Assembly (NCBI GenBank): GCA_023266095.1
Contig: JAHFRV010000037.1
Location: 1-32,093 of the forward strand
Length of the DNA stretch: 32,093 bases
Reading direction: 5' to 3'
DNA from: Gammaproteobacteria bacterium
Lineage (GTDB): Bacteria > Pseudomonadota > Gammaproteobacteria > DRLM01
The position numbers and the translations under genes were made by a program. The stretch's first letter is position 1. Every line of letters starts with the position of its first letter. Positions 1-32,093 of the stretch are shown here, in pieces. The notes beneath the pieces were generated by a model that ran no database searches, was not told the DNA's origin, and saw only the letters and a list, made by a program, of their open reading frames with translations.

Positions 1-25
1 GCTGGCTGATGTCGGCTCCACGCAT
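1..25 (-). CDS. Transposase, first 8 codons only (partial)
   Basis: An ATG at 25-23 on the minus strand opens MRGADISQ and runs off the left edge. This peptide matches the conserved start of IS5/IS1182-type transposases, DDE enzymes that cut and paste their own element. Only 8 codons are present, so no catalytic residue can be checked. The 5' leader between the start and the presumed IS end is about 95 bp, normal for this element type. The assignment rests on the N-terminal signature plus the IS-end-like sequence. Confidence 0.45.
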
Positions 26-121
26 GATTTTGCTCTTCAGTTCTTCGTTATTCGTTATTCGCAGTGTACTACGCCTTTCCAGGATGAGAGGATGGCTTGG
101 GGGACTTTTTCAGCAGGCTGC
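1..121 (-). mobile_element. End of an insertion sequence (IS5/IS1182-like), truncated by the window edge
   Basis: On the minus strand the window begins inside a short reading frame starting MRGADISQ, the typical N-terminus of IS5/IS1182-like transposases. Upstream of that start (toward higher coordinates) is a non-coding stretch ending in AGCCTGCTGAAAAAG (complement of about 105-119), which resembles the terminal repeats of such elements. The core AGCAGGCTGCT is itself nearly palindromic. The outer boundary is put at about 121 because a toxin-like reading frame resumes on the plus strand just after it. The exact end, target duplication and other IS end cannot be seen here. Confidence 0.5.
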
Positions 122-185
122 TAATGGGCGTGGCGTTAGATACGATGCAAATGGCAAATTCATGGGATTTTTGGAGCCAAGATGA
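122..185 (+). pseudogene. C-terminal tip of a polymorphic (Rhs/contact-dependent type) toxin, 5' part lost
   Basis: In frame 3 the sequence after the IS end reads ANGRGVRYDANGKFMGFLEP and one more residue before a TGA at 183-185. The glycine-rich end finishing in GKFMGFLEP looks like the C-terminus of an Rhs-type toxin domain. The frame stays open back to position 3, but the residues encoded by the IS part (1-121) do not look like protein. I therefore read this as a toxin gene whose upstream part was removed or displaced by the IS. The stop overlaps the ATG of the next gene by ATGA, the usual coupling of a toxin to its immunity gene. The toxin activity cannot be told from 20 residues. Confidence 0.4.
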
Positions 186-397
186 TGAGTCTAACGATTG
201 AGATCGCAAGCGTACCGGATCGAGATGATGTCGTTGCTGAGATTTGGCAAGACAACAATATGGTGGCGGAGATGCGGCGCGCTATTGATGGCCGCTTTAC
301 ACTGGAAATATATGCCAACCAGGGTCACAATTCCTGGGTGTTTGACCTACAGGAGTGGCTGGCGGCGTTGGCGGAGGCACGGAAACGGCTGGCTTGA
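182..397 (+). CDS. Small protein, probable immunity partner of the preceding toxin remnant
   Basis: This 71-residue cytosolic protein has no signal peptide or membrane segment. It starts MMSLTIEIASVPDRDDVVAE and then alternates charged and hydrophobic residues, as in a small alpha/beta fold. I know similar short hypothetical proteins but no assigned function. Translation may start at 182 or at the adjacent ATG at 185. The 182 start overlaps the stop of the upstream toxin tail by 4 bp (ATGA). That overlap, the size and the position between two toxin remnants suggest an immunity protein whose toxin is mostly gone. The function is inferred from context only. Confidence 0.55.
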   Translation: MMSLTIEIASVPDRDDVVAEIWQDNNMVAEMRRAIDGRFTLEIYANQGHNSWVFDLQEWLAALAEARKRLA

Positions 398-755
398 TGT
401 TGCAAGGAGCGAGCAAAGTTTCGAAAAAATCTCCCGGGACAAGGGACCGTTCGAAAAGGGCATCGACGGCATCTACAAGAATGCCCGTCCGCCGCCCGAC
501 TATGTGATCGGCGAGGCGAAGTATGGCGGCGGCGGGCTGGGCAAGACGCGGGACGGCCGGCAGATGGGTGATGATTGGGTGAATGGCACGAAGACGGGGT
601 TTGACCGGTTGGAAACTGCGGTGGGCAAAGAGATTGCCCGCGATATTCGCCGGTCAATGGCAGGAGATGGTGTAGAGAAGTGGCTGCTTCGAGTTGACGA
701 ATCCGGTAACGTGACCAAGCAAGTGCTTGATGTGGCGGGATACGTCATCAAGTAA
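396..755 (+). pseudogene. PoNe-type DNase toxin domain, C-terminal fragment without a start
   Basis: About 119 residues read from DVARSEQSFEKIS to a TAA at 753-755. The segment GIDGIYKNARPPPDYVIGEA, followed by KYGG, carries the D...ExK arrangement of a PD-(D/E)xK nuclease. The following GLGKTRDGRQMGDDWV is characteristic of PoNe DNase effectors of T6SS and other contact systems. No in-frame start, delivery domain or Rhs/PAAR region precedes it, because its reading frame before 396 is only a shadow of the small immunity-like gene. It is thus an orphan toxin tip, inactive unless recombined onto a delivery scaffold. The intact PoNi gene 18 bp downstream supports the assignment strongly. Confidence 0.75.
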
Positions 756-773
756 AGATCGGACGACATCATT

Positions 774-1544
774 ATGAAACCGTTTATGACATTGTGTGAC
801 AAGCTTATGGGTCGAGAATATTTCGACAAGTGGGTTGATTGGAGTCTGAATAAGGCGATTCCTGAAGATAAGGATTTTGCTCTTCGACAAACATTCAAAG
901 ATCAAAAATATCGCGCGCAATTCATCTTCACCCTGTTCAAATACCACTACGACGTTTTATTCATGCGCTACTCCCGCGGCGACCCGCTGGACGAACTAAA
1001 AGCGTTCCTCCCGGAAGTCGTATCCGCCTGGGAGTGGGCCTACGAAGAAGAAATCAACGTCTTCAGCGCGGAAGAAATGGCGGGCAGAAAACAGTTCCGC
1101 CGCAACCGCGACATCTACGTGATCTGCCTGTGGCTCATCTCGATCGCGATCTGCCTGGAGGCGGACGATGAGTTGATGGCCCGCATGATCAAACTGATCG
1201 GCAACGAAGGCGAGGACCGGCTGTACGAATCCCTGCTGGCCACCCGCGTGACCGGCCGCAAGCCCGCACCGGCGCTGCTCTACCCCAAACCCTACGAGCC
1301 GCTGTACTACTGCATCGTGACGCCGGAACGGGTCGACGAATGGATGAAACAGTTCCTCAAGCAATGGTATCCGGCGCTGAAGGGCACTTACTGGCACGAC
1401 TGCCACAAGGGACCCGATGGCGGCGGCTACTTCGGCTACTGGTGCTTCGAGGCCGCGGGCGTGGTCAAGGCGTTTCACCTGGATGACAGCCCGTTTCGGG
1501 ACATGGCCTATTATCCCAGGGACGTGGCCGGGTACCGGGCGTAG
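774..1544 (+). CDS. PoNi family immunity protein (DUF1910/DUF1911)
   Basis: A 256-residue soluble protein without signal peptide, acting in the cytosol. The N-terminal half (about residues 1-125, with YFDKWVDWSLNKA and an IFTLFKYHYDVLFMRYSRG segment) fits DUF1910. The C-terminal half (about 130-245, with LYYCIVTPERVDEWMKQFL, WYPALKGTYWHD and GYFGYWCFEAA) fits DUF1911. The two-domain arrangement is that of PoNi proteins, which bind and neutralise PoNe DNase toxins. It sits 18 bp after the PoNe fragment in the same orientation. Its length is normal and the frame intact, so immunity may be retained although the toxin is truncated. The first ~200 bp are AT-richer than the rest, hinting at mosaic origin. 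Confidence 0.8.
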   Translation: MKPFMTLCDKLMGREYFDKWVDWSLNKAIPEDKDFALRQTFKDQKYRAQFIFTLFKYHYDVLFMRYSRGDPLDELKAFLPEVVSAWEWAYEEEINVFSAEEMAGRKQFRRNRDIYVICLWLISIAICLEADDELMARMIKLIGNEGEDRLYESLLATRVTGRKPAPALLYPKPYEPLYYCIVTPERVDEWMKQFLKQWYPALKGTYWHDCHKGPDGGGYFGYWCFEAAGVVKAFHLDDSPFRDMAYYPRDVAGYRA

Positions 1545-1616
1545 TGATCTTGCCCCGATTTTCCGGACACCGGTTAAGCCGCTTGCCGCGCTTCGCCGCA
1601 TCCGGGCAAGAATTAA

Positions 1617-1784
1617 GGAACCTCTGATTTATTCAGAGGTTCCCGCGGCACAGGGAAGAGCGAAGCGAAGGGTCCTGCCGCCCTTTTCAATGGCGGCAGG
1701 CCATTGAAAATGAAGGAAAGCGAAAATCACATTTTTCGCTTTCCGTGCTCTGAGAATTCCAGGATGGAATTATTCAGGGCTTTC
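1617..1784. mobile_element. Hairpin-rich MITE-like element flanked by TTAA
   Basis: This 168-bp non-coding segment is bounded by TTAA on both sides (1613-1616 and 1785-1788). Its ends are imperfect inverted repeats: the left starts GGAACCTCTGATTTATTC, the complement of the right end starts GAAAGCCCTGAATAATTC, 13 of 18 identical. It contains three perfect hairpins: 11-bp stem at 1617-1627/1633-1643, 10-bp at 1684-1693/1701-1710, and 12-bp at 1715-1726/1733-1744. Two imperfect ones lie at about 1644-1681 and 1748-1780. No plausible protein is encoded. It looks like a non-autonomous element with TTAA as target duplication. A simple cluster of intergenic repeats is the alternative. Together with 1545-1616 and 1789-1848 it fills the gap between PoNi and the Rieske gene. 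Confidence 0.5.
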
Positions 1785-1848
1785 TTAAGAAAAATAACCC
1801 AAGTTGTTCCAGGAAAAACGCCGAGCCCGCAACTCGCACCGCCGTCTC

Positions 1849-2229
1849 ATGTCCGACACACCGCCGCATTTACATCCGCTCTGCCGCTACGATGAACTTA
1901 CGCCTGGCGAAAGCCGGGAGTTTCCTCTTCCCGGCGGCGACACGCGCTCCCTGTTCGCGGTTCGTCAGCAACAAAGGATCTACGTCTATCTCAACAGCTG
2001 TCCACATACCGGCGTTCCGCTCAATTGGGAAGAACATCAATTTCTAAACTTCGACCACAGCCTGATCCAATGCAGTCTGCACGGCGCGCAATTCCGTATC
2101 GAAGATGGCTTGTGCATCTGGGGACCCTGCTTGCACCAACACCTCACTGCACTGCCGGCCCACATCGAGGGATCAACGGTGTGGGTGGATTTGGGCGCGC
2201 TACCCGGGCAAGCTAGGCGCTCGCGTTAG
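1849..2229 (+). CDS. Rieske [2Fe-2S] ferredoxin-like protein
   Basis: This 126-residue soluble protein has a complete Rieske cluster site. Box 1 is C51-P-H53 in SCPHTGVPLNW, box 2 is C75-S-L-H78 in QCSLHGAQF. These two Cys and two His would bind the 2Fe-2S cluster. GLCIWGPC near residue 87 is the Pro-loop motif that covers it. There is no signal peptide or partner domain, so it resembles stand-alone ferredoxins that pass electrons to oxygenases. No oxygenase gene is nearby and its partner is unknown. The start is placed at 1849 (MSDTPPHLHP). An in-frame ATG at 1804 would add 15 residues. It is followed within 4 bp by a long perfect hairpin. Confidence 0.85.
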   Translation: MSDTPPHLHPLCRYDELTPGESREFPLPGGDTRSLFAVRQQQRIYVYLNSCPHTGVPLNWEEHQFLNFDHSLIQCSLHGAQFRIEDGLCIWGPCLHQHLTALPAHIEGSTVWVDLGALPGQARRSR

Positions 2230-2232
2230 AAT

Positions 2233-2258
2233 CTGTTCATGATCTCGATCATGAACAG
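2233..2258. terminator. Perfect inverted repeat between convergent genes
   Basis: CTGTTCATGATC (2233-2244) and GATCATGAACAG (2247-2258) are a perfect 12-bp inverted repeat with only TC between, so the real loop would be larger. It lies between the stop of the plus-strand Rieske gene (2229) and the stop of the minus-strand methyltransferase gene (2284). A bidirectional transcription stop is likely, although no T-run follows on either strand. Confidence 0.5.
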
Positions 2259-2283
2259 GTAAACAGCCTCTGTAATTCCTCGG

Positions 2284-3612
2284 CTATACGTGACTAGCCA
2301 CCACCAACAGACCTGCAACCGGATTACCCGCCTCCAGGCGTAGCGTGACCTCATCCAGGCCGAGAACCTCGAGTCCCGTGTCCATCAGCGCGGTTCGCAC
2401 CAATGCTCTGGTATGGCCATAACGGCCGTGGGGTGCGATGTGATAACCCTGCGGCGCATCCTCGGCCGTGGCGAGTTCCACGGTAAAGACGAATCGCCCC
2501 TCGGCGCGCAGCGCACCGGCGGTCGCCTTGCATATCGCATCGAGCGCGCCGAAATAACACAGGGTGTCGGCGGAGACGATCAGATCCCAGGCCACGGCAT
2601 GTGCCCCGAGAAATTCGGTGAGTTCGGCCTGCACGAGTTCATCATAGACATCGCGGCCCGCGGCCTTGCTCAGCATGCCGGGCGATAAATCGACACCGCT
2701 CAAACGGCGCGCGTAAGGCCGCAACAGCGGACCGCACAAGCCGGTGCCGCAGCCGGCGTCGAGCACGGCCAGCTGTGCGCCGGCGCTACCCAACTGCTGC
2801 GCGACAGCCGCCGCCACCAGGGCCGGTGCCTGATAATCGAGGCGTTTAAGCACAACATCGAAGCTGCCGGCGAAATGGTCGAAGGTCTGGCGCACATAGG
2901 CATCGGACGCCCGCGTCGGCACGCCCTCGCCCGAGCAGGCCGCGCGCATATGCCGCGCCACCGGGTTGTCCGGTTCCTGCGCCAGCCATTGCTCGTACAC
3001 CGCCACCGCGTCGGCCGTGCGTCCCGCGGCATAGAGCAGGCGGCCGAGATTGAGGTAGGCATCGCTATGTTGGGGCTTGAGTAATATCGCCTGACGATAA
3101 GCGGACAGCGCCTCGTCGACGCGGCCCAACTTCTTCAGGGCATTGCCGAGGTTGTGATAGGCATCGGCATAGCGCGGCGCGCGGCGCAGCGCATCGTTAT
3201 AAGCCGCCACGGCTTCGTCGTAACGGCCCAGTTGCTTGAGGGCGACGCCGAGATTGTTATAGGCCTCGGCATGGTCGGGCTGGAGCGAGATGAGCCTGCG
3301 GTACATCTCAGCGGCGTCCGCCGCGCGCCCCTGCTCCTTGTAGACATTGCCGAGGTTGTTATAGGCGGCGGCATAGTCGGGCTGTAATTGTATTGCACTC
3401 TGAATGAGTCGCGCCGCCTTTTCGCTCTGGCCGCGTTGATGGCACAACACGCCGTAATAATGCAGGGCATCGGGCTGCGCGGGCACGGCTTGCAGGATGT
3501 TCTCGTAGAGTTCCGCCGCGTTGGCGAGCTTACCTTCGCGATGGAGTGTCATGGCTGCAGCCAGGGCATCGGCTACGCGGATACGGCCCGGCCTCTGTCG
3601 ACCTCGTCCCAT
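2284..3612 (-). CDS. TPR-repeat protein with C-terminal SAM-dependent methyltransferase domain
   Basis: This is a cytosolic protein of about 442 residues. Residues ~14-220 form six or so tetratricopeptide repeats with the typical AYNNLGNVYKEQGR-like pattern. Residues ~225-440 are a class I methyltransferase: motif I is VLDAGCGTGLCG (about residue 285), followed by SGVDLSPGMLSKA, and WDLIVSADTLCYFG is the post-II strand. It resembles TPR-methyltransferases whose substrate is unknown. The repeats may hold a protein partner. The ATG at 3612 is preferred because GGAAGCAGAGG lies just upstream. A TTG at 3636 would add 8 residues. It is transcribed alone toward the Rieske gene. The repeat DNA has a 102-bp period. 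Confidence 0.85.
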   Translation of the reverse strand: MGRGRQRPGRIRVADALAAAMTLHREGKLANAAELYENILQAVPAQPDALHYYGVLCHQRGQSEKAARLIQSAIQLQPDYAAAYNNLGNVYKEQGRAADAAEMYRRLISLQPDHAEAYNNLGVALKQLGRYDEAVAAYNDALRRAPRYADAYHNLGNALKKLGRVDEALSAYRQAILLKPQHSDAYLNLGRLLYAAGRTADAVAVYEQWLAQEPDNPVARHMRAACSGEGVPTRASDAYVRQTFDHFAGSFDVVLKRLDYQAPALVAAAVAQQLGSAGAQLAVLDAGCGTGLCGPLLRPYARRLSGVDLSPGMLSKAAGRDVYDELVQAELTEFLGAHAVAWDLIVSADTLCYFGALDAICKATAGALRAEGRFVFTVELATAEDAPQGYHIAPHGRYGHTRALVRTALMDTGLEVLGLDEVTLRLEAGNPVAGLLVVASHV

Positions 3613-4004
3613 ACCTCTGCTTCCTTCAATACTCAATCATCGGTTCGTTCAGGAAAGACTATCACCAAGCCCCGCATCAGCCCCTCACACGCGGCAGGTC
3701 ACTTGTTCATCACGCCTCTTTGAAATACTATTCACCGAGCTCTATCCAGACGGCGAGCTTATCACTCAGCCTCGCCCGTGCAATAGCGTTCCCCGCACTA
3801 CCCACGTTGCCTTCCAGGGGCCGGGCAGCGTGCGCGCATGGCCATCTCGGCAACCCATCAAACCCCATGCGGCTAGCCAATGGGTGACGTCACAGGCCGA
3901 CATGGTCTATCCCTTTCACCACCGCCAGTGGCATTTGAGCCGATCTCGGTGCAAAATCTCGCTACACAGGGAAATGCAAACATGGATGGCAGCGGAGCTT
4001 GCAT
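3613..4004. other. Divergent intergenic region
   Basis: These 392 bp separate the start of the minus-strand TPR-methyltransferase gene from the plus-strand LysM lipoprotein gene and should hold both promoters. I see no clear sigma-70 boxes, long hairpin or RNA gene. A CGGAG ribosome-binding site at 3993-3997 decides the start of the LysM gene at 4005. Long open frames here have no coding character. Confidence 0.4.
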
Positions 4005-4985
4005 ATGAAAGGGGCACTTACCTCAGCTAGACGCGGGTGTGTGTGGTTATTGGTCTTGATCGTCGCAGGCGCAGGATGCGCCGTCGCTCCCAAGCCGCCG
4101 CCGGCGGAGCGTAGCGTTGAGCCCCCACCGAGCGCGGAACCCGCCCCGGAAGTCACACCGCCCGGGCCAGAACCGCTCTCCTCCGAGGCGAAAGCGGAAT
4201 CGCGCGAACGTGCTTTGCGCGCCCTGGAGCTGCTCGACGCCGGGCAGGAGGCGGCGGCCCAACGTGAACTCGCCGAAGCCCGCCGTCTCGACCCCGGCAG
4301 TGAGCTGGCGCAAAGTCTCCTCCATCAGATCAACGTCAATCCGCAGCAGGAACTCGGCTCGGTTTATTTTAATTACACCATCCGGCCCGAAGACAGCCTA
4401 TCCAAGCTGGCGCAACGCTTTCTCGGCGATAAATATCGCTTCTATATTCTTGCGAGATACAACGACATCTCGGCGCCCAACCGGGTGCACACCGGTCAGG
4501 TCATCAAGATTCCCGGCGAGGCGCCGAAGTCAGCGTCCCGGATCGCCACACCGCCGAAGCCGGTGCAACCGCCCAGGCCGGTCGAGCCGCCCAGACCCGC
4601 AGAGGGGCCCAAGCCGGCGGTAAAACCCACGCCCCCGCCCTCGGAAGACCAACCCGCAACCGGCCATGAGGAGGCGGAACAGCGGTATCGCCAGGCGCTG
4701 ATTTACCGGCGCAACGGTGATTTAAGTCGCGCTTATGACAGTTTGGCAGAGGCATCGCGCCTCGACCCCAATCACCAGGCGGCAACCCAGCTGCGTGAAG
4801 AAATCAGGCAGGATTTGATCACACGTTACCACAAGGAAGCCATGGCAGCATTTCATCGCCAGGACCTGGACGGCGCGATCAAGGGCTGGAATACGCTGCT
4901 GAAATTGGACCCGGCTAATGAAACCGCCCTGCTCAACCGCGCCCGCGCCCTGGAACTCAAGGAACGTCTGAAACGCTTTGATTAG
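4005..4985 (+). CDS. Lipoprotein with LysM domain and TPR-like repeats
   Basis: A 326-residue probable outer-envelope lipoprotein. The N-terminus has basic residues, a hydrophobic stretch (VWLLVLIVAGAGC) and C25 as the likely lipidated residue; G at -3 is a weak lipobox. A proline-rich linker follows, then a helical repeat (about 65-110). A LysM domain is at about 120-167 (YTIRPEDSLSKLAQRFLGDK ... VHTGQVIKIPG), which in known proteins binds peptidoglycan. A second Pro-rich linker (about 170-220) leads to two TPR-like repeats at the C-terminus. The ATG at 4005 is chosen over TTG at 3999 because CGGAG lies 7 bp upstream. It ends 17 bp from the convergent TPR lipoprotein gene. It probably belongs functionally with the LysM and TPR lipoproteins opposite. 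Confidence 0.8.
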   Translation: MKGALTSARRGCVWLLVLIVAGAGCAVAPKPPPAERSVEPPPSAEPAPEVTPPGPEPLSSEAKAESRERALRALELLDAGQEAAAQRELAEARRLDPGSELAQSLLHQINVNPQQELGSVYFNYTIRPEDSLSKLAQRFLGDKYRFYILARYNDISAPNRVHTGQVIKIPGEAPKSASRIATPPKPVQPPRPVEPPRPAEGPKPAVKPTPPPSEDQPATGHEEAEQRYRQALIYRRNGDLSRAYDSLAEASRLDPNHQAATQLREEIRQDLITRYHKEAMAAFHRQDLDGAIKGWNTLLKLDPANETALLNRARALELKERLKRFD

Positions 4986-5002
4986 TGCGTTTACGCAATG
5001 CC

Positions 5003-5953
5003 CTATTTTGTCTTCGGCAGTTGCCGCAGCTTGAGTTGCATGCGGCGCGCCTCATTCAAACGCAGACTGGCTTTGAGATTGCCGGGGTCGTAACGCAGGC
5101 TGGTTTCAAAATAGCGGATGGCCCGGGTGAGGTCTTTGCTATAAACCCGCAGGCCTTTTTCGTAATATTCGCCGGCGAGTTGCTTGCGCAGAGTGCGAAT
5201 GCGTTCCGGCCAGGACGGCAGCATCTCGCCGCCGAGTTCGGCGGCGCGTTCGTAGAGCGCCAGCGCACGCTCGGCGTCACCCTGCGATTCGAGTAGGCCA
5301 GCGCGCTGCTGCGCGGTGAGATTGAGACGCCGCCGGGCAACAGCATCGTCGGCATGATCCCGCAGATAGCCCCGCACCTCGCTCATACCCTTGTCGATAT
5401 CACCCATCCGCAGCATTTCCAGTCCCTGGTCGAGATCATAAATCTTGCGAGTTTCTTCAGCGCGCGGCGCGGAACGCGCGGGAGGCGGCACGTTGGGCAC
5501 GGCGTAGAAATGAGCTTGGTGCTCCGCTTGAATCTTACGCAGGCGTTGCTCGTCCAGGCGCCGCAACACCGCCACCGCCTCGCCGTTCTGCGGTTCCAAG
5601 GCCAATACCCGCAGCATCGTGCTTTGCGCCGCATCGTAATCACCGGCTTGCAGCGCCGTCATACCCTTGTCAAACAACGCTAAGCTACGTTTCTTGATCT
5701 CGTTGCGTAGCGACGTCCACTTGCCGCGAATAGCCTTATCGGCCGGTGCGATCAGACTCAGGATATGCCACTCCGTCTCCGCGGCGGCGAGGTCGCCGTC
5801 CTGTTCATATTGCTGCGCGAGCCGGTTATGCCCGGCAATCACCTCGCCGAGTGGGCCGGTGGGAACCACCAGCGGCGGCGGCGATGTCGCGGCGCAGCCC
5901 ATCAGGCCGGCGATGATGACGATGATGACGAGGGCCGGGATACGTCCGTTCAT
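5003..5953 (-). CDS. TPR-repeat lipoprotein
   Basis: A 316-residue lipoprotein: the signal peptide ends in the lipobox LMGC, with C20 lipidated. It is followed by a short Pro-rich spacer and then by helical TPR-like repeats across most of the chain (for example GDLAAAETEWHILSLIAP, ALQAGDYDAAQSTMLRVLAL, KDLTRAIRYFETSLRYDPGN). There is no catalytic domain, so a scaffolding role in the envelope is likely. Its ATG overlaps the stop of the LysM-deacetylase gene by 4 bp (ATGA), so the two are translationally coupled. It is the last gene of the minus-strand run that starts with the Ser/Thr kinase near 16.3 kb. Confidence 0.8.
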   Translation of the reverse strand: MNGRIPALVIIVIIAGLMGCAATSPPPLVVPTGPLGEVIAGHNRLAQQYEQDGDLAAAETEWHILSLIAPADKAIRGKWTSLRNEIKKRSLALFDKGMTALQAGDYDAAQSTMLRVLALEPQNGEAVAVLRRLDEQRLRKIQAEHQAHFYAVPNVPPPARSAPRAEETRKIYDLDQGLEMLRMGDIDKGMSEVRGYLRDHADDAVARRRLNLTAQQRAGLLESQGDAERALALYERAAELGGEMLPSWPERIRTLRKQLAGEYYEKGLRVYSKDLTRAIRYFETSLRYDPGNLKASLRLNEARRMQLKLRQLPKTK

Positions 5954-6990
5954 TGGCCGTTGATTCCGGCAAACACTGCCAATTTCGTCTTGAATTCGCT
6001 TAGCTTGTCGTCACCGAACACCATGGTCCGCCGCAACAAATAGGGATAGGCGAAAAACCCATTGCCGCCCGGCGTCACGGTGAAGCCCAGCGCCATCCGG
6101 TTATGCTCCATCTGCACGGTGACGGCCTGATTGGCGTCGCCGTAAGGATAGGCGTAAGCGTAGACCTCGCGGCCCAGCCGCTGGCGGATCAGCTCGCCGG
6201 GCTTTTCCATCTCCGTGCGCAGCCGTTGCTGGTACGCGCCGTCACTCTCCTGCGGCAGACGCAGCACCAGATTGGTGTGCGACTTGGAATGAGGCTGGAT
6301 CTCAATCAGCCCGGAGCCGACCATTTCCCGCAGCTGGCTCCAGCTCAGCGCATCGCCCGCGCCGATGAAGTCGCTGTATAAAAACACCGTGGCGGGGAAG
6401 CCGTGTTTTTTCAGGATGGGAAAGGCGAACTCATAGGTCGAGCGATAGCCGTCGTCGAAGGTGATGACCACACTCTTGGCCGGCAGCGGTCCGCGTCCCG
6501 CGAGAAAGTCGCGCAGCATCGGTAATGAAATAACCCGATAACCTTCGCGGGCGAGATAGGCCATCTGCTCGGCGAAATCGCCCGGGCTGACGATCATCTT
6601 GCCGCGGCCTGAGCCGATGCGGTGATAACAAAGAACCGGCACGGTCTGATAGCCGCCCGGGCGGATACCGCCGGGATTCCGCGGACGCAGCGGTATCACC
6701 AGCGACTTGCCGGCTTCGAGGCGCGTGAGGCGGTTGAAGTCGGCGATGATCCAAGCCTGATCGCGGTCGCCGAGGTATTCCGCGGCCAGCGATTCCAAGG
6801 TATCGCGCGGCTGCGTCAGCAACACCACGAAGTCTTGATCCCGCCCCAAGATTTGGCTATGCGTTACAACAGGCGCGGTTTCCGCCGAACGCGACGGCAC
6901 TAGGCCGCAACCATGCAGCCAGAGGCCCAGCGTCAGTACCAGCGCTGCCCGCAGCCACTCAGCTCGGCGAGATATCAGCCTTGGCCTCAT
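5950..6990 (-). CDS. LysM-polysaccharide deacetylase (NodB-fold) lipoprotein
   Basis: This 346-residue protein would remove acetyl groups from a cell-envelope or exported polysaccharide. The signal peptide ends in lipobox LHGC (C28). A LysM-like region follows at about 50-95 (QPRDTLESLAAEYLGDRDQA ... GKSLVIPL). The NodB domain spans about 115-320: VLCYHRI at its start, TFDDGY with the metal-binding Asp pair, and HSKSH for the two metal-binding His. Residues YAYPYG fit the later active-site motif. The ATG at 6990 gives an ideal lipoprotein start and overlaps the kinase 3' end by 32 bp. A longer frame to 7080 would lie inside the kinase gene. Coupling to the upstream kinase and downstream TPR lipoprotein suggests a shared envelope function. 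Confidence 0.85.
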   Translation of the reverse strand: MRPRLISRRAEWLRAALVLTLGLWLHGCGLVPSRSAETAPVVTHSQILGRDQDFVVLLTQPRDTLESLAAEYLGDRDQAWIIADFNRLTRLEAGKSLVIPLRPRNPGGIRPGGYQTVPVLCYHRIGSGRGKMIVSPGDFAEQMAYLAREGYRVISLPMLRDFLAGRGPLPAKSVVITFDDGYRSTYEFAFPILKKHGFPATVFLYSDFIGAGDALSWSQLREMVGSGLIEIQPHSKSHTNLVLRLPQESDGAYQQRLRTEMEKPGELIRQRLGREVYAYAYPYGDANQAVTVQMEHNRMALGFTVTPGGNGFFAYPYLLRRTMVFGDDKLSEFKTKLAVFAGINGQ

Positions 6991-8563
6991 GACGTTGTTG
7001 CAGCGCCTCCGCGGTGGCGTCGAAAGACTGGTACAGTTCACCGAACTCGTCATTGCGCTTGTCCGCAATCCGGTAGTCATAGCGGCCGTTGGCGAGTTCT
7101 TCGAGCGAATCCCGCAACACCCTGATCGGCAATGACAGGCGCTGCGCCAAAAAGTAACTGCCCACCGCTACCGCCAGCAGGGTGACCAGAATCAGCACGC
7201 CGAACAGGACCATGCTCAGCCGCGACAAGGCATTCAACGGCTGTTCTGAAACGCCCAGATGCACACTGCCGATCTCCTTGCCGTGAAACAGCACCGGTGC
7301 GGCGAAGTCGAGCACCTTCCGCCCGTCGCTTACGGCGAAACGGATCACCTTAACACCACTATCCCGCGTCGCCACCGACTTGCCTGCGGGCGGCGTGTAG
7401 TCCGTACCCACCGCGGGTCCACTATTGCTGCCGCGGACCCTACCGCGGTGATCCACCACCACCAGATAATTGAAATTCTGGTGATTGACCGCGTCTTGGA
7501 CGAAGACTTCCACCGCCACATAGTCTTCACCCAGCAGCGGCACCGCATTCTCCGCCGACATGAACTTCACCAGCGATCCCCCGTAGTCGATCAGCTGAGC
7601 CAGCATCGCCTGATACTGCCGCTGATAAATCCAGGTCGCGCTGATCATCATCGTCACCGCCACCAGCCCCACCAAGCTGATCGCCCAGCGCACGCGCAGC
7701 GGTATGGCACGCGGCCTATCCTTGCGGCGCCGGGCATCGTGCAACTCACGGGCGACGCGGATGAGCGCCTCGGCGAATTCCTGACCGCTCTGGAACCGCT
7801 TGTCCGGCTGCTTTTTGAGCGCGCGGCCGATGATGCGCCGCAGGCCGAGCGGCAGATCGGGCCGCAATTTGTCGATCGGCACGGGGTCGGCTTCAACGAT
7901 CTTATAAGCCAGGGTCGCCATGGTATCGCCCTCGAAGGGCCGCGTCCCCGTGAGCAACTGGTATAACACCACACCCGCTGAAAACAGGTCGGAGCGGGGA
8001 TCGACCTTTTGACCGAGTATCTGCTCCGGTGACATATAGTGCGGCGTGCCCAGCACCTGTCCGACATGGGTCTGCTCGGTCACCTCGCCGCCTTCGATGC
8101 GGCAAATACCGAAATCCGCCACTTTGATGGTATTGGTGGCTTTCACCAGCATGATATTGCCGGGCTTGATGTCGCGGTGAACGATACCCTTGCTGTGGGC
8201 ATAATCGAGAGCCCGCGCGAGCTGAATGCCGATATCCACCACATCCCATACCGGCACCGATTGCCCCGTCTTGATGAGGTCGCTGATCTGCATGCCCTCG
8301 ATCAATTCCATCGCGATATAGGGTTGACTGTCGTATTCGCCGACGTCGTAAATCGTCACGATATTGGGATGCGACAGCATGCCGGCCGCCTTCGCCTCAC
8401 GCAGGAAACGCATGCGGTATTCTTCGTCCCGACAGAGTTCCGATTGCAGTAATTTGATGGCGATGGTGCGGTCGATCTCCGGATCGAACGCCCGGTAGAC
8501 GGTCGCCATCGCCCCTGAGCCGATGACTTCGATGATTTTATAACGGCCTACATGATCCATCAT
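6959..8563 (-). CDS. Membrane Ser/Thr protein kinase with periplasmic sensor domain and C-terminal HAMP
   Basis: Residues ~8-270 are a complete PknB-like kinase domain. It has the glycine loop GSGAMATVYRAF, Lys in TIAIKLL, catalytic HRDIKPGN, DFG, and GTPHYMSPEQ in the activation segment. A membrane helix follows at about 297-318. Next come a ~135-residue periplasmic domain that looks Cache/PAS-like (NYLVVVDHRGRVRGSN ... KEIGSVHLGV), a second helix at about 456-478, and a HAMP region (LPIRVLRDSLEELANGRYDY ... DEFGELYQSF) reaching the C-terminus. Kinase and HAMP are both cytosolic. HAMP usually transmits signals to a domain after it, and here nothing follows. The start is ATG 8563 or the next codon. 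It lies 24 bp after the cassette-borne immunity gene and overlaps the LysM-deacetylase gene. Confidence 0.9.
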   Translation of the reverse strand: MMDHVGRYKIIEVIGSGAMATVYRAFDPEIDRTIAIKLLQSELCRDEEYRMRFLREAKAAGMLSHPNIVTIYDVGEYDSQPYIAMELIEGMQISDLIKTGQSVPVWDVVDIGIQLARALDYAHSKGIVHRDIKPGNIMLVKATNTIKVADFGICRIEGGEVTEQTHVGQVLGTPHYMSPEQILGQKVDPRSDLFSAGVVLYQLLTGTRPFEGDTMATLAYKIVEADPVPIDKLRPDLPLGLRRIIGRALKKQPDKRFQSGQEFAEALIRVARELHDARRRKDRPRAIPLRVRWAISLVGLVAVTMMISATWIYQRQYQAMLAQLIDYGGSLVKFMSAENAVPLLGEDYVAVEVFVQDAVNHQNFNYLVVVDHRGRVRGSNSGPAVGTDYTPPAGKSVATRDSGVKVIRFAVSDGRKVLDFAAPVLFHGKEIGSVHLGVSEQPLNALSRLSMVLFGVLILVTLLAVAVGSYFLAQRLSLPIRVLRDSLEELANGRYDYRIADKRNDEFGELYQSFDATAEALQQRHEAKADISPS

Positions 8564-8585
8564 ATCTGACTCGTCGCCATGGCAG

Positions 8586-8634
8586 CGCTAAGCGGCGCGA
8601 CGCCAGGAGCGTCCGCTTGAGCGACATGTTGGGT
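8586..8634 (-). repeat. attC-like recombination site (degenerate right core)
   Basis: On the minus strand: R'' box ACCCAAC (8634-8628, fits RYYYAAC), a 4-bp spacer, then L'' CGCTCAAGCGG (8623-8613). Next come an inner stem GACGC/GCGTC and L' CCGCTTAGCG (8595-8586). L'' and L' pair completely except for one unpaired base, the extrahelical base typical of attC. A canonical R' (GTTGGGT) is missing: the bases that follow are CTGCCATGG. The coding frame of the immunity gene runs into the site and stops at the TAG of L', as is common for cassette genes. Confidence 0.55.
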
Positions 8635-9046
8635 TTGACTGGGTTGTGTGATGATGCAGTATCTCAAAATCTTTCCGCTCCCCGTAGCCGCACACTCCGG
8701 TTTTTTGTATCTTAGCGCCGATCTTTACTTTTCCGTTGCTGGTAACAATAACCGCTGCCAGCTCGGCTCGACAATCCTTGGCTGACTGGACTTGAGATTC
8801 GACCAAAAAAACATAGTCTCCTTGCACAAACTCTAGACGGGGAACATCAGTGCCACTCACCGGAAAAACGACACATTTGCTTTTGTTCTTGAATGGAAAC
8901 TCTTTAATTTCCACGGTTCCGTCTGCGTGTTTTACTTCCAATGAGCAGCTTTCGCGAAGCTTTATATCTTGCTCGAATATACGAAACGCTGTGGCGTGAC
9001 TGGTAGTTGAGATAAGCAGAAATGCGGCAGAAACAAGAAACCTCAT
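8588..9046 (-). CDS. Secreted periplasmic protein, candidate immunity protein for the Tae4-like amidase
   Basis: A 152-residue protein with a clear signal peptide (MRFLVSAAFLLISTTSHATA, cleavage likely after SHA). Its mature chain has several cysteines (in RESCSLEV, KSKCVVF, AKDCRAEL, TGVCGYG) that could form disulfides in the periplasm. The chain looks beta-rich, unlike the helical Tai4 proteins, so it may be a different immunity fold. The ATG at 9046 has GGAGG 7 bp upstream and overlaps the stop of the amidase frame by 4 bp (ATGA). An effector acting on peptidoglycan needs a periplasmic immunity protein, and both location and coupling fit. The last ~15 codons lie inside the attC-like site. 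Similarity to a known family is not recognised. Confidence 0.65.
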   Translation of the reverse strand: MRFLVSAAFLLISTTSHATAFRIFEQDIKLRESCSLEVKHADGTVEIKEFPFKNKSKCVVFPVSGTDVPRLEFVQGDYVFLVESQVQSAKDCRAELAAVIVTSNGKVKIGAKIQKTGVCGYGERKDFEILHHHTTQSNPTCRSSGRSWRRAA

Positions 9047-9479
9047 ATCAACCTCCACATCCAGATTGTTTTGGCGTCCCAATATGCCGCACCTAACTCG
9101 CTCTCGCCATCCCAGAGGTCAATATGCCCCTGCCCAGAAAAGCCTGGAATATTCATGTAGCAGATAATTCCTTTGACACCCCGTATATTTGCGGGAGCAG
9201 AGCCACTTGGCTGGTCAAGCCAGCCATATTCCGCATGCCAAACACGTGCGGGCTGTTAAGTACGGCGGCTAAATCCTGCGCACCGCGCATAAAGCCGTGT
9301 GGACAGACATTGTTCCCGGACTTCGTGAAAGCATTGAGAAATGCTGGGTTAGTTCTTACGAGGGCCTCGCTCATTCTAATGGCGCAAGTATTTGGGAAGT
9401 GCATCGAGCACGAGTGGATTTGGTGCGGTAGTGTTCGATAGTTTAATTTGAGTCTCGAAAAGGTAGGCTTTACAATCAT
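9043..9479 (-). pseudogene. Tae4-like T6SS peptidoglycan amidase effector, interrupted by a frameshift
   Basis: The first frame starts at ATG 9479 (MIVKPTFSRLKLNYRT). It contains FPNTCAIRMSEAL, the Tae4 catalytic-Cys motif (C32), then NVCPHGFMRGAQDLAAVL, but runs to a stop at 9153. A second frame, open from about 9250 to a TGA at 9045-9043, continues the family: RVWHAEYGWLDQ, ANIRGVKGIICYMNIPGFSG and GQGHIDLWDGE with the catalytic His. Joined, they give about 144 residues, normal for Tae4 amidases that cleave the gammaDGlu-mDAP bond. The switch (-1 relative to the first frame) lies around 9235-9255, after AAVLNS. There is no obvious slippery site, so it is a mutation or a sequence error. Its stop overlaps the next gene's start. 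Confidence 0.8.
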
Positions 9480-9628
9480 TTTTCTTCTCTCGTCAAGGGT
9501 TGCTCAACAATGGTTGTGGGATACCGCTACGCAACCCAATATGCCACCCCCCGCATCGTGAAACCAAGACCACCGCGCCTGCCAACTTGCGTGATGAGCA
9601 AGACCTCTCCTGCGTGTGTCGCGCGGCC

Positions 9629-11911
9629 TTAAAACTCAAGGCGTATCCCCAAGTCGATGGTCGAGACGCTCGTGTAATTCTGGCCCAGCACCGTCTGATA
9701 ACTGACAAACGCCGCCTTGCCGCCCGGCAAGGTGGCGGCCAGCGATATGCCCAGGTTCGCATAGTCGCGGTCGGGAGCATCGGTCTGGAGCGTGAACGGC
9801 ACGCTCGGATCTGCCGCGAAGCGCACGCTGAGCGCGCGGGCCCCGTCTTTGTACTGGTGTTCCCAGTCGGCGCTGACGCTGGGCGTGAGCACCCCCCAGG
9901 GCTGACTCAACGCCCATGACACCCGCCCGCCCAGAGCCGTAGTCAGCGAGCGCACGGTCTGTTCCTGGTAAGCCAGCGCCCAACCCGCGCCGCCCTGTTC
10001 AGTATAGCCGTCGACGCGGGTATCGATGTACTCCAGGCGCAGATACGGGCTCAGCAGCAGATTACCGCGGCTGAAGTCGGCGCCGGTATTGACGGTCGCG
10101 CCCCACTGGCTGCTGTCGGTGTCGCCCGAAGCCGAGGTGTTGACGCCGGAGTACACGATAGTGCGCCGGGTGTCGTAACTGTTGCCGCCGTAGTTCACGA
10201 TCCAATCCAAGAAATAGCTGCTGGGCGTGTAGTAACTGCCGTAAAGAGAAGCGGTGAAACCGCGAGTGTCCATGTCACCGCGCCCCGCCGCGAAATCCGA
10301 ACCGGTGGACGAATAGCCCAGGGCGCCGCCCACCACGGTTTGTTTGGTGTAGCGGTAATCCACGCCCAGGGTGAGGCCGCGGGTATCGAAGTCGAATCCC
10401 GCTTGCCGGCTGCTGCTGTCTTGCGTGCCGAAGAGAACCCGGCCATTCACGAACGCACCGAGCCGGCCATCCGCCCATAAAGGCTGTGAAGCACCGTCCC
10501 CTGTTCCACCCTGCGCCATCGCCGCGTCGGCAAGCAGGCCGGCCGGTAATTCCAGGCCGGCGACTTGAATCGACAGGCCGCGCAAACCCAGCCCGGAGCT
10601 ACCGCGGCGCAGGGACTGGATGCGCGCCCTGACATTATTGAGTTGCGCGCCCGTCGACTCCACCGCCAACGTGCCCTGCGCGGCCAGTTGGTCTGGCGTC
10701 AACTGGGCGAGTGCAATGCGTTGCTCACTGACGCTGAGCGACGACAGCGACGCACACTGGCTCTGCAAGGCCGCGCTGTCAGTGCTGTCGCACAAGCGAT
10801 CGATGGCGGCGGCGAGCGAGGCCTGGTTTTCCGTGAGTCCGGGAATCTCCGCCAGCCCGATGGCCGTGGCAGCCGGCACGACCACACTCACCGCCACCGA
10901 GGCCGTCGCGGTGCGTTCGGCGTTGTCGATTACGGTGTAGGAGAAGCGGTCGGGTCCGACGTAACCGGCAGCGGGGGTATAGGTAATCGATGTGCCATTG
11001 TTGATCACCGTCGTACCGTGCGACGGCGCCGTCACCGCGCTGATGCTTAAGGTTTGGTCAGGTGGCGCCAGGTCGTTGTCGAGCACATTCACGGTCACGG
11101 CCTGACCGGCGTTGCTAACGGCGGTGTCATCGGCGGCGATCGGCACACTTGCGACATTCACCGCCACCGAGGCCGTCGCAGTGCGTCCGGCGGTGTCGGT
11201 TACGGTGTAGGAGAAGCGGTCGGGCCCGACATAGCCGGCAGCGGGGGTGTAGGTGATAGTCGTGCCGTCGTTGATGACCGCTGTACCTTGCGACGGCGTC
11301 GTCACCCCGGTGATGCGCAGGGTCCGGCCCGGCGGCGGGGTGTCGTTATCGAGCACGTTGATGGTCACGGCCTGGCCGACATGGGTGGTGACGCTGTCGT
11401 CGGCGGCGACCGGCACGGGCTCGACCACTTGAGTGGTGATGCCGCGGCTGTCGCCGGTGCAGCTACTACCAATACTACTGCACGACACGAGAAAACTCAG
11501 CGCCTGCGTGCCGGCCGGCGGCGTCCAGGAAAACGAATAGGTCTGGGTTTCCCCGAACCCGAGTTGGCCGCAGAAATATCTGCCGTCGAGGTTACACTGA
11601 CCGGGAGCGGGGGTGAACTGAGCACTGATATTGGTATTGCCGCTTTGGATAGTGATTTGCACGAAATCCGGTGTGGTATCGCTCGTGGTGAGAGCGCTGC
11701 GGACCGTGACGTTGTAGCTCACCTCGGCGCCCGGGGTGACATCGTTGGCCGGCGTCTGCGTCAGGCTGACGATCCGCACATCGGCCTGGGCCATGGACAA
11801 CGTCAACCACAGCCCGGCCGCCAACATCACTTGGCGGGTAATCCGCTGTGCGATAAACCCGGCCAGCCGGGCGCAAAACCCCATGTAGGCACGTCCCTTT
11901 ACCGTTTTCAT
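9629..11911 (-). CDS. Autotransporter with two Ig-like repeats and a C-terminal beta-barrel
   Basis: A 760-residue outer-membrane protein. A signal peptide (hydrophobic VMLAAGLWLTLSMAQA) ends near residue 43. Residues ~45-165 resemble a DUF11-like beta domain with paired cysteines. Two near-identical 90-residue Ig/cadherin-like domains follow (~168-257 and 258-347), each with VNVLDND-type and TYTPAAGYVGPDRFSYTV motifs. A helical linker (~350-480) leads to an autotransporter barrel (~490-760) of alternating strands. It ends in IDLGIRLEF with the terminal Phe recognised by the BAM machinery. The ATG at 11911 is chosen because GGGAGGAG lies upstream; a longer frame starts at 11956. It follows the caspase gene, with a cassette between, and is followed by the second cassette and kinase. 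Confidence 0.9.
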   Translation of the reverse strand: MKTVKGRAYMGFCARLAGFIAQRITRQVMLAAGLWLTLSMAQADVRIVSLTQTPANDVTPGAEVSYNVTVRSALTTSDTTPDFVQITIQSGNTNISAQFTPAPGQCNLDGRYFCGQLGFGETQTYSFSWTPPAGTQALSFLVSCSSIGSSCTGDSRGITTQVVEPVPVAADDSVTTHVGQAVTINVLDNDTPPPGRTLRITGVTTPSQGTAVINDGTTITYTPAAGYVGPDRFSYTVTDTAGRTATASVAVNVASVPIAADDTAVSNAGQAVTVNVLDNDLAPPDQTLSISAVTAPSHGTTVINNGTSITYTPAAGYVGPDRFSYTVIDNAERTATASVAVSVVVPAATAIGLAEIPGLTENQASLAAAIDRLCDSTDSAALQSQCASLSSLSVSEQRIALAQLTPDQLAAQGTLAVESTGAQLNNVRARIQSLRRGSSGLGLRGLSIQVAGLELPAGLLADAAMAQGGTGDGASQPLWADGRLGAFVNGRVLFGTQDSSSRQAGFDFDTRGLTLGVDYRYTKQTVVGGALGYSSTGSDFAAGRGDMDTRGFTASLYGSYYTPSSYFLDWIVNYGGNSYDTRRTIVYSGVNTSASGDTDSSQWGATVNTGADFSRGNLLLSPYLRLEYIDTRVDGYTEQGGAGWALAYQEQTVRSLTTALGGRVSWALSQPWGVLTPSVSADWEHQYKDGARALSVRFAADPSVPFTLQTDAPDRDYANLGISLAATLPGGKAAFVSYQTVLGQNYTSVSTIDLGIRLEF
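10871..11410 (-). repeat. Tandem 270-bp coding repeat in the autotransporter
   Basis: Two adjacent 270-bp units (11410-11141 and 11140-10871) encode the two Ig-like domains. Many blocks are identical or nearly so, for example the stretch encoding AAGYVGPDRFSYTV in both. This points to a recent in-frame duplication that could expand or contract by recombination. Confidence 0.8.
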
Positions 11912-11981
11912 GCACGTCTCCTCCCGAAATTGTCGGCGGCGGCCCGCGGTCCGCACCTTGCTGTCACTGCGCGCGCTTCTA

Positions 11982-12047
11982 CGCCGACGCTAAGGCGCCG
12001 GGGGCCGCGTAGCGCCCCCGAGATCGCCCTTGTGCGCGTTGTTAGGG
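11982..12047 (-). repeat. attC-like recombination site
   Basis: On the minus strand: R'' CCCTAAC (12047-12041; only the first base deviates from RYYYAAC) and L'' CGCACAAGGGCG nearby. A central hairpin follows (CGGGGGC 11999-12005 pairs with GCCCCCG 12014-12020). Then come L' CGCCTTAGCG (11997-11988), a 5-bp spacer TCGGC and the cut position G at 11982. The spacing from CTTAGCG to the core G is canonical. The core then reads GTAGAAG instead of GTTRRRY. Confidence 0.6.
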
Positions 12048-12580
12048 GCCCCATAGTGGCGGTGACGAAATTTGGCCAACTCAATGTGGTGCATGGTGCC
12101 TATGCAATAAAACACCAACCCAGATATAAGAACAAACACACCATACCACGACGGCCAACGACACACCGTTGCTAACCCGAGCAGTACCGCTGCAACTCCG
12201 AGACGAGTCTCGAATTGAAAGAACAGCACCACCCGCGAAATGTATGAATTCCGATTATTGGAAAGATCAGAAATATACTTGTTCCATTCCTCTTCAAAAA
12301 CTCCACGGGAAATCTTTAGGTGACATGGAGCGACATAATCAAGCACGAACGTTTCGAGCACGGCCTGAATTGAGGCGACAATAGCGCCCGCAAGAGCAAC
12401 CGCGGCCAACAAAACGAAGGACGCGATGAATTGCGCACTTTCTGCCCACGCAATGATCTCCAAGAGTTGGTACTTTGAAATCCCGTGTGCAACTACCACC
12501 GCCAATACCGCAAGAAAACCTGGAAGCAAGAAGGTAACAAGAATCTCAAAACCGAAATTTGTCGCTTCAGTTTTCATCAT
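11990..12580 (-). CDS. Small four-helix membrane protein, function unknown
   Basis: A 196-residue integral membrane protein with about four hydrophobic segments: residues ~12-32 (LVTFLLPGFLAVLAVVVAHG), ~48-72, ~124-141 and ~145-162. A hydrophilic loop between helices 2 and 3 contains EEEWNKYISDLSNNRNSYIS. I do not recognise a family. The first codons are MMKT, so the start is 12580 or 12577. The gene is AT-richer than its neighbours. It begins 12 bp inside the cassette, and its frame runs into the attC-like site and stops at the TAG of L', so the last ~20 residues (PNNAHKGDLGG...) are encoded by the recombination site and may be non-functional. Nothing in the context tells its role. Confidence 0.7.
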   Translation of the reverse strand: MMKTEATNFGFEILVTFLLPGFLAVLAVVVAHGISKYQLLEIIAWAESAQFIASFVLLAAVALAGAIVASIQAVLETFVLDYVAPCHLKISRGVFEEEWNKYISDLSNNRNSYISRVVLFFQFETRLGVAAVLLGLATVCRWPSWYGVFVLISGLVFYCIGTMHHIELAKFRHRHYGAPNNAHKGDLGGATRPPAP

Positions 12581-12605
12581 GTATCAAGGGTCCCTAACAC
12601 GCGCC

Positions 12606-14615
12606 TCAACGCCCCGCCATGAAAAGAAACTGGCCGGTCTCGTGCCCGGCGCGGCGGATCGGCGCGTATTCGGGTATCTGCGTCACACCGAGGCGCGCCG
12701 CGCGGCTGCGCACACTATCCGTCACCGACTGATAAAGACTATAGCCCTGCAGGATGTCGTGATTGGTTTGCAGAGCGGCGATGAAGGCCTTGGCGAACAC
12801 GGAATTGCGGCCGCCGCCTTCGTCCAGCACCGGCGCCAGACCGCCCGAGGTCAAGGCGGTGCGCGACCGGCTGTGGGCCATCAGCCGCAGCCATTTCTCC
12901 TTGAGCGCCGGCGGCAGCGTCACGTCGAGGCGGGCGATGGAGGTGCGCGTCATGGTGCCGGAGTAACAGGAATCCGCCACCACCATGATGTGGCGGGCAC
13001 GGATGGCGTTGAGCATATCGGTGACGGCATCATTTGACAGCCAGTTGGCCGGATTGGCGGTCTCGGCGTCCACCGGCAGCCAATAACCCTGGCCGCTCGC
13101 CAGATCCAACTCACCGTGCCCGGCATAATAGATCAGCAGATTGTCGTCTTCGCTGAGGCGCTGGCGCAGTTCGTAGAGGGCGGAGATGATCGCGCGGCGA
13201 TCGGCATCCACCAGCACCGTGGTGCTGAAACCATAACGGCCGCGCAGCACCTCCGCCACGCCCTCGGCGTCGTTGATCGCGGTATTGAGTTTGGGCAGAT
13301 ACGTGTAGCTGTTATTGCCGATGATCAGCGCGTGGAAACGCCCGAACGGCACCGCGCCCGCGCGCACCGCGCCGGCCGTCGGGGCGGCGGCGGGCCCGGT
13401 GGCGGGTGTGACGATCACAAACTGAAGCACGGCGCGCCGGCCGCGCTGATCGACCACCACCATGTTCACTTCGGTCTGGGCGGACGTCAGCGGGATCATC
13501 GTGCGGAAGGCGCCATCGTCGGCAACCGGCACGGCCTGCTGGTTGACATTGAACAGCTTGATTCCCGCGGGGGCGGTGATGCGCCCGGCGATCTCACGTT
13601 GTTTGGCGATGGAACGCAAGGTCACACTCGGCACGCCCCGCGTCGCCATCAGCGGCGGGTCGATGAGATCGATGCTGGGGCCGCCCGGTGACTGTTGCGC
13701 CGCCAGCCGCGTGAGTTCACTGCGATATTGGTCGGCCGCGCCTTGGAGACGATCGATGTCGCTCTGCTGCCGCTGCAACTGCGCGTGCCGCTGTTGCAGC
13801 TCCTGGTCCAGCTGTCCGAGGTCCTGAATCTGGGACGCTGACGACGGCTGACGCAGCGCGTCCTTGCGGCGTTGCAACGCCTGGATCTGGCCTTCGAGGG
13901 TTTGCTTTTGCGACCGCGCGTCTTTCAGTTTGCGCCGTGCGTCGGTGAGCTGGCGCTTGAGCGTATCGGTCTGCTCGGTGAGCCGCTCCACTTCGCCGCG
14001 CAGCGTGGTCAGTTCCTGCGCCTGCGTCGCACGGGCCTGCTGCTCCACCGACGACACGAATTCGAGGTCGCCGCTCAAGCCCGAGGCCCGGCGGTACCAA
14101 TTCATCGCCTCGACCAAGTCCGCGGATACACCCAGACCTTTCTCATATAAATAACCGAGGCCGATCTGTGCCCGCGCATAGCCCTGCTCGGCCGCCTTGC
14201 GATACCACTCGGCCGCCAGGACGTAATCCGGCTCGACGCCGAGACCCTGCTCGTAGATCTGGGCCACATAAGTCTGCGCCTCGGGATCACCTTCACGAGC
14301 CTGCGGCAACCATATCTTGAGGGCGGTGGCGTAGTCGGCGCGATCATAGGCCACATATTCACCGCCGCGGATTTCGCAATCGGCGGCAGCGGTCTTTACC
14401 GGCCGGCGCGGTGCCAAATAGGTGAGAGCTTGGCCCAGTTTGCGGACCTGGCCGGGGAGTAGGCAATCGACGATGAGCATCTGCTGGGTGTCCGCCGGCA
14501 CAGCGCCGGCAACACCATCGGCGTCATCGGGACCGGCGACCCTGCTCGGCGCGCAGGCGCTCAGCAGCGCCAGGACACTGCATAACATCACCGTGCATGT
14601 TCGGAAACGCGTCAT
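12606..14615 (-). CDS. Caspase-like (C14) lipoprotein with Sel1 repeats and coiled coil
   Basis: A 669-residue lipoprotein with lipobox LSAC (C21). Two to three Sel1-type repeats lie at about 105-180 (YVAQIYEQGLGVEPDYVLAA, GLGYLYEKGLGVSADLVEAM). A long coiled coil is at about 195-300 (LRGEVERLTEQTDTLKRQLT onward). A beta region is at about 315-400. The C-terminal caspase-fold peptidase spans about 425-665: FHALIIGNNSYTYLPKLNTA, the His in YYAGHGE and the nucleophile Cys in DSCYSG. Both catalytic residues are present, so proteolysis is plausible; the substrate is unknown. ATG 14615 is chosen; a TTG two codons upstream would add MP. It follows the kinase gene by ~155 bp and would contact the autotransporter only after export. 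Confidence 0.85.
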   Translation of the reverse strand: MTRFRTCTVMLCSVLALLSACAPSRVAGPDDADGVAGAVPADTQQMLIVDCLLPGQVRKLGQALTYLAPRRPVKTAAADCEIRGGEYVAYDRADYATALKIWLPQAREGDPEAQTYVAQIYEQGLGVEPDYVLAAEWYRKAAEQGYARAQIGLGYLYEKGLGVSADLVEAMNWYRRASGLSGDLEFVSSVEQQARATQAQELTTLRGEVERLTEQTDTLKRQLTDARRKLKDARSQKQTLEGQIQALQRRKDALRQPSSASQIQDLGQLDQELQQRHAQLQRQQSDIDRLQGAADQYRSELTRLAAQQSPGGPSIDLIDPPLMATRGVPSVTLRSIAKQREIAGRITAPAGIKLFNVNQQAVPVADDGAFRTMIPLTSAQTEVNMVVVDQRGRRAVLQFVIVTPATGPAAAPTAGAVRAGAVPFGRFHALIIGNNSYTYLPKLNTAINDAEGVAEVLRGRYGFSTTVLVDADRRAIISALYELRQRLSEDDNLLIYYAGHGELDLASGQGYWLPVDAETANPANWLSNDAVTDMLNAIRARHIMVVADSCYSGTMTRTSIARLDVTLPPALKEKWLRLMAHSRSRTALTSGGLAPVLDEGGGRNSVFAKAFIAALQTNHDILQGYSLYQSVTDSVRSRAARLGVTQIPEYAPIRRAGHETGQFLFMAGR

Positions 14616-14771
14616 TGGCAACCCACATCAGATTGGCCGTGAGGTCCGGTCCCGGCAACAGCGCTGACTGCACGCGCATTATTTTGGGGAGCGAGTGTTC
14701 ATCTTGCTCCAGTCCCGCGGTCGCTGCAATCTACACAGAATGACCGGCACGGGCGGCGACGCGCCGCGCTG

Positions 14772-16283
14772 TCACGAGCCTCCTGATCCGCCCCGGCGGC
14801 GGGCCTCGTCCCGCAGTTGCTGCAAGCCTTTGTGATTGGGCCGGGCGCGCAGTCCCAGCTGCGCGAGTGCAAAGGCGCGCTGGGCATCATTCGCATCCAG
14901 CGCCTCGCGCGCCCTATCCAGGTAACGCTCCGCGATATCATTGAGGCCCTGGCGCGCACGTTCGTTGCGAGGATCGATCTCCAGCACCTTGCGATAGGCA
15001 TCATAGGCACTGTCCCCCGGTGGTGACGCCAGTTGTCCCAGCGCCAAATACAACTCCGCGGCGTCGAGGTACTGAGCCACTTTGGCCTGTAATTCGGACG
15101 TGAGCATCACCGGGCCGGCGGGTTGCAGTTCTTCTTCCACGATCCCGCTCAGGCGCTGTGCCTCATAAAGATAATAGCCGGCGCCGCCCAGCAGCAGGAC
15201 GATGACGCCGAGCATGACGCCCTGCCCCGCCGACAGCCGCCAAGGGCGCAAGCCGCGTAGAAATTCGGCGGCAGCGGCGGTGCGTTGCTCGCGGTCGAAG
15301 GCCAGACCGTGCAGCAAGGCCGACCATTGACGGCGGCTCAGGCCCTTGATGCGCGCCGGCCGCAACTTGGCGTCCCGCGCCTGATTGGCCGGTGTGCGTT
15401 GGAAGGGATGCCGCCCCGCCAGCAATTCATAAGTGATGCAGGCCAGCGCGTAGATGTCGTCGCGCGGATCGGGTGCGCCGCCCTCCAGCATCTCGCAACT
15501 GGCGTAGGCCGGCGTCAGCGCGCCGAGCTTGCCGGGGTCATAGGCGGCTTGAGGTTCCCGCCCCGCCGAAGACCGCGCCCTGGCAATGCCGAAGTCCAAC
15601 ACCTTGACGACACCGTCTTCGGTAATGAAAACATTACCCGGCTTGAAGTCCGAATGGATGATGTCTTTTTTGTGCGCGTAGGCGAGGGCCGCGGCCATGC
15701 CTTCGACTATCGGCAGCACGCTACTGAGGGGCATTCCCAGCGGCTGCGCCGCTTTGCGTATCTCGTCCAAGGTAACGCCTTGCAGATACTCCATGGTCAT
15801 GTAGATGGTGTCACCGTCGCGGTCGAAGTCGTAAACCGTGATGATGTTGGGATGGGCGAGGCTCTGGGCCTTTTTGGCCTCCTGCTGCAATACCTGTAAC
15901 GCCGCCGGATGATCTTTGAACTGCGGGCCCAGTACCTTCATGGCGATATCGCTGCTCGCGTCGCCAGCCTCTTCTTTGCGCAGATCGGTGACTTTGAACA
16001 CCGTACCCATGCCGCCGGCACCGATCACTTCACGCAGCACAAACCGATCTTTGACACACATACCGGGGGCCAGATCAAGTTGACGGGCCGTGTCGACCTG
16101 CGGATACGCTGGGGTCGTTGCGGAACGCCGTAGTTCATCCAATATCTTTTCTGAACTCGCTATCGCGACAGTGTGATTGGTCACATCCGATGACCCGCTG
16201 CTGTCCAACGAACGGCCAACCGCCTCCGCGGCTCCCGAAGCGGTTGCTCGTTTATCAGAATGACGTTGGGTCGGTTCTTCCAC
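14772..16283 (-). CDS. Membrane Ser/Thr protein kinase with periplasmic TPR tail (HSD variant)
   Basis: 503 residues. A low-complexity N-terminal ~75-residue region precedes a kinase domain (~80-335) with glycine loop GAGGMGTVFKV, Lys in IAMKVL, catalytic loop HSDFKPGN and DFG. The catalytic Asp and the Asn are kept, but the usual Arg of HRD is Ser, so it is a non-RD kinase, probably not controlled by activation-loop phosphorylation. A membrane helix (GVMLGVIVLLLGGAGYYLY) lies near 350-370, and the rest is TPR-like helical repeats outside the membrane (YRKVLEIDPRNERARQGLND). The start is a GTG with AGGT 6 bp upstream. It leads the minus-strand run with the caspase gene next, 139 bp after the HlyD gene. 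Confidence 0.85.
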   Translation of the reverse strand: MEEPTQRHSDKRATASGAAEAVGRSLDSSGSSDVTNHTVAIASSEKILDELRRSATTPAYPQVDTARQLDLAPGMCVKDRFVLREVIGAGGMGTVFKVTDLRKEEAGDASSDIAMKVLGPQFKDHPAALQVLQQEAKKAQSLAHPNIITVYDFDRDGDTIYMTMEYLQGVTLDEIRKAAQPLGMPLSSVLPIVEGMAAALAYAHKKDIIHSDFKPGNVFITEDGVVKVLDFGIARARSSAGREPQAAYDPGKLGALTPAYASCEMLEGGAPDPRDDIYALACITYELLAGRHPFQRTPANQARDAKLRPARIKGLSRRQWSALLHGLAFDREQRTAAAAEFLRGLRPWRLSAGQGVMLGVIVLLLGGAGYYLYEAQRLSGIVEEELQPAGPVMLTSELQAKVAQYLDAAELYLALGQLASPPGDSAYDAYRKVLEIDPRNERARQGLNDIAERYLDRAREALDANDAQRAFALAQLGLRARPNHKGLQQLRDEARRRGGSGGS

Positions 16284-16422
16284 GGTTACCTGAATGCTTG
16301 AGCGTCAAGTCGCGGCTCTTCGCCCTTATTCTTACGCCACATAGCCGCAATTAAGTATTACATTCATCTTTCGTCGATTTCCGGAATGGATGTATACCCT
16401 GATGATGACGTTTAAACCATTC

Positions 16423-17628
16423 TCACCGCACCGCCACCCTCACCCCGTCGCGCACTCGGTCGTCCGGATGGACGATCACCCGTTCGCCTTCGTCGATACC
16501 GGAGAGTATTTGCGCGCTGAGGCCGTTACGCTGTCCGACCTGCAAGGCGCGCTTCACCGCCCGGTCTTGTTGCACCACGAATAGCGCCCAGCCTTCGCCA
16601 TCACGGAACAAGGCGCTGGCCGGGACTTGCAGGACGTTGCTGTCTTCCCAGAGGATGAAACTGGCCTCCACGCGGTAGCCGTCGCCGAGTTGCTGCCACG
16701 CCGCGGCCGGCGAGGTGAAGTCGACGATGACCCACACCCGCTGCTCCTCCACGCCCAGCGCCGATAGCTTGGTGAATCCCACCGGCTCGATCATCCGCAC
16801 CACGCCTTCCAACACACCGTCCCCACCCCAGCGTTCGAACTCCACTTGGATGCCGGGCTGGAGGCGCACGGCGTCCGCTGACAGCACATCGACTTCGACT
16901 TCCAAGGCGCGCGGTTCGCCGATTTCCATGAGTGCCTGGCCCGCCGACACCACGCCTTCACTCTTGCGTGGAATCTTGAGCACGCGTCCCGCCACCGGCG
17001 CGCGCACGACAATCGCTTGCTTGACACCGGCCGCGGCCGGTGCGGCGGCGTAACGCAAGGCGGTGCGCGCGGCCTCCATGTCGTAGCGCGCGGTATCCAC
17101 GGCGAATTGCGCGGAACGCAGTTGTGATGCGCTGCGCTCCGCCTCGGCCGCGGCGCGGTCTTCGGCGTCCTGGTTGACGAAGCCGCCGGCGCGTAATTTG
17201 CGAATCCGCTCCCAATCTTTTTGGGCGAAATCGGCGCTGGCGCGGGCGGCCTGCGCGTTTTGCTCCGCGGCGTTTACCGTGGCTTGCGCGGCGGCGACCC
17301 GCGCCTCGGCCGCGGCGCGTTGGCGTGGATCCAAGACTTCGGCGCGCAGCGGTTCGAGACGGGCCAGGACCGCGCCGCGCTGCACGGTGTCGCCCACTTC
17401 CAGCTCGATGCGCTGCGCATAGGCAGCCACCGGCGCGGAGATCACATAACGGTCGGCCACGCGGGTGCGGCCCTCTTGCTCGACGGTGACGCGCAGCGGC
17501 CCGCGGGTCGCCGCGCCGAGATCCACCGCCACCGGCTGCGGACGAAAACCGTAGAACAGTCCCGCGGCGATCAACAGTGCGATTGCCGCCAGAAAGAGCC
17601 GTCTACGCCATAGCACCCTGTTCTTCAT
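16423..17628 (-). CDS. HlyD-family periplasmic adaptor of an ABC exporter
   Basis: 401 residues with an N-terminal membrane anchor (LFLAAIALLIAAGLFYGF, ~11-28). A barrel-sandwich region follows, split by a long helical hairpin rich in Ala, Glu and Arg (~100-195). Then come the second lipoyl-like half (IVVRAPVAGRVLKIPRKSEG), a beta-barrel domain and a C-terminal membrane-proximal domain. This is the adaptor that links an inner-membrane exporter to an outer-membrane channel. Its ATG is 4 bp after the permease stop, so it is co-transcribed with the permease and ATPase upstream. No TolC-like gene is in the window. The exported substrate is unknown. Confidence 0.9.
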   Translation of the reverse strand: MKNRVLWRRRLFLAAIALLIAAGLFYGFRPQPVAVDLGAATRGPLRVTVEQEGRTRVADRYVISAPVAAYAQRIELEVGDTVQRGAVLARLEPLRAEVLDPRQRAAAEARVAAAQATVNAAEQNAQAARASADFAQKDWERIRKLRAGGFVNQDAEDRAAAEAERSASQLRSAQFAVDTARYDMEAARTALRYAAAPAAAGVKQAIVVRAPVAGRVLKIPRKSEGVVSAGQALMEIGEPRALEVEVDVLSADAVRLQPGIQVEFERWGGDGVLEGVVRMIEPVGFTKLSALGVEEQRVWVIVDFTSPAAAWQQLGDGYRVEASFILWEDSNVLQVPASALFRDGEGWALFVVQQDRAVKRALQVGQRNGLSAQILSGIDEGERVIVHPDDRVRDGVRVAVR

Positions 17629-17632
17629 AGCG

Positions 17633-19996
17633 TCACTCCGCGGTCTTCAGTACGGCGATGAGATCGAGCCGATCCAGCCAGCGGCGCACGATCAGCCCCG
17701 ACAAGGCGGCCGAGATCAGCACCACCGTCACGGCGAAGGCGTAGGTCGCGGGGGCCAGAATCACCGGCACGCGATAGAGATCGTTTTGCATCTTGTGGGC
17801 GATGTAATAACACATCCAATCTCCCAGCCAGAGCCCCAGCGGAATGGCGATGAGGGTCAGGATACCCAACTCACCGAGGAGAATGTAGGAGATCTCGCCG
17901 CGGGTGAAGCCCAACACCCGCAGGCTGGCCAGTTCGCGGCCGCGCTCGGTAAGGGCGATGCGGGCGCTGTTATACACCACGCCAAAGGCGATGACCACGG
18001 CGAAAATCGTCGCGACATAGGTGAAGAACAACATGGTTTCCTCCATGACGCGATTGAAGTTGCGGATCTCCTGCCGGCGTTCCGCGACGCCGGCGATGCG
18101 CGGCATACCCTTGAGTTGGGTGAACAGTCCCTGCAGACGCGCGCTGTCCACTCTGAGATAGGCGCCCGAAATGGTCGGACCTTCGCGCATGAAGCGGTTC
18201 AGGGCATTGATATCCATGTAGCCGGACACGCCCATGTATTCTTTCACCAGCCCGACCACGGTGGTCTCGCGCATCGGACGGCTGCCTTCCAATACTTCCA
18301 CCACCAAACGATCGCCGGGGCGCACGTCCAGCAATTTGCCGAGATAGTCGGTGAGCAGAATGCCGTCTTGCGGCAACGTGACGGGCCGCAGATCCGCATC
18401 CAGCAAACGTTGAATATCGCCGCCCGGCTCCATGCCGCGGATACCGGTGCGATAACTGCGGTGGCCATGGATCAGGCGCACCGGCACCGCGCGAAACACC
18501 TCCACGTGTTGCACGCCCGGCAGCCCCTGCAGATCGAACAGCGCGCGCCGGCTGGTGGGATCGGTGAAGGTGACGGAGAGGTCCTCGCGCTGCGACATGC
18601 CGTACTGGACATACACCATATAGCCCACGGTGTCGCGCTGAAACAGACCGGTGAGGATGATGCCGCAGGCCATGGCGATGCCCAGCAGGGTGAACAGGGA
18701 TTTCACCGCGTGGCGCTGAAGATGGCGGAGGATCATCCGCGCGGGCTGCGACAACCAGCGTTTGAGTCCGATCTTTTCCACCCACGTTTCGTGATAACGG
18801 ATGGGTGGCTCGGGGCGCATGGCCTGCGCCGGCCGCAGCCTCGCGGCGCGCCATACCGCGAACAGTGTCCCCGCCGCTGCGGCCAGCAGGCTTGCCGCGG
18901 CGGCCTCCACCACGGTCATGGGCGGCAGACTGAATTTCAGGTAGGGGAAGCGATAAAACTCCATGTAGATGGCGGACAGTTTCTGTCCCAGCCACACGCC
19001 CAGCGCGGTGCCGGTGACGATGCCGGCGCCGATGATCACCGACACGAATTTAAGATAATGTCCCAGCACCGCGCCGTTACCGTAGCCGAAGGCTTTGAGC
19101 GTAGCGATCTGTTCGCGCTGCATCGCCACCAGGCGTCCGATCACCACGTTAAGCAGAAACGCGGCGATGCCCATGAACATGCCGGGGAACAGGCTGGCCA
19201 GCGTGCCGAGTTGCTGAAACTCTTCCGAGAGGAAACGATGGGAACGTTGATCCTTGCGCTCATAGGCGCCGAGCCCGCCGTAGGGTTGGAGCAGCTCGTC
19301 GAGGCGGTCGATCACCGCCCGCGCATCGGCGCCGGGCCGCAAGCTCAAGGCCGCATCGTTGAAGGCGCCCTCCAGGTCATAGGCCTGACCCAAGGCGCGG
19401 CGCCCCAGCCACATCACGCCGTAACGCCGGTAATCGGGAAACACCGAACCGGGGCGTAGTTGCTGCACGAACTCCGGCGACAAGGCCGTGCCCACCAAGG
19501 TCAAGGCCTGGTGGCGGCCGTTGAGGATGGCGGCGAAACGGTCGCCGAGTTTTAATTTATGGGCCTGCGCGAACGGTGAACTCACCACCACTTCGTTCGC
19601 GCTGTACGGCGCGGGCAAACGGCCCTCGCTCAGATACAACGCATTCAGACCGTGCTGACCGCCGTCGGGCACGGACACCATCAACGCCGTCACCGGCTCG
19701 TTGAAATCCGGCATGTCCAAGCGCACCTGCGCCACCACGCGGGTCTCCACCTGATCCACGCCGGGAATGTCGAGCATGCGCTGATGCAGCACTTCCGGTG
19801 CACGCTTCAAGGTGACGAACACCTCGGCGAAACGATACTCGCGGTAATAACTGTCCCGCGTCGTCTGCAATGCGCCCAGCGTGGTGAGGAACATGATGTA
19901 GGTGCCGACGCCGCACATCACCACCAGGCCGATGGCCAGCGCCTGGCCCTTCATCTGCCACAAGTCGCGCCACAGTTTGCGATCCAGTGCACGCAT
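17633..19996 (-). CDS. ABC exporter permease with two FtsX-like domains
   Basis: About 787 residues from the ATG at 19996 (MRALDRKLWRDLWQMKGQAL). The first membrane helix (ALAIGLVVMCGVGTYIMFL) precedes a large periplasmic domain (~50-260). Three helices of the first FtsX domain follow (~270-400). A second helix (~445-465) starts a repeat of the same layout with a periplasmic domain and three C-terminal helices (LFFTYVATIFAVVIAFGVVY, LGELGILTLIAIPLGLWLG, and one near the end). The duplicated FtsX architecture of ~790 residues fits MacB/LolC-class exporters that push lipids, lipoproteins or peptides. The frame extends to 20065 inside the ATPase gene, but the internal ATG 4 bp after the ATPase stop is much more likely. 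Confidence 0.9.
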   Translation of the reverse strand: MRALDRKLWRDLWQMKGQALAIGLVVMCGVGTYIMFLTTLGALQTTRDSYYREYRFAEVFVTLKRAPEVLHQRMLDIPGVDQVETRVVAQVRLDMPDFNEPVTALMVSVPDGGQHGLNALYLSEGRLPAPYSANEVVVSSPFAQAHKLKLGDRFAAILNGRHQALTLVGTALSPEFVQQLRPGSVFPDYRRYGVMWLGRRALGQAYDLEGAFNDAALSLRPGADARAVIDRLDELLQPYGGLGAYERKDQRSHRFLSEEFQQLGTLASLFPGMFMGIAAFLLNVVIGRLVAMQREQIATLKAFGYGNGAVLGHYLKFVSVIIGAGIVTGTALGVWLGQKLSAIYMEFYRFPYLKFSLPPMTVVEAAAASLLAAAAGTLFAVWRAARLRPAQAMRPEPPIRYHETWVEKIGLKRWLSQPARMILRHLQRHAVKSLFTLLGIAMACGIILTGLFQRDTVGYMVYVQYGMSQREDLSVTFTDPTSRRALFDLQGLPGVQHVEVFRAVPVRLIHGHRSYRTGIRGMEPGGDIQRLLDADLRPVTLPQDGILLTDYLGKLLDVRPGDRLVVEVLEGSRPMRETTVVGLVKEYMGVSGYMDINALNRFMREGPTISGAYLRVDSARLQGLFTQLKGMPRIAGVAERRQEIRNFNRVMEETMLFFTYVATIFAVVIAFGVVYNSARIALTERGRELASLRVLGFTRGEISYILLGELGILTLIAIPLGLWLGDWMCYYIAHKMQNDLYRVPVILAPATYAFAVTVVLISAALSGLIVRRWLDRLDLIAVLKTAE

Positions 19997-20000
19997 CAGA

Positions 20001-20714
20001 TCACCACGACAGCTCGGCCGCGGCTTTCTTTCGTGGGTTGTGTTCGACGCGCGCCACCTGGCCATCGCTCAAATACACCACGCGGTCTGCCATCGCCGCG
20101 ATCACGGCGTTGTGAGTGATGATCGCGGTGGTGGTGCCCAGCTCGCGGTTGACGCGCGCGATCACGTCCAGCACCAGCACGCCGGTTTGCGCATCCAAAG
20201 CGCCGGTCGGCTCGTCGCACAACAATACTTGAGGGCGCTTCGCCACCGCACGGGCGATGGCGACGCGCTGCTGCTCGCCGCCCGACATCTGCGCCGGGAA
20301 GTGATCCATGCGCTGCGCCAATCCCACCAGACTCAACGCCTCCTCCGGGTTCATGGGGCTCTCGGCGATCTCGGTGACCAGCGCAACGTTCTCGCGCGCC
20401 GTGAGGCTGGGGATGAGATTGTAGAACTGGAATACGAAGCCCACGTGCTCGCGACGGTAACGGGTGAGGGCCGCGTCGTCGTAGACGCTCAAGTCATGAT
20501 CGGCGTAATGCACCGTGCCGCTGCTGGGCGTATCCAGCCCGCCGAGGATATTGAGCAACGTGGACTTGCCGCTGCCCGACGGCCCCAAGAGCACCACGAA
20601 TTCGCCGGGATAGAGCGTCAGATTCACTCCGCGCAGGGCTTGGACCCGCACCTCGCCCATTTGGTAATCCTTGGTGAGGTCGCGCGCATCGAAGATGGGC
20701 TGGGGTTCCTGCAT
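20001..20714 (-). CDS. ABC exporter ATPase subunit (MacB/LolD type)
   Basis: A 237-residue cytosolic ATPase with Walker [10 protein letters not shown] (about residue 45), signature [14 protein letters not shown] and Walker [13 protein letters not shown] with the catalytic Glu, followed by the H-loop ITHN. These are the hallmarks of the LolD/MacB/DevA group. GGGAG lies ahead of the ATG at 20714. It begins the ATPase-permease-HlyD operon. The deduced protein is complete and of normal length. Confidence 0.95.
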
Positions 20715-21014
20715 GGTGTTACTCCCTTTTACTTAACCTTAGCACCTGCAAGATAAGCTCGCATCCACCGTGATGCCGGGGCGGGTCTTGGCTACGCGTC
20801 ATGGGAATTTTTCTAACCATGTGACGCGTTGTAGTCGTCCCGGAATGAATACCGTTTCCGCGTAAGATCGACGCTGTTGCAGAACAAGACGCGGTCAAAC
20901 TATCTATTCTCGGCGAAGGGTACCGATCAGCCGTACGACACAATGAAGTCGACGGGTTCCTTAAGTTATTATTGAGTATAATGGCCGTCCGACATCATCC
21001 ACGATTACCACACC
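20715..21014. promoter_or_regulatory. Divergent promoter region; TATAAT box for the Nudix gene
   Basis: These 300 bp lie between the divergent ABC-exporter operon and the Nudix gene. A perfect TATAAT is at 20977-20982, 33 bp before the Nudix ATG; I find no good -35 box at 16-18 bp and no clear ribosome-binding site. A match for the opposite promoter is not evident. No RNA gene or hairpin stands out. Confidence 0.35.
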
Positions 21015-21554
21015 ATGCATAGAAATCATTTATTGGCGCTGCTGAAAAACTATCAGCCTTATGACAAAGACGAACGGGACATGTATGAAATGCTGGTCCG
21101 CTTCGTGGAAAATGAAAGCCAATGTTTCGAGCGCAGCTTGCGCATCGGTCACCTCACCGGCTCGGCGTGGATCGTCGATCGGGAACGCCGCCATGTATTA
21201 TTAACCCACCACCGCAAGCTGGATCGCTGGTTACAATTGGGTGGTCATGCCGACGGTGAAACGGATATCCTGGCGGTGGCCTTGCGCGAAGCGCGTGAAG
21301 AGTCCGGGCTGGAAAATATTAAACCCCTGCTGAATACTCTGTTCGATGTCGACGTGCATTCCATCCCCGCCCGCGGCGACGAGCCCCGCCACCTGCACTA
21401 CGACGTGCGCTGGTTACTGGAAGCGGACAGCGCCGCGCCCCTGGTGATCAGCAACGAATCGAAAGAGTTGGCGTGGGTGGCTTTGGACGACATCGGCCAC
21501 CTGACTACCGACCGCTCCATCGCCCGCATGACCGAAAAATTGCGCACAAACTGA
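21015..21554 (+). CDS. Nudix hydrolase
   Basis: A 179-residue cytosolic protein. The Nudix box region is GGHADGETDILAVALREARE followed by ESGL, with the metal-binding REAREE core. Compared with the classical GX5EX7REUXEEXGU box the first Glu sits one residue earlier, as in the GGHADGD subgroup. About 60 residues precede the beta-grasp core (RIGHLTGSAWIVDRERRHVL). Nudix enzymes hydrolyse nucleoside diphosphates linked to another group; the substrate here cannot be told. It is a single gene, divergent from the ABC exporter. Confidence 0.9.
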   Translation: MHRNHLLALLKNYQPYDKDERDMYEMLVRFVENESQCFERSLRIGHLTGSAWIVDRERRHVLLTHHRKLDRWLQLGGHADGETDILAVALREAREESGLENIKPLLNTLFDVDVHSIPARGDEPRHLHYDVRWLLEADSAAPLVISNESKELAWVALDDIGHLTTDRSIARMTEKLRTN

Positions 21555-21757
21555 CCGCGGACTCGCCGCTAACCGGTATCGCATCGTGCAATTGCCATGC
21601 GGGACGCCGTGATGCGGTTGAACTGTTTACGTCCACTGCGTCTAGCGCGTGCAAGGATATCGTCCCGCCGCTGGCAGACCGCGTCCAGCCATACTCGTCA
21701 CCATCAGGCGATAGCCTGATCAAACCCAGGTCGGGCAAGGGCTTTGCTCACGAACCG

Positions 21758-22120
21758 CTAAGAACCCGCCACCACGCCGCGGACACGCTGACGCCGATCC
21801 GGCGAAAAAACCAACACGGCGGCCGAGTGTTCTGGCCGCTGTAGCCGGCCTTGCAACGCATCGGACAAGCCACCCTCACCGTATACCGATGCCCACATTT
21901 TATTAAATAAATATGAACATGCCGCCAGCGGATGGCGAAATTTTTCGCGTTCCATGTCAATCCGCCACTGCAAGCCGCGCAGACGCGCCTGTCGCTCGGC
22001 GGGCAATTGTGCAATAAAATGATCTATCATTTCGCGGCGTTTCTTTTCAAATGCTTGCGAATCCGTTGCGGCAAGCTTGGCCCAAGAGTCAAAATCAAAT
22101 TCCTGTTCCGAACCGCTCAT
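21758..22120 (-). CDS. DUF3135 family protein
   Basis: This 120-residue protein starts MSGSEQEFDFDSWAKLAATD. It continues with a helical segment rich in Arg/Lys/Glu and the pattern FEKKRREMIDHFIAQLP, QWRIDMER and PLAACSYLFNKMW, which I recognise as DUF3135. The function is unknown; the family is short, cytosolic and common in proteobacteria. The last ~30 residues are less family-like. GGGGG lies a few bases upstream of the ATG. The gene is divergent from the CHRD gene, with 335 bp between them. Confidence 0.7.
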   Translation of the reverse strand: MSGSEQEFDFDSWAKLAATDSQAFEKKRREMIDHFIAQLPAERQARLRGLQWRIDMEREKFRHPLAACSYLFNKMWASVYGEGGLSDALQGRLQRPEHSAAVLVFSPDRRQRVRGVVAGS

Positions 22121-22218
22121 GAATTTACCCCCAACCGCCTATTTTTATGTTGTGGCTTCAGTGTAGCAAATTGTTTTATGCCAACAACACCTGATCTGCG
22201 CCGCCCACCACCAGCGAG

Positions 22219-22232
22219 ATGATCTATATCAT
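22219..22232. promoter_or_regulatory. FNR/CRP-family-like palindrome
   Basis: ATGATCTATATCAT has TGAT-N4-ATCA, the core of an FNR-type site; the outer bases are A and T instead of the T and A of TTGAT-N4-ATCAA. It lies about 60 bp before the inferred start of transcription of the CHRD gene, within the range of an activator site. It is a pattern match only. Confidence 0.3.
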
Positions 22233-22254
22233 GTTTTGAAATTAACTATCCGCC

Positions 22255-22282
22255 TTGCAGACTCGAAAAAGGCTGCTACTCT
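22255..22282 (+). promoter_or_regulatory. Sigma-70-like promoter for the CHRD gene
   Basis: TTGCAG (22255-22260), 16 bp spacer and TACTCT (22277-22282), preceded by TGC giving an extended -10. The ATG follows at 22456, so the leader would be about 165 nt. The 335-bp gap between the DUF3135 and CHRD genes holds nothing else I can identify except the FNR-like palindrome. Confidence 0.4.
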
Positions 22283-22455
22283 TTTCAAAGGGCGGGTCGC
22301 CGTTCGGAGTTATTCAACACCACCCCCGTCCGAGCTGAATCTGTATCCATGCCATTGAATTCATCAAGTTACGCTGACGGGATCTCGCGCGTTACTGTAA
22401 CCCTACCGCGCGACCTCCTCCACTCAACCCGAGTCCCATCAAGAAGGAAGAACTC

Positions 22456-23040
22456 ATGAATAAATTCATCATTCTAACCGCCGCGACCCTGACCAGCCTC
22501 TCAGCAATGAGCGTCGATGCCCGAACCGGCCTATTTTCCACAGCCAGATTTCATACTGATTTGGGTGGCGCCGAAGAAGTTATCAATACCACCGTCTCAG
22601 GCACGGTTATCCCCGTAATCGGCCTGGTTACCGGAGCGTATGGTGATGCCCATATTATGGTTTCTCCCGACCGCAGCATGATTACTTACCGGCTCACGGT
22701 TAAATATGCCGCCACCCCACCCAGCCCTATTTTCATGGCTCATATCCACCTGGGTCCTAAGGGGCGAAATGGACCTGTGCTGTTATGGCTGTTTGGCGAT
22801 AGCAGCAGCAATCCGGCCGGTACACCTTTACCGCGCGACGACGGTCCTTTCACAGGGGAAATTTCCGGCACGCTCACCGCCGCCAATCTAGTTCCGCAAC
22901 CCGCATTGGGAATCAACACTTTTGAAGATGCCATCGCCAATTTGCTGAACGGCAACACGTACGTGAATGTCCACACGACTGTGAACCCAGGCGGAGAAGT
23001 CCGCGGACAAGTCGAAAAGCATTCGCATTTCAATTTTTGA
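22456..23040 (+). CDS. Secreted CHRD-domain protein
   Basis: A 194-residue protein with a signal peptide (FIILTAATLTSLSAMSVDA, cleavage likely after residue 22) and one CHRD domain. It has FHTDLGGAEEV near the start, AHIHLGPKGRNGPVLLWLFG in the middle, and YVNVHTTVNPGGEVRGQ at the end. The His and Gly pattern is that of CHRD domains, whose role in bacteria is not well defined (structural or cell-surface). AAGGA lies 7 bp before the ATG. It stands alone, with a good promoter and a possible FNR-type site upstream. Confidence 0.85.
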   Translation: MNKFIILTAATLTSLSAMSVDARTGLFSTARFHTDLGGAEEVINTTVSGTVIPVIGLVTGAYGDAHIMVSPDRSMITYRLTVKYAATPPSPIFMAHIHLGPKGRNGPVLLWLFGDSSSNPAGTPLPRDDGPFTGEISGTLTAANLVPQPALGINTFEDAIANLLNGNTYVNVHTTVNPGGEVRGQVEKHSHFNF

Positions 23041-23264
23041 ATTAACGCTTAAGCAGAGTAGTTCAGCGGTGCGCTGCGGGACGGGGACACGGCCCACCAC
23101 GCACCGCGTTTCAAATGAGTCGATATTTACACGGCCGTGACGGCTATGCCATGCCTGTCTGGAGCGTCGCCTTCACAGTGGGAGATGATTAAATGGGCTG
23201 CCCAGTTCAGTCTCGATCGCGCCCGGATCTATTCACGTTAAGCGGCGGAAGCATCGTAAGGAGG

Positions 23265-24647
23265 TTACGCAGCGGCCAGATTGCGCGCCATGGTATTGAG
23301 TCCCTCGCACCCTTCCAGGATACGGCTCATGACCATGACGATTTGTATTTCTTCCAGCCCCAGTTCAGTCATGATTCCCATCGGCAATTCATGTGTGGGC
23401 GCATCGCCGATACCATGTTCCTTCAACATATGGTCGGCCAGCAAAGTCAAGCGCGCGTAGACGGCGTGGGGACCATTGTACTGCGGATGGTGGTGTTCAC
23501 GGGTGGCGACGATGATCTCCTCCGGCATCTTCCAGCTCTCCATCAACCAGGCGCCCAATTCGCCGTGCTCGACACCCAGCAGCGCCATTTCCTGCTCTAC
23601 CACCGGCACGTCAGGGTGGGCGCTGACCGCATTATTCAGCATGCAGAATTCGCGCTTGAACAAATGCCCCAGCAGTAGATGCCCCATGTTGTGCAATAAA
23701 CCGGCGAGATAGCTCATGCCCGCCGGAGGACGCATAGGCTGCGGCAATTCACGGCCCAAGGCTTGCACCAAGGCCGCGCTGTAGGTAGCGTGACGCCAGA
23801 AGGCATTCAGGCCCAGGGGGCCGATCACCGGGATTTTGAATGGCCGCGCGCTGGCGATGCCCAGCGCCAAATTCATCACCATCTCGAAGCCGAGAACCCG
23901 CGAAATGGCGGTATTCACAGAATCAACTTTGCCGCGATAGCCGAAAAACGGCGAACGGGCGTAACGGATCACCTGCGCCGCCAAACTGGGATCCTGCTCC
24001 ACCAATTTACCGAGCCGTTCCACATTGGCCAGGGGATGAGCTCGCAATTCGAAAATCTGCCGTGCCACCTCCGGCATGGCCGGTAACTCGTTCAGCGATT
24101 GAATACGTTTTTTGATATCGGCGCCGAGTCCGGCGGGATCGCCCTGCGCGGTGGAGTCGCGATCGTCATAACTGCCGATGGCCCGCGAGAAATTACCCGC
24201 CAGCCAAGCATTGCTCAAAAGATTGAAAAAATCTTTATTATTAACCTGTATCAAATGCGAGGCATCACCTCCGGAAAAATACAGACCCTCACACGCCACC
24301 AGCGCGTCATCAACGATGGTCCGTATGCCATACGGCTCGCCCACGGGCGGCACGAAACGCGGCACGCAATCGGGAAACATGTGTTTAATCTGCGCCTCGG
24401 TCGCCAATTCCATGCGGCGGTGCAATAATTTACTCAAGGTATCGACATCGAGACTGTGGGTGGCCAGCATCACCACTATTACCAAGCCCACTTCGTCTTT
24501 CAATACCACGGTCTTCACGACCGAGGCGGCGGTTATCCCGGCCGCATCCGAGGCCTGCAACAACGACGTGAACGGCGGCAGCTCGTGTACGTCGTAAATA
24601 ATATGTTTTCTATCGAGGTATTGCCTCAATTTATCCGCAATCGGCAT
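23265..24647 (-). CDS. YbaK-like domain fused to an HDOD domain
   Basis: A 460-residue cytosolic protein. Residues 1-150 match the YbaK/ProX aminoacyl-tRNA deacylase fold, with VVKTVVLKD containing the Lys (K45) that is important in that family. Residues ~190-440 form an HDOD domain: LPAMPEVARQIFELRAHPLA, the HNMGHLLLGHLF segment, and EHHHPQYNG. HDOD domains resemble HD phosphodiesterases without the full metal site and act in signalling scaffolds. The pair is known as a fusion in gammaproteobacteria. AAGGAGG lies just upstream of the ATG at 24647. Neighbours give no functional context. Confidence 0.85.
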   Translation of the reverse strand: MPIADKLRQYLDRKHIIYDVHELPPFTSLLQASDAAGITAASVVKTVVLKDEVGLVIVVMLATHSLDVDTLSKLLHRRMELATEAQIKHMFPDCVPRFVPPVGEPYGIRTIVDDALVACEGLYFSGGDASHLIQVNNKDFFNLLSNAWLAGNFSRAIGSYDDRDSTAQGDPAGLGADIKKRIQSLNELPAMPEVARQIFELRAHPLANVERLGKLVEQDPSLAAQVIRYARSPFFGYRGKVDSVNTAISRVLGFEMVMNLALGIASARPFKIPVIGPLGLNAFWRHATYSAALVQALGRELPQPMRPPAGMSYLAGLLHNMGHLLLGHLFKREFCMLNNAVSAHPDVPVVEQEMALLGVEHGELGAWLMESWKMPEEIIVATREHHHPQYNGPHAVYARLTLLADHMLKEHGIGDAPTHELPMGIMTELGLEEIQIVMVMSRILEGCEGLNTMARNLAAA

Positions 24648-24904
24648 CTACGCCTCCTTATGACACCGTATCCCCATCACGGGGCATGACCTGACGGCGG
24701 CGCGCTATTCATACCGGGGTTATCGGCCGGTAGAGGCGGCGATTCAAGGGCGTTAAACAACTAGCGACCCGATGTGTCGATGCGCTTTACACTGGCATAG
24801 ACCGGCTCGCTCTCGGATGGCTCAGCAATCTGAGCTAAAAAGGAATAATTTTACTGGCATGAATACTGCCTTTCCCGGTAATCAGACTGGTGCCGGATTT
24901 TAAC

Positions 24905-25387
24905 ATGCCATTACAACAGCAATACCCGCCGCGCACCGACCGGCGCCGCCCGCAAAGCCACAGCCTCTTGCATGTCCACGGTATGCGCGGGCGTCGCCGT
25001 CGCTACCGTCGCCGGCAAGACCAAGTCGACACGCGATTGAGTCTGGATTGGCACCCGCCGCACCTGCTTTGCCTCACCCTCGGCATCATGCTGTTATGTG
25101 TCGCAGACGCCCACAACACCTTGCAATTGCTGCAGCTGGGGGCCAAGGAAATGAATTCGCTCATGGATTACCTGATCCGCCGCGACATCGATTTATTCGT
25201 GACGGTCAAACTCGGGGTGACCGCGGCCTGTTTAGTGGTGCTGGTGGGCTGTCAGCACCTTTCGTTATCCAAACGCCTCAAAATCCGTCACGTTATCTAT
25301 TCCGTTTTCGTGCTTTATGCCGCCCTCATCTCGTATGAAGTCGCCATCTGGCCGGGGCAGGGCATGGCGTTCCTACCTCTCCTTTGA
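24905..25387 (+). CDS. DUF5658-like three-helix membrane protein
   Basis: 160 residues with a basic N-terminal tail (RRRRYRRRQDQ) and three membrane segments. They are HLLCLTLGIMLLCVADAHNT, LFVTVKLGVTAACLVVLVGC and VIYSVFVLYAALISYEVAIW. The motif DAHNTLQLL...GAKEMNSLMDY is typical of DUF5658, whose function is unknown. ATG 24905 is assumed; a GTG at 24890 is in frame. A 14-codon reading frame (24859-24903) ends just before it, which may be a leader or chance. The hairpin at 25462 follows the stop. Confidence 0.6.
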   Translation: MPLQQQYPPRTDRRRPQSHSLLHVHGMRGRRRRYRRRQDQVDTRLSLDWHPPHLLCLTLGIMLLCVADAHNTLQLLQLGAKEMNSLMDYLIRRDIDLFVTVKLGVTAACLVVLVGCQHLSLSKRLKIRHVIYSVFVLYAALISYEVAIWPGQGMAFLPLL

Positions 25388-25461
25388 AGTAAGCCTGATT
25401 AATTCGATATTCCCGGCGAAGCACCGCGCGAACTGGAATACAGGTTTTAAGAATCACCAGC

Positions 25462-25495
25462 TGCCATCATTCCCGCGAAAGCGGGAATGATGGCA
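25462..25495. repeat. REP-like perfect hairpin with GAAA loop, probable bidirectional terminator
   Basis: TGCCATCATTCCCGC (25462-25476), GAAA loop and GCGGGAATGATGGCA (25481-25495) form a 15-bp perfect stem. The core ATTCCCGC-GAAA-GCGGGAAT is a repeat type common in proteobacterial intergenic regions. It lies between convergent genes (DUF5658 stop 25387, MoeB-rhodanese stop 25535), and a T-run is lacking on both sides (only short A/T runs). Confidence 0.6.
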
Positions 25496-25534
25496 AAAGA
25501 ACTAATCAACGTTTCTTAAGAAAACTGTGCGTGG

Positions 25535-26713
25535 TTAACCCGCCGCAGCCGGGGTGGCACAGACTTCGGCATAATCGCTATAGCCGGTGAATCGGGCGTT
25601 ATCGCCGCAGACTTTACATTCTGAATTACGCTTCAGCTTGAACTCGTTGAATGACCCGTGCAGGGCATCGTAATAAAGCATTCTGCCCACCAGCGAGTCG
25701 CCGATCTTCAAGAGCACTTTCAACGTTTCCACCGCTTGAAGCACACCGAGCACACCCGGCAACACGCCGAGCACACCGATCTCGGCACAAGACGGCGCCG
25801 ATTCGGGCGGCGGCGGTTCGGGGAACATGCAGCGGTAACAGCCGCCACGGCGTTTCTCGTAGCCCGGCCAAAACACAGTGATTTGCCCTTCGAAGCGATA
25901 CACCGCCGCGTGGATATTGGGGATAGCCAACTTGACGCAGGCGTCGTTGATCAAATAACGGGTGGGCAGATTGTCAGAACCATCCACCACCACGTCATAA
26001 CCGGACAGGATCTCTTCCACGTTACTGCTATCGAGGCGGGTCTCATAACCGACGATCTTCACCCGCGGATTGAGCGATTCGAGGGCTTCGCGGGCCGACG
26101 CGACTTTCGAGATATCCACGCGCGCATCGGTATGGAGTATTTGCCGCTGTAAATTACTGCGATCCACCACATCGTGGTCCACCAGCCCGAGAGTACCCAC
26201 CCCGGCGGCGGCCAGATAAAAAGCGGCCGGCGACCCCAAACCACCGGCACCGATCAACAAAACCTTGCTGTCCAATAATTTCAGCTGCCCTTGCTCGCCC
26301 ACTTCCGGCAACAACAAGTGACGCGAATACCGTTCACGGGCGTCATCGTCGAGTGTCCTGGGCATCTCAAAGGGTAGACCTTTATTTTTCCAGCGGTTGA
26401 AACCGCCTGCGACGGATTTCACGTTTTGATAACCGAGTTGCTTTAACGCCTCGGCGGCGAACAACGAACGTGTCCCGCCGGCGCACATCACCAAGACCGG
26501 TTGTGCCACATCGGGCACCTTCTCTTCGATCCGCAACTCGAGGAAGCCCCGGTTCAGCCGCAACGCCCCTTTGGGGCTGCCATTGGCGACCTCATCAGTT
26601 TCGCGCACGTCCAATAACACCGCACCCTGTTTGTGCTCGGCCAGGGCCTCTTCCGGCGAGATTTCCGGAATGACGTTTTTCAACTCCGCCAGGCGGCGGT
26701 CTTTGCCTTTCAT
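25535..26713 (-). CDS. Rhodanese-ThiF/MoeB adenylyltransferase fusion
   Basis: 392 residues. Residues ~15-110 form a rhodanese domain: LLDVRETDEVANGSPKGALR and the active Cys in MCAGGTRS. Residues ~125-385 form a ThiF/MoeB E1-like domain: ATP loop GAGGLGS, DRSNLQRQILH, VDGSDNLPTRYLIND, and zinc ligands CYRC and CKVC. It would adenylate the C-terminus of a sulfur-carrier protein and the rhodanese would pass the sulfur, for molybdopterin, thiamine or other pathways; which one is not shown. The N-terminal place of the rhodanese is less common than C-terminal. GGAGGA lies 6 bp upstream of the ATG. The rhodanese genes nearer gpmI are separate. Confidence 0.9.
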   Translation of the reverse strand: MKGKDRRLAELKNVIPEISPEEALAEHKQGAVLLDVRETDEVANGSPKGALRLNRGFLELRIEEKVPDVAQPVLVMCAGGTRSLFAAEALKQLGYQNVKSVAGGFNRWKNKGLPFEMPRTLDDDARERYSRHLLLPEVGEQGQLKLLDSKVLLIGAGGLGSPAAFYLAAAGVGTLGLVDHDVVDRSNLQRQILHTDARVDISKVASAREALESLNPRVKIVGYETRLDSSNVEEILSGYDVVVDGSDNLPTRYLINDACVKLAIPNIHAAVYRFEGQITVFWPGYEKRRGGCYRCMFPEPPPPESAPSCAEIGVLGVLPGVLGVLQAVETLKVLLKIGDSLVGRMLYYDALHGSFNEFKLKRNSECKVCGDNARFTGYSDYAEVCATPAAAG

Positions 26714-27125
26714 CGCCTATCCTCCAGATCAGTCGAACACCGGCAAGAGCGGCGTCCGCCAAGGGTCGTCATGGATTTCCACGGTTAACTCAAGTTCAGG
26801 ATATGTCGGCGGCGGCCCCCTGAATCATTAGTCTGCTTTTCGCTGCCGCGGGGCCCGTGGAAACCGCCCGCTTTATCGTTTACCTCCGCAATAGAGGCTG
26901 TTAATCAACGGGTCCGATCAAGCATAACATAGCTCTTCTTTATCGGCGGTCCTTCAAAAAACCCGTGGCAATCCGACTACTCTTAAAGGAATAGTATTAA
27001 GATTCAAAAAGACGGAGTACGCCCAAGCACCAACTGGTCGCACCGCAAATCCCGGCCGCCCGGATGCACGCTAATCGCAGGCGCGATACGCTTAGTCACC
27101 AGTCAGCACAGGAGTTTGGTCTCGA
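26714..27125. other. Divergent intergenic region
   Basis: The 412 bp between the MoeB-rhodanese start and the MgtC start hold both promoters, but I see no convincing -35/-10 pair. There is an AT-rich patch around 26930-27010. AGGAG at 27110-27114 serves MgtC. No known leader RNA for MgtC-type genes could be recognised by eye, so a structured leader is neither supported nor excluded. Confidence 0.3.
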
Positions 27126-27818
27126 ATGGATGAGCAATTTATCACGGTAGCCACCCGTCTCACCTTGTCGCTGCTGGCCGGCGGCATCATCGGCCTGGAG
27201 CGGACCTACCATGGACGGCCGGCGGGTTTCCGCACCCATGTACTGGTATGCACCTCCTCGGCCCTGCTGGTACTGGTTTCGGTCTATCAATGGGAGCTCT
27301 TGCCTCACGCACCGCAGGAAACCATCCGCATCGACCCCACCCGCATGGCCCAGGGCATCATGACCGGCATCGGTTTTCTCGGCGCGGGGGTCATCGTCAA
27401 GGAGCGTCTCGCCGTGCGCGGCCTCACCACCGCCGCCTCGATCTGGATCACCGCCGCCATCGGCATCGTCATCGGCATGGGTTTTTATTCCGCCGCCGGT
27501 CTGAGCGTGGCCATGGCCCTCGGCACCTTGGCGGTGTTCCGCTGGGTGGAGTCCATCATGCCCGCCATCCGTTATGCCCAGCTCACGGTACGCTTTTCCC
27601 GTTACAATCACTTGAATCAGGATGAACTGGTTGAAATCATCCGCGCCCACGACATCACGGCGGGTGGTCCCAGTTATCAATTAGAAGATGAAGGGCGGAT
27701 GTTCCAATATCAAATGAGCATCCGCACCCGCGATACCATCAATCTGCGCTATCTGGCCGAAAGTTTGAATAAAATGGAGCAGATTCAGGAATTCAGCATC
27801 ACGCCCGCCCGCGATTGA
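27126..27818 (+). CDS. MgtC/SapB family membrane protein
   Basis: 230 residues with the MgtC/SapB pattern. Helices are at about residues 8-24 (RLTLSLLAGGIIGLER), 37-52, 75-95 (MTGIGFLGAGVIV), 105-125 and 126-140. GGIIGLERTYHGRPAGFRTH is the family signature, and a cytosolic ACT-like C-terminal domain (about 145-230) is present. Members are linked to Mg or low-pH stress and to inhibition of ATP synthase; this homologue has no tested role. It ends 7 bp before murU, convergent with it. AGGAG lies 11 bp before the ATG. Confidence 0.9.
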   Translation: MDEQFITVATRLTLSLLAGGIIGLERTYHGRPAGFRTHVLVCTSSALLVLVSVYQWELLPHAPQETIRIDPTRMAQGIMTGIGFLGAGVIVKERLAVRGLTTAASIWITAAIGIVIGMGFYSAAGLSVAMALGTLAVFRWVESIMPAIRYAQLTVRFSRYNHLNQDELVEIIRAHDITAGGPSYQLEDEGRMFQYQMSIRTRDTINLRYLAESLNKMEQIQEFSITPARD

Positions 27819-27825
27819 ACGGCCA

Positions 27826-28524
<699 letters not shown>

Positions 28525-29535
28525 TCATTTCAGCTCCGCCTTTTGCTCCCGCAGCAACAAGGCCTGCACGGCCTCCCGCGGCGACAAACCGTGATACAGC
28601 ACCTGGCAGACCTGTTCGGTAATAGGCATCGCCACCCCATGCCGCTCCGCCAGACGCCAGACCTCGCGGGCGGCATGCACACCTTCCGCCACCTGTTGCA
28701 CCGTCGCGCAGGCCTCCGCCAGACTGAGTCCGCGTGCCAGGGCCAAACCGATCCGGCGATTACGCGATTGGTCGTCGGTGCAGGTCAGCACCAGGTCACC
28801 CAGCCCCGCCAGCCCCATGAACGTCTCGCGCTGCCCGCCCATCGCCACCCCGAGCCGCATCAACTCCGCCAGTCCGCGCGTCACCAGGGCGGCGCGGGTG
28901 TTGGCGCCCAGACCCAAACCGTCGGCGATGCCCGCGGCGATGGCCAGCACGTTTTTCACCGCGCCGCCCAATTCCACACCTATCACATCATCGCTGGTGT
29001 ACGCGCGAAAACGCGGATTGTGCAAACGGGCCGCAAGATCGGCGGCGAAACCGCCATCCCGCGAGGCCACGGTCACCGCGGTCGGCAAGCCCAAAGCCAC
29101 CTCCCGCGCGAAGGTCGGACCCGAGATCACCGCCAAAGGACGCCGCGGACCCAACACCTCGGCCGCCACCTCGTGCAATAAGCGTCCGCTGCCGGGCTCC
29201 AAACCTTTGCTGGCCCATGCCAGCCGCGCGCCAGGCAATAAATGACCGGCCAACTCCACCAGCAAGGCGCGAAAACCTGCGGCGGGCACCGCCACCAGCA
29301 CATCTTCAGTCGCCAACAACGCGGCCCGGAGATCGGCGGTGGGCTGTAACAAGTCAGGCAAGGAAATATCGGAAAGATAACGGGGGTTGCGCCGATCGCG
29401 GGCCATGGCCGCGGCCTGGGCCGCATCGCGGGTCCACAACACGGTGTACCGGCCATTCGCGGCCAGCAACACCGCCAGCGCGGTTCCCCAGGAACCGGCG
29501 CCCAACACCACCACCGGTGTGGGGAATCCCTTCAT
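28525..29535 (-). CDS. gpsA: Glycerol-3-phosphate dehydrogenase [NAD(P)+]
   Basis: 336 residues. VVVLGAGSWGTALAVLLAAN is the nucleotide-binding motif. VLVAVPAAGFRALL, ISGPTFAREVALGLPTAV and GGAVKNVLAIAAGIADGLGL (catalytic Lys) follow, with the C-terminal helical domain. It reduces dihydroxyacetone phosphate to sn-glycerol 3-phosphate for phospholipid synthesis in the cytosol. ATG 29535 is chosen; a TTG at 29547 would add 4 residues. It lies 82 bp after secB, as in the conserved secB-gpsA order. Confidence 0.97.
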   Translation of the reverse strand: MKGFPTPVVVLGAGSWGTALAVLLAANGRYTVLWTRDAAQAAAMARDRRNPRYLSDISLPDLLQPTADLRAALLATEDVLVAVPAAGFRALLVELAGHLLPGARLAWASKGLEPGSGRLLHEVAAEVLGPRRPLAVISGPTFAREVALGLPTAVTVASRDGGFAADLAARLHNPRFRAYTSDDVIGVELGGAVKNVLAIAAGIADGLGLGANTRAALVTRGLAELMRLGVAMGGQRETFMGLAGLGDLVLTCTDDQSRNRRIGLALARGLSLAEACATVQQVAEGVHAAREVWRLAERHGVAMPITEQVCQVLYHGLSPREAVQALLLREQKAELK

Positions 29536-29617
29536 CAGACTAGCCAATCCGCGGGACCTAAATCATTCGACGTACGCATCGTGGATGACGCCCTTCCTAA
29601 CCTGCCTTGTCGCGATC

Positions 29618-30100
29618 TCAGTGTGTCAACTCGGAGGCCGCCGCCTGGCCTTGCTGCTGTTTCGCCTGCTCCACATGCTGCTGATAGAGCAGGTCGAAAT
29701 TGATGGGGGCGAGCAACAACTGGGGAAACCCGCCGCGCGTCACCACATCAGACACGGTTTCGCGCGCGAAAGGAAATAAGACATGCGGACAATAACTGCC
29801 CACCATCATCGCCACCTGCTCTTTTTGGTAACCCTCGATATTGAAAATACCGGCCTGCTGCACTTCGATCAGATAAGCGGTTTTGTCTTTTTGCTTGGCG
29901 GTCACTGTAAGAGTGAGTATCACTTCGTGGGTGGTTTCGTTCAAAATCGTCGTGGTATTGCTGATTTGCAGCCCCACCTCGGGCTCCCACTTCTCTAAAA
30001 ACACCTGGGGCGAATTAGGGGTTTCGAAAGACAGGTCTTTCACATAGATCTTCTGGATCGTGAATTGGACCCGGTTCTCGGCTTGCTGTTCGTCTGCCAT
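29618..30100 (-). CDS. secB: Protein-export chaperone SecB
   Basis: 160 residues, typical SecB length. FTIQKIYVKDLSFETPNSPQ at the start, then EVILTLTVTAKQ, AYLIEVQQAGIF and CPHVLFPFARETVSDVVTRG. SecB keeps preproteins unfolded and hands them to SecA. The ATG at 30100 is chosen because AAGGA lies 8 bp upstream; two earlier in-frame ATGs (30115 and 30106) have none. It lies between the membrane rhodanese and gpsA. Confidence 0.97.
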   Translation of the reverse strand: MADEQQAENRVQFTIQKIYVKDLSFETPNSPQVFLEKWEPEVGLQISNTTTILNETTHEVILTLTVTAKQKDKTAYLIEVQQAGIFNIEGYQKEQVAMMVGSYCPHVLFPFARETVSDVVTRGGFPQLLLAPINFDLLYQQHVEQAKQQQGQAAASELTH

Positions 30101-30214
30101 CGTCATTTCCTTCACACGGTTGGTTAAATGGACTGGACCCGCCGGCCGAACACCGCCGCGTCACAGCAATGATTAAACGTTATTGATAGCGCCTGCGGCC
30201 GGTGTGACGCCACG

Positions 30215-30643
30215 TTATTTTTTAGTGGTCACCGGCAAATCCGCTCCCTGCCAGGCCAACAGGCCGCCGCCCAGTTTGTAGATGCGGGTGAAACCTTGCT
30301 TACGCAACTGCACGCCGGCCTGCGCCGAACGCTGCCCGGTGCGGCAATAGATCACGATCGGCTTATCTTTATGAGGTTCCAGCTCGCCGAGCCGTTTATC
30401 CAACAGGCCCAGCGGGATATGCCGGGCGTTAATCACATGGCCTTGCATGTATTCTTTATCGTCGCGGACATCCAAGGCGATCGCGTCTTCCTGGTTCATC
30501 AGACGCACCGCCTCCTGCGGCTTGATATCCGCGAACCCCAGCACTTTGCGCTGGGCCTCGCCGGCTATAATCAACACGAGAATAACGAGCAAGGCCAATA
30601 CCAACAACCAGTGGTTGACCACGAATTCGCTAAATTGCGCCAT
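30215..30643 (-). CDS. yibN: Membrane-anchored rhodanese (YibN-like)
   Basis: 142 residues with one N-terminal membrane helix (HWLLVLALLVILVLIIAG) and a cytosolic rhodanese domain. The active Cys is in IVIYCRTGQRSAQAG, and ALDVRDDKEYMQGHVINARH is the CH2 motif. This is the YibN type found between gpmI and secB in Enterobacteria. It may handle sulfane sulfur; its role is unclear. The start is taken at 30643 (MAQFSEFVVN), a longer frame goes to 30676. It lies 61 bp after the ArsR regulator gene and 114 bp before secB. No grxC gene is found between it and secB. Confidence 0.85.
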   Translation of the reverse strand: MAQFSEFVVNHWLLVLALLVILVLIIAGEAQRKVLGFADIKPQEAVRLMNQEDAIALDVRDDKEYMQGHVINARHIPLGLLDKRLGELEPHKDKPIVIYCRTGQRSAQAGVQLRKQGFTRIYKLGGGLLAWQGADLPVTTKK

Positions 30644-30704
30644 GGGAATAATCGAAACCTTTACTTCACAGACCAATAAAAGCCACGGGGCGGAATATCG
30701 ATCG

Positions 30705-31022
30705 TCAGTAGCCAGAACCGCAAAAGAGCTCCCGCATCATACCGATCAAGCGCAAAGTGCGCTTATCGCCCACGCGATAATATACCCGGTTGGCCTTCTT
30801 ACGCGTCATCAAAATGCCTTTCTCACGCAAAATCCCCAAATGCTGGGAGACATTGCTTTGCGAGGTGCCAACCTTTTCCACAATGCCCTGCACACTCACC
30901 TCATCATCCCCCAGCGCGCATAGTATCTTCAATCGGATAGGGTGGGCCATGGCCTTCAGTGAACGCGCCGCTTGCTCGATTTCTTCATCATCATGAATGA
31001 GCGCGGCAATTATATTTTCCAT
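30705..31022 (-). CDS. ArsR-family transcriptional regulator, BigR/SqrR-like
   Basis: 105 residues with a winged helix-turn-helix: LKAMAHPIRLKILCALGDDE, then SVQGIVEKVGTSQSNVSQHL as recognition region and NRVYYRVGD as wing. Cys35 (KILC) and Cys101 (LFC) are 66 residues apart, the same spacing as the persulfide-sensing pair in SqrR (C41/C107) and BigR (C42/C108). There is no metal-binding CxC motif. It likely represses its own operon, which continues with a membrane rhodanese and possibly secB, and derepresses on sulfane sulfur. GAGGT lies upstream of the ATG. Confidence 0.8.
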   Translation of the reverse strand: MENIIAALIHDDEEIEQAARSLKAMAHPIRLKILCALGDDEVSVQGIVEKVGTSQSNVSQHLGILREKGILMTRKKANRVYYRVGDKRTLRLIGMMRELFCGSGY

Positions 31023-31046
31023 TATATTTTTACCTCGATAGAGACC

Positions 31047-31056
31047 TTCATATGAA
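31047..31056. promoter_or_regulatory. Palindrome upstream of the ArsR gene, candidate operator
   Basis: TTCATATGAA is a perfect 10-bp palindrome 24 bp before the start codon of the ArsR regulator, in an AT-rich patch of the divergent region with gpmI (31023-31266). Autoregulation of ArsR-family genes through such AT-rich palindromes is usual. It is a pattern match only. Confidence 0.35.
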
Positions 31057-31266
31057 TTATTTAAGTCACGACAACCTCCCTAACTCGCCTCTCCACATCG
31101 ACACTGCCTTTTGAGGGCAAAAGATTATACAATCAGCCCCCGGTCTGAGGGAACTTAGGTATTCCCTAGGTCTCGTTTCCGCCTAAGCCCGCTGGGCTCG
31201 GCAATCGCGGCCCAAGTGAAGACCCGCTGGACTTTCCAGAAACCACTTTCAAAAAGCGTCGTCAGC

Positions 31267-32093
31267 ATGAATTCGTCACGTCATAAACCCGTTGTTTTAC
31301 TTATCCTTGATGGTTGGGGTTACAGCGAAAAAAGAGCGTACAACGCCATATTGAACGCCTCCACGCCGGTCTGGAACCACCTGTGGGCCAATTACCCGCG
31401 CGTGTTGATCCGCTGTTCCGGCACCGACGTCGGCCTGCCGTCCGACCAAATGGGCAATTCCGAAGTGGGCCACCTCAACCTCGGTGCCGGGCGGGTGGTG
31501 TACCAGGAATTCACCCGTATCAGCCGGGCGATCAAGAGCGGTTCGTTCTACAACAATCGCACCTTGACCGACGCGGTGGATGCCGCCGTCACCCAGGGCA
31601 AAGCCGTGCACATTCTCGGCCTGCTCTCCCCCGGCGGCGTGCACAGCCATGAGGAACACATCCAGTCCATGGTCAAACTGGCGGTGGAACGCGGCGCCCA
31701 GCAAGTTTATGTTCACGCTTTTCTCGACGGCCGAGACACCCCGCCCAAGAGCGCGGCAACTTCGTTGCAGGCGCTGTCCGACGTTTTCGCTCAGTTAGGC
31801 CGCGGTCGCATCGCCTCTCTCATCGGCCGTTATTTCGCCATGGACCGCGATCATCGCTGGCCGCGGGTGCAGGCCGGTTACGATTTGATCACCCAAGGCA
31901 AAGGCCTGTTCACCGCCAGCGATCCGCACAGTGCATTGCAGGCGGCCTATGAACGGGGCGAAGCCGACGAATTCGTTCAAGCCACCGCCATCGTGCCGTC
32001 CGGTGAGCAGCCGGTGACCATCCACGACGGCGACGCGGTAATCTTCATGAATTACCGCTCCGACCGGGCCAGGCAAATCACCCGCGCTTTCAT
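31267..32093 (+). CDS. gpmI: 2,3-bisphosphoglycerate-independent phosphoglycerate mutase (partial, 3' end beyond the window)
   Basis: The first ~275 codons read [20 protein letters not shown] onward with no stop to the window edge. LILDGWG carries the Mn-binding Asp (D15), [17 protein letters not shown] the catalytic Ser (S65), and [32 protein letters not shown] and [12 protein letters not shown] are the substrate-binding regions. The enzyme interconverts 3- and 2-phosphoglycerate. The family is ~510 residues, so about half is missing. It is divergent from the ArsR regulator gene, and the conserved neighbour of yibN/secB/gpsA. Confidence 0.97.

Follow-up and report, generated by a model that had tools for sequence, protein, structure and literature searches.

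Two single integron-type gene cassettes in one chromosomal operon and their probable insertion at non-att sites

Two single integron-type gene cassettes, here called C1 and C2, occupy intergenic gaps of one chromosomal operon and were quite probably inserted there by an integron integrase at non-att (attG-type) sites. Both lie in the window, meaning the whole stretch of DNA analysed, which is contig C63 with its 32,093 bases and belongs to a source genome (G000) of 3.33 Mb in 110 contigs. Cassette insertion outside integrons has been shown experimentally and in a few plasmids. The kind of event is already known, and the novelty lies in a pair that occurs naturally in a chromosome and can be read at both ends, together with a scan that scores the circular form of a cassette. 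Natural chromosomal examples with readable ends are useful because such cassettes escape any search that needs a pair of attC sites or scores a site in its integrated form alone, and are recovered by scoring the circle, in which the left end of the cassette itself supplies R'. Two cassettes in one operon also suggest that integrons feed ordinary operons with genes, including an effector pair for bacterial competition.

The host operon

The host genes run on the minus strand in the order kinase, caspase, autotransporter, kinase (Table 1), with C1 between the caspase and autotransporter genes and C2 beyond the autotransporter gene, 3.4 kb from the attC site of C1 and in the same operon and orientation. 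The initial annotation had described C1 as a lone cassette, which is not quite right for the operon, where C2 provides a second and stronger cassette end. Base composition sets the cassettes apart, the host genes having 65% GC as against 47.8% in the C1 reading frame outside attC and 48–49% in the C2 genes, and within C1 there is a sharp step from the gene (48%) to the attC site (74%). With the cassettes removed, the caspase–autotransporter gap would measure about 80 bp and the autotransporter–kinase gap about 110 bp, the autotransporter gene likely starting at an ATG at 11911. Both cassettes share the orientation of the host operon, and their genes are probably transcribed from the operon promoter.

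Table 1. Coordinates of the host genes, the two cassettes and their recombination features in the window.
Feature	Position	Strand	Basis or remark
Kinase gene	16283-14772	minus	First of the host operon genes
Caspase-domain gene with Sel1 repeats, host operon	12606..14621	minus	Pfam PF00656, PF08238; 42-45% relatives in G003, G004, G205
Left boundary GTTAGGG	12592..12598	minus	Host base G 12598, then cassette 5' end TTAGGG 12597-12592
Cassette C1, 616 bp, one gene	11982..12597	minus	Both ends, attC model matches, reconstituted attC score
C1 gene, 196 aa, four hydrophobic segments	11990..12580	minus	Translation, hydropathy
attC of C1 minus R' half	11982..12047	minus	Models R1, R2; fold of reconstituted bottom strand
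C1 R'' box CCCTAAC	12047-12041	minus	Sequence
C1 L'' box GCACAAGGG	12035-12027	minus	Sequence
C1 L' box GCCTTAGC	11996-11989	minus	Sequence
C1 core G	11982	minus	Sequence; GC-rich inner hairpin between L'' and L'
Autotransporter gene, host operon	9629..11956	minus	Pfam PF03797; same-module relative in G003, G205
Cassette C2, about 960 bp, two genes	8580..9539	minus	attC model match; 48-49% GC
Frame-broken T6SS Tae4-type amidase effector gene	9049..9476	minus	Tae4 profile match in two frames
152 aa ORF, N-terminal signal-like segment	8588..9046	minus	Position, translation
attC of C2, R'' ACCCAAC 8634-8628, R' lost	8580..8634	minus	R1, R2
Ser/Thr kinase gene (Cache + HAMP), host operon, 3' of C2	6959..8563	minus	Pfam PF00069

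Cassette C1: ends and gene

The left boundary of C1 lies 8 bp past the caspase stop codon. Its cassette portion TTAGGG, and with the host G the whole GTTAGGG, is the exact reverse complement of the R'' box and has the TTRRRY form of a cassette left end. The initial annotation had noted this complementarity, and both motifs are found at the coordinates it gave, as are the L'' and L' boxes, the inner hairpin and the core G. The spacers measure 5 and 6 nt, or 4 and 5 when one more pair is counted into the L stem, which carries an A x A mismatch adjoining the extrahelical C, plus one extra bulge.

The layout is that usual for cassettes, with one gene read towards attC. Its ATG stands 17 nt from the left end and the frame reads through the attC site, which supplies the final codons, to a TAG stop (11992-11990) within L'. 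Judging from its translation, the product is most likely a small inner-membrane protein, in keeping with the unrecognised four-helix membrane protein of the initial annotation; against Pfam it gave a DUF7544 match below threshold (24.7 bits; cut-off 27). No homologues were found in 398 phylum genomes, plasmids, viral contigs or genome contigs searched by pattern, no relative exists elsewhere in the source genome, and nothing notable appeared at E 1e-3 in 55 related genomes. The suggested search for the same unit near integron integrases also came back empty, no copy of C1 in an integron array being found in the source genome, the 55 relatives, the 398 genomes of the phylum, the plasmids or the pattern-searched genome contigs. 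An AlphaFold single-sequence model showed helices only (pLDDT 63, pTM 0.34) and was too poor to use.

The C1 attC site, integrated and circular

For comparison, 324 attC sites, chiefly from Xanthomonadales arrays, were gathered with the pattern CCTAACNNNNCGTTCAAGC, and a diverse subset served to build a pair of covariance models. R1 has complete R boxes, and R2 is made from half sites without R' and also includes attC sites of the source genome and its relatives. Run with these models, the covariance check proposed by the initial annotation places the integrated C1 site second in the window by both (R1 15.2 bits, E 0.067; R2 16.1 bits, E 0.054), but over 1.30 Mb of the source genome the E value rises to about 2.3–2.7. 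There C1 tops a weak tail (R2, E 2.3) in which a 20-nt fragment at 15.3 follows. In an 89.8 kb control sequence just one site scored above C1 (21.4 bits, the following one 13.1), and this site, probably a true attC, comes from another genome, where it adjoins an integrase gene. By itself the integrated C1 site is thus not convincing, being not significant genome-wide, and no Rfam family reached its gathering score anywhere in the window.

The R' box of a cassette is restored only upon joining of both cassette ends. When the C1 sequence from R'' to the core G is joined to TTAGGG, the bottom strand folds into a canonical attC hairpin that pairs the R and L boxes, with −21.6 kcal/mol and z −2.9, one of 200 shuffles being equally good. 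Upon circularisation C1 accordingly has an attC site with R''/R', L''/L', spacers and an extrahelical base. Folded as a single strand, the integrated form is unremarkable (z −0.2 in one fold, −0.4 in another), which reflects the missing R' half. The hairpin was also considered as an intrinsic terminator and rejected, since by eye no T run follows it on either strand.

A pair-aware log-odds score was trained on the collected attC sites, tolerating a one-base insertion in L'' since C1 requires one, with the same tolerance given to the controls. C1 scores 39.6 as a circle, 27.8 as a half site and 15.2 in the integrated form. Six of the seven array attC sites of the source genome score 34.6–55.9, so the C1 circle falls within their range; the seventh, which has a long spacer outside the scheme, was mis-scored at −6.7. 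Outside the arrays, over 1.22 Mb, the top half-site score among 6,360 R''-like motifs is 20.2, and the top composite among the 207 motifs that have a matching left boundary and a bridging open reading frame is 28.7. A permissive scan for stem plus boundary gave 63 candidates in 1.3 Mb, and a boundary match alone is therefore little proof; the C1 attC site exceeds chance only if both cassette ends are used. The identification of a single-gene, 616-bp integron-type cassette is in this way borne out by both ends, the reconstituted fold and the scores.

Cassette C2

The attC site of C2 is well matched in the window (R1 30.5 bits, E 1.1e-5; R2 44.2 bits, E 3.2e-8), its inner stem being nearly identical to array attC sites on contigs C38 and C39, and its core base is A in place of G. 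The left end TTGGGT (9539-9534), about 90 bp past the autotransporter stop, is the exact complement of R'' ACCCAAC. An alternative left end, GTTAGGT at 9097-9091, has a similar pair-aware score but would cut the Tae4-like gene, for which reason the outer end appears preferable.

Tae4-type amidases act on the bacterial cell wall. In C2 the Tae4-like pieces cover profile positions 2–52 and 74–125 (E 4.4e-4 and 2.9e-4, each under the curated cut-off), and the 152 aa reading frame that follows them, which matches no Pfam family, is probably the immunity partner. The arrangement of Tae4-like pieces and then a small open reading frame of secreted type resembles the Tae4/Tai4 pair of type VI secretion systems (Tae4 being Pfam PF14113), from which C2 differs in its broken frame and in a partner outside any Pfam family. 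Among the papers searched, Tae4, integron and gene cassette occurred together in a single one, each term once.

Integrases and arrays in the source genome

Two full-length integron integrases are encoded in the source genome, on C50 at the contig start (484.6 bits) and on C15 (456.9 bits; TIGR02249, cut-off 265), and attC arrays or array ends lie on C15, C38, C39, C60 and C72, mostly near contig ends. The profile search found no integron integrase on C63. The earlier statement that no integrase is nearby is therefore right for the contig, but not for the genome. Models R1 and R2 match no other attC site in the flanks of C1 or C2, and neither cassette adjoins another attC; the absence of attI from the insertion points is judged solely from the lack of intI on the contig. 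In these terms the flank after the right core of C1 is neither attC nor attI, as had been proposed.

At C108:17743-17967, at a contig end, lies the start of a further integron integrase gene (profile positions 3–77) with no further match downstream, which from its sequence appears truncated or broken by the assembly. A single decayed attC-like site on the minus strand of C103 (14284-14355; R1 25.0 bits, R2 27.4) is possibly another scattered cassette.

Relatives and the insertion points

Six genomes represent the order, and close relatives of the caspase gene within it occur only in G003 and G004 (42–43%), where a kinase gene, a relative of that at 6959..8563, stands directly 3' of the caspase relative at 55–125 bp, in place of the caspase–autotransporter order. 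In G003 the relative of the autotransporter gene lies close to the caspase gene in divergent orientation, and in G205 it lies beyond the kinase. The kinase–caspase–autotransporter module is kept in distant genomes (contig C72 of G205, contig C62 of G003), with differing gene orders. The autotransporter gene was also considered as a third cassette and rejected, as no attC match lies at its end and its relatives stand within the same module elsewhere.

The comparison of the locus in relatives that the initial annotation had proposed thus found the caspase gene but not an uninterrupted caspase–autotransporter junction: none was seen among the six genomes of the order, of which only G003 and G004 are comparable, with another gene order. 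Since the module is conserved and its order is not, an insertion is not readable from this comparison. When the flanks are rejoined, the C1 target is GTG/TAGAAG with core GTA (reading GTAGAAG) and the C2 target is ATA/TGG with core ATG, neither core fitting GNT. If the C1 target has lost one T, its original core would have been a proper GTTAGAA, and nothing indicates such a loss. Integrase recognition requires little beyond GNT (the IntI1 motif), and off-target use is known (PMC10127599). Secondary-site insertion, as put forward by the initial annotation, stands as the best reading, as a probable event.

Origin of the two cassettes

Recombination by an integron integrase acts on the bottom strand of attC in its folded form (PMC11023631). 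C1 would have arrived as a free circle, and an integrase encoded elsewhere in the same genome would have folded the bottom strand of its attC into a hairpin and recombined this with a non-att site in the caspase–autotransporter gap, leaving TTAGGG on one side and attC minus its R' half on the other. C2 would have entered the gap 3' of the autotransporter gene likewise, one cassette being placed each time, and in this manner single cassettes have probably been spread beyond the arrays by the integron machinery of the source genome. The perfect pairing of TTAGGG with R'' in C1, the circle that beats all 207 candidates and the strong C2 attC site in the same operon speak for insertion, as do the fold of the reconstituted C1 site, the low GC content of the cassette genes, the integrases and arrays of the genome, and the absence of an adjoining attC at either cassette. 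Against it stand the cores off GNT in both cassettes, the last base of C2 being A and not G, the want of an uninterrupted junction among the genomes compared, the L-stem mismatch and extra bulge of C1, and the integrated C1 site that is not significant genome-wide. The non-GNT cores and the terminal A require, under insertion, later mutation or another integrase preference. A broader proposal, that the integrase of this lineage places single cassettes at non-GNT cores, with the kinase–caspase–autotransporter–kinase operon serving repeatedly as an expression platform and naturally scattered cassettes being a regular but overlooked component of such genomes, is quite unlikely.

C1 and C2 might instead descend from an older cassette array (CALIN) in which they, perhaps with others, were once grouped or lay close to an integron, until a rearrangement interposed the autotransporter gene and removed the rest. 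Arrays without an adjoining integrase are common (PMC12444791), the module's gene order differs among G000, G003 and G205, so that the region was rearranged, and R' has decayed in both attC sites and could in C1 be GTTAGAA minus one base. Such a descent is nonetheless unlikely, as the end of the autotransporter gene has no attC-model match, this gene and the caspase gene share one module in both G003 and G205, and each cassette fits tightly between host genes, as in the 8 bp at the left end of C1. It is very unlikely that C1 is no cassette but an ordinary gene of the chromosome with a GC-rich 3' end that resembles attC by chance, even with an integrated site of just 15–16 bits (E 2.3–2.7 over 1.30 Mb) and with 2.6% of R''-like motifs having a chance left boundary and bridging open reading frame, given that no candidate in the genome matches the half-site and composite scores of C1, that C2 has a strong cassette end 3.4 kb off, that the GC content jumps abruptly between gene and attC, and that the gene has no relatives in the 398 phylum genomes, the species genome collection searched by pattern or plasmids.

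Relation to known systems

Integron cassettes enter bacterial chromosomes at attG sites, as reportedly described by Loot et al. in 2024 (Nat Microbiol 9:228; cited in PMC11023631, PMC12444791 and PMC12901181). Like those insertions, C1 and C2 are single, lie outside attI and attC in a genome with an integrase, and have a TTRRRY left end and an attC site minus R'; unlike those experimental insertions, they are natural and apparently old, their cores GTA and ATG are off GNT, and the integrase is of another lineage. Recchia and Hall (1995), cited in PMC10127599, described a case in plasmid pIE723 / RSF1010, where the aadB cassette occupies a secondary site. C1 is likewise one cassette placed precisely at a non-att site, differing in that the aadB case involves a plasmid, a resistance gene and a known target, and C1 a chromosome and an unrecognised membrane protein. 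IntegronFinder 2.0 recognises attC sites without an adjoining intI, of which a single one may be a true positive (PMC9024848); C1 and C2 are in contrast separated by a host gene and not clustered, and C1 would likely escape notice under the default of two or more attC sites, given also its weak score in integrated form.

Four further attC-like sites of the source genome (C38:39672, C39:8156, C92:77674 and C29:515) have R' followed by a common CGTTGAG[G/C]CTGTAGAAA. Ends resembling those of insertion elements lie downstream of them, two sharing 94% over 444 bases and the other two differing, and these elements possibly target the attC core.
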